DNA of 64,000 bases, taken from assembly GCA_903833215.1 (NCBI GenBank), contig CAILEM010000077.1, positions 62,001-126,000 on the forward strand. Reading direction: 5' to 3'. Shown one piece after another: positions 1 to 64,000 of this stretch. Positions within the stretch are counted from its first letter, which is position 1, and the number at the start of each line of letters is the position of its first letter. The notes under the pieces are model-generated. The model was given only the letters and a program-made list of their open reading frames with translations. It ran no database searches and was not told where the DNA came from. The translations under genes were made by a program, and so were the position numbers. The stretch is from an uncultured Armatimonadota bacterium. Its GTDB lineage: Bacteria > Armatimonadota > Fimbriimonadia > Fimbriimonadales > Fimbriimonadaceae.

Positions 1-1958
1 TCTGTATTCCAACCGTCCGACGTTCGGTAAACAGTCATGCTTTCCGAAGTCGTGTATTGGATGAGCGGCGACGTCTGGTTGATGGCGCTGCCTCCTCCGT
101 CTCCACCACCCACGTTTAGCCAGTTCGAAAGGTCACCGGTCGATAGGGGCGAAGCATTGTCTTGAGTGCCACCGAGAATGTAATCGGGATTCGTCGGGTG
201 CATCGCGATCTTGTAGAACATCGAAACGCCAAGGTTCTTGTTCAGCGGGGTTACCACATACTTGTTAAGCCCGGGATCGTACGCAAGGCCGTACACACCG
301 CCATCGTTACTGAAGATCGCTTTGTTCGGGTCCGTGGGGCAAATCGCCAGACCGTGCTGATCGTTGTGCGAAATGGCACCAAATGAAGAATAAGTGGGAC
401 CGCCAATCGTCGTCCAACTTACGCCACCGTTCAGGGAGTAAGTGATGTCGATCTCGCCGAGAAATAGCACGTCAGCGCTGTTACCGTTGGTCACACGCGT
501 TCCGCATTCAAGGTGGTAGTCATAGAAGCTCTGTGAAAAGTTGTAGTTTCCAGATCCACCCGGCAAATTTGAACTCTGACTGGTCCAACTCGCGCCTTGA
601 TTGGTGCTCGTATAGAACGCCTGAGACTCGGATTGAAGAGCGTAGACGTTGTTCGGGTTCGTGGGTGAGGTCGTCAGGCAGAAGGCGTACTGGAACGTTC
701 CATCTGGCTTAACCGGGCTCGCCAATACTTGCCATGTCGCACCGTGATCGTCTGATTTATAAAGGCGAGACGTTGCTCCAGCATTCCTGGCATAACCAGA
801 GGCAACGGAGTAGAACCTGACGTTTCCGTTGGAACTCGCACTTGAGACGATCGATGGCCACTCGCAGTCATTTCCACCAGTGGTCAACTTGGTCCACGTC
901 TGGCCACCATCCGTTGACCGATACATGTGACCGTAATTATTGATGTCGCCGGTTCCCGCCATGATTGTCTGGGGGTTGGTTGGATCGATCAGCAGGCTAT
1001 CAACACCGACATTTCCCATTGCCGTGCGGCCGATTTCTGTCCATGTCGCCCCACCGTCGGAAGACTTCATGATTCCGTTACTGCCCGCGAGGAATCCGTG
1101 GTAGTCGCCGAGTCCGACATAAATCGTCGAGGGACTTGATGGATCGATGGCAATGCAGTTGACGCCGAGTTCTGACCATGAACTGGAAAGCCAGTTCCAA
1201 GTAGCTCCGCTGTCGGTGCTCTTCCACAATCCGCCCTGGGCAGCACCTGCATAAAGAATTTGTGAGTTGATCGGATCGAAAGCGACAGCGTTCACGCGTC
1301 CGTTCACTGGGCTAATACCGTAATACTGCGCGTAAGGAACCCGAAGATTTGTCGGCCCTACGTATTGCCAATTCTGGCTTTCGAGGGGCACGAAGCCGTT
1401 ACGCGAACCACCAAAAGCAGTCGGACGCATTTTCGCCGACTGGGCTTTCGCCCGTGAAAAAGCGGCCCAATCGACTCGATCATTAGGGAATGCTCGTTGA
1501 CCGACGAAGTAACGATAGGCCCTCAGATAGTCGGCCTCATCCTTCTTGTGCTTGGGTTTTGCTCCCCCGTTTTCGCGCCGTTCTTCTTTTTCTTCTTCCG
1601 TCAGATGCGCAATCTTCCGATCTAGCGATCTCACTGAACTCAGGTCGACCGGCTCTTCGCGCGGTTCAAGCGGGTGAATGCCAGGAGTGGCGGCTAAGCG
1701 CCGCTTAGCTTTGTCATCTTCGATTCCGGGATTAAGTTGGATCAAATAGACAGACGTACCTGGACGACGCGATTCAATCGAGCCGATGGGCCGGACTGCT
1801 TTCGCCAAGCGCTCAACGGATACAGTGCTGTCGAGGCGCACATAAACTTCTTCTCCAGCTCGAGGTTGAGCGGAATGAGATCCAGAAAAAATGGCGAGAG
1901 CGGAAAGGAGAATCGTCAATATTGCACCCGTACACGTTGCTGAACCAGGCGAAAACAC
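1..1958 (-). CDS. Secreted sortilin/BNR-type beta-propeller protein (C-terminus beyond window edge)
   Basis: The minus-strand frame is open from a GTG at 1958 to the window edge, so about 652 N-terminal residues are visible. The N-terminus has a hydrophobic secretion signal (LTILLSALAIFSG) and then a charged KEERRENGGAKPKHKK stretch. From about residue 200 on there are repeated blades of the type 'GxxxGGLWKSTDSGATW', 'GIMKSSDGGATW', 'MYRSTDGGQTW' and 'RLYKSDDHGATW'. These are Asp-box (BNR) motifs alternating with 'AIDPSSPSTIYVG'-like strands, as in sortilin/Vps10-fold propellers. It probably acts outside the cytoplasm; a substrate cannot be read from the sequence. An in-frame stop lies just upstream of the GTG; a TTG 13 codons further in is an alternative start. 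The same fold recurs at 27712-30825. Confidence 0.8.
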   Translation of the reverse strand, partial: MFSPGSATCTGAILTILLSALAIFSGSHSAQPRAGEEVYVRLDSTVSVERLAKAVRPIGSIESRRPGTSVYLIQLNPGIEDDKAKRRLAATPGIHPLEPREEPVDLSSVRSLDRKIAHLTEEEKEERRENGGAKPKHKKDEADYLRAYRYFVGQRAFPNDRVDWAAFSRAKAQSAKMRPTAFGGSRNGFVPLESQNWQYVGPTNLRVPYAQYYGISPVNGRVNAVAFDPINSQILYAGAAQGGLWKSTDSGATWNWLSSSWSELGVNCIAIDPSSPSTIYVGLGDYHGFLAGSNGIMKSSDGGATWTEIGRTAMGNVGVDSLLIDPTNPQTIMAGTGDINNYGHMYRSTDGGQTWTKLTTGGNDCEWPSIVSSASSNGNVRFYSVASGYARNAGATSRLYKSDDHGATWQVLASPVKPDGTFQYAFCLTTSPTNPNNVYALQSESQAFYTSTNQGASWTSQSSNLPGGSGNYNFSQSFYDYHLECGTRVTNGNSADVLFLGEIDITYSLNGGVSWTTIGGPTYSSFGAISHNDQHGLAICPTDPNKAIFSNDGGVYGLAYDPGLNKYVVTPLNKNLGVSMFYKIAMHPTNPDYILGGTQDNASPLSTGDLSNWLNVGGGDGGGSAINQTSPLIQYTTSESMTVYRTSDGWNT

Positions 1959-2003
1959 GTCACCTAGTTCGAAAGATTATAGCGGCAAGTGATTACCGAA
2001 GCT

Positions 2004-3113
2004 TTAGGAACCCCAGAGAGAGTCCACATCTATTCGGACGTCGATCTTGGTCCCGCTGGCATCAACCAGGGTAATTCCCTCAGAATTTCTAAAGATATCC
2101 GCCACAGGTCCCAAAAATCCGTCGGCAGCCGCCACTCCCATGATGGTGTTCACGACCAAAGGTCGCTGGGGATCGAGGTCTACGTAGGTGCGAAATCCCT
2201 CGGTACGTGCATCGCTTTCGGCGACTGAGCCAGCGAGCCCCCAATGGAAAGATGATGTGACCTCTTCGAGCCCCAAGACGCCTCGATGGCGACTGCTCCA
2301 CGGAGCGTAATGTCGTCCTCCGTTGGAGTGCCACATAACGGTGCCTGTCAACACCCGCGGATCCTTAAGCGAAAACCAAATATATCGCTCGTCTGCGAAG
2401 TGCACAGCCGTCCATCCAAGTAACGATTCGGGATTCGCATAGACCATAACCAAGTCTTCGAAGCCTTCCCTTGCCGGATAGGAGGTCAGGTCGGCCAGCG
2501 TGCCGTCATTGGATGGAACCTCAGAGAGGCTCGTAAACCTTGCACCGGGTTTCAGGGAGCTATATCCCCCCAAAATCGGGTCCTCAAACTGCCCTGGGAA
2601 CACCTGGCCAAACGCAAAAGGAGCCACGGAAACATAGCCTTTGGTTTTGAACTTCAGCATCGCATGATGGCCGAAGCACATTGGGCCTTCAGCCTCGCTA
2701 ACGATGTGCCGCTGATAAATTGCGGCTTGGCCCGGAACTGTCCAAACTTGCTTCTCCACATGGGCCGGCCGGATTTTGGTGTCCAGAGACATTTTGATGC
2801 CTGTTTGGGTGGTCTCCTCAACCGTCCAGTCTTCGTTGGCCGTCTCGCCGTGAATCGGGTGTTGCTCGGTTCCAAACGGGGCGTCGTTTCCCCCGAATGG
2901 CATACAGAAGAAATCTCCCCGCAGGACCTTCAGGATCGCGGGAATCTGTGGATCTTCCTCCGCCCAAGGTGCCACTGAGAATGGCTCGACGGTGCCGGTT
3001 GGTAACTCGAACTTGATGGGGGCGACATGACCTCCCGTTTGAGTAATCCATGCCTCGACCTTGTCGGTCCCGATTCGATACGATTGTTGGCCAAGCACAC
3101 TTGTGGGTTGCAT
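2004..3113 (-). CDS. Galactose-mutarotase-like fold protein, function unknown
   Basis: A 369-residue protein without a signal peptide. 'HPIHGETANEDW' near residue 85, 'CFGHHAMLKF' near 150 and 'GVLGLEEVTSSFHWGL' near 290 resemble the two His and the Glu that aldose 1-epimerase-fold proteins use to open sugar rings, but overall similarity to GalM is low. The length suits a single mutarotase domain. It is transcribed away from the cis-prenyltransferase gene that follows, with about 140 bp between them. I infer a carbohydrate-binding or epimerase-like role; an uncharacterised conserved protein with the same fold is equally possible. Confidence 0.5.
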   Translation of the reverse strand: MQPTSVLGQQSYRIGTDKVEAWITQTGGHVAPIKFELPTGTVEPFSVAPWAEEDPQIPAILKVLRGDFFCMPFGGNDAPFGTEQHPIHGETANEDWTVEETTQTGIKMSLDTKIRPAHVEKQVWTVPGQAAIYQRHIVSEAEGPMCFGHHAMLKFKTKGYVSVAPFAFGQVFPGQFEDPILGGYSSLKPGARFTSLSEVPSNDGTLADLTSYPAREGFEDLVMVYANPESLLGWTAVHFADERYIWFSLKDPRVLTGTVMWHSNGGRHYAPWSSRHRGVLGLEEVTSSFHWGLAGSVAESDARTEGFRTYVDLDPQRPLVVNTIMGVAAADGFLGPVADIFRNSEGITLVDASGTKIDVRIDVDSLWGS

Positions 3114-3253
3114 CTCATCCCATTTTCGCCTTATTTCACAGGAAGTTGGACTATCCCAGGCCCAAGATCAGTCTGATTTTGTGTTCGCGCGTGGAATAAT
3201 TGTGAGTCCGTCTGGGACCTTCCATTCCTTCCTCGCCAGACAGGCCACTCTCA

Positions 3254-3922
3254 ATGCTCGAAAGAGAAAAGATTTCACGAATACCTCGCCACGTCGGCAT
3301 CATCCCCGATGGGAACCGTCGTTGGGCAAAAGCGCGCGACATGCATCCAGTGTTGGGCTATGCCGCTGGCATGGAGCGAGGTTTGGAAATGCTCGACGAG
3401 TGTCTTGGAATTGGTATTGAGGAGGTCAGCGTCTATGGGTTTACGATGGACAACAACAAACGTCCTCGGGACCAACGAATTGCTTTTGGAGAGGCATGTG
3501 TCCAGTTCATAGAGCTGGCGATGCAGCGAAACATTGCCCTCAAGGTCATCGGTGACCACACATCCGCGATGTTCCCAACGATTCTTAAGCCCTTTGCGGT
3601 TGACCGGCAAGGGCAAGGGGCGCTGAAGGTAAATATGTTGGTGAATTACGGCTGGAACTGGGACCTCCAGACCGCCGTAGAAGCAAAAGCCAGACAAGGT
3701 GAGAATCGAGGATTTCAGGAACTATTAGCCTCCGCGGACGTTTCTCGCATCGACCTTTTGGTTCGATGGGGAGGCATGCGCCGCTTGAGCGGCTTCCTGC
3801 CCGTCCAAAGCGTCTATAGCGACTTCTATGTCGTTGACCAATATTGGCCCGATTATGAGCACGAGCAGTTTTACGAGGCGTTGCGATGGTATGCGCATCA
3901 AGATGTCACGCTGGGGGGATAA
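3254..3922 (+). CDS. Divergent cis-prenyltransferase (UppS-like)
   Basis: A 222-residue cis-prenyl diphosphate synthase fold. The first motif reads HVGIIPDGNRRWA, keeping the Asp (D19) that binds the allylic diphosphate's metal. 'YGFTMDNNKRP' matches the usual YAFSxENWxRP. The C-terminal motif is altered: RTGGExR has become RWGGMRR (R171 and R177 kept, Glu to Met at 175), and the Glu of AYxE is Asp190. WPDY and the C-terminal GG are intact. Family members make undecaprenyl or shorter polyprenyl diphosphates from IPP for cell-wall carriers. The changes suggest a different chain length or partner, or a second copy beside a canonical uppS elsewhere. The next gene, 66 bp downstream, is a fatty-acyl desaturase-like protein. 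Confidence 0.8.
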   Translation: MLEREKISRIPRHVGIIPDGNRRWAKARDMHPVLGYAAGMERGLEMLDECLGIGIEEVSVYGFTMDNNKRPRDQRIAFGEACVQFIELAMQRNIALKVIGDHTSAMFPTILKPFAVDRQGQGALKVNMLVNYGWNWDLQTAVEAKARQGENRGFQELLASADVSRIDLLVRWGGMRRLSGFLPVQSVYSDFYVVDQYWPDYEHEQFYEALRWYAHQDVTLGG

Positions 3923-3988
3923 ACCCAGTAAAGAGATACACTAGCCCACGCGCCAATTTGCGTGTCGGTTTAAGAAAGGGAGTACGGT

Positions 3989-5053
3989 TTGAGTTCATTC
4001 GATCCAGATATCATCCGCGAGATAGACGAGCAGCGCCCCAAGATTCCGGTTGGGATGCTGAGTCGCGATGAAAAAGACCGCCTGATTGAGCGCGGCTTTT
4101 TGGGCCTCTATCGGTGGTACGTTGCCAAGTCGCAGGTTCAACGCAACTGGAATCCTGACAAGGATTTCGACTGGCGAAACTTCCGCAAAGACCATAACCC
4201 CGAGGTCAACACAATTTTAGAAGGGTTCTTCGCCGTCGAGCAGTTCGTTCCCGACTATGTCACGAAGCTTCTGCTGGTCATCCGCAAGAGCCACGGTCGC
4301 AGCCACTTCCATATCCGATGGGGTTCGGAAGAAGAAAAGCACGCCGACCTTTGGTACAACACCGTGCTGTTCTCACAGTACCGCTCACCCGAATGGTTGA
4401 AGGAGTACATGGGGCAGCTTCGAGGTCAAGAGTGGAATTTGCCGTGGGACGATCCCATGCACATGATCTTTTACACCGTGTTCCAGGAGCGCGCGACCCA
4501 GGTTAATTACCTCAACACCGCCATTATCGCCCGTGGTAAGAGTGAGAATCCGCTATATGCCAACTCGGCCGACCCGGTCCTAGAGATGGCAGCAAAGAAG
4601 ATCGCCGCTGACGAAGCCGCGCATTACAACTTCTTCTTAGAGGGTGCCCGACTGTACACGTATTACTACCCAGCCGAATCCTTGCAGGCAATGGCAGATG
4701 TTATTAACCACTTCGCAATGCCGGCTGGCAACCTGATTCCGAACTACGACCACTTCGCCGAGGTCGTGTATAGGGCCGGAGTCTATGGCCCACGTGAGCA
4801 TGCTCGCGATGTTGTCCAGGCTGCCCTCAATAACCTCGGTGTTTCTGGTCGAAAGGCTTTGGAGGCGGGCATACGAAAATCAAGATTGGTGCCCGACGAA
4901 AACGGAAACCTTCGAGAGACAGCGATCTTCGACGGCCTCGATTTCGTGACCGTGCAGGAAAAGGTCAAGCGAATCTACAAGCTCATCGAAAACCACGAGC
5001 AAGAAGTCGGTTTCTCCGACATCGACCCGACCGTGTTTGTGCCGAACTACTGA
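3989..5053 (+). CDS. Acyl-ACP-desaturase-like di-iron protein
   Basis: A 354-residue soluble helical protein with the di-iron ligand pattern of the plant stearoyl-ACP desaturase family: E84 (AVEQF), E115 and H118 (EEEKHAD), E167 (QERATQ), and E209 and H212 (DEAAH). Enzymes of this family insert a cis double bond into acyl chains carried by ACP, with ferredoxin and O2. The start is TTG at 3989, supported by the purine-rich AGAAAGGGAG at 3973-3982; no better start lies nearby. It follows the cis-prenyltransferase in the same direction, so the two may share a transcript. The actual substrate is inferred and unproven. Confidence 0.85.
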   Translation: MSSFDPDIIREIDEQRPKIPVGMLSRDEKDRLIERGFLGLYRWYVAKSQVQRNWNPDKDFDWRNFRKDHNPEVNTILEGFFAVEQFVPDYVTKLLLVIRKSHGRSHFHIRWGSEEEKHADLWYNTVLFSQYRSPEWLKEYMGQLRGQEWNLPWDDPMHMIFYTVFQERATQVNYLNTAIIARGKSENPLYANSADPVLEMAAKKIAADEAAHYNFFLEGARLYTYYYPAESLQAMADVINHFAMPAGNLIPNYDHFAEVVYRAGVYGPREHARDVVQAALNNLGVSGRKALEAGIRKSRLVPDENGNLRETAIFDGLDFVTVQEKVKRIYKLIENHEQEVGFSDIDPTVFVPNY

Positions 5054-5075
5054 GGGATTCATTCCTCAGTAGTTT
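5045..5075 (+). terminator. Hairpin terminator overlapping the desaturase stop codon
   Basis: AACTACTGAGG (5045-5055) pairs perfectly with CCTCAGTAGTT (5064-5074) around an 8-nt loop. The TGA stop codon lies within the left arm. The T tract is short (TTT), so termination strength is uncertain, but the 11-bp stem is well formed. Confidence 0.6.
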
Positions 5076-5102
5076 CCGCGATCAGTTAACCTAGGATCTC
5101 AA

Positions 5103-5348
5103 ATGCCACAACATTGCTTAGTGGACTCTAAGATGACCAACGTCGAGCAAATCAAAAATCCCTCAGGGTTCTTCGACCCGAGTGTGGACCTCAACGTGGA
5201 CGGCGTGGACCTCAACCAACTACGCAGAAATTTGGCACGTTCGCTCGAAGAGCGAATCGAAAGGAATCGGCAAGCTGCGATAAAGATTCTAGAATGTAAA
5301 CGTGCCTTCGAATCCTCCCGCGTTCGAAATTCTGATCAAGGCGTTTAA
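5103..5348 (+). CDS. Small helical partner of a nucleotidyltransferase-like protein
   Basis: 81 codons from ATG 5103 (71 from the alternative ATG 5133). The peptide has a DLNQLRRNLARSLEERIERNRQAAIKIL-type amphipathic helix, broken here as LRRNLARSLEERIERN then RQAAIKIL. Short proteins with a 'leucine-rich R/N-L-x-x-S-x-E-E-R' helix are often encoded directly before nucleotidyltransferase-fold genes in accessory modules. Its last 47 bp overlap the start of the next gene, suggesting translational coupling. AGGATCTCAA before 5103 could serve as a ribosome-binding site. Function unknown; an antitoxin-like or adaptor role is an inference from context only. Confidence 0.6.
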   Translation: MPQHCLVDSKMTNVEQIKNPSGFFDPSVDLNVDGVDLNQLRRNLARSLEERIERNRQAAIKILECKRAFESSRVRNSDQGV

Positions 5349-5790
5349 CACTCACGGCGTGTCATTCGTCGTCGTGGGCGGGATGGCGATGGTTCTCCAT
5401 GGGAGCAACTACTCAACGGTTGACTCGGATTTTGCAGTTGCCACTGACCCTGAATCGAATCAACGAATCATTCACGCATTAGCCCCGCTAAACCCTCGTC
5501 CGAGTCATTGGCCCGCTGGAAACCAATTCGTGTGGGACTTGACAAGCATTTATGGAGATGTGGTTAGCCTTGCCACTGATGCAGGCGATGTCGACCTCCT
5601 TCGGACTGTTCCCGGGGTGGACTCTTTTGAAGGTCTCCTGAAGAGGTCTGTAGAGCGAAGCGTATTTGGTGAGGTTGTCCGAGTAGCCGCAATTCAAGAT
5701 TTGATTTCCATGAAAACAGCAGCAAACCGCCCAAAAGATCGAAATCACCTGATTGAGCTAAAGGCCTTGGCGGACGTATCCCAAGATTAA
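5302..5790 (+). CDS. Nucleotidyltransferase-fold protein (MNT/AbiEii-like)
   Basis: 162 residues from a GTG start. The N-terminus shows the nucleotidyltransferase signature 'VVVGGMAMVLHG' then 'STVDSDFAV': the GG of the fold and the D-x-D metal-binding pair. 'DVDLLRTVPG' probably carries the third acidic residue, and 'RVAAIQDLISMKTAANRPKD' is a typical C-terminal helix. Such stand-alone domains occur in toxin-antitoxin and abortive-infection modules and as uncharacterised NTases. The 47-bp overlap with the preceding small gene argues for a two-gene unit. No HEPN partner is visible nearby. The substrate is not deducible. Confidence 0.75.
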   Translation: MPSNPPAFEILIKAFNTHGVSFVVVGGMAMVLHGSNYSTVDSDFAVATDPESNQRIIHALAPLNPRPSHWPAGNQFVWDLTSIYGDVVSLATDAGDVDLLRTVPGVDSFEGLLKRSVERSVFGEVVRVAAIQDLISMKTAANRPKDRNHLIELKALADVSQD

Positions 5791-5796
5791 CGAACT

Positions 5797-5873
5797 AGAG
5801 TCGCAGAGTTTTGGGTCAAGGTCTCAAATCCCCTTTTGCGCCCCACTGCGTCCTCTGCGCCAGAGTTCCCGTT
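5797..5873. repeat. Degenerate palindromic intergenic repeat (GCAGAG...CTCTGC)
   Basis: AGAGTCGCAGAG at the left and CTCTGCGCCAGAG at the right form an imperfect inverted repeat enclosing TTTTGCGCCCCACTGCG. It resembles in style the larger inverted repeat at 54902-55025 (GCAAAG/CTTTGC words around a 'cgtcc' core). It is probably a member of a family of non-coding genomic repeats. Confidence 0.45.
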
Positions 5874-6290
5874 CTGGAATTTGGCGCGCATGGAGCCGAT
5901 GGAGGGCATTAATCCCGCCCGGCTCCCGAGGGATCGAACGTCCAAGCCCCTGAAAATTAGCGGAAGACCGGACTGCCCAAGACCGACAACTTTCGATGCC
6001 ACGGGAGCATTGGGCTATCGATGCCCTCCACCGCGTCCGAGCGGGCGGAGGGTCGGGAGGGGGTGAATCCGGTTCGAAATGCGCGTCGCGACGCAGTCGT
6101 GACACCAAAAAATCCGGTAACGACCGCAGTTTCCAGAGATCAGGAGTCCCGGCTCCGCCGTGACGCGTTGGATGGCTTAATCCTCGCCCGACCCTCTCCT
6201 TTGGAAAAAGCAGAGGGCATCAGCGGCGTCCGGTTCCTGTGGGATCGAAGGGCAAAGTCAATGGTAGGTCGCAGAAGACGCGACAGTACA
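5874..6290. repeat. Repeat-filled intergenic stretch with three related units
   Basis: I see no convincing gene in the gap 5791-6399. Three degenerate copies of a unit 'gGAGGGCATyaa..CCGGyTCCyGnGGGATCGAA' occur: copy A near 5902-5942 (plus), copy B near 5993-6050 (inverted), and copy C near 6210-6256 (plus). B and C also share a CCCGACCCTC..GAGGGCATC core. Short frames across this DNA have no start signals or coding character. Confidence 0.5.
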
Positions 6291-6388
6291 AGGCCCAAAA
6301 GGCAAAGTATGACTCGCCATTTCGCATTTTGTTACCAATGGCGAAGGATGTTAGCTAAACAGTACAGGTCCCGCCAACTGCTGGATAA

Positions 6389-6394
6389 GATAAT
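6389..6394 (+). promoter_or_regulatory. Possible -10 element abutting the DinB-like gene
   Basis: GATAAT at 6389-6394 lies 5 nt before the ATG at 6400, which would give a leaderless or nearly leaderless mRNA. No good -35 or Shine-Dalgarno sequence is visible. Confidence 0.35.
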
Positions 6395-6399
6395 CCCCA

Positions 6400-6918
6400 A
6401 TGAACCCAGATGATTTTGCTTGCTTGGCAAGAACTCCAGTCGTACTGCGAGAGATCTTGATCGACCGCTCCGATGAATGGTTGGACGCGCGCCATGGAAC
6501 GGATGTTTTCAGCCCCCGTGAGACCCTTGGTCACCTTATCCAAGGCGAGCGGGAACTCTGGATTCCCAGAATCAAGCTGATCCTCGAAGCTGAACAGACA
6601 AAGACATTCGGGCCATTCGATATCACGAGTGGTGACGAGATAAGCCACACGCTGAGCGTGGAGATCTTGGTCCAGACATTTGCCGATCTGCGCCAAGCAA
6701 GCCTTGATGAACTGCAAAAGCTGACAATCACACCCGAAGGTCTCGCCAAGACGGGGATCCATCCGAAATTCGGAGAAGTCACACTAGACCAGCTACTAGC
6801 GACTTGGGTCGCTCACGATCTCTACCATCTAGGCCAAATCTTCAAGTCGTTCTCCGCACCTCTCCAACCCCGAATCGGCCCCTGGCAAGAGTTCTTGAAC
6901 CTTCCCCATTTCAACTAG
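6400..6918 (+). CDS. DinB-like four-helix metal-binding protein
   Basis: 172 residues with the DinB/YfiT superfamily layout: a first helix with a conserved His in 'ETLGHLIQGERELW' (about residue 45), and a late helix 'WVAHDLYHLGQIFKSF' (about 145-155) that supplies two more His ligands. Members bind a divalent metal, and several are thiol-dependent S-transferases; many have no known substrate. The length is normal for the family. It is flanked by the repeat-rich gap upstream and a small protein gene downstream on the same strand. Confidence 0.75.
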   Translation: MNPDDFACLARTPVVLREILIDRSDEWLDARHGTDVFSPRETLGHLIQGERELWIPRIKLILEAEQTKTFGPFDITSGDEISHTLSVEILVQTFADLRQASLDELQKLTITPEGLAKTGIHPKFGEVTLDQLLATWVAHDLYHLGQIFKSFSAPLQPRIGPWQEFLNLPHFN

Positions 6919-6954
6919 TTGCAGCCATATCAAACAGCCCGAGGTTAAGCGCCG

Positions 6955-6960
6955 TATAAT
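6955..6960 (+). promoter_or_regulatory. Consensus -10 box (TATAAT)
   Basis: TATAAT at 6955-6960 is a perfect -10 hexamer 29 nt before the ATG of the 68-residue gene at 6990. No clear -35 lies at 16-18 bp spacing, so this is a candidate only. Confidence 0.4.
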
Positions 6961-6989
6961 CTTTATGGACCAGACGGTTGCCTGAGTAG

Positions 6990-7196
6990 ATGAAACCATC
7001 CATTAGTCACGATAGAGCCGATGAATCCCTTTTGGCCAAGGCCGCTTGGTTCCAATCCCTAAGCGTAACTGAGCGAATGGATGTTTTTGTCGAAATTACA
7101 GATCTCATCATCGGACTAAACCCGTCGATCTTGCACGCAAAAGATGCTCAACCGATACCTGGACGTGTTCGCGTCCTTGAACTCCCCAAAAGTTAG
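6990..7196 (+). CDS. Small conserved-looking protein, function unknown
   Basis: 68 residues; the sequence runs 'DESLLAKAAWFQSLSVTERMDVFVEITDLI', broken here as AKAAWFQSLSVTERM and EITDLI, and ends in 'KDAQPIPGRVRVLELPKS'. From memory this resembles a family of short proteins ('K-A-x-W-F-Q-S-L-x-x-x-E-R-M ... D-A-Q-P-x-x-G-R-V-R-V-L') found in accessory islands, often beside toxin-like genes; here it stands alone. It has an ATG start behind a TATAAT box and converges on the lipoprotein gene. I cannot assign a role. Confidence 0.6.
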   Translation: MKPSISHDRADESLLAKAAWFQSLSVTERMDVFVEITDLIIGLNPSILHAKDAQPIPGRVRVLELPKS

Positions 7197-7226
7197 GTGT
7201 GAGCTGATCCGCGTCCGACAATCGCC

Positions 7227-8300
7227 TTATTTCGCACGATAAACCTGAAAGGCCGTGCCGTTTTTGGGCATCGCGAGTTGGGCGATGAACGACACTGGGT
7301 TGGACTGCAAGCTGTAGATGGACCTGATCGTGGAACCTTTGGGCTTCGGTAGGATCTGATTCAGATCCACCACTTCGTTTGGCTTCGCGACGGCATCCGA
7401 CCACAAAATCGAGTGTGTCTTCAACGTGCCTAAAACGACGTGGTCAGACGTGATGGATGTCGCCGCACTCGAATCGCTTGGACTCGGCAAACCCAGAAGA
7501 ATCGGAGTCGTCGAGCCAGCTGGCCACATTGCGGCGTGACTTGAACTGGCACCCGAAACAGACCCGACAACGGTTCCGTCTGGGGCCATTGCCTTCGGCA
7601 CAGGAACGGGAAAAGTCGCCGTTCCGCTCAAGGGCATGACATCGAGCGCTCCGTTGGCCTGGAACCGGTAGACAACCTGTCCGCTACCCGCCGGCTTCTC
7701 GAAGGAAACGACTCCAGCTCCTGTATCGGCCAGTGCGAGCAAAGTCGGCATTAGCTTCGAGGGTGCCGCCACCTTCACCGGCTTGTTAGACTTCGTATCA
7801 AGAATCGTGACGACTTGGGCTACCGGAGGCCAGAAACTCGTTTGCAGCGTCATCCCAACCTTCGACCCATCGGGACTCACTCCGGATGGCATTCCAAACC
7901 TGGTAGAGCCTTCGCCGTAGGTGTCCATGTCATACATGTACCCTTCCGGCTGCTGGTGCATCGTGACAGCTTGCCCATAACCGTACAGCTTACGTCCCGC
8001 CACGAAGTAAGGAGTGACGAGATGAATGCCCACCACTGAATTTGGAACAATGACGGTGACACCATCTGCGATGACACCGGGACGAGAGCCAAAACTGCCA
8101 CAAAAATAGGTATGGCCGTTGATCCGTTGGGCATTGTTCACTTGCTCGGTGGCATTGAACTTGATCGGAGACCCGACCATAACCATACGTTGAGGCGGGA
8201 CGAACAAAGGCGCAACGCTCCGAGACGCTCCCCCGCATCCGCCGCTAAAGATCATGGCGAGTGCGACACCAAAAGTGGTTGAAATCCTTGCCGTTTGCAT
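7227..8300 (-). CDS. Lipoprotein with HAF-type extracellular beta-propeller repeats
   Basis: From ATG 8300 the protein has 357 residues. It begins with MQTARISTTFGVALAMIFSGGCGG, shown here as a basic start, a hydrophobic core and the lipobox FSGGC, so it should be lipid-anchored after signal peptidase II cleavage. The body carries repeated 'xAMAPDGTVVGSVSG...HAAMWPAGS' and 'ATSITSDHVVLGTLKTHSILWSD' units, the pattern of 'probable extracellular repeat, HAF family' proteins. Upstream in-frame Met codons at 8381 and 8348 would put a long tail before the signal peptide, so 8300 is preferred. Function unknown; surface display is inferred from the lipobox. Confidence 0.75.
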   Translation of the reverse strand: MQTARISTTFGVALAMIFSGGCGGASRSVAPLFVPPQRMVMVGSPIKFNATEQVNNAQRINGHTYFCGSFGSRPGVIADGVTVIVPNSVVGIHLVTPYFVAGRKLYGYGQAVTMHQQPEGYMYDMDTYGEGSTRFGMPSGVSPDGSKVGMTLQTSFWPPVAQVVTILDTKSNKPVKVAAPSKLMPTLLALADTGAGVVSFEKPAGSGQVVYRFQANGALDVMPLSGTATFPVPVPKAMAPDGTVVGSVSGASSSHAAMWPAGSTTPILLGLPSPSDSSAATSITSDHVVLGTLKTHSILWSDAVAKPNEVVDLNQILPKPKGSTIRSIYSLQSNPVSFIAQLAMPKNGTAFQVYRAK

Positions 8301-8416
8301 ACGAGTCCCGGGCGATCTTAGCACTCCATCTGGGTAAATCCTAGTCATCTTTTGGTGTGATAACGCGTGGAGTTGAGGCATTCGATCAGATGAAAGTCGG
8401 GGTCGTGGGCACAGAT

Positions 8417-8460
8417 TTCACTTCACTTCACTTCACTTCACTTCACTTCACTTCACTTCA
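8417..8460. repeat. Pentanucleotide microsatellite (TTCAC)8.8
   Basis: Eight perfect copies of TTCAC plus TTCA run from 8417 to 8460. The array lies between the divergent lipoprotein (start 8300) and pseudopilin (start 8582) genes. Copy-number change by replication slippage is well known for such arrays; an effect on either promoter is inference. Confidence 0.95.
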
Positions 8461-8581
8461 AAGAAAATTCATCTCATAATCGCAAATAAGAGTGATATTA
8501 TTGAGTACAGGTCGCTCTTTTGAGTTAGGTGTCATTCGCTGGAGAATGAAGAGTTTTGGGCGAGTGGAGCTTTCGAGATAA

Positions 8582-9151
8582 ATGAAACGGCAATCCGGAT
8601 TTACCCTTCTTGAGATGATCTACTGCATCACGATCATCGCGATCCTTGCTGCGATCTTGTACCCGGCATTTCGGTCTGCGAAGCACTCGGCTCAAATTCA
8701 GGCGAGTCTCTCAAACCTTCACCACATGCATGTCGCCTTGATGCTGTACCAAGGGAACCAGGGAAATCCTGGCCATTACGGATCACTGGCAAGTATGGGG
8801 CTGCCGTCCGATGCCATTCAGGCCACCGCTGCGGTAATTCCGTCAGGGCTGGAAAAATCTCCATGTGGAAATATTCCTGAGTGGAGTCATAGCGATGTTG
8901 CCCCGCAGGTCCAGTACGAATATTTCATTGTGACGAGCGCGGGCGCAAAGCCTGAGCAGGACCTCGTCAAGTATCAAGAGAACACTGTGATGTTCACAGA
9001 TATGAATTGCGCCGACCGTGGTGTTAACTTGATGAGCAGCTACTTCAAGCATCGAGGACTCGGTGTTCAGTTGTCTGGAGCACTTTTGAACCTCAATCGG
9101 TCCGGACCGTACCATCTGCAGAGTTGGTGGACCAAACCGCCAGTGAACTAG
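8582..9151 (+). CDS. Type IV pilin-like (pseudopilin) protein, copy 1
   Basis: 189 residues. The N-terminus MKRQSG|FTLLEMIYCITIIAILAAIL is given in parts: a short basic leader, the prepilin peptidase site G|F with Glu at +5, and a single hydrophobic helix. 'YPAFRSAKHSAQIQASLSNLHHMHVAL' (helix end, residues 27-53) and 'VMFTDMNCADRGVN' (about 135-148) resemble secreted DUF1559-type pseudopilins with an H..DG-like tail. It should be processed at the inner membrane and displayed in a pseudopilus or on the surface. GGAG lies before the ATG. It is followed after 21 bp by the membrane-anchored protein at 9173; both genes recur as a second cassette. Confidence 0.85.
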   Translation: MKRQSGFTLLEMIYCITIIAILAAILYPAFRSAKHSAQIQASLSNLHHMHVALMLYQGNQGNPGHYGSLASMGLPSDAIQATAAVIPSGLEKSPCGNIPEWSHSDVAPQVQYEYFIVTSAGAKPEQDLVKYQENTVMFTDMNCADRGVNLMSSYFKHRGLGVQLSGALLNLNRSGPYHLQSWWTKPPVN

Positions 9152-9172
9152 CATTTTATGGAGAGCTAAGCA

Positions 9173-9814
9173 ATGAAGGACACCCTATCAGCCCTAAAGG
9201 TCTACTGGCTTCTCCTGTTGATTATTGCTGTGATGTCCATCGGTGGCTGGGCGGGCTACCGGGCGATATTCCAACCCTCCTTGCTCGCCGTCGGCGACAA
9301 AAGCACTGACTGCATGGTTCGGGGCGATGGCGCATGTGTCTACAATCTTATTCATGAGCGAGAGAGAGAAGAACTCGGTTTGACTCCCTCCAAAATTACG
9401 GCCCTGCTTCGGGACTACATCCTCCCTTCTTACGGGGAGTTAAAGGGTGCCCCAACATTAGCCACTGCCAGCTCAGATGACCCCGGAGCCCTCGATGTGG
9501 CAAAAATTTGGAATACTTCGCGAGGTCCAGTTCGCTTCTCTGCATTCGTTGCCACCACTTCACAGGGAAATCGCACGACCTGCACCACCCAGTGGATTAT
9601 TTTCCGAGCAATGGAAGCCCGATATCGAACCTCGCCAAAAGAGGAGAACTTGATGATTTACATCGACGGACTCAAACACGATGCCGACCGCCTAACCAAA
9701 CTCGGCATTCCGGGAATCTTCAAAGTCGAAACCAACGAAGTCGTTAAGTGGCCCGAGTTGCTCAAGCAATACGAGGATTCCGCGGTCAAATTAGGCTGGG
9801 CTGAAGCCGATTGA
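9173..9814 (+). CDS. Membrane-anchored partner protein, copy 1
   Basis: 213 residues with one N-terminal transmembrane helix (VYWLLLLIIAVMSIGGWAGY, about 10-30), then an extracytoplasmic domain. 'DCMVRGDGACVYN' offers a Cys pair near residues 47-57 and 'RTTCTTQW' a third Cys; 'MEARYRTSPKEENLMIYIDGLKHDAD' (about 145-170) is the best conserved block between the two copies. No family recognised. Its constant place behind a pseudopilin suggests a minor component or accessory factor of the same surface structure. Confidence 0.75.
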   Translation: MKDTLSALKVYWLLLLIIAVMSIGGWAGYRAIFQPSLLAVGDKSTDCMVRGDGACVYNLIHEREREELGLTPSKITALLRDYILPSYGELKGAPTLATASSDDPGALDVAKIWNTSRGPVRFSAFVATTSQGNRTTCTTQWIIFRAMEARYRTSPKEENLMIYIDGLKHDADRLTKLGIPGIFKVETNEVVKWPELLKQYEDSAVKLGWAEAD

Positions 9815-9871
9815 AAGAACACGCCCCCCAAAATTACGGATTCATACGTAAATTCGGAGACCCCAAATAGA

Positions 9872-10441
9872 ATGAAAAAGCAAACGGGATTCACGCTTCT
9901 GGAGACGATTTACTGCATCGCGATCATCGCGATCCTTGCAGCGATCTTATTTCCGGCTTTCCGGTCTGCGAAGCACTCGGCTCAAATTCAGGAGAGTCTG
10001 TCCAACCTTCACCAGATGCATGTCGCCTTGATGCTGTACCAAGGGAATCAGGGGAATCCTGGCCATTACGGATCGCTGGCAAGTATGGGGCTGCCGTCCG
10101 ATGCCATTCAGGCCACCGCTGCGGTAATTCCGTCAGGCGTTGAAAAATCTCCGTGTGGATATAACCCGAGTTGGGGTCATGGGGCCGACGTCCCAAGAGT
10201 CCAGTATGAATATTTCATCATGACAAGCTTGGACGCTCATCCCGAAGAAGACCTTGTGAAATATCAAGAGAACACTGTCATGTTCACAGACATGAACTGC
10301 GCGGAACGCGGGGTGAACATCTTCAGCAACTTCTTCAACCATCGCGGCCTGGGCGTTCAGTTGTCTGGGGCGCTTTTGAACCTCAACCGCCCGGGACCAT
10401 ACTTCTTGCAGAGTTGGTGGACTAAACCACCGTCGAGCTAG
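9872..10441 (+). CDS. Type IV pilin-like (pseudopilin) protein, copy 2
   Basis: A paralogue of the gene at 8582: same length (189 residues), same leader logic (MKKQTG|FTLLE) and roughly four fifths identical by eye. At the DNA level the stretch around 9961-10140 is almost unchanged from 8681-8860, while both ends and the 3' half have diverged, suggesting gene conversion. Residues 94-106 (CGYNPSWGHGADV versus CGNIPEWSHSDVA) differ most, as expected for a surface-exposed loop. Processing by prepilin peptidase is predicted from the motif. Confidence 0.85.
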   Translation: MKKQTGFTLLETIYCIAIIAILAAILFPAFRSAKHSAQIQESLSNLHQMHVALMLYQGNQGNPGHYGSLASMGLPSDAIQATAAVIPSGVEKSPCGYNPSWGHGADVPRVQYEYFIMTSLDAHPEEDLVKYQENTVMFTDMNCAERGVNIFSNFFNHRGLGVQLSGALLNLNRPGPYFLQSWWTKPPSS

Positions 10442-10462
10442 CATCCGTTGGAGGCACAAGGA

Positions 10463-11107
10463 ATGAAAGACACGTTATCCGACTTGAAGGTCTACTGGGT
10501 TCTCCTGTTGATCATCGCCGTGATCTCCATTAGCGGCTGGGCGGGCTACCGGGTGATCTTCCAACCATCCTTAAATGCAGTAGCTGATCGCAGCAGCGAT
10601 TGTATGGTCAAGGGCGACGGGGCATGTGTCTACAGTTCCATTTTGGAACGAGAGCGAAGTGCACTCGGGCTCTCTCCGGCCAAGGTGACATCTCTGCTTC
10701 GAGACTATGTCTTGCCGTCTTACGGACCACTAACTGGGGCTCCAACCGTAACTGCCGAAGGTCCTGACGACTCCGGAATACTCGGCGTCAGCAGAACTTG
10801 GAACACATCTCAACGAGGTCCAGCCCGCTTCTCTGCCATCGCCGTTGTGACACCCGAAGGCAACCGCACCAGTTGCACGACCCAATGGCTTATCTTCCAC
10901 GCGATGGAAGCCCGATATCGGACGTCGCCGAACGAGGAGAACCTGATGATCTACATCGATGGCCTCAAACACGACGCCGACCTCCTTACCAAACTTGGCA
11001 TCCCAGGGGTCTACAAAGTCGAAACCAACGAAGTCATCAAGTGGCCCGAGTTGCTCAAGCAATACCAAGAGTCCGCCGTTAAAGTTGGCTGGCTACCCGC
11101 TAACTAA
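10463..11107 (+). CDS. Membrane-anchored partner protein, copy 2
   Basis: 214 residues, paralogous to 9173-9814, with one transmembrane helix near the N-terminus and the same 'DCMVKGDGACVYS', 'RTSCTTQW' and 'MEARYRTSPNEENLMIYIDGLKHDAD' blocks (here about 47-57, 128-135 and 146-171). The start ATG 10463 is chosen over the upstream TTG 10448 because GGAGG at 10450-10454 sits 8 nt before the ATG and because the paralogue starts MKDTLS. It follows the pseudopilin by 21 bp and converges on the PIN-domain gene. Confidence 0.75.
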   Translation: MKDTLSDLKVYWVLLLIIAVISISGWAGYRVIFQPSLNAVADRSSDCMVKGDGACVYSSILERERSALGLSPAKVTSLLRDYVLPSYGPLTGAPTVTAEGPDDSGILGVSRTWNTSQRGPARFSAIAVVTPEGNRTSCTTQWLIFHAMEARYRTSPNEENLMIYIDGLKHDADLLTKLGIPGVYKVETNEVIKWPELLKQYQESAVKVGWLPAN

Positions 11108-11117
11108 TGAAAGTCAA

Positions 11118-11531
11118 TTAAGACCTGAATGGGTTCTTGATCTCGACGCCGAGGATCTTCTGGCCAGGGTTCAGGTCCTCGGTCCAAATGGTGGAGCACC
11201 TGCGAACAGATGCGGACATGATGATCAGGGCATCCCATGTCGAGAGTTGATTTCTGTTGGCAAGGTCCAATGCGTCAAGAATGAGGGCCTTTGACGGTTC
11301 CACAACATCGAAGGTCGCCATGCGCTCAACGATCGCGCGAGCTTCTGGACCAGGAACGCCGAGCTTTCGAGTCGCGACGGAGAAGAACTCCATCATCACT
11401 TGCGTCGAAATAACGATCGATGATCGGTCCTTCAAGTCGCGCAAGCATTCCCTCGCTTGGTCTCGCTTCTGAGGATCTCGCGCATCGTTGGCATACAACC
11501 AAATGTTTGAATCAACGAATTCTTTTGGCAT
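11118..11531 (-). CDS. PIN-domain ribonuclease toxin (VapC-like)
   Basis: 137 residues from ATG 11531. The N-terminal 'FVDSNIWLYA' carries the first PIN acidic residue with the usual Asn/Ser neighbours, 'VMMEFFSVAT' the Glu of the second motif, and 'NQLSTWDALIIMSA' the WDALI motif with the third Asp; 'TEDLNPGQKI' supplies the last acidic residue. PIN toxins cut tRNA or rRNA. The gene begins inside the 3' end of the ribbon-helix-helix gene (20-bp overlap), the usual toxin-antitoxin arrangement. The longer in-frame start at 11594 would extend into the antitoxin and lacks a PIN-like beginning. Confidence 0.85.
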   Translation of the reverse strand: MPKEFVDSNIWLYANDARDPQKRDQARECLRDLKDRSSIVISTQVMMEFFSVATRKLGVPGPEARAIVERMATFDVVEPSKALILDALDLANRNQLSTWDALIIMSASVRRCSTIWTEDLNPGQKILGVEIKNPFRS

Positions 11532-11745
11532 CGTATGCGTCCTCCCGGCTCCACTTTTCGGTGCTTCGCCAACCGTTTCGGTCAGCCAAGTCAAACATTT
11601 CCTCTAGCCAGGCACCTTCCTGAGCGCTCACAGCCTGCTTGATCAGATTCCGCACGAGCTCGTTGAAGCTGATGCCGTTTTCGGCCGCATAGCTACGAGC
11701 ACGTTCTAGCACGCTATCATCCAGGGTGATTGTTACGTTTGCCAC
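11512..11745 (-). CDS. Ribbon-helix-helix antitoxin
   Basis: 77 residues from GTG 11745 (MANVTITLDDSVLERARSY is the start, read in parts), or 82 from GTG 11760. 'NVTITLDDSVLERAR' is the beta strand plus first helix and 'GISFNELVRNLIKQAV' the second helix of a CopG/Arc-type DNA-binding domain. The C-terminal 'WLEEMFDLADRNGWRSTEKWSREDAY' (rough residues 45-70) would bind the PIN toxin. A perfect GTGTACAC palindrome at 11753-11760 lies at the gene start and could be part of an autoregulatory operator. Confidence 0.8.
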   Translation of the reverse strand: MANVTITLDDSVLERARSYAAENGISFNELVRNLIKQAVSAQEGAWLEEMFDLADRNGWRSTEKWSREDAYDAKRIR

Positions 11746-11781
11746 GGCTACAGTGTACACGGCTCATGTGTATATTCCATC

Positions 11782-12474
11782 TCACATAACTGTCCCCTCA
11801 CGACACTGTTGAACCCACGGTTCGCTTTTCGTTTCGGGGTGTCGTCGGATGTACTCATCGACGACCGCGGGTCGCCGGGGATGATTCAGATGCCCCAGCC
11901 CGTGAAGCGCTGCACATTGAACCCGCTGGTCGGGCTGCCATGAAAGGTCGCCGAGGATTTCGAGGCACCTGTCGGTGATTTCGCAATTGCTAACATCCGA
12001 TATCAGCAGGTCCCACCACATGAAATATGCGGTGTCCATCGGCTGGCCAGGGCCATAGAGTTTGGGGATTGATAGAGTCACACACTTTGCAGCGTCTAGG
12101 AGACTAAATTGATCCGTACGTTCGATCTCAGACCCTTCTTCGAGCCACCAACCGACAAACATCGGATTACTACCGATCCGCCAAAGAACCTGGTCCTGTT
12201 GTTTGTGGGTCATACCGCTCGCGTACTCCGCCCACTCCTCAAGAATATCGATAACCCAACGGCAGATTTGGGCCTTGCCCAGAGTCCACTCGAATTCGTA
12301 CAACTCCTCTTCGACCTCTCGTGAAGTCAAAAAGACATATTCCCTAAACTCGACGAATTCCATATGTTTGACATCTTCAAACGTTCGATGCAGACGCCGA
12401 CTCAAATATGACAGAGAGCGCCAGGGTCCATCGTTTTTTGCAGTTTTCGCAGATAGCGGACCGAACTTGGGCAA
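11782..12474 (-). CDS. HEAT-like helical protein, function unknown
   Basis: 230 residues, rich in aromatic and acidic residues, without signal peptide or transmembrane helix. The C-terminus 'QPDQRVQCAALHGLGHLNHPRRPAVVDEYIRRHP' (about 187-220) reads like a HEAT-repeat pair: hydrophobic helix, GLGHL, then a second helix. The N-terminal part has no recognised domain. It sits just upstream of, and in line with, the toxin-antitoxin pair and is divergent from the secreted protein at 12533. Several Met codons near the start make the exact N-terminus uncertain (M38 is possible). Confidence 0.55.
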   Translation of the reverse strand: MPKFGPLSAKTAKNDGPWRSLSYLSRRLHRTFEDVKHMEFVEFREYVFLTSREVEEELYEFEWTLGKAQICRWVIDILEEWAEYASGMTHKQQDQVLWRIGSNPMFVGWWLEEGSEIERTDQFSLLDAAKCVTLSIPKLYGPGQPMDTAYFMWWDLLISDVSNCEITDRCLEILGDLSWQPDQRVQCAALHGLGHLNHPRRPAVVDEYIRRHPETKSEPWVQQCREGTVM

Positions 12475-12532
12475 TCGTAGTCTATGCCTACCGTCGGCTT
12501 GGAGATGTTCTTCGGAGTCGAAGGAGACTTAG

Positions 12533-13297
12533 GTGAAATTCAGGAAAAATCTATCCCGTTGCGTGCTTGCCGGCGCATTCATGGTCAGCATTGCGATGCT
12601 CGCCACTCAGGGGCTTGCGCAAGACAGACGGGGCGGCGGTCAAAAGGGCTTGCAGACGCGAGGGCAAAGTCAAACCCGATCCAGTCAGACGAGACAAAGA
12701 CAGACCAACACGGCAACGAGACGAACGCAGACCCGCACGCGAACCAATGTCGGTACCCAGCAACGGACCCGTGTGACTCAGACCCGAACAACCCAAGGTC
12801 GTCAACGGCAGATCAATGACAACCGTAGAACCTCGACGCAAAGATACGCTAACCAGATCACAACCAACAGGCGTGCCTTGAGATATCAGAACGGCCCAAC
12901 AGGCAGAGGCATCTCGGCCACAAGCTGGCGGAACCAAAATCCGAATTGGAACGGCGGTTATTACTATCACAATGGCGGATACTTCTATGACACGAGCTAC
13001 TCCAGCCCGGCCATCGTCATCAACGAGTGGAGCGGAATTGCAGCTCTAGCCGGTGGCATTGCCCTCATCGGGGCCCTTAATCAAGACACCAGGCTTGTCT
13101 TCTCGGCTGAGATTGGCGACCCGTACTCCTACAGCCAGTTCCAACTGGACCTCGATAGCTCAGATCCAGAGATTCGCCTGAGAGTAGCCTACTTCCGAAA
13201 GCCATACTTCTGGCGAAACGGAGTTCGCTACGATCGAATCACCGTAACCTTCGGCGGCGCACCTGCCTATCAGTTCAGGCGTCATTCCGGTTACTAG
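12533..13297 (+). CDS. Secreted protein with Arg/Thr/Gln-rich low-complexity region
   Basis: 254 residues from GTG 12533, with AAGGAG at 12521-12526 as ribosome-binding site. A signal peptide (VLAGAFMVSIAMLATQGLA|QD) is followed by about 75 residues dominated by Arg, Thr and Gln ('QTRSSQTRQRQTNTATRRTQ' style). Then comes a Tyr/Gly/Asn region (NWNGGYYYHNGGYFYD), a short hydrophobic segment (AALAGGIALIGALNQD) and a folded-looking C-terminal part ending 'DRITVTFGG'. The basic tract could bind nucleic acid or anionic envelope polymers, but this is inference. No family recognised. Confidence 0.65.
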   Translation: MKFRKNLSRCVLAGAFMVSIAMLATQGLAQDRRGGGQKGLQTRGQSQTRSSQTRQRQTNTATRRTQTRTRTNVGTQQRTRVTQTRTTQGRQRQINDNRRTSTQRYANQITTNRRALRYQNGPTGRGISATSWRNQNPNWNGGYYYHNGGYFYDTSYSSPAIVINEWSGIAALAGGIALIGALNQDTRLVFSAEIGDPYSYSQFQLDLDSSDPEIRLRVAYFRKPYFWRNGVRYDRITVTFGGAPAYQFRRHSGY

Positions 13298-13404
13298 TCG
13301 GCGACTTCCGTATGTCCAAAGTGAGTTCTGTACACGATTTCTCGACTTAATCGGACGTTTTGGCGATCTGGGACGTTAAAATCATCGGGCGGTTGCGCCA
13401 GCGC

Positions 13405-15192
13405 ATGAAAACCACGATCCGACGTTCGATATCGAGTGCCTCGTTCATAGGGCTCACTCTGCTGCTTTGCTCGTGCTCCGATAAGAGACTCGTTGTGTCG
13501 AGCCCTAATTCGCACGTCGGAACAATAACCGACATCGGGAGCAAACCAGAACCACCTAAACTTTATACCGAGATTTCCCTCAAGGCACAGGGGCAGCGAG
13601 TGCCCGTGATCATGTATCACGACGTGCTTAAAGAAAAATCCGTTTGGTTCGATACGACTGCCGACGAGTTTGAAGAGCAGATGAGTTTGCTTTCCAAGCA
13701 AGGCTATACGCCAATATCGCTGGATCAACTCTATAAGCATTTGACCACCGGCGAGGTCGTGCCAGATAAGTCGATCGTGCTCACGTTCGACGATAACTAT
13801 CAAGGCTTCTACGACAACGCTTTGCCGATTTTGGAGAAGTACAAGTTCCCTGCGGCGATGTTCGTGCACACCAAATTTGTAGGCGAAAAATCGGGCAAGC
13901 ATCCAAAGATGGATTGGACCGAACTGAAGGCCCTCGTCAAAGGCTCGCTCATCACGATCGGTAGCCACACGATTAGCCATCCCGATGACATCACCCAGCT
14001 GAGCCAACCTGAGCAGGAAAAGGAACTCACGGAGTCCAAGGCGACGCTGGAAAAGGAACTTGGCAAGCCGATGCCCTACCTGGCCTATCCGGATGGCAAG
14101 AATGACAAGCTCGTCCAGGCCAACGCCCGCGCGGCGGGATACACCATGGCTTTCACGATGGTGAACACTCCGGCCGAAGAATCGCCGAACATCATGAGTG
14201 TCGGCAGGTACATCCAAACGAAATTCCAAAAGGCGCTTGACGAGCGCGACGACGCCGTTCGCGGAGGTGCTTTTGCGGTGTATCGTGGGCAAATTCACGA
14301 TGCGCCAATCACATACAAAGAGGGGACGTTTGCGGGAACCAAACTCTCGTTAGTTATCGGCGGAATTCCGCAGTCGCTCCTATCTCCCGCTCGCGAAGGG
14401 GTACTCGACTTCATCCATCGCACTCCTGGCGCAGTTGCTGGCATCAATGGCGGGTTCTTTGCGATGGCGGCGATCAACAGTTCAGACAACCAGATGGTTG
14501 GCCCATGCAAAACTCACGATGCGCCAACGTTGGTTCCCGATACTGCCGAGGAGCGATGGGTCAAACTTCACAACCGACCCGTCATCATTTGGGGTCCACG
14601 CGAAATGGCGATTGTGCCCTTTGAACCGGGCAGCGTGAATACCGATGAGGCTTTCAAGGACCTCATGCCGGATTACACCGACACCTTCCTCGCTGGAGTC
14701 TGGCTCGTCCATGCCGGAGTCGCTCGAACCGCGGATGACATGGAGATGTTCGCTTCTAAGGACATACAGGACCCTCGACGTCGTGCGTTCATTGGCATCG
14801 ACGCAGAAGGACATATCGTGCTTGGCGCATGCACCGAATCGGCATCGTCGGAGAAACTCGCTACCGCCGCCGCAGCGGCTGGCGTCCAAGAGGCAGTCCT
14901 ACTGGATTCTGGATTCTCAACTTCGCTAGTCTACGGTGAAGACGTGAAAGCTTCTGGACACAGCACCAACCTGATTCCGTCTCGGCCGGTCCCTCACGCC
15001 ATTGTGCTCCTCGGCAAGCTCGATCCGACCACCGCCGCTTTAGGGGTATCAACCTTTAAGCCTGGTCCCGCCCCCGACGAACAACCCAAGCGACGGCGTC
15101 GCCGCCACCGCAAAGTGGAGCCCGATGAGAATGCTCCAACAGCCCCTGCGCCGGATCCTGCCACACCACCCACCGATCCCCCGCAACAATAA
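13405..15192 (+). CDS. Lipoprotein fusing polysaccharide deacetylase and phosphodiester glycosidase (NAGPA-like) domains
   Basis: 595 residues from ATG 13405; FIGLTLLLCSC is a lipobox, so the protein should be membrane-anchored. Domain 1 (about 60-270) is a NodB-type deacetylase: 'VPVIMYHDV', 'VLTFDDNY' (metal and base Asp pair), 'GSHTISHPD' (H-x3-H metal site) and 'YLAYPDGKND'. Domain 2 (about 290-560) matches the phosphodiester glycosidase family of human uncovering enzyme: 'GAVAGINGGFFAM', 'RAFIGIDAEGHIVLGA', 'AVLLDSGFSTSLVYG'. A basic, Pro-rich tail follows (KRRRRRHRK, then PAPDPATPPTDPP). Together they could trim N-acetyl groups and sugar-phosphate caps from exopolysaccharide or peptidoglycan. 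Residues before M16 of the longer frame lack signal features. Confidence 0.85.
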   Translation: MKTTIRRSISSASFIGLTLLLCSCSDKRLVVSSPNSHVGTITDIGSKPEPPKLYTEISLKAQGQRVPVIMYHDVLKEKSVWFDTTADEFEEQMSLLSKQGYTPISLDQLYKHLTTGEVVPDKSIVLTFDDNYQGFYDNALPILEKYKFPAAMFVHTKFVGEKSGKHPKMDWTELKALVKGSLITIGSHTISHPDDITQLSQPEQEKELTESKATLEKELGKPMPYLAYPDGKNDKLVQANARAAGYTMAFTMVNTPAEESPNIMSVGRYIQTKFQKALDERDDAVRGGAFAVYRGQIHDAPITYKEGTFAGTKLSLVIGGIPQSLLSPAREGVLDFIHRTPGAVAGINGGFFAMAAINSSDNQMVGPCKTHDAPTLVPDTAEERWVKLHNRPVIIWGPREMAIVPFEPGSVNTDEAFKDLMPDYTDTFLAGVWLVHAGVARTADDMEMFASKDIQDPRRRAFIGIDAEGHIVLGACTESASSEKLATAAAAAGVQEAVLLDSGFSTSLVYGEDVKASGHSTNLIPSRPVPHAIVLLGKLDPTTAALGVSTFKPGPAPDEQPKRRRRRHRKVEPDENAPTAPAPDPATPPTDPPQQ

Positions 15193-15231
15193 CCCGAAAC
15201 TTCGCTCCGAAAAAACGTTTGGTTCATTGGT

Positions 15232-16137
15232 ATGTCTTGGCTCAGTCGCATCAATAGCACTCTGAATCGCCTCCAAGTGGGTAGCGGGCGCGTCGAGGTT
15301 TTGCACTGCGCACACGACGAATATCTGTTGGATAACCGCCCTCATCGGCATACCTATTTTGAAGTCTGTCTGGTAGGCAGGCACGGGTCAGGGACATTTC
15401 ACCAACCGCATGGTGACGCCGATCTACAGCCTGGCACCCTGTTTGTAGCTCGTCCCGGAGTGGTCCATAGCATTACGAACTCGGCAACCCCCTTGATGGA
15501 GTTGTATTGGGTTGCGTTCGGGTGGACCGCCGAAGAGAGGTTGCCCAAGACCGATGGCGAACGCGCGATGCGTGCGTTCGTCGAGTCTCCACTTACCGTC
15601 GCATCCGATCAGTTTAATTTGCTCATGCTGTGGGAAGCGTTGAGGGCAACCGCATCTGGCCCGTGGAGTATTGGTTCTCAGGACCAGACTTCGGCATTAT
15701 TGAAAGCCATTCTGCTCGGGATCGCGCAGTCGCTCAGCCCGATCGAACCCCTTGAACTTGCTGACGGACAAACTCGGCACGTACGGATTGCATCGACTCA
15801 AGCCGTGCGATACATCGAAGATAACCTTAATCGAGCTCTCTCACTTGAGGAGATTGCGGCGCATGTTAGCATGTCGACCCGACAACTTACGAGGCTATTC
15901 AGCACGTTTGCGGGGACGTCACCCGCTCAATATGTGCGTGTCACTCGCCTAGACCGCGCTGGGGCATTACTTGCCCGCACCCAGCTCCCTATCAAAGAGA
16001 TCTCACATCAGGTTGGCTTTAGCGACGTCCAGTATTTCACGCGATGCTTCACCGCCCATTTTGGGGTTTCACCTGGGGCCTATCGGCAGGGCGAGCGGAA
16101 CGGAGAGGTCGTCCATCGACCGGGAATGCTTCTCTAG
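15232..16137 (+). CDS. AraC-family transcriptional regulator
   Basis: 301 residues. The N-terminal half is a cupin sensor ('NRPHRHTYFEVCLV', 'LQPGTLFVARPGVVHSI'). The C-terminal half (about 185-285) carries two helix-turn-helix units: 'LSLEEIAAHVSMSTRQLTRLF' (split here: LSLEEIAAHVSM, STRQLTRLF) and 'PIKEISHQVGFSDVQYFTRCF' (PIKEISHQVGFSD, VQYFTRCF), then the family ending 'FGVSPGAYR'. Such proteins usually activate a carbohydrate or stress gene. It begins 39 bp after the deacetylase fusion, so that gene is a plausible but unproven target. It converges with the MgtC-like gene 4 bp downstream. Confidence 0.9.
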   Translation: MSWLSRINSTLNRLQVGSGRVEVLHCAHDEYLLDNRPHRHTYFEVCLVGRHGSGTFHQPHGDADLQPGTLFVARPGVVHSITNSATPLMELYWVAFGWTAEERLPKTDGERAMRAFVESPLTVASDQFNLLMLWEALRATASGPWSIGSQDQTSALLKAILLGIAQSLSPIEPLELADGQTRHVRIASTQAVRYIEDNLNRALSLEEIAAHVSMSTRQLTRLFSTFAGTSPAQYVRVTRLDRAGALLARTQLPIKEISHQVGFSDVQYFTRCFTAHFGVSPGAYRQGERNGEVVHRPGMLL

Positions 16138-16141
16138 GAAA

Positions 16142-16807
16142 CTAGCCGTGATCGGTCCACCGTGCGGAAACGACTCCCCGAACGGCGCATGCAGACTGAA
16201 TGACGGCGCTGCCCGATCCGGCAACTTCGATTGCGAATTCATTGTCGGAATCTTTACTGACGGTTCGAACCGCCCCCACTTCAAAGCCATCGTTGTTGAG
16301 GCGCGCGACGAGCGCGGCTAATTCGTCGCGATGTTTGAGATCGACATGCAATTCATTAGACCTTTGAACAGGTCGGAATTTTTTCTCCAGTTGCTCGATG
16401 GTTCCAAGAGTGATCAATGCCATGCCAGTTGATACGACGGCAACGACCACATACGGTCCGCCCCGAGCCACTGCCATGGAAATGGCTGAGGTCGCCCAAA
16501 TGCTTGCCGCGCTGGTTAGCCCACGGACCGACGAGCCCAGCCGCATAATCGTGCCCGCACCCAAGAAGCCGATTCCCGTCACAACTTGGGCAGAAATTCG
16601 CGTCGGGTCGCTGCCCGGAAAAGCAGCACTCACGATACAAAAGAGAACCACCCCGAGCGCAACAAGCATGTGGGTCCGCAGTCCGGCGGGACGACCATGA
16701 CGTTCCCGCTCAAACCCAATCGCACCACCTAAGCCGACGGCGATGCCCATTTTAAGCAGCACCATTCCCGTAATGTGGAGGGCGTCAGGGGTGAAGAGAT
16801 CTTCCAT
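16142..16807 (-). CDS. MgtC/SapB-family membrane protein
   Basis: 221 residues. The N-terminal 140 hold four to five transmembrane helices and the family signatures 'GGAIGFERERHGRPAGLRTHMLV' (split: GGAIGFERERHG, RPAGLRTHMLV), 'VVTGIGFLGAGTIMR' and 'VRGLTSAASIWATSAI'. The last 70 residues form a soluble ACT-like domain ('ELAALVARLNNDGFEVGAV'). MgtC proteins are linked to Mg2+ limitation and control of membrane ATPase or phosphate uptake. No Mg2+ transporter gene is adjacent. Confidence 0.88.
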   Translation of the reverse strand: MEDLFTPDALHITGMVLLKMGIAVGLGGAIGFERERHGRPAGLRTHMLVALGVVLFCIVSAAFPGSDPTRISAQVVTGIGFLGAGTIMRLGSSVRGLTSAASIWATSAISMAVARGGPYVVVAVVSTGMALITLGTIEQLEKKFRPVQRSNELHVDLKHRDELAALVARLNNDGFEVGAVRTVSKDSDNEFAIEVAGSGSAVIQSACAVRGVVSARWTDHG

Positions 16808-16816
16808 ACAACTCGA

Positions 16817-19186
16817 CTACTTTGTCCAGGCGGATTCACCGTCTGCAACTCGCCATTCGTTATCAAAGAAGCCACAGGCTCGAATGCCTTTCGCACCCTG
16901 ACTCAAGATATTGGCGCCCATGACGATCCAGTCTGGATACGCAACACCGCTTGAGAACAGGGCTAGCCGGTCGGTGGTCTTGAATCCTTCGATTCCTGTT
17001 CCCGTGATCGCACCGACAAGAATCCACTTGCCGTGAGCTTTATGTGGATACACAAACAGGCTGGCTAAATCATTCCCTTCAATGACCTTGGAACCAACAT
17101 TCACACGACCACGCTTCACCTGGATTGGGCTTGAACCCAAGAGCCCTTTCCACGCTGAGTTGGTGTCTGCATTGCCATATAGAATCGCATTGCGTTGGGA
17201 GCCGGCGTCGTATTGGGTATCCAGCACGATATCGACGGCACCATTGCCGCGATACTGGAACGTTTCCGCGTCGTACCTGGCCTTGTTCGCAGCCCAAGCA
17301 TTTTCTTCTGGGGTGCCGTGAGTGCCAACGATGAAGGCAAATCGATTCTGATAAACGTTTTTGAATGGACCGCTGAGTTCTGGGCTCTTTGCACCGTCTT
17401 TCAGACGACCAGTCTGCCATTTACTCTCGTGTAGAAAGAGTTCGGTCCCTTGCTTGATCCGTCCGAAGGTCTGACCATCAAGTTTCAGACTGTTTAGGTT
17501 CTTACCAATCTTAAGGGCTTCAATGTTCTCTGTTTTAATCTCGGCATCGTTGGTTCCATCGGGTTGGGTGGCCCGGATACGTGAAGGCTTCATCGGATGA
17601 ACCTGCTCCAGAATCTTAATCCAGTCATCGGTAGCCGAAACCGCAGGATTTGGAGTCGTGAAGTCTATTGACCGCTTTGGCGCAAGCCGCGATCCCCTGA
17701 TTTGGGTAAAAATTCCCGGCCAGTCGACGCAGGGGCTTCCCCACCAATGGCCGGCACCCGGCTCTTCGTGATATTCAAAGTCAGCATGGATCGAAGTCAA
17801 AACCCGCTTCATCTCGCGTGCTTCGTCCACCGGGACGTTATCATCCTTGTCGCCATGAAGGATGTAAACCTTCTCTTCGAGTGTATTGGTCACTCGGGCC
17901 AACGTATCGCTTGGAGATACCGCGCGAAGGAGGATCGACTCGACCTCATTCGGCTTGGTGGGTTGATACCCACCCGCATACGAAAAGAAGGAGATCCAAC
18001 CTGCGCTAGGAGCGATGCTTGCGAAGAGATTGGGATAGAGCGTTCCGATCGACCAGGTGCCATGTCCACCCATCGAGTGCCCCGTCAGATGGATGCTAGC
18101 AGGGTCATGGCGGAAGCGCTTCTTGGCAATATCGAGTACTTCCAACGCATCCAACCGGCCAATATCTTCCCAGTCAAAACCATATGGACGCCGATTGGTT
18201 GCGGCCACGAGGGTGCACCAATCTTTGTTGGAGTAGGCGCTGGCTTGACCAATACCTTCGACGCTGGCGCCATGCAGGCTCAAGATGAGCGCATCTTTGT
18301 TCGACGGCTTTTGAGAGGGGTTAACTCCGTAGTACTGCAGGCTGCCGTCAATCCCACTGATAAATGTTTCCTTGTGGGTCTCGGTGGGTTTCTTCACGGC
18401 CAAGGTGATGTTCGCCTTATCCGTGACACCAGATTCGGTGCACTCTAATTGGAACTTCTGCTCTTTACTAAGATCTGAAGTGACAATCGGCAGTTGGACG
18501 GGGACCTTTCTAAGCGACATTGCGGGAATTTCGGCGGCAACAGCCTTTGTCTCCTGCGCTGAGTTGCGGGCAATTACGTTAACGTGCTGGACCTTATCTG
18601 TCGAATTGACCAGAACAACCCCAGCCCAGAGAGTCTCAGGACCACCGACGACGATATCGGGTGTCGTAAGGTCCCCAGTTTCAATCTGAATCGGGGCTCG
18701 AACCGGTGAAAGTCGTGCAGAAAGCTGACCACGTCCTACGACAAACAACAGTGTGTTCTCGCCCTTGTGGAGCATCACCGGTAGCTTAAGGTAGCCATAG
18801 CTGTAAGGATCTCCACCTCGTGGTATTCCATTCACATAGACGAGGCTATGCCCTGCCGCCTCAAGCAGCATCGGGCCGTCTTTCTCCACAACCACCGACG
18901 CAGCGAGATAGCCGTTACCCAATCCCGTAAAAGTGCCTCCAGAACCGGCAACGATATGCCGCCACTGCGCCTTCTGTCCCCGAGGTGTCGCGAGTTCATC
19001 ACCCTGCTTCGGCATCGTCCACGTTCCATGCACGACGGCGTCTTGGACGGAGTCGAAAGCGACTGGAATCCTTCCTCCAGAAATGACTCCCGATATGGAA
19101 AAACCCTCGCGAATCTCAATAGGCTTCGCCAAAACCGACGAGCCATTGCCAGCGAGGAGGAACAGTGTGGATGCGATTGTTAACAA
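16817..19186 (-). CDS. Secreted alpha/beta-hydrolase (prolyl-oligopeptidase/esterase type)
   Basis: 789 residues from TTG 19186, preceded by ACGGGAACG. A signal peptide (LTIASTLFLLAGNGSSVLA) is followed by a beta-rich N-terminal region. The catalytic domain (about 270-500) has 'LILSLHGASVEG', the nucleophile elbow GHSMGGHGTW, 'YILHGDKDDNVPV' with the acid, and 'EPGAGHWWG' with the His. The C-terminal 250 residues are unassigned. Similar enzymes act on peptides or plant-polymer esters outside the cell. It lies 12 bp after the ABC-F gene on the same strand, so the two may be co-transcribed although their functions look unrelated. Confidence 0.78.
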   Translation of the reverse strand: MLTIASTLFLLAGNGSSVLAKPIEIREGFSISGVISGGRIPVAFDSVQDAVVHGTWTMPKQGDELATPRGQKAQWRHIVAGSGGTFTGLGNGYLAASVVVEKDGPMLLEAAGHSLVYVNGIPRGGDPYSYGYLKLPVMLHKGENTLLFVVGRGQLSARLSPVRAPIQIETGDLTTPDIVVGGPETLWAGVVLVNSTDKVQHVNVIARNSAQETKAVAAEIPAMSLRKVPVQLPIVTSDLSKEQKFQLECTESGVTDKANITLAVKKPTETHKETFISGIDGSLQYYGVNPSQKPSNKDALILSLHGASVEGIGQASAYSNKDWCTLVAATNRRPYGFDWEDIGRLDALEVLDIAKKRFRHDPASIHLTGHSMGGHGTWSIGTLYPNLFASIAPSAGWISFFSYAGGYQPTKPNEVESILLRAVSPSDTLARVTNTLEEKVYILHGDKDDNVPVDEAREMKRVLTSIHADFEYHEEPGAGHWWGSPCVDWPGIFTQIRGSRLAPKRSIDFTTPNPAVSATDDWIKILEQVHPMKPSRIRATQPDGTNDAEIKTENIEALKIGKNLNSLKLDGQTFGRIKQGTELFLHESKWQTGRLKDGAKSPELSGPFKNVYQNRFAFIVGTHGTPEENAWAANKARYDAETFQYRGNGAVDIVLDTQYDAGSQRNAILYGNADTNSAWKGLLGSSPIQVKRGRVNVGSKVIEGNDLASLFVYPHKAHGKWILVGAITGTGIEGFKTTDRLALFSSGVAYPDWIVMGANILSQGAKGIRACGFFDNEWRVADGESAWTK

Positions 19187-19198
19187 CGTTCCCGTAGG

Positions 19199-20689
19199 TT
19201 ATCCGATCTTCACCACCTCTGTAGCGAGCCGGTCAACGAACTCACGATCATGCGAAGTAAATACAATCGCGCCAGGAAAGTCGGCGAGTGCTGCCTCCAA
19301 CGCTTGGATGGAGACCAGGTCCAAATGATTCGTTGGTTCATCAAGAAACAGAACGTTCGCTCCGGTGAGGAGTAGATGGACGATTTCTACCTTTGTACGT
19401 TCACCGACGGACAGGACTCCAGTTGGGCGGTCTGCCATTTCTCCCCTGAGACCGAGCCTTGCCAGTGCCGTCCGTGCGAAATGAACATCCTCTGAGCGAG
19501 AAACACCAAGGGCCTTTATGGCTGGCAAATCCGAGTTCAGCAGATCTCGCTCTTGAGACAGGCTAGCGAATTGTGCCGCTGGATCCGTAGAAACTTCACC
19601 CTGGTCTGGAGCCTCTTTGCGCATAAGAATGCTGAACAGGGTCGTCTTTCCACATCCGTTTGGTCCAGTGATGGCTACGCGAGAACCACGGTTGATTGTC
19701 AGGTTCAAGTTAGAGAACAAGACCTTTTGGTCGTAGCGTTTCGATATGCCTCTTGCCGTTAGAGCCTGCGCAGACCGCAGCGGCTTGCAGCGAAACGTCA
19801 ACGCTGGAGTATCGTCGACAAACGGCTTCTCCGGGGCCTCAGATCGAGCCTTGTCAACCCGAGAGCGGATAGCCTTGGCGCGCTTATCTAGCTTGGCCTC
19901 CTTGCCAGAGTAGAAGGCCTTGGCTTTAGGATCGTAAGTTCGGCCAGTCGGCTTTGCCGTCATCGTGATCGCTCGTTGCGCCGCATCTTCGGCAGCGAGG
20001 CGTAACCGTCGATCTTCGTCCTTATGACGCTGCCAGGCTTCTGACTGCTGCTCGAAGCGAAGTCGCTTTGCAGCAGACATCGAGTCATACCCGCCCGAGT
20101 ACTCCGTGAGGCATCCACGCTCCATCTCAAGGACCCTGTTGGCGACGGCGTTGATAACCGATCGGTCATGACAAGCCAGCAAAACTGCTTCCGGACAGTC
20201 CACCAGGAAGCGTTCGAGCCACTCTTTCGCCTGAACATCGAGGTGATTTGTTGGTTCATCCAAGAGCAAAATATCTGGCTCGGCAGCAAGGAGTACGGCT
20301 AGTGATCCTCGCATCTTTTCCCCGACGCTTAAGGATCTGTACTCTCGGGCCAGGAACTCAGGAGGCAATCCCAACCGATGCAGGGTCCTAGCAACCACAT
20401 ATGGTTCAGACTCGGGACATTTCAAATCTACGAGGTCACCAAGAGTGCCCTGAAACTGATGATCAAAATCTTGCTCCAAAAGTGAGACGCGAGCCCCCCG
20501 GGACAAAACAACACGTCCCGACGAAGGACGCCTCCTTCCGGCGAGGATTGACATCAGAATGCTCTTGCCGACGCCATTACGTCCCACAAGTGCGACCTTA
20601 TCGCCTGCGATGAGCGATACGTCGATATGTTCAAACAGACTGCCGACGCGAGGGTCTGGCGAATAGGACAGGTCGAATGCCTGTAACAT
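19199..20689 (-). CDS. ABC-F family ATPase (ribosome protection/translation factor type)
   Basis: 496 residues from ATG 20689, chosen because GGAGG sits 6 nt upstream; a start at 20716 lacks this. Two ABC domains without membrane helices: Walker A GRNGVGKS and GPNGCGKT, signature motifs LSVGEK and LSVGER, and two copies of FLDEPTNHLD or LLDEPTNHLD. The linker between them (about 215-320) is long, charged and rich in Lys/Arg, as in ABC-F proteins that reach into the ribosomal E site. Members either assist translation or confer resistance to ribosome-targeting antibiotics; which applies cannot be decided from sequence. A palindrome-containing promoter lies upstream. Confidence 0.85.
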   Translation of the reverse strand: MLQAFDLSYSPDPRVGSLFEHIDVSLIAGDKVALVGRNGVGKSILMSILAGRRRPSSGRVVLSRGARVSLLEQDFDHQFQGTLGDLVDLKCPESEPYVVARTLHRLGLPPEFLAREYRSLSVGEKMRGSLAVLLAAEPDILLLDEPTNHLDVQAKEWLERFLVDCPEAVLLACHDRSVINAVANRVLEMERGCLTEYSGGYDSMSAAKRLRFEQQSEAWQRHKDEDRRLRLAAEDAAQRAITMTAKPTGRTYDPKAKAFYSGKEAKLDKRAKAIRSRVDKARSEAPEKPFVDDTPALTFRCKPLRSAQALTARGISKRYDQKVLFSNLNLTINRGSRVAITGPNGCGKTTLFSILMRKEAPDQGEVSTDPAAQFASLSQERDLLNSDLPAIKALGVSRSEDVHFARTALARLGLRGEMADRPTGVLSVGERTKVEIVHLLLTGANVLFLDEPTNHLDLVSIQALEAALADFPGAIVFTSHDREFVDRLATEVVKIG

Positions 20690-20768
20690 GGGGAACCTCC
20701 AAAGGCGCACGGTCAAGCCACCACAGTTGAGCGGCTAGGTAAACGAACGTGGTGTTATCGAAGGTCCA

Positions 20769-20799
20769 ACATAACGTCGCGAAGGCGCGACGAAGTCAA
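20769..20799 (-). promoter_or_regulatory. Candidate promoter with dyad in a long spacer (MerR-like layout) upstream of ABC-F
   Basis: Reading the minus strand, TTGACT (20794-20799) is a good -35. The spacer to TTATGT/TATGTT is 19-20 bp and consists almost wholly of the perfect dyad CGTCGCG-N4-CGCGACG (20775-20792). Over-long spacers filled by an operator are the hallmark of MerR-family-activated promoters. The -10 is weak, which also fits activator dependence. It lies about 80 bp before the ABC-F start. Confidence 0.45.
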
Positions 20800-20825
20800 T
20801 GTTACCAGGTGACATGTGGGTGATT

Positions 20826-23474
20826 TCAATCCAGCCCAATCGGGTCGAGCTTCACCCATTCTTTGAGGAATCGCTCTAGGTCCTCACGTTTGAACGGCTT
20901 CGAAAGAAAGGCGTCCATGCCGGCGTCATCACACGCTTTTTTGTCTTCAGCAAACGCAGTCGCGGTGAGCGCAATGATCGGAATATGCCTTCCCGACTCA
21001 ATTTCACGGGTTCGGATCGCTCTTGTGGCCTCCAAGCCATCCATCTCCGGCATTTGGACATCCATCAAGATGACTTCGTAACCGTCATCCAGCGACATCT
21101 CAACAGCTCGCAATCCATTGGGAGCCACATCCACAACACATCCCAACAACTCGATCTGTCGCTTGGCGACCTCGACGTTGATTTCATTGTCCTCCGCAAG
21201 AAGAACCCGAACTCCTTCAAGGGAAACATCCCGGTGCTCAGCGGCCTTTTTCGCTGTCGCCGCAGAAATTCTGCTGAGTGGCAATTCGACCCAAAACCGG
21301 CTTCCAAGCCCCGGAGTACTCTCGACCCCAATTCGTCCGCCCATCAGGTCGGTTAGGCGTTTCGAAATCGTGAGGCCAAGGCCACTGCCACCAAATCGCC
21401 GTACCATTGAATTGTCGGCCTGGGTGAAGCCTTCAAAAATCGGCTCTACTCGATCCGCAGAAATTCCTATTCCCGAGTCGATAACATCAACCCTGAGAAG
21501 CACTGCCGTCTTGGTTTCGCGCACGAGAGTCGCGGTGACTTGAACTCCCCCTTCTTCGGTGAACTTGACGGCGTTGGCGATGAGGTTCGCAATAACCTGC
21601 TTCACGCGGGCAGGGTCCGCATAAACATGCAGGCTCTCGATTCCGCCCCAGTCCATTCCAAGAGCGATGCCCTTTTCGTTGGCCCTTCCTTCAAAGAGCG
21701 AAACAACGTCTTGAACCGCAGCCACAACGTCAACCGCCAACGGCGTAATTGTCAGCTTGCCCGCTTCAATTCGAGAAAAATCAAGGACGTCATCGATAAC
21801 TCGCCTTAAGATTTCGCCACTCGACTGAATGGTCCGCAGATACGATTGCTGTTCTTTGTTGAGAGGTGTTTCGGCAAGCAGGTTGGTCATCCCCAACACC
21901 CCATTGAGAGGCGTGCGAATTTCATGGCTTACCGTGGCCAAGAACTGACTCTTTGCTCTAGAGGAAGCTTCTGCAGCATCACGTGCTTCTTCCAGTGCTG
22001 CTTGCGCTTGCCGCTTCTCAGTCACATCTTGCGAAAGCCCGACGAAGTGCACGGGCTGTCGTTCCGCATCCATAACAACCGAGCCACTTGTTTCATGCCA
22101 CTTCACGGATCCGTTTTTGTGTATTGCCCGATAGGTACAAGAACCTCGATGCGATGGATCCTTGAAGAGGCGGTAGGTATAGACCTTGCCCTTAAGGACA
22201 TCGTCTGGGTGCACGAAGTCGACAAATGCCCGACCAATAACTTCGTCAACCGTGTGGCCCAAGTGACGGGTCCAGCTCGGCGAAACAAACGTGAACATTC
22301 CCTCAAGCGAGAGCGTGTAAATGATCTCATCGGTGTTATCGATGATCGTGCGGTATCGGTCTTCACTCTGCCGAAGCCTTTCCTCGGCTTTGCGGATTTC
22401 GGAAACGTCCTGCCAAACAACTAACTCAAGCGGTTGCTGGTCAATGACGAATTTGGAAACGGAGACGTAAACGTGAGCTACCACGTCGTTGGAGCGAAAG
22501 TGGGTCCACTCAAAGCTGCACTGACCGTTCGCCTCAATTTCCAGATTCACTTGACGCAGCTTTTCAATCGAGGCAACACCATCCCCCTGAACATCAGGAG
22601 ATAGCGACAAGAAGGACCTACCCATTGCTTGCCTTTTGTCATCCAAACCAACTTGTTTCAGTGCAGCCGCATTGCAATCGACGACGCCATCAGGACCAAA
22701 CAGGAAATAGGCAGTGCTCGAATGCTCAAACAGAATCCGAAATTTCTCTTCAGTGAGCAGTCGTTCGGTGATATCGGTGAGCATCCACATCTCACTTCGA
22801 TCATCAACATAGACTCCCATAATCACGTGTAAAGTGGTCCCGTACTTGGTGGTCAGAGCGGTCTGCTTGGGTTCGGCAAACCCCGATGCTCTATGCGCTT
22901 CATAACCACGTCTAGCCGTATCTGCATCTGGGCCATGAGTCAGTCGAAACCAATCGTCGATTGTCTTCAGTTCATCATGGGAATATCCGAGCATCTGTTG
23001 GGCAATACGGTTTAGCCAAATGGAATCGCCTTCGCGAAGCACGGTACCGACCGGCAGGCTATCCACCATCCGCTGCCGACGCGCTTCACTAACGCTTAAT
23101 GCCTCTTGCACCTCATGGTTGGCGGAGACATCACGCATGTAGACAGCAATGCCTTCATCCGCGGGGTGGACGGATATCGACAGCCAAGCCGACATTGGTG
23201 CGCAATAACACTCAAACTTTACGTTCGCCTGAGCGTTGAGTGTGATCGAGAATTGGGTCTCAAATTCTGTTCCAAGAAGCTCAGGAAACCGTTCCCAAAA
23301 GGTTCGTCCAACAAGAGAATCGCTGCTCGATCCGAGAATTCTCTCTGCTTGACCATTCAAGTAAATGAATCGGTAGTCATGGTCCAACGCAAAAAGGCCA
23401 TCGCTGATATTCTCTAAAATATCAGCGATATTGCGTAACGTTTCCGGCACTCGTGCATCGGATGAACTACCCAT
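20826..23474 (-). CDS. Soluble hybrid histidine kinase with four PAS domains and a receiver domain
   Basis: 882 residues, no transmembrane helix. PAS domains lie at about 14-125, 130-240, 245-362 and 368-490, the last with a clear PAC motif ('GSCTYRAIHKNGSVKWHE'). The kinase core has H517 in VSHEIRTPLNG, an N box (VIANLIANAVKFT), G1 (DSGIGI) and G2 (GGSGLGL). The C-terminal receiver has the phospho-acceptor D805 in LMDVQMPEMDG and Lys in LSKPF. It should sense a cytoplasmic signal through PAS and pass phosphate to its own receiver and on to an HPt protein not found here. It is transcribed toward the ABC-F gene, with about 135 bp between. Confidence 0.93.
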   Translation of the reverse strand: MGSSSDARVPETLRNIADILENISDGLFALDHDYRFIYLNGQAERILGSSSDSLVGRTFWERFPELLGTEFETQFSITLNAQANVKFECYCAPMSAWLSISVHPADEGIAVYMRDVSANHEVQEALSVSEARRQRMVDSLPVGTVLREGDSIWLNRIAQQMLGYSHDELKTIDDWFRLTHGPDADTARRGYEAHRASGFAEPKQTALTTKYGTTLHVIMGVYVDDRSEMWMLTDITERLLTEEKFRILFEHSSTAYFLFGPDGVVDCNAAALKQVGLDDKRQAMGRSFLSLSPDVQGDGVASIEKLRQVNLEIEANGQCSFEWTHFRSNDVVAHVYVSVSKFVIDQQPLELVVWQDVSEIRKAEERLRQSEDRYRTIIDNTDEIIYTLSLEGMFTFVSPSWTRHLGHTVDEVIGRAFVDFVHPDDVLKGKVYTYRLFKDPSHRGSCTYRAIHKNGSVKWHETSGSVVMDAERQPVHFVGLSQDVTEKRQAQAALEEARDAAEASSRAKSQFLATVSHEIRTPLNGVLGMTNLLAETPLNKEQQSYLRTIQSSGEILRRVIDDVLDFSRIEAGKLTITPLAVDVVAAVQDVVSLFEGRANEKGIALGMDWGGIESLHVYADPARVKQVIANLIANAVKFTEEGGVQVTATLVRETKTAVLLRVDVIDSGIGISADRVEPIFEGFTQADNSMVRRFGGSGLGLTISKRLTDLMGGRIGVESTPGLGSRFWVELPLSRISAATAKKAAEHRDVSLEGVRVLLAEDNEINVEVAKRQIELLGCVVDVAPNGLRAVEMSLDDGYEVILMDVQMPEMDGLEATRAIRTREIESGRHIPIIALTATAFAEDKKACDDAGMDAFLSKPFKREDLERFLKEWVKLDPIGLD

Positions 23475-23629
23475 TTAGTCGGATCCAGAATCCCACTCCG
23501 ATACTAGCCCGGAGTTTGAACTCTTCTACGTCACATTTTCCTGCTTCAGATTATTCTTGCGCCAGATAAAGCACCTCTCAATGAGGGCTTTAACAGAGCC
23601 TGCGTAATTTTTCCGAGTATCGTCTCTGC

Positions 23630-25780
23630 GTGAGCCTCGTATTAACTGCCCTCGCATGGAGCCTAACCAAAGCTATGTATCAAGCACATATTCTGGACCA
23701 AGATTGGCTTGTTAACCCAATTCGCGAACACACCAAAGCCGTCCGGCACGGAACCAATGAAATAGCGCTTGAGAACGGGCTCATCCGAAGGACTTTTCGA
23801 ATAACGCCAAACGCAGCTACCGTTGCACTCGACAACCTCATGACAGGTGAATCGATGCTCCGGGCGGTGAAACCTGAGGCCGTCATTGAGATTGATGGAC
23901 ACGTTTGGAATATCGGGGGACTGGTGGGTCAGCCCAACTTGGCCTTTTTGCGTCCTGATTGGCTCGATGGGATGACATCGGATCCGAATGCCTTTCAGTT
24001 CAAAAAAGTCAGCATTGGCACCCCTGAAGCGCCTATTTCGTGGAAGAGAAATCGACACGCAGCAGGCTCCGCTTGGCCACCGAAGGGGACTTCGGTGGAG
24101 TTGGAATTCGAGCATCACTCCTTGCCGGGGGTCGGTGTCTTCGTCCGCTATGAAATGTTCGATGGCATTCCCGCGATGATGAAGCGGATCGAAGTCCGTA
24201 ACCAATCCCAGAAAGCGATTCGGCTCAACACCTACAAGTCGGAGCAGCTTGGATTAGTAGAGGCTCAGTCCGAAACCGATACGTTCAGCAACTGGGTCAT
24301 GCCTAATATCGATGCCTTCTCCGACTACTCATTCAATGGCATGACGGCGGTCGGAGCAAACAAGGCAATCCATTGGGTGACCGATCCCGCTTACGGGTCG
24401 CAAGTCAGCTACAACCTCGAGACACCGTGCGTGCTAGAGAGCTCACTTCCCCTTGGGCCAAACACGTTGATCGAACCGGGGACCACTTTCCACAGCCATC
24501 GCACCTACGAGTTGATCCACGATTCCTCCGAACGGGAAAGAAAGACCCTGGGTATTCGAAGACTGTTCCGGACTTTTGCTCCTTGGTCTACCGAGAACCC
24601 GATCATGCTACATCTCACTACAACTGACACTGCCAAAGCACACTTGGCAATCGATCAAGCCGCAGATGTAGGTTTTGAGATGGTGATCTTTAGCTTCGGA
24701 AGTGGTTTGGATGCGGAAGATGTTTCGGAGGCCAATCTCGCCAAGTTCAAGGCATTTGCTGACTATGCGCACGCGAAGGGATTACAGATCGGATGCTACT
24801 CGCTGCTCGCCAGTCGCCACATTGACGAGGCGAACGACGCCATCAACGCAAAGACAGGCAAGCCTGGTGACATGATCTTCGGGTTCTCGCCTTGTCTGCA
24901 GAGTCAGTGGGGCATTGATTACTTCAAACATGTCCGTATCTTCCTCGAGAAAACCGGCTTCGATCTGCTTGAACATGATGGGAGTTACCCAGGCGACCCA
25001 TGTGCTTCCACAAAGCATCCCGGCCACGAAGGGCTCGCTGATTCGCAGTACAAACAGTGGAAGGAGATCGCTGACTTCTACGCCTGGTGCCGCGAGCGTG
25101 GCATTTTCCTGAACGTACCAGATTGGTATTTGCTTGCTGGCTCCAACAAGACCGGTATGGGATATCGCGAGACAAACTGGTCACTTCCGCGCGATCAGCA
25201 GCCCATACATGCACGACAAAACATGTACGACGGAACGTGGCTCAAAGCACCATCGATGGGGTGGATGTTCGTACCCCTCACCGAATACCAGGGCGGTGGT
25301 GCTGCGGCAACGATTGAACCACTGGCAGATCACCTGCAGGTCTACGAACAGCACATGGCAAGTGCTTTCGGATTCGGCGTTCAAGCTTGCTATCGCGGGC
25401 CAAGACTTTACGACAGTCCCAAAACGCGTGCGGCTGTGATCAAATGGGTCACTTGGTTTAAAAAACATCGCGCCATCTTGGAGTCGGATCTGGTTCACGT
25501 TCGCCGCGCGGATGGCAAGCGACTTGATCTTGCCCTTCACGTGAATAGTCGCCTATCCGAGCCTGCTCTCGCCATGATCTATAACCCTACGGAGCACCCG
25601 TTGACGGAAGAGCTGACTTTGCCGCTGTACTACTCGGGGCTAACTGGGCATGTGTCCGTACAAGATGAGGGAACGCGTACGACCGTTGAGACCCTCGACG
25701 GTCAGTACAGACTGAAGATAAAGGTGACGGTACCGCCCATGAGCGCAAAGTCACTTGTGATCAAACCCCACGAAGGCTGA
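23630..25780 (+). CDS. Putative clan-D-like glycoside hydrolase (alpha-galactosidase-like)
   Basis: 716 residues from GTG 23630. A beta-sandwich N-terminal half leads into a (beta/alpha)8-type region starting near residue 330: 'AIDQAADVGFEMVIFSFGSGLD', shown as AIDQAADVGFEM and VIFSFGSGLD, then 'HAKGLQIGCYSLLASR', 'GFDLLEHDGSYPGDP' and 'ERGIFLNVPDWYLL'. The Asp in LLEHDG sits where clan GH-D enzymes (GH27/31/36) carry their nucleophile. The C-terminal part is a beta-domain. A weak N-terminal hydrophobic stretch might be a signal peptide. The substrate is unknown; alpha-galactoside or related cleavage is inference. Confidence 0.65.
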   Translation: MSLVLTALAWSLTKAMYQAHILDQDWLVNPIREHTKAVRHGTNEIALENGLIRRTFRITPNAATVALDNLMTGESMLRAVKPEAVIEIDGHVWNIGGLVGQPNLAFLRPDWLDGMTSDPNAFQFKKVSIGTPEAPISWKRNRHAAGSAWPPKGTSVELEFEHHSLPGVGVFVRYEMFDGIPAMMKRIEVRNQSQKAIRLNTYKSEQLGLVEAQSETDTFSNWVMPNIDAFSDYSFNGMTAVGANKAIHWVTDPAYGSQVSYNLETPCVLESSLPLGPNTLIEPGTTFHSHRTYELIHDSSERERKTLGIRRLFRTFAPWSTENPIMLHLTTTDTAKAHLAIDQAADVGFEMVIFSFGSGLDAEDVSEANLAKFKAFADYAHAKGLQIGCYSLLASRHIDEANDAINAKTGKPGDMIFGFSPCLQSQWGIDYFKHVRIFLEKTGFDLLEHDGSYPGDPCASTKHPGHEGLADSQYKQWKEIADFYAWCRERGIFLNVPDWYLLAGSNKTGMGYRETNWSLPRDQQPIHARQNMYDGTWLKAPSMGWMFVPLTEYQGGGAAATIEPLADHLQVYEQHMASAFGFGVQACYRGPRLYDSPKTRAAVIKWVTWFKKHRAILESDLVHVRRADGKRLDLALHVNSRLSEPALAMIYNPTEHPLTEELTLPLYYSGLTGHVSVQDEGTRTTVETLDGQYRLKIKVTVPPMSAKSLVIKPHEG

Positions 25781-25810
25781 GGATCAGCATAGCAGTTGGC
25801 TTGTTGTCTC

Positions 25811-25845
25811 TATTTCGTTCTTAGCCGATGCCTAAGAACGAAATA
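25811..25845. terminator. Perfect 14-bp hairpin after the glycosidase gene
   Basis: TATTTCGTTCTTAG (25811-25824) and CTAAGAACGAAATA (25832-25845) are exact reverse complements around a 7-nt loop. There is no T tract on either strand, so it may be a Rho-assisted terminator, an mRNA-stabilising hairpin or a protein-binding dyad. It separates the glycosidase from the mntH operator. Confidence 0.5.
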
Positions 25846-25873
25846 CTGGGTGAAAACCGACGATAGGCCTAAT

Positions 25874-25895
25874 AAATGTAGCACAGGCTACATTT
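25874..25895 (+). promoter_or_regulatory. MntR-like operator upstream of mntH
   Basis: AAATGTAGC-N4-GCTACATTT is a perfect 9-4-9 dyad ending 20 bp before the mntH start. As I recall it, the enterobacterial MntR box is AAACATAGC-N4-GCTATGTTT: same arm length, same spacer and the same AGC/GCT inner ends. Repression of Mn2+ uptake by an MntR/DtxR-family protein when Mn2+ is plentiful is the natural reading. Confidence 0.7.
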
Positions 25896-25915
25896 GATGG
25901 TAGAATGGTCACTCC

Positions 25916-27304
25916 TTGGACCAGCCCGTTGTCGTGACCAATCCCGCTGATGAAGCGCTTCAGAACGGATCTGATGCGCCAGGTTCATGGCGAGAACCGG
26001 TTGGAACACCGAGCCTCCCAGAGGTTTTCCGCTCAGTGCGCGTGCCTCAGGGTGGACCCGCTTGGAGACGCCTTTTCGCGTTCGTTGGGCCTGGCTACAT
26101 GGTCGCAGTCGGGTACATGGACCCAGGCAACTGGGCGACAGATATCGCAGGCGGCGCGGCATATAATTACACGCTGCTCTCGGTAGTCCTGATATCAAGT
26201 CTGATGGCGGTATTCCTTCAGGCCCTGAGCGCCAAGCTTGGAATTGTCACCGGACGCGATTTGGCCCAAGCGTGCCGTGACGCATACTCCCGACCGACAT
26301 CCTTGGTCCTGTGGTTCTCGGCGGAGATTGCCATTGTCGCCTGTGATTTGGCGGAAGTGATTGGTGCTGCAATTGCGCTCAACCTCTTGTTTGGTCTTCC
26401 ACTTGTTGCAGGCGTTATTGTTACGTCGCTAGACGTTCTCCTGGTGCTGGCACTTCAATCGAAGGGTTTTCGCTGGATCGAAATGTTCGTAATCTGCTTG
26501 ATCGCCACGATGATGGTGATCTTTTCACTCGAGATCTTCTATGCAAAGCCGGATTGGCACGGAGTGCTTGCTGGATTCGTGCCACATGCGAACGTTGTTT
26601 CAGATCCCAAACGGCTTTTTATCGCATTGGGAATTCTTGGCGCGACCGTCATGCCCCACAACCTCTACCTTCACTCCTCGATTGTCCAAACACGCCGTTT
26701 TGGCAAATCGCGAGACGAGATTAAGGAAGCGATCAAACATGCCCACATCGACTCTACAGTCGCCCTAACGCTCGCACTATTTGTCAATGCAGCGATCCTG
26801 ATCGTTGCCGCAGCTGTCTTCTTCAAGGCGGGCCACCATGAGATCCAAAGGATCGAAGACGCCTACAAGCTCCTCTCACCAATGGTTGGAGTCTCAATAG
26901 CGACACCCTTCTTTGCCATTGCATTACTCGCGTCGGGACAGAATTCGACTCTGACAGGGACCCTGGCAGGGCAGATTATCCTCGAGGGCTTTCTTCGCGT
27001 AAAAATCAAACCTTGGCTTCGGCGAATGATTTCGAGGATCATCGCCCTTATTCCGGCTGTCGCTGCCGTTGCACTGTCGGGGTCGAAAGGATTGGCCGAT
27101 CTACTGATGTGGAGCCAGGTCGTCCTTTCCGCACAACTCTCGTTCGCAGTAGTGCCCCTCATTCAGTTCACTTCCGACCGGCGCAAAATGGGTGAATTCG
27201 CCAATGGATGGGTCACAAGGCTTATTGGATGGGGACTAGCTGTTATGATTGCGGGTCTAAACGCCTACCTAATCTTCAAAGCGCTCACCGATCCCTCGGC
27301 ATAA
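25916..27304 (+). CDS. mntH: Nramp-family Mn2+/Fe2+ transporter
   Basis: 462 residues with about 11 transmembrane helices. Diagnostic metal-site motifs are present: 'GYMDPGNWATDI' in helix 1 and 'GATVMPHNLYLHSS' in helix 6, including the Met that favours Mn2+/Fe2+ over Mg2+/Ca2+. 'ALLASGQNSTLTGTLAGQ' is the family's consensus transport signature. The start is TTG 25916, the first in-frame start after a TAG at 25901; no Shine-Dalgarno is visible and TAGAAT at 25901-25906 might be a -10 giving a very short leader. The dyad at 25874-25895 predicts metal-dependent repression. Confidence 0.93.
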   Translation: MDQPVVVTNPADEALQNGSDAPGSWREPVGTPSLPEVFRSVRVPQGGPAWRRLFAFVGPGYMVAVGYMDPGNWATDIAGGAAYNYTLLSVVLISSLMAVFLQALSAKLGIVTGRDLAQACRDAYSRPTSLVLWFSAEIAIVACDLAEVIGAAIALNLLFGLPLVAGVIVTSLDVLLVLALQSKGFRWIEMFVICLIATMMVIFSLEIFYAKPDWHGVLAGFVPHANVVSDPKRLFIALGILGATVMPHNLYLHSSIVQTRRFGKSRDEIKEAIKHAHIDSTVALTLALFVNAAILIVAAAVFFKAGHHEIQRIEDAYKLLSPMVGVSIATPFFAIALLASGQNSTLTGTLAGQIILEGFLRVKIKPWLRRMISRIIALIPAVAAVALSGSKGLADLLMWSQVVLSAQLSFAVVPLIQFTSDRRKMGEFANGWVTRLIGWGLAVMIAGLNAYLIFKALTDPSA

Positions 27305-27406
27305 GGTTTATAGTAGAAATAACACTATATATCCTCGCATCTTCGAAGATTAACCGGTTATTCTGTAGACAGAGTGCAGAAGTCATAACATCTTCTCAAG
27401 CAAGCC

Positions 27407-27631
27407 ATGAACGATCCTTCGACGCCAGAGCATAGAGAAAAGCGCGAAAAGCTTATCCGTGTTAGTAAGTACAAGAAAAGGCGTAAGCGATCCAGTTCAA
27501 AGCAGCCTCTGACGAAGAACAAAGTTGTGAAGAAGTCCGTGAGCTATCTACTCATGTTTCTGTTTGCCGTCATTTGCATCGCTGTGATTGTGTACGGCCT
27601 CTACGTTTGGCTCGTGGTTGATCGGCCCTAG
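27407..27631 (+). CDS. Small basic single-span membrane protein
   Basis: 74 residues: a strongly basic N-terminal half (KYKKRRKRSSSKQ) and one C-terminal transmembrane helix (YLLMFLFAVICIAVIVYGLYV, about 47-67). The charge layout predicts a cytoplasmic basic tail. No family recognised. It lies between mntH and the large beta-propeller gene on the same strand; a link to either is unknown. Confidence 0.55.
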   Translation: MNDPSTPEHREKREKLIRVSKYKKRRKRSSSKQPLTKNKVVKKSVSYLLMFLFAVICIAVIVYGLYVWLVVDRP

Positions 27632-27711
27632 AGACAAGCCGAAATTGCGATCCGCATCATCGTCTCGAGGCTCAGTTCGACATCAAACCGGCACATTGGT
27701 TAAGATGCTTC

Positions 27712-30700
27712 GTGGACTCGTTCTTCTTGCCAGGCCGTAAACTCGCCACGCTCCTGCCTCTTTTGGCAATAGCATGCATCGCCCCCGCCCAATTCGTCCC
27801 CACCAAGCTATTCGACGGCTTGAAGTGGAGAATGATCGGACCGTTTCGTGGTGGCCGAACCGTCGGTGCCGCTGGCGTACCCAGCCAGCCAGGAACGTTC
27901 TACATGGGCGTAAACAACGGCGGTGTCTGGAAAACCAACGACTACGGAAGAACTTGGAATCCCATCTTCGATAACCAACCCACAGGTTCAATCGGAAACA
28001 TTGCGGTCGCCCCTTCCGATCCACAAACGATCTACGTCGGGAGTGGCGAAGGCTTACAGCGCCCCGATCTATCGACGGGCGACGGAATGTACCGATCGAA
28101 CGACGCAGGCAAAACATGGAAGCACCTGGGCCTGCGTGACGGACAGCAGATCGCCTCGATCATCGTAGATCCCAAAGATCCCAAGCGACTTTTTGTCGCC
28201 GTGCTGGGACATCCCTACGGCCCAAATGAAACTCGCGGTGTCTATCGCTCAGAGGATGGCGGCGAGACATTTCAACGGGTGCTTTACAAGGATGCCGATA
28301 CGGGTGCCGTTGCCTTGGCTTTCGATCCAAGCGATTCTCAAACAGTGTATGCAGACCTATGGGCTGCTCGCCAGGGCCCCTGGGAGAACGCGGGTTGGCA
28401 AGGACCCAACAGCGGCCTATTCAAGTCAACCGATGGTGGCAATACGTGGTTCGAACTCAAGAAGGGCCTGCCTCGAATTGCGGATGGCCTCGGTCGAATC
28501 GGAATAGCAGTTGCCCCAAGCAATCCGAAACGACTATTTGCGGTGGTTGACGCCAACGAACGCGGCGGAATCTACAGGTCTGATGACGCTGGTGCTTCGT
28601 GGAATCTGGTGCACGACGAAGGTCGGGTTTGGGGACGAGGTAGCGACTTCGCCGAGGTTCGCGTTGATCCCAAGAACCAGGATATTGTGTATGTCGCCAA
28701 CACCTCGACGTACAAGTCGGTCGATGGTGGAAAAACCTTTGTGGCATGGAAGGGCGCACCCGGCGGCGACGACTATCATACGATCTATATCGATCCCAAC
28801 GACCCCAAAATCATCCTCCTATCGCTCGACCAAGGGGCCACCATTACCGTGAACGGTGGAGAGACCTGGAGCTCTTGGTACAACCAGCCAACCGCACAGT
28901 TCTATCACGTATCTACCGACAATCAGTTCCCCTATTGGGTCTATGGCGGTCAACAAGAAAGCGGTTCCGCTGGAGTCGCCAGTCGCGGAAACGATGGGCA
29001 GATCACTTTTCGGGAGTGGCATCCCGTCGGAGCCGAAGAGTACGGGTTTGTAGCACCCGATCCACTGAATCCGAAAATCATCTACGGCGGACGGCTCAGT
29101 CGATATGACATGGTCACCGGCCAAACCCAGAGTGTTTCACCCCAGCCGGGCCGGCGAGGCGGGAGCTATCGCTTTTTACGCTCAGCGCCGCTCATGTTTT
29201 CAACGGTTGACCCCCACGCCCTCTTCTATGCTGGCAACGTTGTTTTCAAGACGCTTGATGGTGGCAACCACTGGCAAGTTATCAGTCCAGATTTGACTCG
29301 CGAGGTTGCCGATCCCCCTGCCGGAAGTGTGTTCAAGCGTCCTGGCCGGCGAGGCGTCGTCTATGCCCTCGCTCCGTCGTACAAAGACATCAACACGATT
29401 TGGGCAGGGACCGACGACGGTCTGATTCACCTCACTCGAGACGGCGGTAAGGTTTGGACTAACGTGACTCCACCAGAGCTCACGCCCTGGAGCAAGGTCT
29501 CCATGTTGGATTCTGGTCGCTTCGACGTAAACACTGCCTATGCCGCCATAAATCGGTTCAAGCTGGATGACCTCCACCCCCACATTTACCGCACTCACGA
29601 CAGTGGCGCCCACTGGAAAGAGATTGTAAACGGCTTGCCTGATAACGCGATTGTCAACACCGTGCGAGAAGATCCGGTCAGGAAGGGGCTTCTCTTCTGC
29701 GGAACTGAGAACGCTGTGTACTTCTCAATCGATGACGGAGACCACTGGAGCCCCTTACGACTGAATATGCCAGCCACATCCATTCGAGACCTCGTCGTGC
29801 ATGACGATGACGTCGTCATCGGGACCCATGGACGGTCGTTCTGGATCTTGGATGACATCACTCCCCTACGACAGATTTCAGCAACGGACGAATCCACTCG
29901 GCTGTTTCGTCCTGAGCTAGCCACTCGCGTCCACTGGAACAACAATACGGACACTCCGTTGCCCCCCGAAGAACCCGCCGGAAAGAATCCTCCCGACGGT
30001 GCCATCATCGACTACTTCTTGGCGAATGAAGGTCCCGTGCGGCTAGAGATTCTCGATTCCAAGGGTGCTGTTGTCAGGCGCTACGACAGTAGTGACAAAC
30101 TTGTTCAGGTCCAAGAGCGCGACCTTCAAGTCCCGTTCTACTGGATTCGCCCACTCCAACCGCTCCTCGGAACAACAGGCTTCCACCGTTTTGTTTGGGA
30201 CCTTCACTACACGCCGCTTGGTGGACGCTCCGGCTTCCCTATCGCTGCCATCTTCCACGACACCGCACCGGTTCCCAGCAGTCCATGGGTTGCCCCTGGA
30301 ATCTATACCGTAAAGCTATTCACGGGTGGAAAGACATACATACAGCAGCTCAAGGTCAGAATGGATCCACGCGTAACGACTCCTGCGGCGGGACTGCGAG
30401 AGCAGCAACGGATCGCCATGGGGGCTTATGGATTGATACAACGCCTGCGAGATGCGAGTGGCGTGATTGAAGAACAGTCATCACGCCTCGAGAAGTTGCC
30501 CGCAGACTTGCAAGGTGCGGTTCGAAGCATTCAAGCGGCATTCAAGGCCATTCAGCCAAAGCTCGCTGGTCCACAAGCATCCCTAAGCGGAGTCATGAGT
30601 GCAGTGGAAGAAGCCGACATGGCACCAACCTCACTCTCGGTTGAAGCGTACGAAACCGCTGAGAAGTCAGCAATGGAGATTCTGAAAGCATGGGATCAGT

Positions 30701-30825
30701 TGGTGGCGACGCAAATCGCACCGCTCAACACCAAGCTAAAGAAATTAGGATTACCCGAAGTCGCATTGCACTCAAGCAAGACCATGCAACCCACCGATTT
30801 CGGGGGAAATAAGGACGAGGATTAA
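27712..30825 (+). CDS. Large secreted sortilin-type (Vps10-like) beta-propeller protein
   Basis: 1037 residues from GTG 27712 with a signal peptide (KLATLLPLLAIACIAPAQF). Asp-box blades run through the first 700 residues: 'GGVWKTNDYGRTW', 'GMYRSNDAGKTW', 'GVYRSEDGGETF', 'GLFKSTDGGNTW', 'GIYRSDDAGASW', 'TYKSVDGGKTF', 'ITVNGGETW', 'VFKTLDGGNHW', 'LTRDGGKVW', 'YRTHDSGAHW' and 'YFSIDDGDHW'. 'KLFDGLKWRMIGPFRGGRT' is the usual start of this class, widely annotated as 'glycosyl hydrolase' without biochemical proof. The last 300 residues hold a beta-sandwich and a coiled-coil-like stretch (LREQQRIAMGAYGLIQRLRD). Probably extracytoplasmic binding or scaffolding. Confidence 0.85.
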   Translation: MDSFFLPGRKLATLLPLLAIACIAPAQFVPTKLFDGLKWRMIGPFRGGRTVGAAGVPSQPGTFYMGVNNGGVWKTNDYGRTWNPIFDNQPTGSIGNIAVAPSDPQTIYVGSGEGLQRPDLSTGDGMYRSNDAGKTWKHLGLRDGQQIASIIVDPKDPKRLFVAVLGHPYGPNETRGVYRSEDGGETFQRVLYKDADTGAVALAFDPSDSQTVYADLWAARQGPWENAGWQGPNSGLFKSTDGGNTWFELKKGLPRIADGLGRIGIAVAPSNPKRLFAVVDANERGGIYRSDDAGASWNLVHDEGRVWGRGSDFAEVRVDPKNQDIVYVANTSTYKSVDGGKTFVAWKGAPGGDDYHTIYIDPNDPKIILLSLDQGATITVNGGETWSSWYNQPTAQFYHVSTDNQFPYWVYGGQQESGSAGVASRGNDGQITFREWHPVGAEEYGFVAPDPLNPKIIYGGRLSRYDMVTGQTQSVSPQPGRRGGSYRFLRSAPLMFSTVDPHALFYAGNVVFKTLDGGNHWQVISPDLTREVADPPAGSVFKRPGRRGVVYALAPSYKDINTIWAGTDDGLIHLTRDGGKVWTNVTPPELTPWSKVSMLDSGRFDVNTAYAAINRFKLDDLHPHIYRTHDSGAHWKEIVNGLPDNAIVNTVREDPVRKGLLFCGTENAVYFSIDDGDHWSPLRLNMPATSIRDLVVHDDDVVIGTHGRSFWILDDITPLRQISATDESTRLFRPELATRVHWNNNTDTPLPPEEPAGKNPPDGAIIDYFLANEGPVRLEILDSKGAVVRRYDSSDKLVQVQERDLQVPFYWIRPLQPLLGTTGFHRFVWDLHYTPLGGRSGFPIAAIFHDTAPVPSSPWVAPGIYTVKLFTGGKTYIQQLKVRMDPRVTTPAAGLREQQRIAMGAYGLIQRLRDASGVIEEQSSRLEKLPADLQGAVRSIQAAFKAIQPKLAGPQASLSGVMSAVEEADMAPTSLSVEAYETAEKSAMEILKAWDQLVATQIAPLNTKLKKLGLPEVALHSSKTMQPTDFGGNKDED

Positions 30826-30829
30826 GCCG

Positions 30830-30862
30830 GAAGGCACCCTAGATCCGATCTAGGGAGCCTTC
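30830..30862. terminator. Bidirectional hairpin between convergent genes
   Basis: GAAGGCACCCTAGATC (30830-30845) pairs with GATCTAGGGAGCCTTC (30847-30862), with a single A/A mismatch. It follows the propeller gene's stop by 4 bp and overlaps the stop codon of the convergent beta-helix gene, so it can end both transcripts. Confidence 0.6.
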
Positions 30863-32889
30863 TGTACTGGAAACGCGGCGGGAACGGTTGGGTCGAGCTT
30901 GAATGTTCGACCCACGAGGCCTGCCTTCGATTGATCGAACGGCTTAAAACCAAGTGTGAACGCCATCGAGTTGGGGTTCAAGCGGAAATCACCTTTGCTT
31001 GGGTTGGCAAACATTGGGTCTGCAATCGAAGAGTGGAGATCTTGGCCCTTCTTTCGCCAAGCCTCCAGCGACATCCCCGCGAAATCGACAGGCTTGCCAT
31101 CGATGCGCCAATAGAGATTTCCGTCGAGTTTGTAGTTATTCCCCGACCAGTTACTGCCGAGGAGTGGAGCATCCTTCCAGAAAACGATGTTGTGTTCAAA
31201 GGTGAACGAGAGGTGATCCTCGGCCCTGGTTCGAATGATTTGAGCATCGCGAGCGAAGGCGAAGATGTTGTTACGAACGGTGTTGTCTTCCCCGTAATGC
31301 TGGTGGAACCCGCCGCTCTTGGTGCGGTACACGACGTTATTCTCAATCAGTTCGTGTGAGCTTCCCTCGTCGGGATAAATTCCCCATCCGCCATAGCTGA
31401 AGCTATCGATGTCGTGAATTCGATTGCCAATGATCTTTGTCCCCGGCTCGATACCGAGGGTGTAAATTCCGCCCATGTCACTCAACACGCCTTGCCCAAT
31501 GTCGTGAATGTGATTGTTTGCGATCAGATCATCGTGAGCTTGGCTCTTTGAGTAGCCCCACGTCCAACCGATCGAAACACCGGTGTAGTAGAGATCGAAA
31601 ATCTCGTTATTGGAGATCTCATTGTGAGCAGATTGACCGATCCATACTCCGATTGCAGCCGGATGAAGTCTGCCCGCGTGAGCGATGACACAGTTGTGGA
31701 CAATTACTTCTCCAGCGGCGTTATTTTCATCTTCAACGAGTCCCGTTTCGCCGATCTTGACTCCACCCGCCCCGATGTCTGTGAAATTGGAATTCGTGAT
31801 AGATAGCTTTCGGCACCCGGCTCCAAGTTCAAGCGCGTACTCTCCAACGCTGCGAACGTTGCAGCCGGACATTCCACCGTTCCGCCAACCGACAGCACGA
31901 ACTGCTGCACTGAGGTCAACCTCGGCCTGCGGGAAAAATCTTCCTTGCTTTGGAAGTATCCAGTTTGAATATGCGAAATCAAGGTTTTCAAACCTAACGT
32001 ACTCGACAAACTTGCGTCCAGCGGTATCACCCTTGATATCGATCAACCTATCAGCTTTTGGAGCCACGATGGTGGTTACTGCCAACTTCTCCCCAGGTAG
32101 CGGAATATAGGTTAGTTCACCCGATTTCTGATCGAGGTACCACTCGCCTGGAGAGGACAGGGCCTCACGCACGTTCTCGACGATGTATCGGTTGCCTTTT
32201 GGAAAGTTGGCCCAATCGGCATCGTAACCCGTCGGTCCAGTCGTTGTCACCGTGTGCGTTACGTCATCTACGCTGCCGATTCGCATTCGCGACATGTCCC
32301 ACGTATGGAAGCAGAGTAATTCGACATCGTTAAGGTTGTGCCACCCCTTGTCGATGTCGCCAGCACGGAATCCAAATCGGTCGTATCCGTGGCCTTTCGC
32401 TGATGCACTCGGTGCCACGGCCTCGGTGATGTTGTAGTACCCCGCTTTTGGAAATCGAGGGCGATACCGCCTTTTGCCGTTAACAAAAAGCTGGTCAAAA
32501 CTCCACTTGCGATCACGAACTTCTGGCAACGTGACCGTCCACCATCCGTGGGAGTCAACTTGAAAACCACGAATCTCTTTGCCACCACTAATCGTTGCCC
32601 TTTCGCCTCGATAGATGGTGGGGGAATTGACCGTCCCAGAATCCTCTGGAGCCAGTGAGAAGGCATGGTCCTGCTCCAATACTCCCTTTTGGACGTGCAC
32701 AACGACCGGGCTCGTAAGGTTGGTATGGTCTCGTCGAAAGTCCCTTACCGCCTCTCGGGCGCGGTCAAGCGAATGAAACGGCCGAGATCGGGACCCACTA
32801 GATGAGTCGAGTCCATTCGGGGAAACATAGAAGTCTGCACCGGAATTCGATAATCGGCCCAGGGTGATCGCAACTGCGAGGAGGATCAT
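30850..32889 (-). CDS. Secreted right-handed parallel beta-helix protein
   Basis: 679 residues with an N-terminal signal segment (ILLAVAITLGRLSNSGA) followed by 'DFYVSPNGLDSSSGSRSRPFHSLDRAREAV' (about 19-48), the classic opening of pectate-lyase-superfamily domains. From about residue 330 short Asn/Ile-rich rungs repeat ('ISNNEIFDLYYTGVSIG', 'IANNHIHDIGQGVLSDMGG', 'IGNRIHDIDSFSYGGWG', 'IENNVVYRTKSGGFHQHYG'), as in PbH1 repeats. Related proteins cleave or bind polysaccharides. Catalytic residues cannot be assigned safely by eye. Confidence 0.8.
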   Translation of the reverse strand: MILLAVAITLGRLSNSGADFYVSPNGLDSSSGSRSRPFHSLDRAREAVRDFRRDHTNLTSPVVVHVQKGVLEQDHAFSLAPEDSGTVNSPTIYRGERATISGGKEIRGFQVDSHGWWTVTLPEVRDRKWSFDQLFVNGKRRYRPRFPKAGYYNITEAVAPSASAKGHGYDRFGFRAGDIDKGWHNLNDVELLCFHTWDMSRMRIGSVDDVTHTVTTTGPTGYDADWANFPKGNRYIVENVREALSSPGEWYLDQKSGELTYIPLPGEKLAVTTIVAPKADRLIDIKGDTAGRKFVEYVRFENLDFAYSNWILPKQGRFFPQAEVDLSAAVRAVGWRNGGMSGCNVRSVGEYALELGAGCRKLSITNSNFTDIGAGGVKIGETGLVEDENNAAGEVIVHNCVIAHAGRLHPAAIGVWIGQSAHNEISNNEIFDLYYTGVSIGWTWGYSKSQAHDDLIANNHIHDIGQGVLSDMGGIYTLGIEPGTKIIGNRIHDIDSFSYGGWGIYPDEGSSHELIENNVVYRTKSGGFHQHYGEDNTVRNNIFAFARDAQIIRTRAEDHLSFTFEHNIVFWKDAPLLGSNWSGNNYKLDGNLYWRIDGKPVDFAGMSLEAWRKKGQDLHSSIADPMFANPSKGDFRLNPNSMAFTLGFKPFDQSKAGLVGRTFKLDPTVPAAFPVQKAP

Positions 32890-32907
32890 ATTTCTTTAGA
32901 CCAAGGT

Positions 32908-34059
32908 TCAGTCTTTCTGTTCAAGTTTGGCCTTTACCGCCATGATCCCAATCATTGTTGGTGATGGTTGCCGGGTGATTCCGGCATTGGTCACAGCAAC
33001 AATGACAAGGCCTGATTTCGGCCAAATGGTCATATCCGCCCAAAAGCTTCCATCCGTTCCTGTGAAGTAATGGCAAGCTTCTCCGGCAAATGCTGAATCG
33101 ACGATCCAGCCGACCGCATTCTTGTCACCCTCTTCAGGTGTATGAAGCAACTTGTAGGATTCGGCGGTCAATCCGGTTGCCTCGCCGCGTATACCCTTCA
33201 AGTGATAGGTCGCGTATTTTACTAGGTCTGAAATCGTGCAAGAAATTCCCGCTCCAGCCGGTGCCTTGACGTAATCAAGCTTCGATGGGGGCATCAAGTA
33301 CGGGGCGAAACCGAAATCCCCTCGGATATGGGGGACGACAGCATTGGCGGAACCAACCTGATCGGCGGTTCCGATTGGCTCAATCATCGCGGAGGACATC
33401 CTTAGCGGATTGAAAACATAACGCTGCATCAACCATTCATAAGACTGGCGTATCACTCGCTCTGCCACGTACCCAGCAACAACAAAATCTGTGTCCGTTG
33501 ACGGTGATTGAACGGCCTCGGGTTCCAATGAGAGCAATTCCGTTAAGAAAGCCTTTCGGATGTCGGTTGGCTTCTCCGGTTTCGCCAGGATCTTATCCAG
33601 ACGAGCGGGCGCGATCACGTCAATGCGCGGCAATTTGGCTTTGTGATGCATAAGATCGCTGATGGTCACGTTCTTGTACGCATCGTTCAATGCGATGTCG
33701 GGCATTGCCTGCGAAAGCGTGGTCTTCCAACTGAGCTTTTGGGTTTCAACGAGATGCGCAATTAACATCGCCGTCATCGACTTGCCGATCGCTCCGATGG
33801 GAAGGCGATCGTCATCCTCAATGGGTGAGGATGTGTTCTGCATATTGCGCAGACCCACTACTGCGGATTCGGTTTTGTCAGATCCCTTTTGGTACGCAAT
33901 ACAAAGGCCCGGCAACTTGTTATCTTTGCGAATCGCTTCGGCAAGATCATCAAGTGATTTTGTTTCTGCGTATCGCTGAACAGTAGCCTTGAAGCCAGCT
34001 GAGTTGAACTGCTGATGGAATCCTGCGACGGCAAATAGAGCAACAAGTGGAAGCATCAT
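32908..34059 (-). CDS. Beta-lactamase/PBP-fold protein with lost catalytic motifs (pseudoenzyme candidate)
   Basis: 383 residues from ATG 34059 (AGAGG just upstream) with a short signal-like start (MMLPLVALFAVAGF). The overall plan is that of class C beta-lactamase-related serine hydrolases. The S-x-x-K motif, normally in 'IGSxxK', here reads IGAIGK: the nucleophile is Ala90 (codon GCG at 33790-33792) and Lys93 is kept. The Y-x-N motif is P186-S187-T188. The third motif region reads 'HYFTGTDGSFWADM'. A serine-hydrolase activity is therefore unlikely; a binding or regulatory role is the simplest inference. It is divergent from riboflavin synthase. Confidence 0.7.
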   Translation of the reverse strand: MMLPLVALFAVAGFHQQFNSAGFKATVQRYAETKSLDDLAEAIRKDNKLPGLCIAYQKGSDKTESAVVGLRNMQNTSSPIEDDDRLPIGAIGKSMTAMLIAHLVETQKLSWKTTLSQAMPDIALNDAYKNVTISDLMHHKAKLPRIDVIAPARLDKILAKPEKPTDIRKAFLTELLSLEPEAVQSPSTDTDFVVAGYVAERVIRQSYEWLMQRYVFNPLRMSSAMIEPIGTADQVGSANAVVPHIRGDFGFAPYLMPPSKLDYVKAPAGAGISCTISDLVKYATYHLKGIRGEATGLTAESYKLLHTPEEGDKNAVGWIVDSAFAGEACHYFTGTDGSFWADMTIWPKSGLVIVAVTNAGITRQPSPTMIGIMAVKAKLEQKD

Positions 34060-34143
34060 CGAACCTCTTTTGTTGGACTCCCCAAAACACCCAACCGTTA
34101 CCCTAGTGTATCCCGCCAATCCAATAGAGGGTGAGAGGTGAAG

Positions 34144-34171
34144 TTGAACGAGAAAGTTGATCCACCATAAT
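34144..34171 (+). promoter_or_regulatory. Leaderless-type promoter of riboflavin synthase
   Basis: TTGAAC (34144-34149), 16 bp, then CATAAT (34166-34171), with the ATG of the riboflavin synthase gene 6 nt further on. Transcription would start at or next to the A of ATG. No Shine-Dalgarno sequence is present. Confidence 0.6.
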
Positions 34172-34177
34172 CCGACT

Positions 34178-34768
34178 ATGTTCACCGGAATTATTCAGGC
34201 GGTTGGTCATGTCACGAGCTTTTCTGATGGGGTGCTCACGCTGTCTGCCCCTGCCGACTTTGCGCCAGACGGATACAAACTTGGTGAGAGCATTGCTGTA
34301 AACGGCTGTTGCTTGACCGTCATCGTTTCCGACGCAGGAATCAAATTTGAGTTGAGCCCAGAAACGATTGCTCGAACGGCATTTAGAGACATCAAGCTCG
34401 ATTCTCAGGTCAATCTTGAGCGTGCAATGCAAGTGAATGACCGGTTCGGCGGACACATCGTTCAGGGCCACGTCGATGCGACGGGAACGATTGTTTCCAT
34501 CACACCCTCCGGGAACTCAACCGTCTTTCGCTTTCAGGCACCGACCAATTACGACCGGTACATGATCGACAAGGGCAGCATTACCGTCGATGGTATTTCG
34601 CTAACGGTCGTCAAGCCAAACGAAGGATGTTTCGATGTTTGGATCATCCCCCACACTCTGGCCGAGACCAACCTCGGTCAAAAGCAGATTGGCGACAGCG
34701 TGAACTTGGAATTCGACGTCATCGCGCGATACGTTGAGAAGATGATGGGTGTAAAGAGCTCTGACTGA
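34178..34768 (+). CDS. ribE: Riboflavin synthase alpha subunit
   Basis: 196 residues made of two lumazine-binding repeats. It begins MFTGIIQAVGHV, as nearly all family members do. 'LGESIAVNGCCLTV' (about 40-53) is repeated as 'KGSITVDGISLTVV' (about 134-147), and 'GGHIVQGHVDATGT' (about 97-110) marks the second barrel. The enzyme dismutates two 6,7-dimethyl-8-ribityllumazine molecules to riboflavin. ATG 34178 is preferred over an in-frame TTG/ATT-like start upstream because of MFTGII. No other rib genes are adjacent, but ribF lies at 45653-46567. Confidence 0.95.
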   Translation: MFTGIIQAVGHVTSFSDGVLTLSAPADFAPDGYKLGESIAVNGCCLTVIVSDAGIKFELSPETIARTAFRDIKLDSQVNLERAMQVNDRFGGHIVQGHVDATGTIVSITPSGNSTVFRFQAPTNYDRYMIDKGSITVDGISLTVVKPNEGCFDVWIIPHTLAETNLGQKQIGDSVNLEFDVIARYVEKMMGVKSSD

Positions 34769-34769
34769 C

Positions 34770-35177
34770 CTATAGCGGTGGAATGACGGTATCGATGACG
34801 TGAATTACGCCGTTGCTGCACTCAATGTCGGCAATGACGAATTTGGCGCCGTTAACTGTGTAGTCATGGTCAGATTCAAGCCGGACATCCTGTCCCTGAA
34901 GTGTCGTCGCGGTGGTCATATGTCGGACGTCGCCCGTCATCATCTTGCCGCGCACCACGTGGTGTCGCATCGTTTCCAAAAGTTGCTTGCGGGTGTCGGG
35001 GCGAAGTAACTCAAAAATCGCGTAACGAGGAATCTTGTCGAAGGCCGTCTCGCTTGGAGCAAATACAGTGAACGGTCCCGGGCCGGACAATTCTTCGAAC
35101 ATATTCGCCGCCTTCATCGCAGCATTCATTGTTCGTAACGCTGGCACTGACCTGGTGATTTCGGCAATTGTTTGCAT
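34770..35177 (-). CDS. Fasciclin (FAS1) domain protein
   Basis: 135 residues from ATG 35177, a single FAS1 domain: 'FEELSGPGPFTVFAPSETAFDKIP' (split as FEELSGPGPFTVFAPSE and TAFDKIP, about 28-51) is the H1 motif; 'LLETMRHHVVRGKMMTGDV' with its His the middle; 'GVIHVIDTVIPPL' the H2 motif at the C-terminus. There is no signal peptide on this start. FAS1 domains mediate adhesion or bind cofactors; bacterial single-domain forms are usually secreted, so export here is uncertain. It converges on the riboflavin synthase gene. Confidence 0.88.
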   Translation of the reverse strand: MQTIAEITRSVPALRTMNAAMKAANMFEELSGPGPFTVFAPSETAFDKIPRYAIFELLRPDTRKQLLETMRHHVVRGKMMTGDVRHMTTATTLQGQDVRLESDHDYTVNGAKFVIADIECSNGVIHVIDTVIPPL

Positions 35178-35338
35178 TGTGTATCCATTGCCGCCCACTT
35201 AATTTAGACAATTAACCTGGGCTGACTTAGATATTGTGCCGGGTGGTTTGAACGGTCACAAGCCACACTTATGGTCGCCTCCAAATACGTGCCTCTATTC
35301 AGGGTGGCGTAATTGCGTGACAGCTTTTCCAAGGGCAA

Positions 35339-36841
35339 TTACTTGCCCACCATACCGAGTCGCTTGGTTCGACGAATCACCTGCCCCGGCGTCTTTCCCG
35401 TCGCCTTGTTGTTCAGCAACACAGGTGTGCCGTTTACGAACACCGATGAAATTCCGATGGAGGGGGCTTCAGGTGCTTTTGTTGTGGCCTTATCAATAAC
35501 GGTGTTGGGATCAAGAAGGACAATGTCTGCTTTGAATCCGGGACGAATCTCCCCTCGCTGCGCAAACCCAAAGCGGTGGGCCGGAAAACCGGTCATCTTG
35601 TGAATGGCCTGCTCCAAGCTCAGCAGATGCTTTTGCCGCACATATAGCCCTAGAATTCTGGGGAAACTTCCCGCATATCTTGGATGTGCGCCACCTCGCT
35701 GGCCGTCTGTGCAAAACATCACCCTTGGCGATGCAATGAAGGTCTCGAGGTCTGCGTCTGACATTGCCGACACCACGACTTCTTCTTTCCCTTTGTACGG
35801 AGAGACAGACGTGGCGGCGACAACCTCCTGACACACCGTTACGGCGTCCTTTCCAGACATCCGGGAAATCTCCCCAATCGTTTTGCCTTTCCAGGTTGGA
35901 TCGGGCCCGTACTCGCCAAGGAGAACATGATCGGGACCGCCGACGTCCTTCAAGCCCTGCTCCCACAGCTTGCGATCCGAATAATCCTGAGTCTCAATGA
36001 GGACTCGGATCGTTGATTGCCAATAGGTGTAGGGATAAACGTCGGCAGTGACATAGACACCCTGCTTCTCGGCCGCCTTCATCTTTTCTAGGATCTCATG
36101 GGCTTTCCCCCAAACCCGCGCGCTACCAATTTTGATATGCGATACCTGGGCGGATAAGTGGCCTTCCCGTGCAATCGTGAATAGCTCATCAATGGCTTTG
36201 AGCACGTCGTTATCTTCGTTGCGCATGTGGCTGATGTACATGCCACCGTGAGTACCTGCTGCTTTTCCGAGTGCTACGAGTTCGGAAGTATTCGAAAATC
36301 TGCCCGGCTCATATTCCAAGCCTGATGAGAGGCCCAAAGCACCATTGTCGACATCAGCGGCAACAAGCGAACACATCTCTTTGATCTCTTGAGCCGTCGC
36401 GGCACGCTTATTGTCGCCGCCCATTACTTTGCCCCGTATCGTGCCATGGCCCGAAAAGCTTGCGATGTTTAGCGCCACGTGGTGGGAGTTGTACTTGGCA
36501 AACTGCTCCTTGAGCGGAAATCCAGACCCACCATCCTGACCGATGACCGAAGTCGTGATGCCCTGCCGGATTTGCGATTCCGCCACAGGATCTTTCAGTA
36601 ACCACCCGTCAACGTGGCTATGAGCATCGATGAAACCAGGAGCGACAACCATCCCCTTGGCAGAGATGACAGTTTCGCCACGCCGGGGCTTCAAGTGGCC
36701 GACGGCGACAATTTGGTCACCTTGAATCCGCACATCAGCCTGAAAGCCGCGTGCTCCGGTTCCATCAATGACTTGCCCACCGACAATGAGTGTCGAGGAT
36801 TGGAGCGAGAGAGCGAAGAGCGATATCAGAGTTAATGCCAT
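35339..36841 (-). CDS. Exported N-acyl-D-amino-acid deacylase-like amidohydrolase
   Basis: 500 residues from ATG 36841, with signal peptide MALTLISLFALSLQSSTL. Amidohydrolase metal motifs are present: DAHSHVD (H-x-H), 'GMYISHMRNE' (His), 'AQVSHIKIG' (His) and 'VMFCTDGQ' (Asp). The Cys metal ligand of the characterised D-aminoacylase is replaced by Asp in 'VIGQDGGSG', seen in other members as far as I recall. The family removes N-acyl groups from D-amino acids or cleaves related peptides. A start 30 codons upstream would bury the signal peptide. The M48 protease gene lies just upstream on the same strand. Confidence 0.85.
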   Translation of the reverse strand: MALTLISLFALSLQSSTLIVGGQVIDGTGARGFQADVRIQGDQIVAVGHLKPRRGETVISAKGMVVAPGFIDAHSHVDGWLLKDPVAESQIRQGITTSVIGQDGGSGFPLKEQFAKYNSHHVALNIASFSGHGTIRGKVMGGDNKRAATAQEIKEMCSLVAADVDNGALGLSSGLEYEPGRFSNTSELVALGKAAGTHGGMYISHMRNEDNDVLKAIDELFTIAREGHLSAQVSHIKIGSARVWGKAHEILEKMKAAEKQGVYVTADVYPYTYWQSTIRVLIETQDYSDRKLWEQGLKDVGGPDHVLLGEYGPDPTWKGKTIGEISRMSGKDAVTVCQEVVAATSVSPYKGKEEVVVSAMSDADLETFIASPRVMFCTDGQRGGAHPRYAGSFPRILGLYVRQKHLLSLEQAIHKMTGFPAHRFGFAQRGEIRPGFKADIVLLDPNTVIDKATTKAPEAPSIGISSVFVNGTPVLLNNKATGKTPGQVIRRTKRLGMVGK

Positions 36842-36899
36842 GGGGACTGTTTGAACAAACCGTCTCCATTCTACGTTCTCCGCCCCATGCCGTGAAAGT

Positions 36900-37769
36900 T
36901 TATGCCGACGCTGCGGTTGCCCTCGGAGCACCTGGATAGTCGCCAGCGAGAACTCGATCGAATGCCCCGCTTAGTACCCAATGCTCAAGTTGCTGGGCAC
37001 GGTGTACTGGCATGGGATGCGTGAAGGTCTTCCCCATCATCGCGAAGAGGATAATCTTCCCAAGCTGATCGAGAGGATCGGCATCCTGATAGGCTCGCGC
37101 CTGATCCATAAATGCGTCGCGATTCATCTCACTTGACAACCTATTCGGACCTGCCGTAAGCGCAATCTCCGCGTCGATACTCGTCTGGAGGGACTGCGAA
37201 ACGAGCAATCCGGCCCTATCCGCAGAAAACTCGGCTTGGCGCGACCACTCGTAAAAAGCCAAGATGAGTGCGTAGATGGCAACATCGCTGGCGCCAAGTG
37301 TTCGTCGGCCCACATAGTCGATCAGCGGGAAGAGCAGACTTGCTACCGAAAAATACAAGACGTGGTTGGCCTTGATGTGGCCGAGTTCATGCCCAATCAA
37401 GTGGTAAAGCTGCTCGTCCGACATGGTGTTGACCATCGAACTTCGCAACGTTATATAGGGTCTTTCCACCCCGCCGGCAAACGCATTGGGGAAAGGGTTG
37501 CTGCTCAGATACAGCTCCGGTTCGGGCATATCTAGGACTCGACATGATTCTTGGAGAATGCGATGAAGAGTTTGATATTGATTCGGTCCGCACCGGACCG
37601 ACATGCTCATGTTGTAGCAGTAGAGCCAGCGGTCAAAGCCGTACTCATAGAATTTGGAAACGAGCGTTGGCACCAACGGCATCCGCTTAAGCTTGTCCAA
37701 TGCCCACTTATCAGCATCGGAAGTGAACGCGTCGGACGTGATGCCCGTGAGGATTTTTCGATCGGCCAT
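36900..37769 (-). CDS. M48-family metallopeptidase
   Basis: 289 residues from ATG 37769. H127-E128-x2-H131 in 'HLIGHELGHIKANH' is the gluzincin zinc site, and 'QAEFSADRAG' supplies the third ligand Glu. Two hydrophobic segments follow the zinc site ('VLYFSVASLLFPLIDYVG' and 'DVAIYALILAFY'), so it is probably membrane-associated like HtpX, though the N-terminal helices of HtpX are absent. 'YLSSNPFPNAFAGG' precedes it, as in other M48 proteases. A 10-bp dyad with a long loop (37824-37865) lies upstream and may be regulatory. Confidence 0.9.
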   Translation of the reverse strand: MADRKILTGITSDAFTSDADKWALDKLKRMPLVPTLVSKFYEYGFDRWLYCYNMSMSVRCGPNQYQTLHRILQESCRVLDMPEPELYLSSNPFPNAFAGGVERPYITLRSSMVNTMSDEQLYHLIGHELGHIKANHVLYFSVASLLFPLIDYVGRRTLGASDVAIYALILAFYEWSRQAEFSADRAGLLVSQSLQTSIDAEIALTAGPNRLSSEMNRDAFMDQARAYQDADPLDQLGKIILFAMMGKTFTHPMPVHRAQQLEHWVLSGAFDRVLAGDYPGAPRATAASA

Positions 37770-37823
37770 TATGTTACATGGTACGTCTTTCAGGCCCACA
37801 GGTTGCGTCTTAGGGTCCGACGG

Positions 37824-37865
37824 CCACTATTAGCAATTTCTTGCCGAGGAATTTTCTAATAGTGG
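37824..37865. promoter_or_regulatory. Inverted repeat upstream of the M48 protease
   Basis: CCACTATTAG (37824-37833) and CTAATAGTGG (37856-37865) are perfect reverse complements 22 nt apart, about 55 bp before the M48 start. Operator pair or leader hairpin; no family assigned. Confidence 0.45.
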
Positions 37866-37955
37866 AACTAAACGGAATGCAAATCAACTCTGTATAAACA
37901 GAGAGAGTCGTTCAGTGAAACAAACGACCAAATCGGCGAGAACTATCCCGTCTCT

Positions 37956-37995
37956 GGGACGTCATATGACCCTCAAAATGACGTCCCATTTTTTC
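37956..37995 (+). terminator. Strong intrinsic terminator upstream of the acc operon
   Basis: GGGACGTCAT (37956-37965) pairs with ATGACGTCCC (37978-37987), followed by ATTTTTT on the plus strand. No plus-strand gene precedes it (the upstream gene is on the minus strand), so it must end either a short non-coding transcript starting near 37890-37910 or an attenuated leader of the acc operon. GTCGTT-N10-AACGAC (37908-37929) is a second stem just before it. Confidence 0.7.
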
Positions 37996-38028
37996 GCGTA
38001 AGCGGTGCGCTGGTAAACTAGATGCCTT

Positions 38029-38424
38029 ATGGCCCATCTGGAATCCGAATTGGTGAGGCACGCACTCAGTGTTGCCCGTCAGCATGGGTTTGCCGAAGTT
38101 GAACTGGCAATTGGCGACGAGAGCTTTTCCGCTCGACTTGAACCACTGCCCAAGAAATCTCGCGCAAGCAAAGCGGCCGAAGCGGCAGCCGCCGAACCAG
38201 AATTCCAGGTTGTTACGGCATCCCTCGTTGGTTATTATCGCGAGTCCAAGACTCCCCTGAAGGTCGGAGCAGCAATCAAGAAAGGCGACGTCGTCGCCAT
38301 CATCTCTGCACTCGGAATCGCCAACGACGTGGAATCAAAAGTCACCGGAGAAGTCGTCGAACTGTTAGTAGAGCCCAATCAGCCCGTTGAGTACGGGCAG
38401 GCACTCGCAAAGGTGAAAATATGA
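38029..38424 (+). CDS. AccB-like biotin carboxyl carrier homologue lacking the biotinylated lysine
   Basis: 131 residues. The layout is that of AccB: an N-terminal helix region ('HALSVARQHGFAEVELAIGD'), a short Ala/Lys linker, and a C-terminal biotinyl/lipoyl domain from about residue 60 ('VVTASLVGYYRESKTPLKVG', 'GEVVELLVEPNQPVEYGQAL'). Where BCCPs have E-A-M-K-L/M-M-N, this protein has S93-A-L-G96-I-A-N99, so the acceptor lysine is glycine (GGA), two base changes from any Lys codon. It cannot be biotinylated at the normal site. It heads the operon with accC. Plant BADC proteins are comparable: BCCP-like, no lysine, inhibitory subunits of acetyl-CoA carboxylase. The start ATG lies 9 nt after a TAAACT box. 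Confidence 0.85.
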   Translation: MAHLESELVRHALSVARQHGFAEVELAIGDESFSARLEPLPKKSRASKAAEAAAAEPEFQVVTASLVGYYRESKTPLKVGAAIKKGDVVAIISALGIANDVESKVTGEVVELLVEPNQPVEYGQALAKVKI

Positions 38425-38801
38425 AACAGATTCGAGGCAACACGCTTGTCGGGACACTGGTAGCGATCGCACTTATGGCTGTTTTGGCAGTCGCCCTTTT
38501 CAAGGGAAGTAGCGCGTTTGGTGGAAAATCTCTCCCTTCAAGAAAGGACGGCAAGGGAACAACGGTTATGGGGCAAGCCGAGCTCGCAGCAAAGGACACC
38601 GTTTGCCGCACTTACCTTGGTGAACTCCGCGCTTCGTTAATCATCGCTCAATCAAACAACGAAGAGAAATTCCCTGAGCAACTTCAAGATACAAAACTTG
38701 GGCAAGAGTTCTACAAATGTCCGCTCGGCGGAGAGAAGTACGTTTACGATCCAACGAACGGCAAGGTCGCTTGTCCACATCCGGGTCACGAGAAATACTG
38801 A
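38421..38801 (+). CDS. Small pilin-like membrane protein inside the acc operon
   Basis: 126 residues overlapping accB-like by ATGA and accC by one base. The N-terminus MKQIRGNTLVGTLVAIALMAVLAVALF, read as a basic leader, 'GNTLVG' and a hydrophobic helix, looks like a class III prepilin, but the Glu expected at +5 after G|N is Gly. The exposed part is short, with Cys at about 54, 93 and 116 and 'KYVYDPTNGKVACPHPGHEKY', reminiscent of pseudopilin C-termini ('Y-D-P..G..CP.H'). Function unknown. Its locked position between carboxylase subunits is unusual. Confidence 0.75.
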   Translation: MKQIRGNTLVGTLVAIALMAVLAVALFKGSSAFGGKSLPSRKDGKGTTVMGQAELAAKDTVCRTYLGELRASLIIAQSNNEEKFPEQLQDTKLGQEFYKCPLGGEKYVYDPTNGKVACPHPGHEKY

Positions 38802-40156
38802 TGTTAAGCAAGGTTCTGATTGCCAACCGTGGTGAGATTGCGTGCCGCGTAATCCGTGGATGTCGTGAATTGGGCATCAAGAGTGTCGCGATCTTCTCAG
38901 AAGTTGACCGCGAGAGCCTTCATGTGAAGCTTGCCGACGAAGCAATTTGCGTGGGGCACGGTTCGAACGGGGACTCCTATTTGAATCTTGCCAACGTTCT
39001 GATGGCTTGCCAGATATCGGGTGCCGAGGCCGTGCATCCCGGCTACGGATATTTCAGCGAGCGCGCGAACTTCGCAGTCGCACTCGAATCACTGGGGATT
39101 AAGTTCGTCGGCCCACCTACCGCTGCTATTGAGGCGATGGGCGACAAGGCGAGTGCTAAGAAGGCCGCTATCGCCTGTGATTGCCCTGTCGTTCCAGGTA
39201 GCGATGGCGCCGTCCCCACCGAGAGCGATGCTTTGGTCATCGCTGAAAAGATTGGCTATCCAGTCCTCCTTAAGGCGGTTGCGGGTGGAGGTGGACGCGG
39301 AATTCGGCGCGTCGATGCTCCCGAAGAACTCGCGGGCCTATGGAAGATGGCGCAAGCGGAAGCCCAGGCCAGCTTTGGGTCAGGCGAAATTCTGATTGAA
39401 AAGTGCGTTGTGAACCCAAGGCACGTTGAGATTCAGATCATTGGAGACTCGTTCGGAAACATGATTTACCTGGGGGAGCGCGAGTGCTCCATCCAGAACC
39501 TCCGACATCAGAAGTTGGTTGAAGAGGCCCCCTATGCCGATTTACCACCCGAAGTTCGAAAGCGAATGGGTGAGTGCGCGGTACGCGTTGCAAGTAGCGT
39601 TGGATACCAGAACGCTGGGACTGTCGAATTCCTCGTTGACTCGAACAATGATTTCTACTTCCTTGAGATGAACACTCGACTCCAAGTCGAGCATCCTGTG
39701 ACCGAAGAAATCACAGGTATTGACCTTGTTCACCTGATGTTGCAGATCACGAGTGGGCTTCCGCTGCCAATCAGCCAAGAAGATGTCGAAATCTCGGGAC
39801 ATGCGATTGAAGCGAGAATTACGGCGCAAGACCCTGATAAAGATTTCGCCCCTAGCACCGGTCGTATTACTGGCTGGCGCGCACCTGGTGGAAGAGGGGT
39901 ACGCATGGAAACACATTGTTACGCAGGGTTCTCAGTGAGCCCGTTTTACGATCCATTGTTGGCAAAGCTGATCGTGCGAGGCAGAACTCGCGAAGAAGCC
40001 GTCACCAAGCTTCAAACTGCGCTCCACGAGTTTGAGATTGAGGGGATCGCATCGAACATCCCGTTTTTGCGAAGGCTGGTAGCGTCGGAAGGTTATGAAA
40101 CTGGGCAATTCGATACGGGGTTTGTGCCTCGGTTCCTTGCCGGAGAAGCTCTTTGA
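38801..40156 (+). CDS. accC: Acetyl-CoA carboxylase biotin carboxylase subunit
   Basis: 451 residues from ATG 38801, overlapping the previous stop by one base (TGATG). All biotin carboxylase landmarks are present: 'VLIANRGEIACRVIRGCREL' at the N-terminus, 'HPGYGYFSER', the ATP-grasp loop 'KAVAGGGGRGIRRV', 'YLGERECSIQNLRHQKLVEE' (about 225-244) and 'FLEMNTRLQVEHPVTEE'. It carboxylates biotin on BCCP using ATP and bicarbonate, the first step of fatty-acid synthesis. Oddly, the carrier-like protein in the same operon lacks the biotin lysine, so a working BCCP must be encoded elsewhere. Confidence 0.96.
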   Translation: MLSKVLIANRGEIACRVIRGCRELGIKSVAIFSEVDRESLHVKLADEAICVGHGSNGDSYLNLANVLMACQISGAEAVHPGYGYFSERANFAVALESLGIKFVGPPTAAIEAMGDKASAKKAAIACDCPVVPGSDGAVPTESDALVIAEKIGYPVLLKAVAGGGGRGIRRVDAPEELAGLWKMAQAEAQASFGSGEILIEKCVVNPRHVEIQIIGDSFGNMIYLGERECSIQNLRHQKLVEEAPYADLPPEVRKRMGECAVRVASSVGYQNAGTVEFLVDSNNDFYFLEMNTRLQVEHPVTEEITGIDLVHLMLQITSGLPLPISQEDVEISGHAIEARITAQDPDKDFAPSTGRITGWRAPGGRGVRMETHCYAGFSVSPFYDPLLAKLIVRGRTREEAVTKLQTALHEFEIEGIASNIPFLRRLVASEGYETGQFDTGFVPRFLAGEAL

Positions 40157-40722
40157 TCCGATCAAAACGAAAAGCTCGTGAGGCAGCGATGCGGGCCCTC
40201 TACGAAATTGAGATCGGCCATACAGACACGACGTCTGCGCTTGAAGTCGTTCTCGCCGAAGCAAATCTCAAACCCGAAATGGTCGCCTACACGGAGCGAT
40301 TGGTACGAGGAATTCGGGGAAGCATTGCCACGATCGACCACAAGCTGGCTTCGATCGTCAAGGACTACGACTACAACCGCATCGCGGCAGTCGACCGAAA
40401 TGTATTGCGCGTCGCCGCATACGAAATTCTCGAAGTTCCAGAAATGCCGCCAGCGGTGACTATCAACGAGGCCATCGAAATTGCCAAGCGATACTCCACT
40501 GCCGATAGCGGGAAATTCGTCAACGGCGTCCTTGGTCGCCTGCTTCAGGAATCTCCAAAAGCCAATTGGGATCCTTCCACTGCACCCCCTGAAGTTGACG
40601 ATCTGATCGAAGAGGAACCAGAGCCGGAAGTCGTTGAGGAAGTAGTAGACGAAACTTCGGAAGAAGGAAAACTCGCTACGAAGTTTGGAATATGGAAATT
40701 ACGGACAGGGGAAGGTAAATAA
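40153..40722 (+). CDS. nusB: Transcription antitermination factor NusB with acidic C-terminal tail
   Basis: 189 residues from TTG 40153, overlapping the accC stop (TTGA). Residues 1-135 are a standard NusB: 'RKAREAAMRALYEIEIG', 'DRNVLRVAAYEILEVPEMPPAVTINEAIEIAKRYST' (read in parts, about 77-112) and 'KFVNGVLGRLLQE'. NusB joins NusE at boxA RNA to prevent premature termination in rRNA operons. Residues 136-172 form an unusual Glu/Pro/Val-rich acidic extension (DDLIEEEPEPEVVEEVVDE) followed by a basic end; its role is unknown. Confidence 0.94.
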   Translation: MIRSKRKAREAAMRALYEIEIGHTDTTSALEVVLAEANLKPEMVAYTERLVRGIRGSIATIDHKLASIVKDYDYNRIAAVDRNVLRVAAYEILEVPEMPPAVTINEAIEIAKRYSTADSGKFVNGVLGRLLQESPKANWDPSTAPPEVDDLIEEEPEPEVVEEVVDETSEEGKLATKFGIWKLRTGEGK

Positions 40723-40724
40723 TC

Positions 40725-41579
40725 GTGGCAGCACAGATTCTTGATGGATTGGCACTTTCGAAGATCGTTCGAGCAAACCTGAAGGATCGGGTGGATGTCC
40801 TTCTAGCCAAAGGTGTTACCCCCCGCCTTGACGTGCTGGTCGCTGCCCACGACCCGGCAAGCTTATCGTACGTCAAGATGAAGCACACTTGGGCGACCAA
40901 GGCTGGGATGACGGGAGAGAGCTACCCCGTCGATGAGAATACGACCCAGAGCCAACTCATCGACAAGATTCACGAACTCAACGCGAACCCCCTCGTTCAC
41001 GGAGTTTTGATTCAGCACCCGTTACCAAAACATCTTGACGAGAACGAAGCTCTCTTGGCGCTTGGTTCGGCTAAGGATGTCGATGGTATCACACCTGAGT
41101 CCCTAGGTCGCCTTGTTGCGGACCTACCCGGTTTTCGATGTGCCACTCCGATGGGCATCATGACCTTGCTCGATCACTATCAGATCCCTATCAAAGGAAA
41201 GCGTGCCGTCGTTGTAGGTCGATCCGTGATCCTTGGCAAACCAGCCGCTCTTATGCTTCTTCAAAAGCATGCGACCGTCACCATTGCCCACTCGCGCACG
41301 GAGGATCTTGAAGGGCTATGCCGAGAAGCCGATATTTTGGTTGCTGCGGTCGGCCGCGCCGAAATGATCAAAGGAAGTTGGATCAAGCCAGGAGCGGTGG
41401 TCGTAGATGCTGGATACAACCGAGTTGAAGGGCGGCAGGGGGATGTCGGGGATGTCGAATTTGAAACGGCGAAGGAAGTCGCAAGTTGGATCACACCTGT
41501 CCCGGGTGGCGTGGGCCCCATGACTGTAGCGAGTCTCTTGAGCAATGCAGTTACTTCCGCAGAAGCATCGACGCACTAA
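40725..41579 (+). CDS. folD: Bifunctional methylenetetrahydrofolate dehydrogenase/cyclohydrolase
   Basis: 284 residues from GTG 40725, 2 bp after nusB. 'PASLSYVKMKHTWATKAGM' has the catalytic Lys of the Y-x3-K motif; 'GVLIQHPLPKHLDE' and 'KDVDGITPESLG' are the substrate motifs; 'VVGRSVILGKPAALML' is the NADP-binding loop; 'PVPGGVGPMTVASLL' closes the family signature. It interconverts 5,10-methylene- and 10-formyl-THF for purine and fMet synthesis. Its last 35 bp overlap the next gene. Confidence 0.96.
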   Translation: MAAQILDGLALSKIVRANLKDRVDVLLAKGVTPRLDVLVAAHDPASLSYVKMKHTWATKAGMTGESYPVDENTTQSQLIDKIHELNANPLVHGVLIQHPLPKHLDENEALLALGSAKDVDGITPESLGRLVADLPGFRCATPMGIMTLLDHYQIPIKGKRAVVVGRSVILGKPAALMLLQKHATVTIAHSRTEDLEGLCREADILVAAVGRAEMIKGSWIKPGAVVVDAGYNRVEGRQGDVGDVEFETAKEVASWITPVPGGVGPMTVASLLSNAVTSAEASTH

Positions 41580-42420
41580 ATTGCTTGTCTACGGGATAAC
41601 CCTTCTCGTGGCCTACTCTGGGCTGTGCGTCTTTCTTGCTCACAGTTACCTTCATCCGGTCCGATTGATGGCGGGAGTAACCCCTTCTTGGGTCAAGGAA
41701 GTGCTTGTTCCAGGCGCAAAGGGGGACGTACCAACTTGGGCTTCACCTCGCCTCGCCGCGGGGAAGGGCAATCCGGTCGTGTTCGTCCTGGCATACGGGT
41801 ATGGCGGAGATCGATCCAACTGGTCGGATGTCATCCATGAATTATCCAAAAGGGGATTTGAAGCCGTAGCACCCTCTATGCCTGGACAGGATGCCAGCCC
41901 GGATCCTACCGTCGGTTTTGGAGTCAAAGAGGCGGCGATGGTGCTTGACACTGTTAAATGGGTTCGAAAGCAGTACAAGAACCCGCCCAAGATCGTTCTT
42001 TGGGGTCTATCAATGGGCGGTGCGGCAGTTTGGCTGGCCTCAGAGCAAGACCCGACAGTGGATGCGGTGATTACTGAAGGTGCTTACAGCGATTTCAACA
42101 CGACGATGTACCGCTGGCTGAACCGCAAAATGCCCGGGTCCAGTTTCTACCTCCGGCCGATGATCTGGCTCGCTGCTTACCAAGCGCACATCAACCCATC
42201 GACGATCATTCCTGGCAATGCCGCCGCCAAATGGCGAAAACCTGCACTCGTCGTCCAGGGAGGCGACGACAACTTGATCTTGATGTCCCAAGCCCAGACG
42301 CTCGCATCGGGTGCCCACTGCCCACTTTGGGTGGTGCCTGGGGCGAAGCATGCCGAGTGCTATGGCGTTGCCAAAGACGAGTTCCTAAAGAAAGTCACTG
42401 ACATCGCCAAGCACCTCTAA
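41545..42420 (+). CDS. Membrane-anchored alpha/beta-hydrolase
   Basis: 291 residues. One N-terminal transmembrane helix (LLVYGITLLVAYSGLCVFLA, about 13-32), then an alpha/beta-hydrolase core: 'VFVLAYGYGGDRSNW' (oxyanion loop), the nucleophile GLSMGG, 'VVQGGDDNLI' with the acid and 'VPGAKHAECYG' with the His. This resembles the YqkD/FrsA-like serine hydrolases. The 35-bp overlap with folD suggests coupled translation as the last operon gene. Natural substrate unknown. Confidence 0.82.
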   Translation: MQLLPQKHRRTKLLVYGITLLVAYSGLCVFLAHSYLHPVRLMAGVTPSWVKEVLVPGAKGDVPTWASPRLAAGKGNPVVFVLAYGYGGDRSNWSDVIHELSKRGFEAVAPSMPGQDASPDPTVGFGVKEAAMVLDTVKWVRKQYKNPPKIVLWGLSMGGAAVWLASEQDPTVDAVITEGAYSDFNTTMYRWLNRKMPGSSFYLRPMIWLAAYQAHINPSTIIPGNAAAKWRKPALVVQGGDDNLILMSQAQTLASGAHCPLWVVPGAKHAECYGVAKDEFLKKVTDIAKHL

Positions 42421-42427
42421 GGCTGGC

Positions 42428-43633
42428 TCATGTGTGGTATTCGGCGTTGATACGGACATACCCGTAGCCGAAGTCGCATGTGTACACGGTAGCGGAGTCA
42501 CCGGCTCCAAGCCTTAGGTCAATCACCACCTGATCGGACTTCAGGGCTGAAGAAACACGCTTTGGATCAAAGGACGCAGGAGCATTGTCTTCGAACAGCA
42601 CATGCTCTTCGTCGGCTGCGATCAGGCTTAGCCTCACGTCCGATGTTAGAAACGGAACTCCTGCTCTGCCCGCCGCCATCAGGATGCGGCCCCAGTTCGG
42701 GTCACAGCCAAACATAGCAGTCTTAACCAAGGGTGATTCGCCAATGGTACGGGCGATCTTCTTGGGGTCGCTCGATCCCTGAACACGGACTTCAATCAAC
42801 TTCGTGGCTCCCTCGCCATCTCGCGCGACTTGCTTCGCTAAGGAAACACACACGGCGGTGAGGGCCGATTCGAATTCCTCTTCAGTGGCCGCCTTCTTTG
42901 AGGCACCATTCGCCATCAAGATCAGCATGTCGTTCGTTGACGTATCCCCGTCAACCGTCATGCAGTTGAAGCTAGCGTCCGCCGCCCGTTTCAGAATCGC
43001 TTGGAGGTCCAGGCCTTCAACGTCCGCATCCGTAATGATGTACCCAAGCATCGTCGCCATGTTTGGCGCAATCATCCCGGATCCTTTTGCGAATCCGATA
43101 ACGAGGGCTTCTTGTGTGGCCGCATGCTGCCGCTGAGTCAGAGATTGCGGTGAAACGACGTCTTTACGTCCCGGATTCGTCCACGCCCACTTTTCAACCA
43201 AATCGGTCGTCAAGATAGCATCCATGAACGTGCGAACGTCTTGGCCCAATTTTTGAGATGCCTCACGGATTCCCTTCTCAACTTTCGACATATCGAGAAG
43301 TTGACCAATGACGCCAGTAGATCCAACCGCGATGCTGCCTGGATCGAGTCCAAGTCCTTCTGCCGCGAGTTCAGCCATGCGCTGGGTGTCTCGTACACCC
43401 TGCTCACCATTACAGCAGTTGGCATTGCCGCTATTGACCACAATGGCCCGAAGCGCACCGCTACCTACCGCCGTTCGCGAATAGTCAACGCAGGAGGCAC
43501 GCACCTGATTCGTTGTAAAAACGCCCGCCGACTTTGCATCACGATCCGAAACGATCATTCCTAAGTCGTTTCGCTTATTCTTCAATCCACATCGAACGCC
43601 GGTTACTGAAAATCCTTTTGGTAATGGAATCAT
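42428..43633 (-). CDS. argJ: Bifunctional ornithine acetyltransferase / N-acetylglutamate synthase
   Basis: 401 residues from ATG 43633 (an in-frame ATG at 43654 would overlap argC). 'KGSGMIAPNMATMLGYI' holds the self-cleavage site, whose Thr (in ATMLG) becomes the N-terminal nucleophile of the beta chain. 'VNSGNANCCNGEQG' and 'GCDPNWGRILMAAGRAGV' are family motifs, and it ends in the usual short '..RINAEYHT'. It recycles the acetyl group from N-acetylornithine to glutamate in arginine synthesis. It lies 4 bp after argC. Confidence 0.95.
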   Translation of the reverse strand: MIPLPKGFSVTGVRCGLKNKRNDLGMIVSDRDAKSAGVFTTNQVRASCVDYSRTAVGSGALRAIVVNSGNANCCNGEQGVRDTQRMAELAAEGLGLDPGSIAVGSTGVIGQLLDMSKVEKGIREASQKLGQDVRTFMDAILTTDLVEKWAWTNPGRKDVVSPQSLTQRQHAATQEALVIGFAKGSGMIAPNMATMLGYIITDADVEGLDLQAILKRAADASFNCMTVDGDTSTNDMLILMANGASKKAATEEEFESALTAVCVSLAKQVARDGEGATKLIEVRVQGSSDPKKIARTIGESPLVKTAMFGCDPNWGRILMAAGRAGVPFLTSDVRLSLIAADEEHVLFEDNAPASFDPKRVSSALKSDQVVIDLRLGAGDSATVYTCDFGYGYVRINAEYHT

Positions 43634-43637
43634 TTGT

Positions 43638-44654
43638 TTAGGGCCACATGCCATCCATGGGCAGACCGGTGTCCTCCGAGATTCCGGCCATAAGGTTCAT
43701 ATTCTGGATCGCCTGACCGGCCATCCCTTTCACGAGATTATCTATCACGGAACAAACCACTGCAAAGCCGCAGCGTTCATCCGCCTCCACACTGATGGCG
43801 CAACGGTTGGAGCCGAGCACCTGCTTGGTTGAAGGCAACGCATCTTGTACCGTGACGAACTTCTCATCGCGATAGAAGTCATCAAATATCTTTCGTAGTT
43901 CCTTCTTCGAAAGGCTGTCCTTCAAAGGCACATGGGCCGTTGCATGAATACCTCGGGCAACGGGGATCAGGTGAGGTGTAAACCGAACCTTCATTCCCGA
44001 TACCTGTTCAAGCTCGGCAGTATGTCGGTGTCCGTTGACTCCGTATGCTTTGAAGCTGCCGTGGATTTCAGAAAATAAATATTCAGTCTCTTTGCGAGAC
44101 CGACCGGCACCAGACACTCCTGATTTTGCATCGACAACGGGAACGCCTTGCACAATACCGGCTCGCACGAGGGGCATCAATGCGAGAAGAGATGCTGTAG
44201 GGTAGCAACCGGGATTTGCGACAAGGTCGGCGTTCGCAATAGCACCTCGGTCGACTAACTCTGGTAGGCCATAAATTGGCTTGCTCGGCAAGTTAGGGTT
44301 GGTGTGTTTGCGTCCGTAATACGCTTCGTACACGGCGGGATCATCCAGCCGAAAATCGGCAGAGAGGTCTATGACTCGTGTCTTGCCAGCTAGCTTCGCC
44401 GCTACTTCCATCGCAAAGCCGTTTTCCTGACATAGGAATGTGAAATCCGCAGCCGCAGTTTCGGGGTCAAACTCTGTAAGGACCAGATCTGTCGAAAGCC
44501 AAGGGCACTCTTCACGAAGCGCTATTCCCGCACGACGCGCCGATGTTGCAGCGATAACCTGAACGCTCGGATGCATTGACAGGAGACGGATCACTTCAGA
44601 TCCGCCGTACCCCGTCGCACCAACAACGGCGACTTGAATGGGATTTTGCTTCAT
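43638..44654 (-). CDS. argC: N-acetyl-gamma-glutamyl-phosphate reductase
   Basis: 338 residues. 'VAVVGATGYGGSEVIRLL' is the NADP-binding loop, and the catalytic Cys lies in 'VANPGCYPTASLLAL'; 'SGVSGAGRSRKETEYLFSEI' and 'FTPHLIPVARGIHATAHV' are further family blocks. It reduces N-acetylglutamyl phosphate to the semialdehyde, the third step of arginine synthesis. argC-argJ form a two-gene operon here; argB and argD are not in the window. Confidence 0.96.
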   Translation of the reverse strand: MKQNPIQVAVVGATGYGGSEVIRLLSMHPSVQVIAATSARRAGIALREECPWLSTDLVLTEFDPETAAADFTFLCQENGFAMEVAAKLAGKTRVIDLSADFRLDDPAVYEAYYGRKHTNPNLPSKPIYGLPELVDRGAIANADLVANPGCYPTASLLALMPLVRAGIVQGVPVVDAKSGVSGAGRSRKETEYLFSEIHGSFKAYGVNGHRHTAELEQVSGMKVRFTPHLIPVARGIHATAHVPLKDSLSKKELRKIFDDFYRDEKFVTVQDALPSTKQVLGSNRCAISVEADERCGFAVVCSVIDNLVKGMAGQAIQNMNLMAGISEDTGLPMDGMWP

Positions 44655-44683
44655 CGGAACCTGAGAGGTTACCCGCCAGAAGC

Positions 44684-44724
44684 AAAAACAAAAACGACCC
44701 CCGAGCTCTTGGTCTCGGGGGTCG
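44684..44724 (-). terminator. Intrinsic terminator of the Ala-rich lipoprotein gene
   Basis: On the minus strand CGACCCCCGAG (44714-44724) pairs with CTCGGGGGTCG (44695-44705) around an 8-nt loop, followed by TTTTTGTTTTTG. A textbook Rho-independent terminator between the lipoprotein gene and argC. Confidence 0.9.
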
Positions 44725-44741
44725 AATTCAAATAGGTGAAC

Positions 44742-45032
44742 CTACTTCTTGTCGCCTGCGGCTGGAGCCTTAGCGTCAGCAGCTGGAGCAGCGCCTGGAG
44801 CCTTAGCATCGGCAGCTGGAGCAGCGCCTGGAGCCTTGGCGTCGGCAGCTGGAGCAGCGGCTGGAGCCTTAGCATCAGCAGCTGGAGCATCAGCCTTAGG
44901 AGCGTCAGCCTTTGGAGCATCAGCCTTAGGTGCGTCTGGAGCTGGGGTTGTACCCTCTTCAGCGCCCTTGCAACCAGTCAACATAGCAGCGCCCAAAATG
45001 CCTGCAACAAACAGAATCATAAACTTTTTCAT
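44742..45032 (-). CDS. Short lipoprotein with Ala/Pro/Lys/Asp repeats
   Basis: 96 residues. Signal peptide with lipobox (ILGAAMLTGC, acylated Cys at 21), then only low-complexity sequence: a few copies of 'PKADA' followed by four copies of an 11-residue unit 'AADAKAPxAAP'. Such Pro/Ala-rich lipoproteins often act as flexible spacers in the envelope. It has a strong ribosome-binding site (AGGAGG, 5 nt before ATG), a TATAAT box upstream and its own terminator, so it is probably well expressed as a single gene. Confidence 0.85.
   Translation of the reverse strand: MKKFMILFVAGILGAAMLTGCKGAEEGTTPAPDAPKADAPKADAPKADAPAADAKAPAAAPAADAKAPGAAPAADAKAPGAAPAADAKAPAAGDKK
44779..44877. repeat. 33-bp coding tandem repeat (three full units)
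   Basis: Units at 44779-44811, 44812-44844 and 44845-44877 begin GCAGCTGGAGCAGCG and differ at a few positions; a partial unit flanks each side. They encode the 11-residue lipoprotein repeats. A second array of about three 15-bp units (GCATCAGCCTTAGGA type) follows near 44887-44931. Confidence 0.85.
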
Positions 45033-45091
45033 CGTAACCTCCTGAGTTAACGGATTACTCCGTAAATTCCCCGTTAAGGGTATTCCACCGC

Positions 45092-45097
45092 ATTATA
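45092..45097 (-). promoter_or_regulatory. -10 box of the Ala-rich lipoprotein gene
   Basis: TATAAT on the minus strand, about 60 bp before the start codon; the -35 region is not consensus. The gap to the upstream gene is otherwise empty. Confidence 0.5.
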
Positions 45098-45131
45098 CAA
45101 TCCTCAGGCGATTTCGCACATAAAATTCATG

Positions 45132-45629
45132 TCATGGCTGTATGAGGTCCTCAACAGACGTGCTCGAGACCCGTACTTCTGCTAGCTTCCAGCGCGTTGC
45201 AGGGATGATGAGGAAGTCCTTGTCGTTTTCCTTTCGGAAGATAATCGTGACATCCTTCAGTCGCCTTTCAAGGGGATTGCCCAGTAGGTTGACTTTTAGG
45301 GTGACGGGCGAGATGATCGTGGCCTCATCTCCTGTGACGACTGGATTGATATTTTCAACCGTTATGTCAGGTCGACTCGTCCGAATGTAGCGCGCGATAT
45401 CTCTGGCACTTCCCCCCACACTTTGGTCGTTGTACTTCAGGTTATCGCTCAGCTTGTCCATCACACCGCCAGGTCGCCCCTCACGGCTTGCGAGCACCGA
45501 GTCTGCCAGCGCCCGTTTGATGAGAGCTTTGTCATCGACTGGTCTTGCGATCAAAAGGATGACTCGAACCCCCACTAATAGAATCAATGCTGCTCCTAGG
45601 ATCAGAAACGTCTTTGTTGATTTGCCCAT
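45132..45629 (-). CDS. Single-span membrane protein, NTF2-like periplasmic domain
   Basis: 165 residues: one N-terminal transmembrane helix (FLILGAALILLVGVRVILLIA, about 8-28), then a domain with 'DDKALIKRALADSVLASREGR' (split: DDKALIKRALAD, SVLASREGR) and 'GVMDKLSDNLKYNDQSVG'. This is the early-helix pattern of SnoaL/NTF2-like folds, with a beta-rich second half. No family recognised with certainty. It sits 24 bp after ribF on the same strand. Confidence 0.65.
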   Translation of the reverse strand: MGKSTKTFLILGAALILLVGVRVILLIARPVDDKALIKRALADSVLASREGRPGGVMDKLSDNLKYNDQSVGGSARDIARYIRTSRPDITVENINPVVTGDEATIISPVTLKVNLLGNPLERRLKDVTIIFRKENDKDFLIIPATRWKLAEVRVSSTSVEDLIQP

Positions 45630-45652
45630 ATCTCAATGGACGCAAAAAATCG

Positions 45653-46567
45653 CTAAGAAATTAGGGTGAGGCGAGTTTGTTCGACGTCTCGCTGAATTTG
45701 TTTGACCAGATCGTCAAGGCTTGGGAAGTTCCACTCATCTCGAAGCTTCTTCACGAGTTCCAACTCCACCGCCATTCCATAGACGGAGTCGCCCGGATAG
45801 TCCAGCATGTAGGCCTCAAGGGTTTGGTTACCACCTCCGACGGCCGGGCGGACCCCTATCGAGACGGCTGCCATGTAGCGTCCCTGCGGAACCGTTGCCC
45901 ATCCCGCGTAGATGCCCTCAGCAGGAACGGTTTGGTCGAACGATCTCGCAATATTGATGGTTGGAAACCCAATTTGTCGTCCGAGCTTTTGGCCGCCAAC
46001 GACGACTCCGGAGACGGCAAAGTAGCGACCCAACCATCGCGCAGCATCTTCCATTCGACCTTCCGCGACGGCACTTCGAATTGCGCTGGAACTGACACGA
46101 GTGCCATCGATCTGAAATGGAGGCACGATTGTCGTTGGCATTTGAGTCGCGAGCCACTCCGCGGTTCCTTGCCGTCCCTTCCCCATCGCAAAATCGTGCC
46201 CCACCACAACGCTCGTTGCTCGAATGGATCGAGTGAGCACGACGCGAAGGAACTCCTCAGCCGGCATTTGGCTAAGGTCGTTATCAAAAGGGAGAACTAC
46301 GGTCACGGAAACGCCGAGGGCTTTGAAGACAGCCAGGTTCTCCTGGAGACCGGCAACTGTCTTCGGGCACTTCTCAGGTGCCACGACCGAGGCAGGATTG
46401 CGATCGAAGGTGACGAGGACACAAGGCAGTTCCGCCTCCCGGGCTTGGCGAACCGCTTCCAGAATGACTGCTTGGTGCCCTAAATGCACTCCATCGAACG
46501 TGCCAACGCACGCTATGGATTTCCGCCACTCCGCACGGAGTAGTCCGATGCCGAAGTGAACCTGCAT
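45653..46567 (-). CDS. ribF: Bifunctional riboflavin kinase / FAD synthetase
   Basis: 304 residues. The N-terminal adenylyltransferase has 'ACVGTFDGVHLGHQAVI' (the GxFDGxHxGH motif) and 'GRQGTAEWLA'/'GTRVSSSAIRSAV'. The C-terminal flavokinase begins near residue 185 with 'GVVVGGQKLGRQIGFPTINI', the G-x-x-x-G-x-P-T-x-N nucleotide motif. It turns riboflavin into FMN and FAD, completing the pathway fed by the synthase at 34178. The first residues before VGTFDG are atypical, but ATG 46567 is the only good start. Confidence 0.95.
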   Translation of the reverse strand: MQVHFGIGLLRAEWRKSIACVGTFDGVHLGHQAVILEAVRQAREAELPCVLVTFDRNPASVVAPEKCPKTVAGLQENLAVFKALGVSVTVVLPFDNDLSQMPAEEFLRVVLTRSIRATSVVVGHDFAMGKGRQGTAEWLATQMPTTIVPPFQIDGTRVSSSAIRSAVAEGRMEDAARWLGRYFAVSGVVVGGQKLGRQIGFPTINIARSFDQTVPAEGIYAGWATVPQGRYMAAVSIGVRPAVGGGNQTLEAYMLDYPGDSVYGMAVELELVKKLRDEWNFPSLDDLVKQIQRDVEQTRLTLIS

Positions 46568-46573
46568 GGGGTG

Positions 46574-47017
46574 TCAGTCTACTGGCTCAGCCTTAAGCTT
46601 CGTCAACGCTGTGAGGCAAAGGATCTGAGAAAACGTGACAAGAATGAGAACGGCAGGCGATGTCCAAAACAGAGCGACCCGCAATCGGTCGAAAGGAATG
46701 ATGAGGCTGCTGCCCGTGCTCGTAAGGAGCATTACGGTGAGGACGACATACGCAGCAAACACAGGTGGGAGCGTTAGGTTGAGGGGGAACGCAATTCTTC
46801 CCGGAGCTAAGAGGCCTGGAATATTGAAAGCCGTAAGCAGAAAGAGAATCGTCGCTACTGCCGGTAGCCCGAGAATGACCCCTAGGTACTGCGTGGGTGA
46901 AGAACTACCCCGAAACACGAAATAGCCACCATATCCGGCGGCACATGCGTACATCGTTAGGCCGCAAGTACATGCCAGGGAAAAGCGGTTGCCCTGTTCG
47001 GTGACTTTATCCTTCAT
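46574..47017 (-). CDS. Four-helix integral membrane protein, unknown
   Basis: 147 residues from ATG 47017, which overlaps the csrA stop region by 11 bp. Four hydrophobic segments: about 17-36, 45-65, 75-100 and 118-140. No motif recognised. An upstream extension inside csrA would lack coding logic. Its overlap with csrA and 6-bp gap to ribF suggest one csrA-orf-ribF transcript. Confidence 0.65.
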
Positions 47018-47204
47018 TGGGTAGGTCTGAAACGACCGTTGTATCGTCGTGAATCTGTTCGTAGATCTCTTTACGATGGACGCTGACATTTTTCGGCGCG
47101 CGAATTCCAACTCTGACTTGCTCGCCGCGCACTTCCAGGATCACAACCTCGATCTCGTCTCCTATCACGATGCTCTGACCGACTTTTCTCGTGAGCACCA
47201 GCAT
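47007..47204 (-). CDS. csrA: Carbon storage regulator CsrA
   Basis: 65 residues, complete: '[20 protein letters not shown]', '[20 protein letters not shown]' with the RNA-contacting Arg and the VHR motif. CsrA dimers bind GGA motifs in mRNA leaders and control translation, often of motility and carbon genes. GGAGGG sits 10 nt before ATG; TATACT at 47291-47296 (minus strand) may be its -10. A second role as brake on flagellin is known elsewhere, but no flagellar gene is in this window. Confidence 0.96.
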
Positions 47205-47335
47205 TCTCTTAAGCCCTCCATGGCCGGTTACAGCAGGTGAGAACCTCGCGTTCTTGCGTCACCAACCGCTAAATGCATACCCGGTTAGCACAGTATACGC
47301 ATTGTCTCAAAAATGGGAAAACGTTAACCCGTTCT

Positions 47336-48934
47336 TCACACACTAAGATTTTCATTTGCCGGCCAGGCAATCTCAATCCCTTGCGCAATCAATAGACCCT
47401 GAAACTGCTTTATTATTTCCGGTGATTCCAGAAATTCATCAAATTCTAACCCTTGCTGTATGCAGTACGCCGCCAAAAGACCTGCGGATTCACCGATATT
47501 CCATTCAACCGGATGCAGTCGATAGCAGCCATTGGTGATGTGAGTTACCCCAAGATTTTTACAGGCAGGGAGCAAATTCTTTACGCGGATGGGGATTAAC
47601 GATCTCAAGGGGATTTGAAATGGCAGGGTCGCGGTGTCGATGTAGGCAATACCGCTGGTGCTGGGATGCAGATCGATCCGATAACTGCCAATCCCTACGC
47701 TGTCGGCGTATTCGACCCCGCGATCTCGACCTGGATTGGTGTAGGCGGCGAGATCTTGTTCACACACCGTGAACCGAGCCCTGATTCTTCGGGACTCACG
47801 GATATAGGGTGCCTTGGCAAAACCGTCCGGAGTACCCGTAATATCGGGACGCATATACAGGCCCGGATAGCCCAATCCACCATCAGGTCTTGGAGCTTCG
47901 GTCTGCAGCCAGTAGAGCAAGCTCAAGGAAAGTTGCTTTGCATCATGGAGTCGTTGCTTTGATACGCCAGGGTCAACATCAATAATGGACCCGATAAAGT
48001 AGTCGTTTTGAGGCCAGTTGACGATCGTGACTGGATGGGGCACGGTACCAGGCAGAAACTTTTGGGGATCGACGATTTGGCGGTAACTGAATAGCCCAAA
48101 GTCGCCTTTGTACCAACTCTGGGGAGTTCCTCCAAAGATGGGCAGGTGGCGCGGCTGGCCCGTTTGCGGATTTATGTCAGTAAAGCCAAGAAAGCTTCCG
48201 GGCCAAAATTCAGGCCGATACGACCGCCAAACTTCATACTGATCGGGCTTGTCGATCACGTGGTCCGCCCCTTCCTCGTGCGCCATCGCAAAAACCCAGG
48301 TAATGCCTTGGACATTGTCGGGTTGTGCAGCACCATCCACCGCATTGGGTTCGCCAGTCTCCGACTTAGGTTCCGCACCCACCACGTATTCCGTTCCCGT
48401 CATTGGCAGCAGGTCTCCTAACTCCGTGGCATCAAGGACGAATTTGGCGGCGATTGTCGCTTCGCGGCCACTGTCACGACTGCGAATCGTTACGGTGGCA
48501 ACCCGGTCGCCAACCATCCTCGCGCTGACGGCGGTTGTGTGCAGATGAACCGTCAGGGAGCCGTCTTCAAGAAAAGGCTGGAGCATATCCTCCAGAACCG
48601 ATACGCTGACGTGCGGTTCGTGGCACAACTGACTCACCCAACCACCACCAGGATTGAGGTTCGTGATCTGCTTGGCCCCGTCCGTCAGGGGCTTATATGA
48701 TTTGTAGAATGCCCGAACCGACTCACGATATTTCCGATATCTCGCAGTGCAGCCAAATCGCTCGATCCATCGGTGTTCGTCGGGAGGGACGGCTTGGGCC
48801 GTCAATTGCCCTCCAATCCAGTCAGTCTCCTCGGTGAGAACCACGCGTAAGCCCATAGAACAAGCTGACATTGCTGCCGCACATCCGCCCGTCCCCCCGC
48901 CAACGATGAGGATGTCACACGATGAGTCATTCAT
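47336..48934 (-). CDS. FAD-dependent oxidoreductase (FAD_oxidored family)
   Basis: 532 residues from ATG 48934 (GTG 48940 is two codons earlier). N-terminal Rossmann motif 'DILIVGGGTGGCAAAMSACSMGLRVVLTEE' (about 6-35, GxGxxG with a Glu end) then 'DWIGGQLTAQAVPPDEH'. 'KFVLDATELGDLLPMTG' is the mid-protein FAD segment, and 'LLPACKNLGVTHITNGCYRLHPVEWNIGESAGLLAAYC' (about 465-502) the C-terminal FAD motif. Family members are often exported or act on cyclic or sugar-like substrates; no signal peptide is seen. Substrate unknown. Confidence 0.85.
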   Translation of the reverse strand: MNDSSCDILIVGGGTGGCAAAMSACSMGLRVVLTEETDWIGGQLTAQAVPPDEHRWIERFGCTARYRKYRESVRAFYKSYKPLTDGAKQITNLNPGGGWVSQLCHEPHVSVSVLEDMLQPFLEDGSLTVHLHTTAVSARMVGDRVATVTIRSRDSGREATIAAKFVLDATELGDLLPMTGTEYVVGAEPKSETGEPNAVDGAAQPDNVQGITWVFAMAHEEGADHVIDKPDQYEVWRSYRPEFWPGSFLGFTDINPQTGQPRHLPIFGGTPQSWYKGDFGLFSYRQIVDPQKFLPGTVPHPVTIVNWPQNDYFIGSIIDVDPGVSKQRLHDAKQLSLSLLYWLQTEAPRPDGGLGYPGLYMRPDITGTPDGFAKAPYIRESRRIRARFTVCEQDLAAYTNPGRDRGVEYADSVGIGSYRIDLHPSTSGIAYIDTATLPFQIPLRSLIPIRVKNLLPACKNLGVTHITNGCYRLHPVEWNIGESAGLLAAYCIQQGLEFDEFLESPEIIKQFQGLLIAQGIEIAWPANENLSV

Positions 48935-48954
48935 AGCCACAAGTTAACCTTGTA

Positions 48955-49179
48955 CTATGGGAGCGCATGAGCTGCCAACTGCACCATTTTTCTCCATAGA
49001 AGAATCGCACCGCGTGCGATTAAGGCAATAACCTTGGAAATCAACCACGCGATTTTCACTAGGACCCAAACCACGAATTCCTCGAATAGACATTCGGCCA
49101 CCGGAAACAGGACGTATTCCACGATAATTTGAAACAAGCCTTCAAGCAAAGGCCAAGCTAAATCACCGAGGATCTCCAC
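48955..49179 (-). CDS. Tiny hydrophobic protein B (coupled to the preceding small gene)
   Basis: 74 residues from GTG 49179, whose G is shared with the TAG stop of the upstream small gene (TAGTG). AGAGG lies 8 nt before. The sequence is nearly all hydrophobic with a few acidic residues early and basic ones late: 'LFQIIVEYVLFPVAECLFEEFVVWVLVKIAWLI' (about 16-48), then 'SKVIALIARGAILLWRK'. Two membrane-interacting helices are likely. No family recognised. A start at GTG 49188 is possible but loses the ribosome-binding-site spacing. Confidence 0.6.
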   Translation of the reverse strand: MEILGDLAWPLLEGLFQIIVEYVLFPVAECLFEEFVVWVLVKIAWLISKVIALIARGAILLWRKMVQLAAHALP

Positions 49180-49346
49180 TAGAGCCACCTCTTTGCTCGT
49201 TTTTCCGCGTGACGCTCTATGCCGGTCAGGCGAAACGATGAACTCGAATGAAAGCTCCAGTCCGACCTGGTGAATAGCTCCGCCAGGCAGAGCACGGCGT
49301 TGAGCAGTTCACAAGCCACATAGATAAAGTCGAACAGAAAGCCCAT
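49179..49346 (-). CDS. Tiny hydrophobic protein A
   Basis: 55 residues from ATG 49346, with GGAGGA 7 nt upstream, a strong ribosome-binding site. The N-terminal 25 residues form one amphipathic or transmembrane helix with acidic residues (FLFDFIYVACELLNAVLCLAELF); the rest is Ser- then Arg/Lys-rich (IERHAEKRAKRWL). Protein B, its downstream partner, has a similar Cys/Glu/Leu-rich core (ECLFEEF versus CELLNAVLCLAE). The pair may form a small membrane complex; function unknown. Confidence 0.6.
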   Translation of the reverse strand: MGFLFDFIYVACELLNAVLCLAELFTRSDWSFHSSSSFRLTGIERHAEKRAKRWL

Positions 49347-49525
49347 TGCATCTTCCTCCGCCACACTCTATTAGCAGACCCGTAGAGGAATAAGGCAGGC
49401 TGAGAAGTCGCAGGAAAATCAGTCCAAGATTTGCTTGTCAGCCGCCCGAATCTTGCATGCGGATATTCGCAGGGAGCTTGATTCCTACCCGCAGTGCGCT
49501 GCGGAAGGTACCCTTCTAGGCCACT

Positions 49526-52249
49526 ATGAAGGTTCGAGAATTGCGCGAGAAGTACCTACGGTTCTTCGAGTCCAAGGGCCATTTGCGGTTCCCTGGCGGC
49601 TCGTTGATTCCGTATGACGTAACGGGGCGACTGGATGAGTCGCTTCTGTTCAACGGTGCTGGCATGATCCAGTTCAAGCCGTATTTCCGCGGAGTCGCCC
49701 AACCCGAAAACAAGCGCCTGATGACGGCTCAGAAATGCGTTCGTACGGGTGATATCGAGGAAGTCGGGGACGATACCCATCTGACCTTCTTCGAGATGCT
49801 CGGCAATTTCTCGTTTGGCGATTACTTCAAATCGGAGGCCATCGCTTTCTCGTGGGAGTTCCTGACGTCGAAAGAGTGGCTGGCACTCGATCCGCGCCGA
49901 CTTTCGTTCAGCATTTTCGAAGATGACCACGAGGCCTACGCTGAATGGGAGAAATGGATCGCTCCAACCGGCATCGATCCTTCGACACGCATCGTGCACC
50001 TCGACGAGCAGAGTAACTATTGGCCAGCGGGCTCGTTCACGTATGGTCCTCCCGGACCATGCGGTCCAAATTCGGAGATGTTCTATTGGGTCAGTGACGA
50101 AACCCCACCAACCGCGCCGTACTCGAAGGCAGATTGGCAGCGAGACGAGGCTGCCGGCAAGTGGGTGGAGTTCTGGAACGATGTATTCATCACCTACGAT
50201 TGGCAAGGACACCTGAAAGATCCTGCAAATCCAAAGCTTGGCTATGCCAAAGATGGCATGCCGTTTCTGCCATTCCGATCCATCGATACTGGATTTGGAT
50301 TAGAGCGTGCGGCCTTGGTTCTGGGTGGTCATGGCTCCGTTTACGACTCCGATGTGTTTGAGCCGATCTTCAACGTGATCGACAGCCTTGCCCCGAACGC
50401 TGACAGAGGACTGATCGAAGTCGAAGCGGCGAGGCGCATCATTGCGGACCACATCCGCACGTCGGTGTTCTGTATTGCCGACGGTGTCTTGCCAGGCACA
50501 TCCAGTCGTGGCTATGTCGTGCGCCGCCTCATCCGTCGTGCCGTACTCAAAGGCAAACGGGTGCTCGGCATCGACCAGCCGTTTTTCCATCGTGTCTTCG
50601 AAGGCCTGATCGAGTCGATGGGAGACTTCTATACGGAGCTTGTCGAGAATCAAGAGACAATCTCTGAGACCTTAAAAGGCGAAGAGGCACTGTTCCGGCG
50701 AACACTAATGGCCGGGACCCAACTGCTCCAAACCGAACTTGATGCATTGATCGCAAGTAACAAAGGACGAACGCTTCCCGGCGATGTCGCTTTCCGACTC
50801 TATGACACCTTCGGCTTTCCTCTCGAGATCACTCAGGAGATTGCAAACGAGCAGTCGGTCGGAATTGATATCGATGGATATGAATTAGCGCTCAAAGAAG
50901 CGCAGGAGCGATCGCGTGGCTCGCAGGATCGCGAGTCGGTCTACGGTGGCGTTACCGGCGGTGAAGAACTCATTCATGCCGATGGCCCCGCGATTACCGA
51001 ATTTACCGGCTATGGTGCGACGTCAGGCGTTGGCAAAATCGTCCGCATCAAACCATTGGGCGGTAACCGACTGCGCGTCGCACTGGACCAGACGCCATTC
51101 TATGCCGAATCGGGAGGACAAACCGGTGACCAAGGGACGTTGATTTCGGGTGCCATTCGTCTCGAAGTCAAGAACACCACCAAGAACGCAGGGATCTTTT
51201 GGCATGAGGTCGAAACCGAGGCCGAACCGTCGTCACTGCTCGGCTTGATCGTCGAGGCGGCAGTAACATCACCGCGTCGGGCACGCATCTTGCGAAATCA
51301 CACCGCGACCCACCTTCTACAGGCTGCGCTTCGGCAGGTGCTTGGCACCCACGTCACTCAGGCGGGCTCCTATGTCGGTCCCGAAAACCTCCGATTCGAC
51401 TTCACCCATCCTGCGGCAATGACGGATGAGCAGAGGGCGACCGTGGAAAGGATCGTCAATGAGCAGTCTCTGGCGAACACCCCCGTGACGACCTATGTGG
51501 ATCTACCGATCGATGAGGCCAAAGCAAAGGGGGCCATGGCTCTCTTTGGTGAGAAGTACGGCAACAAGGTTCGAATGGTCGAAATCGGTGATTTCAGCCG
51601 CGAACTCTGCGGTGGTACCCATGTTCGCTCGACCGGAGAAATCGGACTCTTCAAGATCGTCTCCGAGAGCAGTGCCGCAAGCGGCGTTCGGCGTATCGAA
51701 GCGATCACGGGCGAAGCCGCCTATCAATGGGTCATCGATGAGACCCAGCGCCTCAAGCAAGCTGCCGACCTTCTCAAGTCGAGCCCGAAGGAGATCGTCT
51801 CCGCGATTGAGCGAGTGGTTGACCAGGCAAAAGAAGATCGACGTAAGCGTGAAAAGGCAGAAATGGTGGCGATGAGCGGTGGTTCTTCAAAGTCTGGTGC
51901 GACCGAATTGGTGGATGTTAAAGGCATCTCGGTATGGATCAAGAACTTCGGCGAGGTGGATCAGAAGAGCGCCGCGGCCGCACTCGATAATATGGCGGCA
52001 GGCAAATCCGACTTCGTTGGATTGGTCGCGGTCATGGGTGGTGGCAAAGTCACGTTCCTCGCCAAAGCTGGGGAAGGCGCGGTCAAGCGAGGCGCGCACG
52101 CCGGGAACATCGTGAAGGAGGTTGCCAAGATTGCGGGCGGAGCCGGTGGCGGTCGCCCTGATTTCGCAACCGCTGGAGGCAAGTCTCCGGAGAAGACGGA
52201 CGAGGCGATTGGGACAGCCATCCTCCTGCTTGAGTCCATGCTGAAATAG
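49526..52249 (+). CDS. alaS: Alanyl-tRNA synthetase
   Basis: 907 residues with all domains. The class II aminoacylation core has 'FFESKGHLRFPGGSLIP' and 'MLGNFSFGDYFK'; 'CGPNSEMFYW' and 'DTGFGLER' close the core. The editing domain has 'ILRNHTATHLLQAALR' and the zinc motif 'ELCGGTHVRSTGEIG'. The C-terminal C-Ala domain is Gly-rich (GGAGGGRPDFATAGGK). It charges tRNA-Ala and hydrolyses Ser/Gly-tRNA-Ala. No T-box leader was found in the 160 bp upstream. Confidence 0.97.
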   Translation: MKVRELREKYLRFFESKGHLRFPGGSLIPYDVTGRLDESLLFNGAGMIQFKPYFRGVAQPENKRLMTAQKCVRTGDIEEVGDDTHLTFFEMLGNFSFGDYFKSEAIAFSWEFLTSKEWLALDPRRLSFSIFEDDHEAYAEWEKWIAPTGIDPSTRIVHLDEQSNYWPAGSFTYGPPGPCGPNSEMFYWVSDETPPTAPYSKADWQRDEAAGKWVEFWNDVFITYDWQGHLKDPANPKLGYAKDGMPFLPFRSIDTGFGLERAALVLGGHGSVYDSDVFEPIFNVIDSLAPNADRGLIEVEAARRIIADHIRTSVFCIADGVLPGTSSRGYVVRRLIRRAVLKGKRVLGIDQPFFHRVFEGLIESMGDFYTELVENQETISETLKGEEALFRRTLMAGTQLLQTELDALIASNKGRTLPGDVAFRLYDTFGFPLEITQEIANEQSVGIDIDGYELALKEAQERSRGSQDRESVYGGVTGGEELIHADGPAITEFTGYGATSGVGKIVRIKPLGGNRLRVALDQTPFYAESGGQTGDQGTLISGAIRLEVKNTTKNAGIFWHEVETEAEPSSLLGLIVEAAVTSPRRARILRNHTATHLLQAALRQVLGTHVTQAGSYVGPENLRFDFTHPAAMTDEQRATVERIVNEQSLANTPVTTYVDLPIDEAKAKGAMALFGEKYGNKVRMVEIGDFSRELCGGTHVRSTGEIGLFKIVSESSAASGVRRIEAITGEAAYQWVIDETQRLKQAADLLKSSPKEIVSAIERVVDQAKEDRRKREKAEMVAMSGGSSKSGATELVDVKGISVWIKNFGEVDQKSAAAALDNMAAGKSDFVGLVAVMGGGKVTFLAKAGEGAVKRGAHAGNIVKEVAKIAGGAGGGRPDFATAGGKSPEKTDEAIGTAILLLESMLK

Positions 52250-52251
52250 GC

Positions 52252-52440
52252 TCAATCCAGTCCTTTGGCCCAGGAATTTGCCAACGATGGAACTTCTTGG
52301 GCCCATTTGGCATTCAAATCCATAAGGATGTCGACGCGACCCTCTCGGCAACGAGAGCACTCCCCTCCGGTCACCGGCATCCCCCTAACCGCTTGGACGC
52401 CGGCAAAATGGATGCCCAAATAGATGACTAAGTTGATCAT
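52252..52440 (-). CDS. Possible small Cys-containing protein, uncertain
   Basis: 62 codons convergent with alaS, with third positions rich in G/C like the neighbouring genes. The sequence contains 'TGGECSRCREGRVDILMDLN', a C-x2-C knuckle and an amphipathic segment. No good ribosome-binding site (GGACGG is distant). The rest of the 52250-52584 gap, plus strand, holds only the metB-like promoter area. Real gene or chance frame cannot be settled by eye. Confidence 0.35.
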   Translation of the reverse strand: MINLVIYLGIHFAGVQAVRGMPVTGGECSRCREGRVDILMDLNAKWAQEVPSLANSWAKGLD

Positions 52441-52571
52441 CTATTCCGTCCGAAACAGCATCTTTTGAGTTCAGGCACGCTGGAAGTCGCGTCAGTTTGG
52501 CAAGTTGGCAATCGTACAAATAAAGTTAGTCAGGGCGTCAGACCGCAGGTCCGATTGGCCCAAACGAGGTG

Positions 52572-52577
52572 TATCCT
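52572..52577 (+). promoter_or_regulatory. Possible -10 element abutting the cystathionine gamma-synthase gene
   Basis: TATCCT lies 7 nt before ATG 52585, again leaving little or no leader and no ribosome-binding site. The -35 is not clear. Confidence 0.3.
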
Positions 52578-52584
52578 CTGTCCT

Positions 52585-53733
52585 ATGCGCTTTGCCACTA
52601 AGGCCCTTCGTGTTGGCCAGGACCTCGACCCACAGTTTCGCGCCGTGATTCCGCCGCTCTATCAGTCGGCGACTTTCGGCTGGGAGGACCTGGACCATGC
52701 CCCACCATTCGACTACACACGGTGCGGTAACCCGAATCGGCATCAGCTTGAAGAGGTCATCGCGTCTCTGGAAAATGGCAAGCACTGCGTCCTTTTCTCA
52801 AGTGGTATGGCCGCGATCGTTGCTTCGCTGTCGTTGCTTCAGGCAGGCGATCATGTCCTCATCGCAAGCGACATCTATGGCGGAACGTTCCGAGTGGGTG
52901 AAAAGCTCCTTCCCCGCCAGGGTATTCAAGTGGGTGAATTCTGCGCGCATAACCCTCAGTCGATCACCGATGCCGTTCAGCCCAACACGAAGATCGTTCT
53001 GTTCGAAACGCCAACCAACCCGAATCTGCGGGTTTCGGATATCTCTGCGGTCGTAAAGGTCGCTAAGCAGCACGGCCTGATCGTCATTTTTGATAACACC
53101 TTCGCGTCCCCAGTCCTGCAGAACCCACTTGACCTCGGCTGCGACATCGTCGTCCACAGCACCACCAAGTACATCAGCGGACACTCTGATGTCATTGGCG
53201 GCGCCGTCATCACCAACGACGACGATATCCACACAGCGATCTACGACTGGAACAAGGCCGTGGGTGCCGTGCCCAGTCCATTCGACTGTTGGCTCACGCT
53301 TCGTGGCGTCAAGACGATGGCTTGTCGAATGAAAACGCACTGTACCAATGCCCAGGCTGTTGCTGAATTCCTCGATTCGCACCCACGAGTCGCGAGAGTT
53401 CACTATCCTGGGCTCGCAACTCATCCTGACTACCCCGTCGCCAAAAAACAGATGTCCGGATTTGGCGGCATGCTCGCCTACGAAGTCGATGGAACCGTCG
53501 CCGAGGCTCGCAAAGCCTGCGAAAGCACCCACGTTTTCCTCCTCGCCGAATCCCTCGGCGGTGTCGAGAGCCTCATCGCATACCCGCCTTTGATGTCTCA
53601 CGCAACCATGACAGAAGAGCAACGGGTAGCAAAAGGAATCCCGCCAACCTTGCTGCGCCTGAGCATTGGAATCGAAGATGTCGACGACCTCATCGAGGAT
53701 CTCGATAACTCGCTGAAACTAGCCTTTGCATAG
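52585..53733 (+). CDS. Cystathionine gamma-synthase/lyase-type PLP enzyme
   Basis: 382 residues from ATG 52585 (upstream in-frame codons lack family similarity). Cys/Met-metabolism PLP family: 'PPLYQSATFGW', 'FDYTRCGNPNRHQLEE', 'HCVLFSSGMAAI', 'IVIFDNTFASPVLQNPL' and the Schiff-base Lys in 'VVHSTTKYISGHSDVIGG'; the C-terminus has 'AESLGGVESLIAYPPLMSHATM' in parts. Both synthase (metB) and lyase (metC/cgl) activities occur in this clade and sequence alone does not separate them, so no symbol is given. It acts in methionine or transsulfuration metabolism. Confidence 0.92.
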   Translation: MRFATKALRVGQDLDPQFRAVIPPLYQSATFGWEDLDHAPPFDYTRCGNPNRHQLEEVIASLENGKHCVLFSSGMAAIVASLSLLQAGDHVLIASDIYGGTFRVGEKLLPRQGIQVGEFCAHNPQSITDAVQPNTKIVLFETPTNPNLRVSDISAVVKVAKQHGLIVIFDNTFASPVLQNPLDLGCDIVVHSTTKYISGHSDVIGGAVITNDDDIHTAIYDWNKAVGAVPSPFDCWLTLRGVKTMACRMKTHCTNAQAVAEFLDSHPRVARVHYPGLATHPDYPVAKKQMSGFGGMLAYEVDGTVAEARKACESTHVFLLAESLGGVESLIAYPPLMSHATMTEEQRVAKGIPPTLLRLSIGIEDVDDLIEDLDNSLKLAFA

Positions 53734-53742
53734 TCATCCTTT

Positions 53743-53896
53743 CCGGTGTAGGGGAGAGGCGTGCCTCGCTTCTTGCTGCCGCCGTGATACCAAACGTTGG
53801 GTTCGCAGGGCAACGTAGCGAGACAGGTCCTGTTTTGTGCTGCCGCTGTCATTAACCAAGTTTGGGTAAGCATGGCACGCCATGCCCCTACACCGG
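53743..53896. repeat. Composite palindromic intergenic element
   Basis: CCGGTGTAGGGG (53743-53754) recurs inverted as CCCCTACACCGG (53885-53896). Next to each arm is its own small palindrome, GAGGC-GT-GCCTC (53756-53767) and GCATGGC-AC-GCCATGC (53870-53885). These keep the GGC/GCC core and differ at the outer pairs in a base-pair-preserving way. The middle shows weaker inverted similarity (ccaaacgttggg versus ccaagtttggg). REP/MITE-like in style. Confidence 0.7.
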
Positions 53897-53946
53897 AGCA
53901 TAGAGGCTCGAAATTATCCACACGAATTGGGTGGTCCCCTCGTAGA

Positions 53947-54849
53947 ATGGTTCACCACGCCATGGCCACTACGTCGTTGCTTCCGGACAGGAGAACTCAA
54001 TGGGTTAACACCGTTGAGTTCCCTTTCCAGCCACGGGCGTTTGAATCGCCGGACGGGCGGATGCACTATGTCGACGAGGGATATGGGCAGCCGATCGTTT
54101 TCCTCCACGGCCTGCCGACCTGGTCCTTTCTCTACCGAAAGCTGATCGCACAACTGTCGGGACAATTCCGCTGTATTGCCATCGACCATCTCGGAATGGG
54201 ATTGTCGGACAAGCCGAAAGATGCCGACTATAGCCCTGCCGGCCACACTCATAGGCTTCAGCAATTCATTGCATCCCTCGACCTTCAGAACGTCACGATT
54301 GTCGGTCATGACTTCGGTGGCTCGATTGGGCTCGACTGGGCATCCCAGAATCCAGACCGGGTGCGAGACATCATTCTGATGAACACTTGGGTTTGGTGCC
54401 TTTCGAAGAATCCGGTCATCCGGTCCGTATCCAAGGCCGCATCGAGTCCGATCAACCAGTATTGGTTCCGGTTACTAAACCCGTCACCCAAGTTCTATTT
54501 CCCGATTTTGTTTGCCGACAAGCATCGGCTGCCGAAGTGGGTCCAGGATCAGTATCAGCACGCGTTCAATAATCAGTTCGAAACGTATTGCCCCGAAGCT
54601 CTGGCCCGCGCCTTAACCTCTGACCCAGATTGGTTCAGGGGTGTCGTCGACCGGCTGCCAACGCTACACAACAAGCCATGCCTCATCCTGTGGGGTACCG
54701 ATGACATCACCTATGGCGACGGCGCACATTCACGCCTGATCGGTCTTTTCCCGAACGCCGCTTCCGTCCCACTTGCTGGAGTCGGCAACTATCCCCCCGA
54801 AGAAGCCCCCGATGAGTGTGTAAGGCACATTATCCGGTTCCTGTCATAA
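53947..54849 (+). CDS. Haloalkane-dehalogenase-fold protein with Asn in place of the catalytic His
   Basis: 300 residues from ATG 53947 (ATG 53962 also possible; anything further upstream runs into the palindromic repeat). 'IVFLHGLPTWSFLYRKL' is the oxyanion loop of dehalogenase/epoxide-hydrolase-like enzymes. The nucleophile elbow GHDFGG has Asp122, and 'LWGTDDITYG' offers the acid near 252-253. The catalytic His normally in 'GVGHYPPEEAP' is Asn281 (codon AAC at 54787-54789, one base from CAC). The halide-binding Trp after the nucleophile is Phe and the HG-N/E-P position is Leu. It may bind or trap a ligand rather than turn it over. Confidence 0.75.
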   Translation: MVHHAMATTSLLPDRRTQWVNTVEFPFQPRAFESPDGRMHYVDEGYGQPIVFLHGLPTWSFLYRKLIAQLSGQFRCIAIDHLGMGLSDKPKDADYSPAGHTHRLQQFIASLDLQNVTIVGHDFGGSIGLDWASQNPDRVRDIILMNTWVWCLSKNPVIRSVSKAASSPINQYWFRLLNPSPKFYFPILFADKHRLPKWVQDQYQHAFNNQFETYCPEALARALTSDPDWFRGVVDRLPTLHNKPCLILWGTDDITYGDGAHSRLIGLFPNAASVPLAGVGNYPPEEAPDECVRHIIRFLS

Positions 54850-54901
54850 GGACACGGTTGGACACGATGTCTTTGTTTGATGACGGCGAGGTAGAGAATG
54901 G

Positions 54902-55025
54902 CACGCAAAGTCCGCTAAGGGGCGCAAAGGGATTGAGGTTTTATGCCCGTGGAGATTCCTCCCACGAAAGCGCCGCGTCAATACTTCTTTTCGGACCTTT
55001 GCGTCCCCTTAGCGTCCTTTGCGTG
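54902..55025. repeat. Inverted repeat with ~29-bp arms (CACGCAAAG...CTTTGCGTG)
   Basis: The left arm begins CACGCAAAGTCCGCTAAGGG (54902) and the right arm, read on the other strand, begins CACGCAAAGGACGCTAAGGG (from 55025). The arms continue to ..GCAAAGG with few mismatches and enclose about 65 bp. It lies between convergent genes and could terminate both. The wording is typical of dispersed non-coding repeats; compare 5797-5873. Confidence 0.7.
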
Positions 55026-55033
55026 AGGCTAAG

Positions 55034-56209
55034 TTACAGCCGTACGACCTGATCCAACAGCCACAGGGCACAACCGAGCTTGCTCAGTCGACCGCTTTCA
55101 AGCGTTTGCCCTGCTCTAGTCACCAATACCAGCTCGTTTTGGTCGGAGTCGAAGCCGATTCCGGGCTGGCTAACGTCGTTGGAGGCAATCGCGGCCAGGT
55201 TCTTCCGCTCAAGCTTCTCGCGAGCGACATCAAGTTCGGACGACGGCTCTGCGGCAAAGCCTACGACGGATGCGCCTGGATACGTCTTCGCAACCGTGGC
55301 GATGATGTCGGGATTCGGAACCAATTCGAGGGACAGTGACGCATCGCTGCGTCGCACTTTGCCTGCCGTGCGGATTGCCGGACGATAGTCGGCAACGGCG
55401 GCGGCACCGATGACGATATCAGCATCTGCTCCTGCGGCGAGCGTGGCATCAAGCATCTCTAGCGCGGACTGAACCCGCACGACCTGGGCGTTCAGCGGGT
55501 ATTGAACCTTCACCGGACCCGACACTACCGTAACTCTGGCACCCATCAATTGAGCGGCTCGTGCCAACGCGACGCCCATCTTGCCGCTTGAGTGATTGCT
55601 AAGATAGCGAACGTCATCAATCGCTTCTTGGGTCGGCCCGCTCGTGATCACAACGTGCTTGCCGATAAGCGACTTTCGGGTTGCGGCGAGAGTCATCACC
55701 GCATTGAGAATCTCCTGATTCGAAGCGAGTTTCCCTTGTCCATGCTCACCACAAGCCACATCACCTTCTTGCGGTTCGACAATGATCGCAGCATGTGCCT
55801 CAAGCTTCCTTAACGCGGCTTGAGTCGCATCGTTGACGTACATCTGCGGATTCATCGCAGGTGCGATCACGATTGGGCTTGTGGTGGCCAGCACGATCGT
55901 GGTCAGCATGTCGTCACCAATCCCAGTGGCGATCTTATTGATCGTATTGGCAGTTGCCGGGGCGATTACGATGATATCGGCTTGCCTCGCCCAATCAATG
56001 TGGGCCATGCGCCCCATCTCGGGCTCGTCAAAGGTGTCGATCAGGCACGGGTTGCCGGTTAGGACTTCAAACAGAGCCGGCGTTACAAACTTCTGAGCGG
56101 CATCTGTCAAGCAAACACGGACGGTGAAGCCGCTGCGCATCAGATTTCGGGCAAGGTCGGCGGCCCGATATGCCGCGATGGAACCGCAAACGCCAAGAAC
56201 AACATTCAT
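55034..56209 (-). CDS. coaBC: Phosphopantothenoylcysteine decarboxylase / phosphopantothenate-cysteine ligase
   Basis: 391 residues, bifunctional. The CoaC half has 'GVCGSIAAYRAADLARNL', 'APATANTINKIATGIGDDML' and 'IAPAMNPQMY', with the active Cys in 'GDVACGEHGQGK'. The CoaB half (from about 185) has 'VVITSGPTQEAIDDVRYLSNHSSGKMG' (in parts), 'VADYRP' and 'GKVRRSD', a variant of the K-x-K-K loop. Together they make 4'-phosphopantetheine for coenzyme A. The start overlaps the gmk stop by 4 bp (ATGA), so the genes are coupled. Confidence 0.96.
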   Translation of the reverse strand: MNVVLGVCGSIAAYRAADLARNLMRSGFTVRVCLTDAAQKFVTPALFEVLTGNPCLIDTFDEPEMGRMAHIDWARQADIIVIAPATANTINKIATGIGDDMLTTIVLATTSPIVIAPAMNPQMYVNDATQAALRKLEAHAAIIVEPQEGDVACGEHGQGKLASNQEILNAVMTLAATRKSLIGKHVVITSGPTQEAIDDVRYLSNHSSGKMGVALARAAQLMGARVTVVSGPVKVQYPLNAQVVRVQSALEMLDATLAAGADADIVIGAAAVADYRPAIRTAGKVRRSDASLSLELVPNPDIIATVAKTYPGASVVGFAAEPSSELDVAREKLERKNLAAIASNDVSQPGIGFDSDQNELVLVTRAGQTLESGRLSKLGCALWLLDQVVRL

Positions 56210-56757
56210 TTCTTGGCCAACTCCTCAAGCAGGGTCACGACTTTCTCGACGCTGTCGTTGACGATCTGATGTTGGTAATGGGGAGCATGGGCGAGCTCTA
56301 TATCTGCTTCGGCGAGTCGTCGCGCAATCACTTCGGGCTTGTCGGTCGCTCGCTTTTCAAGCCTTTCGCGCAAGGCATCTTTGTCGGGCGGCAGCAAAAT
56401 GACGGTAAGTGCATCCGGACGCTTCTTCATGACTTCGAGCGCACCTTGAACGTCGATCTTTAGAATTGCGATTCGTCCTTCGGCAAGTAGGCGCTCGGTG
56501 TGTTCGATCGGGGTGGCGTAATAGTTGTCTACGACCTTCTTGTGCTCCAAGAAGGCACCCGCTTCCGCCATTCTTTGAAATTCTTCGACCGACACGAACC
56601 AGTAGTCCACCCCGTCGATCTCACCCGCCCGTGGATTTCGGGTTGCGTAGGCTACGACACGCTCCACGTCAGGGTTCTCGGCTTTCCAAGTATCAATGAC
56701 CGTATCTTTTCCAACCCCGCTAGGGCCACTGAGAATGACGAGCTTTCCGGATCCCAT
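56206..56757 (-). CDS. gmk: Guanylate kinase
   Basis: 183 residues. P-loop GPSGVGKDT, GMP-binding 'ATRNPRAGEIDGVDYWFVS' and 'ILKIDVQGALEVMKKRPDAL' (I/D-x-Q/D-G), and the lid 'RLEKRATDKPEVIARRL'. It phosphorylates GMP to GDP. It begins 5 bp after yvcK and overlaps coaBC; the grouping gmk-coaBC (often with rpoZ between) is common in bacteria, though no rpoZ is seen here. Confidence 0.97.
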   Translation of the reverse strand: MGSGKLVILSGPSGVGKDTVIDTWKAENPDVERVVAYATRNPRAGEIDGVDYWFVSVEEFQRMAEAGAFLEHKKVVDNYYATPIEHTERLLAEGRIAILKIDVQGALEVMKKRPDALTVILLPPDKDALRERLEKRATDKPEVIARRLAEADIELAHAPHYQHQIVNDSVEKVVTLLEELAKK

Positions 56758-56762
56758 AAACG

Positions 56763-58073
56763 CTATCGCCCCACCAAGGCCATTAATCTACCCACGACCT
56801 TCATCGGATCGTGTCGCACGAAATCGGTTTCACTCATGTAATTGCCCTGAAGCACCTTCAAGCCCATCGCACGTATTCGATCAATATCTGCTTCAACCAG
56901 GTGCTGCCCAACATCACGATACCGGTCCAGCAGTGAGTCGTTGGGGACGCCAGTGTTGACCATCACGTAATCGAAAACTTTTCGCTCGGCGTTGTTGATG
57001 ATCGCGCTTACATGCTCACTGGCGCTGAACGAGTCGCTTTCCCCAGGTTGGGTCATGACGTTACAGATGTAGACCTTTGGAGCCGAGCTGAGCCTTAACG
57101 CCTCCGCAATTTCCGGCACCAAGAGGTTAGGGATAACGCTTGTGTAAACGCTTCCTGGCCCGATACAGATGAGATCGGCGGCTTGAATCGCCTCCACCGC
57201 AGCACGATATCCTTTGCAGTCGGGTGGATCGAGATGGATGCGCCGGATGCGCTTGCCCGCATCTACAATCGCGGTTTCCCCACAGATCTCCCTTCCGTCT
57301 TCAAGAACGGCGCGAAGACGAACGTGCTCCAGCGTTGCAGGAACAACGCGACCACGGATAGCCAAAACGTCAGAGGCGATTTCAATCGCCTTCTCAAAAT
57401 CACCTTTCGCCTGGTCGACGAGGGCGGCGATAAGGAGGTTTCCAATCGCGTGGCCGCTGAGCGATCCGCTGTCGTTCTTGAATCGATGCTGGAATAAATC
57501 GGTCATCGACTTTTCTGCATCGGCCAACGCGACCAGGCAGTTGCGGATGTCGCCGGGAGGGATCATTCCCTTGTCTTGAATGAGTCGGCCGGAACTGCCT
57601 CCGTCATCGGTGACCGTGACGATAGCGGTGATATTGCTGCTGTGGTGCTTCAGGCCGCGCAGAAGCGTGCTGAGGCCGGTTCCACCCCCCATCGCCACAA
57701 TACGTGGCCCCTGAGCCAATTGCCGGCGACGCATGTAGACGTCGATCTTGCCGGTGGTCAGCCCCGGATTGAGAGTTTCGACGATGTGGTTGATGACAGA
57801 TCGCACAGCTCGGAATGTCAGATAAATTCCGAACAGCAGGAACATCAGGCCGAGAATCCACTCGGCGTAGGCAATGCGATCTCGGGGTACGAATCGCTCC
57901 AACCCGAGATGGGTCGTACTTGCCAGCCATTTCGCAAACGGCTGGACCAATGGCTTGAACCCAAGGCCCAAGCCGAGTAGAAGTGAAATTAAACCGAGGA
58001 CAAGGAGGCCGACGGACTTTTGGAGACCGATCGTGGATGCAAGCAGTTTCCTTAGTCGATAACTCTTAATCAT
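56763..58073 (-). CDS. yvcK: YvcK-family (gluconeogenesis factor) protein with N-terminal membrane anchor
   Basis: 436 residues from ATG 58073, overlapping the holin-like gene by 8 bp. The C-terminal 320 residues are a complete YvcK/CofD-like domain: 'RIVAMGGGTGLSTLLRGLK', 'VTVTDDGGSSGRLIQD', 'PPGDIRNCLVAL', 'GHAIGNLLIAAL', 'ICIGPGSVYTSVIPNLLVPEI' (in parts) and 'VYICNVMTQPGES'. YvcK binds UDP-sugars and supports cell-wall synthesis and shape. Before it lie two transmembrane helices (about 18-40 and 70-92), absent from B. subtilis YvcK but seen in other phyla, which would tether it to the membrane. Confidence 0.9.
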   Translation of the reverse strand: MIKSYRLRKLLASTIGLQKSVGLLVLGLISLLLGLGLGFKPLVQPFAKWLASTTHLGLERFVPRDRIAYAEWILGLMFLLFGIYLTFRAVRSVINHIVETLNPGLTTGKIDVYMRRRQLAQGPRIVAMGGGTGLSTLLRGLKHHSSNITAIVTVTDDGGSSGRLIQDKGMIPPGDIRNCLVALADAEKSMTDLFQHRFKNDSGSLSGHAIGNLLIAALVDQAKGDFEKAIEIASDVLAIRGRVVPATLEHVRLRAVLEDGREICGETAIVDAGKRIRRIHLDPPDCKGYRAAVEAIQAADLICIGPGSVYTSVIPNLLVPEIAEALRLSSAPKVYICNVMTQPGESDSFSASEHVSAIINNAERKVFDYVMVNTGVPNDSLLDRYRDVGQHLVEADIDRIRAMGLKVLQGNYMSETDFVRHDPMKVVGRLMALVGR

Positions 58074-58461
58074 CCTTGTCGTCCGGAAGAAAGACCCCCA
58101 GAACTCCATTGATAAAGGAGATCAGAAGGCTTGCCACAAACGCCGCGATGAATGAGTGGAGGACCGAGCCAGTAATCTTAAAGCCCAGCTCCAGCGATGC
58201 AGCTATCCAAAGTATGAACGCATTGACGACCAATGAGAACAACCCAAGGGTAATACAGCTCAAAGGGATGGTGATGATTTTGAGGATGCGGCCGAGCGTG
58301 GCATTCAAGAAACTGAGGACGGCGACCCCAATCAGTAGTTTCAGTGCGCCATCTATGGTATGAACATCAACTTCAAACCCAAGCTTTAACGCATGCGTCA
58401 CAAGCGATGCGGCAAATACCGAAATCGCCAACACTAACCAACGAAGTAATAGCTTCCCCAT
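58066..58461 (-). CDS. Holin-like family IV membrane protein (YvlD type)
   Basis: 131 residues with four transmembrane helices and the family pattern 'KLLIGVAVLSFLNATLGRIL', 'IITIPLSCITLGLFSLVVNAFILWIAA' (about 62-88) and 'AFVASLLISFINGVLG'. Although named after phage holins, these are chromosomal proteins of unknown role, and no phage genes are near. The end overlaps yvcK. GGAG lies 10 nt before ATG and CATAAT about 20 nt upstream. Confidence 0.88.
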   Translation of the reverse strand: MGKLLLRWLVLAISVFAASLVTHALKLGFEVDVHTIDGALKLLIGVAVLSFLNATLGRILKIITIPLSCITLGLFSLVVNAFILWIAASLELGFKITGSVLHSFIAAFVASLLISFINGVLGVFLPDDKDD

Positions 58462-58485
58462 GTTTTTGTCGCTCCAAACATTATG

Positions 58486-58523
58486 CTGTACTACAGAATG
58501 GGTCCCGAACGTGACCCATTCTG
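58486..58523. promoter_or_regulatory. Two adjacent dyads in the holin/mutS divergent promoter region
   Basis: CTGTA-C-TACAG (58486-58496) abuts and overlaps CAGAATGGGTC-N8-GACCCATTCTG (58494-58523), a perfect 11-bp arm dyad. They lie between the divergent starts at 58461 and 58543. Either an operator pair or, on the plus strand, a stem at the 5' end of the mutS mRNA. Confidence 0.5.
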
Positions 58524-58542
58524 AAACAAACTAAGAAGTCGC

Positions 58543-61137
58543 ATGCGAACGCATACTAATCCCGTGGTCGGCAGCACTCCAATGATGCAGCAGTATTTCT
58601 CGGCGAAAGCCGAGCACCCCGGGGTGTTGCTTGCGATGCGCGTGGGCGATTTCTATGAGTTTTACGGTGAAGACGCCGAACTCGCTGCGTCAGCGCTCGA
58701 AATCACCCTTACCGGAAGGGAGGACGGCACCAACGGAAGGATTGCGATGGCCGGAGTTCCGTTCCATTCGGTTGAGAAATACCTGGCGAAACTTCTGCAA
58801 AAGGGGATGAAGGTCGCGCTCTGCGATCAACTTGAAGATCCCAAAGCTGCCAAGGGCCTTGTGAAGCGAGGAGTTACTCGCGTCCTGACACCGGGAACTG
58901 TTGTCGAGGATTCGATGCTCAACTCGAATCAGAACAACTACATCGCGGCGATCTGTGTTCAAGATGGCAAAGCGGGACTGGCGATTCTGGACATGAGTAC
59001 GGGCGAGTTCGCCGTCACCGAGTTGCTTGGTGATTCGACCACCGACCTGTTGGTTCAGGAACTAGCCCGACTAAGGCCGGCTGAGCTTTTGGTGGGTCCC
59101 TCGGCCGAAGCGTTTGGCACGATGGCGAATAGCGCCCTTGGGGCGTCGGTGACCGACTCTCAGCCTCTGAGCTTTGATCGGGCGACTCGGAAGCTGACGG
59201 AGATGTTCGAGGTCGCCAACCTCCAAGGCTTTGGCTGTGACGACAAACCTTCGGCGGTGATTGCTGCGTCGATGATCGTCGCATACGCTGAAAAAAACCG
59301 ACTCTCCCTTGCCCATGTCGACAGCCTTTCCACCTATAGCGTCGATGGGTTCATGAGTCTCGACTTCGCCACGCGGCGAAGCCTTGAACTCTCACAGAAC
59401 ATGTTCGACGGTGGGCGGCGCTTTACGCTTCTCAGTGTTCTCGATGAAACGGTGACCTCGATGGGGGCACGCCTGATTCGACGCTGGGTCGAGCAACCAC
59501 TTCTCGATATCGCCGCAATCAAGTCAAGGCAGAACGCAGTTGAGAAGTTTGTCACCCAGGCGATGGTCCGTGGCGATCTCCGAGATGGCCTTCGGAAGCT
59601 CTCTGACTTGGAACGATTGGTCTCTCGTACTGCAACTGGACTTGCAGGGCCAAGAGATTTGGCGGCGTTGCGTGCCTCGCTCATGGCTTTGCCCCAACTA
59701 GCCGATCCTCTGAGGAAGGTTGGGCTGGGCCGTATTCAGGAATTGCGCGAGTTGATCTCAGATCACGCAGAAATCGCGATCCTCCTCGATCGTGCTCTCG
59801 CAGCCGAGCCTCCCCATAGCGTACGAGACGGTGGAATTATCCGTGAGGGATACGACCTCGAACTCGATAAGCTGCGAGACCTCAGTAAGAACGGCAAGGC
59901 CTTCATCGCCGCGCTGGAGCAACAAGAGCAGACCAAGACCGGCATCAAGAACCTCAAGGTCGGATACAACGCCGTGTTTGGGTATTTCCTGGAGGTCTCA
60001 AAAGCGTATTCCGAACGCGTTCCCCCCGAGTACATCCGCAAGCAGACCACAGCCAATGCCGAGCGGTATATCACCGCCGAACTCAAGGATCACGAATCGC
60101 TTGTATTGGGTGCGCAGGATAAGGCACTTGCCTTGGAGAGCGACCTCTTCAACCGAATTCGCCTTCACGTTGCTGAGCACTCGAAATCGTTGCTTCAAAC
60201 TGCGCGTGCACTCGCTGAAATTGACACCATCGCCGCACTTGCCGAAGCGGCATCCAAGCGCGGCTATATCAAGCCGGAAATCGTGCCTGAAGATGTCCTC
60301 GACATCTCAGGAGGTCGGCATGCAGTAGTGGAAGCTAGCACTAGCGGATTTGTGCCGAATGACACTGCGGTGGGAATTGGCGATATCCCGGTCCGAACCG
60401 TGATCCTGACTGGTCCGAATATGGCCGGTAAATCGACGTATCTTCGCCAGAACGCCCTGATTGTGCTGATGGCTCAGATCGGGTCGTTTGTACCTGCCCA
60501 AACTGCCCGTATCGGCTTATGCGACCGCATCTTCGCCCGCATCGGAGCCAAAGATGAGCTTGCCCTCGGTCAAAGCACATTCATGGTCGAGATGGTCGAG
60601 TCGGCCAACATCCTCAACCACGCGATGGAGCGCTCCCTCGTCATCCTCGACGAAGTCGGACGTGGCACCTCTACCTACGACGGACTAGCGATTGCGTGGG
60701 CGATGGTGGAGCACCTCGCCGGAATTGGTGCCAAAACGATGTTCGCCACCCACTATCACCAGCTCAACGCCCTCGCCGACCAGATCCCCGGCATCGCCAA
60801 CTTCCGAGTCGCGGTGGAAGAATTCGGCGACGACGTCGTTTGGACCCATCGCGTTCTGCCCGGTGGCACCGATCGATCCTACGGCATCCACGTCGCACGT
60901 ATGGCAGGCGTGCCCGGGAAAGTCCTCACCCGAGCCGCCGAGATTCTGGGTGAGCTTGAAGAAAAATCCCAAGCCCCCAAAGCCATCCCCGCCACCACCC
61001 AACGGCTACAAATGACCCTCTTCGATATTGAAGAGCCGCCGGTCGTGAAAGAGCTTCAAAAGCTAGATGTGAACCGTCTCACTCCAATCGATGCGCTACG
61101 GCTGTTGGATGAGTGGAAACGCAAGTTCGGGAAGTGA
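58543..61137 (+). CDS. mutS: DNA mismatch repair ATPase MutS
   Basis: 864 residues, full-length bacterial MutS. Mismatch-binding domain with 'MRVGDFYEFYGEDAE' (the F-x-E wedge), clamp and lever domains, and the ABC-type ATPase: Walker A 'LTGPNMAGKSTYLRQNALI', 'GASDELA'-like 'IGAKDELALGQSTFMVEM', Walker B 'LVILDEVGRGTSTYDGLAIAW' (in parts), 'MFATHYHQL'. The C-terminus ends in a dimer-type tail 'VNRLTPIDALRLLDEWK'. It recognises mispairs and recruits MutL, which is not in this window. Confidence 0.97.
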   Translation: MRTHTNPVVGSTPMMQQYFSAKAEHPGVLLAMRVGDFYEFYGEDAELAASALEITLTGREDGTNGRIAMAGVPFHSVEKYLAKLLQKGMKVALCDQLEDPKAAKGLVKRGVTRVLTPGTVVEDSMLNSNQNNYIAAICVQDGKAGLAILDMSTGEFAVTELLGDSTTDLLVQELARLRPAELLVGPSAEAFGTMANSALGASVTDSQPLSFDRATRKLTEMFEVANLQGFGCDDKPSAVIAASMIVAYAEKNRLSLAHVDSLSTYSVDGFMSLDFATRRSLELSQNMFDGGRRFTLLSVLDETVTSMGARLIRRWVEQPLLDIAAIKSRQNAVEKFVTQAMVRGDLRDGLRKLSDLERLVSRTATGLAGPRDLAALRASLMALPQLADPLRKVGLGRIQELRELISDHAEIAILLDRALAAEPPHSVRDGGIIREGYDLELDKLRDLSKNGKAFIAALEQQEQTKTGIKNLKVGYNAVFGYFLEVSKAYSERVPPEYIRKQTTANAERYITAELKDHESLVLGAQDKALALESDLFNRIRLHVAEHSKSLLQTARALAEIDTIAALAEAASKRGYIKPEIVPEDVLDISGGRHAVVEASTSGFVPNDTAVGIGDIPVRTVILTGPNMAGKSTYLRQNALIVLMAQIGSFVPAQTARIGLCDRIFARIGAKDELALGQSTFMVEMVESANILNHAMERSLVILDEVGRGTSTYDGLAIAWAMVEHLAGIGAKTMFATHYHQLNALADQIPGIANFRVAVEEFGDDVVWTHRVLPGGTDRSYGIHVARMAGVPGKVLTRAAEILGELEEKSQAPKAIPATTQRLQMTLFDIEEPPVVKELQKLDVNRLTPIDALRLLDEWKRKFGK

Positions 61138-61189
61138 CCGATGCGTTACTAGCCTTGCGAACTCTTCGGAGGTGAGGCCACCACCGAAG

Positions 61190-61350
61190 GCCCCGGAGGT
61201 ATGCCCCGTAATAACAAGGGCATCACCTTGGTGCAGTTCCGAGAGCGCCAAAGGCGCGCCCCATAATAGCGAAGGGCATCGCCCTGGTTGCGCGCAGGTC
61301 ACCAAACACGGAGCGCCAACGGTGCGGCCCAATTCGTGATGGGCACCGCC
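61190..61350. repeat. Degenerate tandem repeat downstream of mutS
   Basis: Three imperfect units of the form 'GGnGCGCCnAAGGnGCGnCCCaTAATnnnnAAGGGCATCGCCC' occur at about 61190-61235, 61246-61292 and 61311-61360. The gap 61138-61468 has no other identifiable feature except a hairpin TTTGCAC-N6-GTGCAAA near 61441-61459. Frames through the repeats look like repeat-encoded chance peptides. Confidence 0.5.
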
Positions 61351-61468
61351 CCATCACCCTCCCGGTGTGCACACGTAAGGGCGTCAAGCATTTTCTGATC
61401 GACGGGCTCGGAGGCGAGGCGCCTCGACCGGCAGAAGTCGTTTGCACGAAGCAGTGCAAAACCGCTCA

Positions 61469-61687
61469 TTACCTCCCCTTGGACGAATTCTCGTGCCTCC
61501 TGTAAAACTCGACCAACTCAGCGTGGTCTAGGTCGAGTTCCACCATCGCACTTACGCTCTCGCACCCGCACACGCGACGAGCCCGAGTGCAGAACTTCTG
61601 GCAGTTGACGTCGTTTGCTCCTTGAAACCGATCGTGCCAGAAACATTGGAGCCAGGGGCACGCAGTCCATTCAGTTGCGCCTAACGC
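61469..61687 (-). pseudogene. Cys-rich reading frame in frame after the TAG of the FGE-domain gene
   Basis: Directly after the TAG at 61688-61690 the same frame stays open for 72 codons to a TAA at 61469. The translation is protein-like: 'ACPWLQCFWHDRFQGANDVN', 'CQKFCTRARRVCGCESVSAM', then a helix 'LDLDHAELVEFYRRHENS'. Six Cys in about 40 residues suggest a small zinc-binding domain. No ATG, GTG or TTG lies before the Cys cluster. It could be a C-terminal domain cut off by a nonsense mutation, a UAG-readthrough extension, or chance. Confidence 0.4.
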
Positions 61688-62293
61688 CTAGCCCACGAGC
61701 AAGCCTAATGGCTCACTACGAATGACATACCTAAAGGTCGTTCTCGCAAAGGATAGATTCCCGTATGGGCCGTGGAATCGCATGGCTGGATGATAAATAT
61801 CGAGTCCCCTGCCCCTGATGACGCGGCGGCCGCGGGGTGCGTCAACGATCTCATCGACCTGTGAAGCAACAACAGGATTCAATATGCCCGTCAGATTCTG
61901 CCGCACGCCATTGAAATAATCCAGACACCATTCGTCCTCATCGACTCGCGAAATGGGCTGATCACCGTACCTTTCTGCAATCTCCCATTCGGACTCTGTT
62001 GGCAACGACATTCCGCCTTGCACGGCGGCACTCAACGCGTCTTCGTACGCAATCCCTCTTGCATCCTGGGAAGTGCGTGCGATCTTAAAGGAAGACACTT
62101 CCACAACCATTTCCGGAATGGCTGCGCTCAGTGAGGGTGGCAACTCAGAAGCGGTTCCGTATGGGAACGGACCTTGCTGTGCCACGACTCTCGCCCAATA
62201 CTCGTTAGCCTCATCCAAGCTCAGACCAACCCGATAGCGTCCTGCGGGGATTTCTATCCAATCGATCGTTTCGTCCAAAAAAGTCCACTCCAT
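61688..62293 (-). CDS. FGE-sulfatase (SUMF1-like) domain protein
   Basis: 201 residues. 'IDWIEIPAGRYRVGLSLDEAN' is the typical start of the formylglycine-generating-enzyme fold ('W-x-x-I-P-A-G-x-F-x-M-G'). 'IAYEDALSAAVQGGMSLPTESEWEIAERYGD' (about 97-127) has the LPTE-x-EWE motif, and 'RVIRGRGLDIYHPAMRFHGPYG' (in parts) the C-terminal core. The copper-binding Cys pair of true FGE is not seen, so an enzyme-independent sugar- or peptide-binding role is more likely. The frame continues after the TAG into a Cys-rich segment. Confidence 0.75.
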   Translation of the reverse strand: MEWTFLDETIDWIEIPAGRYRVGLSLDEANEYWARVVAQQGPFPYGTASELPPSLSAAIPEMVVEVSSFKIARTSQDARGIAYEDALSAAVQGGMSLPTESEWEIAERYGDQPISRVDEDEWCLDYFNGVRQNLTGILNPVVASQVDEIVDAPRGRRVIRGRGLDIYHPAMRFHGPYGNLSFARTTFRYVIRSEPLGLLVG

Positions 62294-62378
62294 CTACACC
62301 CACGAAGACGATTTTTGCCAGTCGGCTGCCGATCCGTTCCTCATCTTCGAAGCCCGCTTCAAAGTTGGGACGTTCACC

Positions 62379-62699
62379 CTACTCTTTTAACTTCCTTTCC
62401 GAACGCAGCCTAAAGATTGCTCTCCGAAGTCTGACGGCCCCAACCGCCACAAAAACTGAGACCACAAGTGTGCTTAATGAGAGCTCGACAACACGAAACA
62501 CACCTAACGCATTGTGACCGGCTAGTATGATACACAGGTAGGTCGTAAGCGCGACAGAGAGAACGATTAACGACCAAAGCAATCTGTAAGAGACCATCGA
62601 ACCCTTGATTTCAAGGGGCCGAAGCATTAAGAACGCGGCGACAAAAAAGCCTGCACCAAATACTGGAAGGATAAGCATGGCATCCAATGAAATGTTCAT
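62379..62699 (-). CDS. Three-helix membrane protein, unknown
   Basis: 106 residues with hydrophobic helices at about 7-26, 42-62 and 70-90 and a basic cytoplasmic end (RLRRAIFRLRSERKLKE). AAGGAAACAGGT precedes the ATG, a plausible ribosome-binding site. No family recognised. It belongs to a run of minus-strand envelope-type genes reaching to the window end. Confidence 0.6.
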   Translation of the reverse strand: MNISLDAMLILPVFGAGFFVAAFLMLRPLEIKGSMVSYRLLWSLIVLSVALTTYLCIILAGHNALGVFRVVELSLSTLVVSVFVAVGAVRLRRAIFRLRSERKLKE

Positions 62700-62713
62700 A
62701 CCTGTTTCCTTAT

Positions 62714-63064
62714 TTACACATCAGTAACAGCCGCAGTCCAGTAGACCAACTCCAAATTCTCTACGAGTAAGGCTTTGCATGGGTTTCCTGAAGATTTTAA
62801 GTCATCAATCGCTTCTGTAGCCACTATAGAGCCTACACACAGTCTGAAAAGCCCGCGACTGGTGACCGGCGGTTCTGAGGTTTCCGGAGCCGTCGGAGTT
62901 GGTGGCACGCGCCTAATGCTTCGAGTCGATGCATTCCATGGCGGGCCCGAGCAAATCCGTTTTCGGCGCCATTCGAATTCAATAAGGTGAATCGGGGCGA
63001 TATTCAGATAGCCAGTGATTTTCACAGAAGATGCCGTTCGTGTCACCGATGGTGAGCCGGTCAC
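62714..63064 (-). CDS. Uncertain small protein overlapping the FHA-like gene
   Basis: The frame spans 116 codons, but its first part lies inside the 3' end of the 62979-63947 gene in another frame. The credible part starts at or after the GTG near residue 53 and reads 'PPTPTAPETSEPPVTSRG', then 'LFRLCVGSIVATEAIDDL' and 'NPCKALLVENLELVYWTAAV'. It stops 14 bp before the next gene's start. Without a clear ribosome-binding site I cannot say whether it is a gene, a frameshifted tail of the FHA-like gene or chance. Confidence 0.3.
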   Translation of the reverse strand: MTGSPSVTRTASSVKITGYLNIAPIHLIEFEWRRKRICSGPPWNASTRSIRRVPPTPTAPETSEPPVTSRGLFRLCVGSIVATEAIDDLKSSGNPCKALLVENLELVYWTAAVTDV

Positions 63065-63947
63065 CGTCTCGCAACGGGCTGTTGGTTAGCGGCTCACCAT
63101 TGAGCCGCGCCTGTGTCGACCCGAGTTGCTCGGCCGTGGCGGAAGAGGATGTTCTCCGTATCGCGACCGTCCCGATCCGAATTCCGGCATTGTGGCAATC
63201 CGATCTATTGTTCTGTAACGGGATCTCAACGATTGTCGGACCGGTCGAACGGAACTCAGACCAAAGGAAAAGGTAGGGACCACGAAAGAGCATGTCGCCA
63301 TACGGGCTCCAGTAGGCCAAAGAACCAAAGGGAACACAATCCAAAAAGAGATAACTCGATAGAGTTGCCCACACTGGAACCGCCCCCCGCGCGTGGATGC
63401 CGAAGCCGGTCAGAATCAGCAACATCAAGGGTACGACAATGACATAAGCCATGGTTGCCGTAATACAAACTAGGATGGCACCGATTATTGCCCGTCCAAT
63501 ACTTGCTGACTTAGGGTCGCAGATGAACATTGAAGCCAAGCATATTGCTGCCCCAGCCAGGCCATAGTGGACAAGCATGGCACCCGAGCCCGACTCATTC
63601 AGCTTCGTGCTGGTAAGGTCACCAACATAATCGGCAAGGGCACCCAGAATTCCACCAACTATGGCGCTCAACGCTGTTTTGAACGGAGCACTAACACATC
63701 TTCTGCGGTGAATGACGTGCGTTATCCATGCGGAGACAAAGAGACCACCGGAAAATTCGTAGGTCACCGCCCATGTTGAGCCGAAAGTAGTCGTTGGCGA
63801 TGCGAACGCGGTCCGAGCGAAAGGTACAGCGAGAACGAACGATGCAGCTAACCCTGCTACGGCACCGATGATCCTTGCCGCAGGACCAGGCCATGGCCTT
63901 GTTGGCAGAAAGACATCGCTAGTCGAAGCTGGCGCAACCGATCTCAT
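62979..63947 (-). CDS. Multi-span membrane protein with C-terminal FHA-like domain
   Basis: 322 residues. About six transmembrane helices lie in residues 25-205 ('IIGAVAGLAASFVLAVPFA', 'ALSAIVGGILGALADYVG', 'GLAGAAICLASMFIC', 'IIGAILVCITATMAYVIVV' and others). The last 90 residues are soluble and end in 'STQARLNGEPLTNSPLRDGD', 'RLTIGDTNGIF', which matches the second half of FHA domains (N-G-x-x-x-x-x-x-L-x-x-G-D-x-I-x-I-G). The first FHA half is weak and the GR..S..H core is not obvious. It may read phosphothreonine signals at the membrane. The 53 bp before the start, to the window end, show nothing. Confidence 0.6.
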   Translation of the reverse strand: MRSVAPASTSDVFLPTRPWPGPAARIIGAVAGLAASFVLAVPFARTAFASPTTTFGSTWAVTYEFSGGLFVSAWITHVIHRRRCVSAPFKTALSAIVGGILGALADYVGDLTSTKLNESGSGAMLVHYGLAGAAICLASMFICDPKSASIGRAIIGAILVCITATMAYVIVVPLMLLILTGFGIHARGAVPVWATLSSYLFLDCVPFGSLAYWSPYGDMLFRGPYLFLWSEFRSTGPTIVEIPLQNNRSDCHNAGIRIGTVAIRRTSSSATAEQLGSTQARLNGEPLTNSPLRDGDRLTIGDTNGIFCENHWLSEYRPDSPY

Positions 63948-64000
63948 GAGCGGTCAACGTCATCCACATACCAACCTATTCTTGCCTGATATCCTAACTC

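Follow-up and report, generated by a model that had tools for sequence, protein, structure and literature searches.

A lysine-less AccB paralogue encoded with biotin carboxylase in Armatimonadota, a candidate bacterial counterpart of plant BADC

Gene content and domain structure of the locus

Acetyl-CoA carboxylase (ACC) is the enzyme that starts fatty-acid synthesis, and AccB (BCCP) is its biotin-carrying subunit. The window, by which we mean the whole stretch of 64,000 nucleotides analysed from an uncultured bacterium of the Armatimonadota family Fimbriimonadaceae, encodes an AccB homologue, designated AccB2, followed by a prepilin-like small membrane protein and the biotin carboxylase AccC (Table 1). 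Where E. coli AccB has the biotinylation motif E-A-M-K-M-M-N, the product of the open reading frame at 38029-38424 reads S-A-L-G-I-A-N (motif region IISALGIANDVE), as the first-pass annotation reported; the site codons are GCA CTC GGA ATC GCC, and the GGA at 38314-38316 places Gly96 at the position of the Lys.

Table 1. Features of the accB2-accC locus in the window
Feature	Positions	Strand	Evidence
accB2, AccB/BCCP homologue without the Lys	38029..38424	+	ORF, 131 aa; profile matches and family alignment
N-terminal AccB domain, helix 6-19 and hairpin 23-36	38029..38136	+	AF2 pLDDT about 63-73; 4hr7_B profile alignment
Biotinyl-like domain (barrel-sandwich hybrid), residues 59-131	38203..38421	+	AF2 pLDDT about 83-90; Foldseek
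Site of the absent BCCP thumb, YRESKTPLKVG vs FYRTPSPDAKAFIEVG	38239..38265	+	sequence comparison
Leu95-Gly96, hairpin tip, in place of Met-Lys of the biotinylation motif	38311..38316	+	sequence, family alignment, AF2
Prepilin-like small membrane protein, overlapping both neighbours (ATGA and TGATG)	38421..38801	+	ORF, profile, synteny
accC, biotin carboxylase of 451 aa with its catalytic motifs	38801..40156	+	profile, motif alignment

The further claim that the protein is homologous to BCCP along its whole length is borne out by a profile built from 13 sequences of the AccB2 group, which matched full-length E. coli AccB (4hr7_B), N-terminal domain included, at 1.5e-31. Homology of the N-terminal domain is clear by profile but weak in pairwise comparison (5.8 bits), and identity to E. 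coli AccB is 26%. The product scores 38 bits against PF00364 and 62.6 bits (E 5.9e-17) against the BCCP model TIGR00531, under the equivalog cut-off of 115.2 bits. AccB2 shares with canonical AccB, as represented by E. coli AccB, the N-terminal domain and the biotinyl fold that an equivalog should have, together with a linker and the accC neighbourhood; it departs from canonical AccB, and from equivalog membership, in lacking the Lys, the thumb and a score above the cut-off, and its linker is short.

In the AF2 model of AccB2, the biotinyl-like domain is confident and the N-terminal helix and hairpin are weaker. Leu95-Gly96 lies between two strands at the tip of the hairpin, the place that Met-Lys occupies in BCCP. 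The closest structures by Foldseek are 1bdo, then 4hr7, then Arabidopsis BCCP1 (9a87). The BCCP thumb is missing from AccB2, whereas it is kept in AccB1, the canonical AccB described below; a single-sequence AF2 model of AccB1 reached a pLDDT of 40 and was left out of comparisons. A model of E. coli AccB suggests contact between the thumb and BirA (PMC10863985), and NMR has placed the contact with plant BADC on the thumb of BCCP (PMC11926652). That AccB2 has lost this element and AccB1 has retained it would agree with a division of labour between them. Both the thumb deletion and the prepilin-like reading frame between accB2 and accC went unmentioned in the first-pass annotation.

Conservation within the family

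A match to AccB2 was found in 60 of the 61 genomes searched, its own and those of relatives. All 30 of the best family members aligned carry x-L-G at the site, with L95 and G96 invariant, and in the census described below Gly stands at the Lys position in 50 of 50 family genomes. The Gly is thus common to relatives at the same locus, and a lone mutation or sequencing error is rejected. Among the relatives compared, L203 shows the least saturation of silent sites, the other pairs being near or beyond it; against L203, dN is 0.18 and dS 1.47, for a dN/dS of about 0.12, on which ground a pseudogene is likewise rejected. The AccB2 protein of L204 is the same as that of L012, from a genome of the same genus. 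AccB2 is under purifying selection, and the selection, the invariant positions and the intact frame uphold the first-pass view that the domain is not decaying.

A canonical AccB and other carboxylase genes in the same genome

Neither finding that the first-pass annotation named as a refutation, a sole BCCP biotinylated elsewhere or a lone mutation among relatives that keep the Lys, was borne out. The window genome (G000; 6.2 Mb, 99.97% complete) encodes a canonical AccB, with the motif EAMKVFNE and a thumb, on a different contig (C164), and the sole-BCCP reading is rejected. No other acc gene occurs near this canonical accB in the 14 kb read. Two carboxyltransferase reading frames, of the AccD and AccA types, lie together on contig C109.

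Two biotin carboxylase (BC) genes are present in the window genome, one in the accB2 operon and the other on contig C123. The latter, whose product is 45% identical to the window AccC, adjoins an enoyl-CoA hydratase-like gene, and a biotin carrier with the motif EAMKTQ is encoded next to an HMG-CoA-lyase-like gene. Judged by such neighbours, the C123 carboxylase and the EAMKTQ carrier look like a leucine degradation system; because of this resemblance, the window AccC is likely the biotin carboxylase of ACC. That AccB2 serves as partner of the leucine-degradation carboxylase is unlikely, as that system has a BC and an EAMKTQ carrier of its own.

Distribution in Armatimonadota

After a search of 201 Armatimonadota genomes, loci were fetched, and the accC-locus copy, counted as AccB2, was scored in 133 genomes. 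The residue at the Lys site is Gly in 80, Lys in 32, Arg in 13, Thr in 3, Asp in 2, and His, Asn and Ser in one each, so that Lys is absent from 101 of the 133 loci. In the 32 genomes that keep the Lys, AccB2 may still be a carrier. In all 40 genomes checked, a canonical AccB1 is encoded elsewhere alongside AccB2; the AccB1 motif in one of the 40 (G038) reads ANK. A single BC gene was found in 21 of the 40, and in 13 of those 21 AccB2 is without Lys; with only one BC available, the AccC in these 13 genomes must serve the biotinylated AccB1.

On a tree of 138 proteins, many of whose branches are weak, AccB1 and AccB2 form largely separate lineages. Mapped onto a 110-row AccC tree, the distribution of Lys and non-Lys states takes at least six changes, five of them forced by the starred branches; a hand count, which carries the uncertainty of that tree, gives about 12 losses if Lys is ancestral and was never regained. 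Read from the AccC tree, Lys loss in AccB2 is recurrent. One genome of family f5 (G054; loci L096 and L112) has an extra standard accB-accC operon, with a canonical AccB bearing EAMKIMNE, beside its Lys-less copy; the extra operon is perhaps acquired or contaminating.

In 114 of the 133 loci, the genes for AccB2, the prepilin-like protein and AccC lie together and share a strand; some of the other loci end at the edges of contigs or fetched stretches. There are also genomes in which accC does not adjoin accB2 (G086, G062 and G038). The prepilin-like protein matches PF07963 below the cut-off, has Gly in place of Glu5, and bears a C-terminal motif, CPLGGEKYxYDP..CPHPGHE. Its gene is also present at loci whose AccB2 bears Lys.

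Lysine-less AccB in Chloroflexota

A genome scan found Lys-less AccB also in Chloroflexota metagenome-assembled genomes (ETLGIRN, EVLNVLN), and a wider search of that phylum added further variants: ALNVIN, SLNVFN, TLGIQN, AMGMLN, TLRVMN and AMRMLN. Alphaproteobacterial matches from the scan proved to be ordinary AMK AccBs and were set aside. At the two Chloroflexota loci read (L218 and L219), a peptidase gene and efp precede the Lys-less gene, which stands directly after efp; many bacteria usually have accB in this place. Neither accC, within the fetched flanks, nor the prepilin-like gene was found at these two loci. A second AccB, with EAMK or ETMK, is encoded elsewhere in five of five Chloroflexota genomes tested.

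Discussion

The BADC proteins of plants, homologous to BCCP and devoid of a biotinylation motif, have been called unique to the plant enzyme (PMC11926652). AccB2 resembles BADC1-3 of the plastid heteromeric ACC in just this respect, and its identity to E. coli AccB is close to the 25-30% that BADC shows to BCCP; each coexists with a true BCCP, in an ACC whose subunits are separate. Unlike BADC, AccB2 is bacterial and encoded in an operon with AccC, and its paralogue lineage still bears the Lys in some families. On present evidence, and by likeness to BADC as described, AccB2 would work in the same manner.

Non-catalytic subunits of bacterial acyl-CoA carboxylases have reportedly been treated by Gago et al. 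in 2006 and 2011 and by Shivaiah et al. in 2021; to our knowledge, these are not BCCP homologues. AccB2 as read here would share with these subunits, which are cited in PMC11926652, a non-catalytic role in assembly. We found no bacterial non-biotinylated AccB in the open-licence literature, and no solved BADC structure among the best 60 of 112 matches when the PDB was searched with the AccB2 profile.

The presence of a second AccB with AMK, together with a Gly common to relatives, makes a BADC-like non-catalytic subunit the best reading, and to that extent the first-pass suggestion of a possible bacterial BADC holds. AccB2 is probably a non-biotinylated AccB paralogue that docks on AccC as a non-catalytic subunit of ACC, mixed with AccB1. 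In the E. coli subcomplex an AccC dimer binds four AccB, giving 2 AccC : 4 AccB (PMC3896788). The N-terminal domain of AccB2 would dock on AccC in the manner of its AccB counterpart, and some of the AccB places in the subcomplex would be filled by AccB2, giving mixed occupancy. AccB2 may then hold and position AccB1, the sole bearer of biotin, and the ratio of AccB1 to AccB2 could tune activity. The carrier task would have moved to AccB1, while assembly stayed with the operon copy. In favour of this reading are the constant pairing with AccB1, the genomes with a single BC gene, the gene order, the purifying selection, the repeated Lys loss, the joint absence of AccB1, AccB2 and ACC-type AccC from two reduced genomes, and the similar pairing in Chloroflexota. 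It is weakened by the faint pairwise similarity of the N-terminal domain, by the 32 genomes whose AccB2 keeps the Lys, and by the loci, in G086, G062 and G038 and in Chloroflexota, where accC is not adjacent.

The first-pass annotation had also proposed a built-in inhibitor, with a structural spacer as the alternative; the inhibitor is here the less favoured. Competition of AccB2 with AccB1 for AccC, lowering carboxylase activity, is suggested by the anatomy of a competitor, an AccB homologue of full length that lacks the Lys and whose gene accompanies accC, and inhibition was the role first given to BADC itself (PMC11926652, PMC12873504). We nonetheless think inhibition unlikely, since the presumed co-expression with AccC, constant and coupled in almost every genome, points to a stoichiometric subunit more than to a switch, and later work on BADC favours an assembly "glue" (PMC11926652). 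The two roles are still debated for BADC (PMC11926652, PMC12873504); for AccB2, we lean moderately towards assembly over inhibition.

Less probable still is that AccB2 is retained to control the accB-accC operon. The N-terminal domain of E. coli AccB autoregulates accBC transcription (PMC3896788), and AccB2 keeps both the domain and the operon position, but such a role leaves unexplained a conserved biotinyl-like domain with invariant Leu-Gly, as well as the Chloroflexota case, where accC is not adjacent. There is only a slim chance that AccB2 and the prepilin-like protein together put AccC at the membrane. At most loci the prepilin-like gene separates accB2 from accC, and in the window it overlaps the two, but it is absent from the Chloroflexota loci and accompanies Lys-bearing AccB2 as well; no connection of pilins with ACC is known to us. 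Decay of an accB duplicate, which repeated loss of the Lys to different residues might suggest, is scarcely credible: the relatives keep the reading frame and the operon, certain positions never vary, and selection is purifying.

Whether the reading of AccB2 as a non-catalytic assembly subunit extends further is, in our estimate, an evenly balanced question. Two phyla would then regularly combine two AccB types in their ACC, a biotin carrier whose gene is unlinked and a thumbless partner, encoded in the operon, with a purely structural or regulatory role; the Lys would have been lost many times in the partner, so that a BADC-type protein would be a recurrent outcome of AccB duplication rather than a plant invention. 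Armatimonadota and some Chloroflexota do pair a normal AccB with a conserved site-less copy, an arrangement described for BADC as unique to plants. If AccB2 is indeed a bacterial counterpart of BADC, natural Lys, Gly, Arg, Thr and Asp variants of the site encoded beside AccC would make the choice between inhibition and assembly testable in vitro, and the carrier and assembly functions of AccB would be separable in evolution. For annotation, an accB adjoining accC cannot safely be assumed to encode a biotin carrier.

Additional observations

The window AccC has a one-residue insertion in QNLRHQK, with the motif RECSIQNLRHQK where E. coli has RDCSMQRRHQK. The insertion occurs in most of the Armatimonadota families sampled and is absent in f21 and f33; a link to Lys loss was sought across the sampled families and is not strict. 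Two reduced genomes of 1.5 Mb within the family of the window genome (G228 and G232; L290, L291, L293 and L295) lack AccB1, AccB2 and the ACC-type AccC jointly. Both retain the other type of BC with its EAMKTQQ carrier, and the AccA-like protein of both is atypical, at about 480-500 aa.
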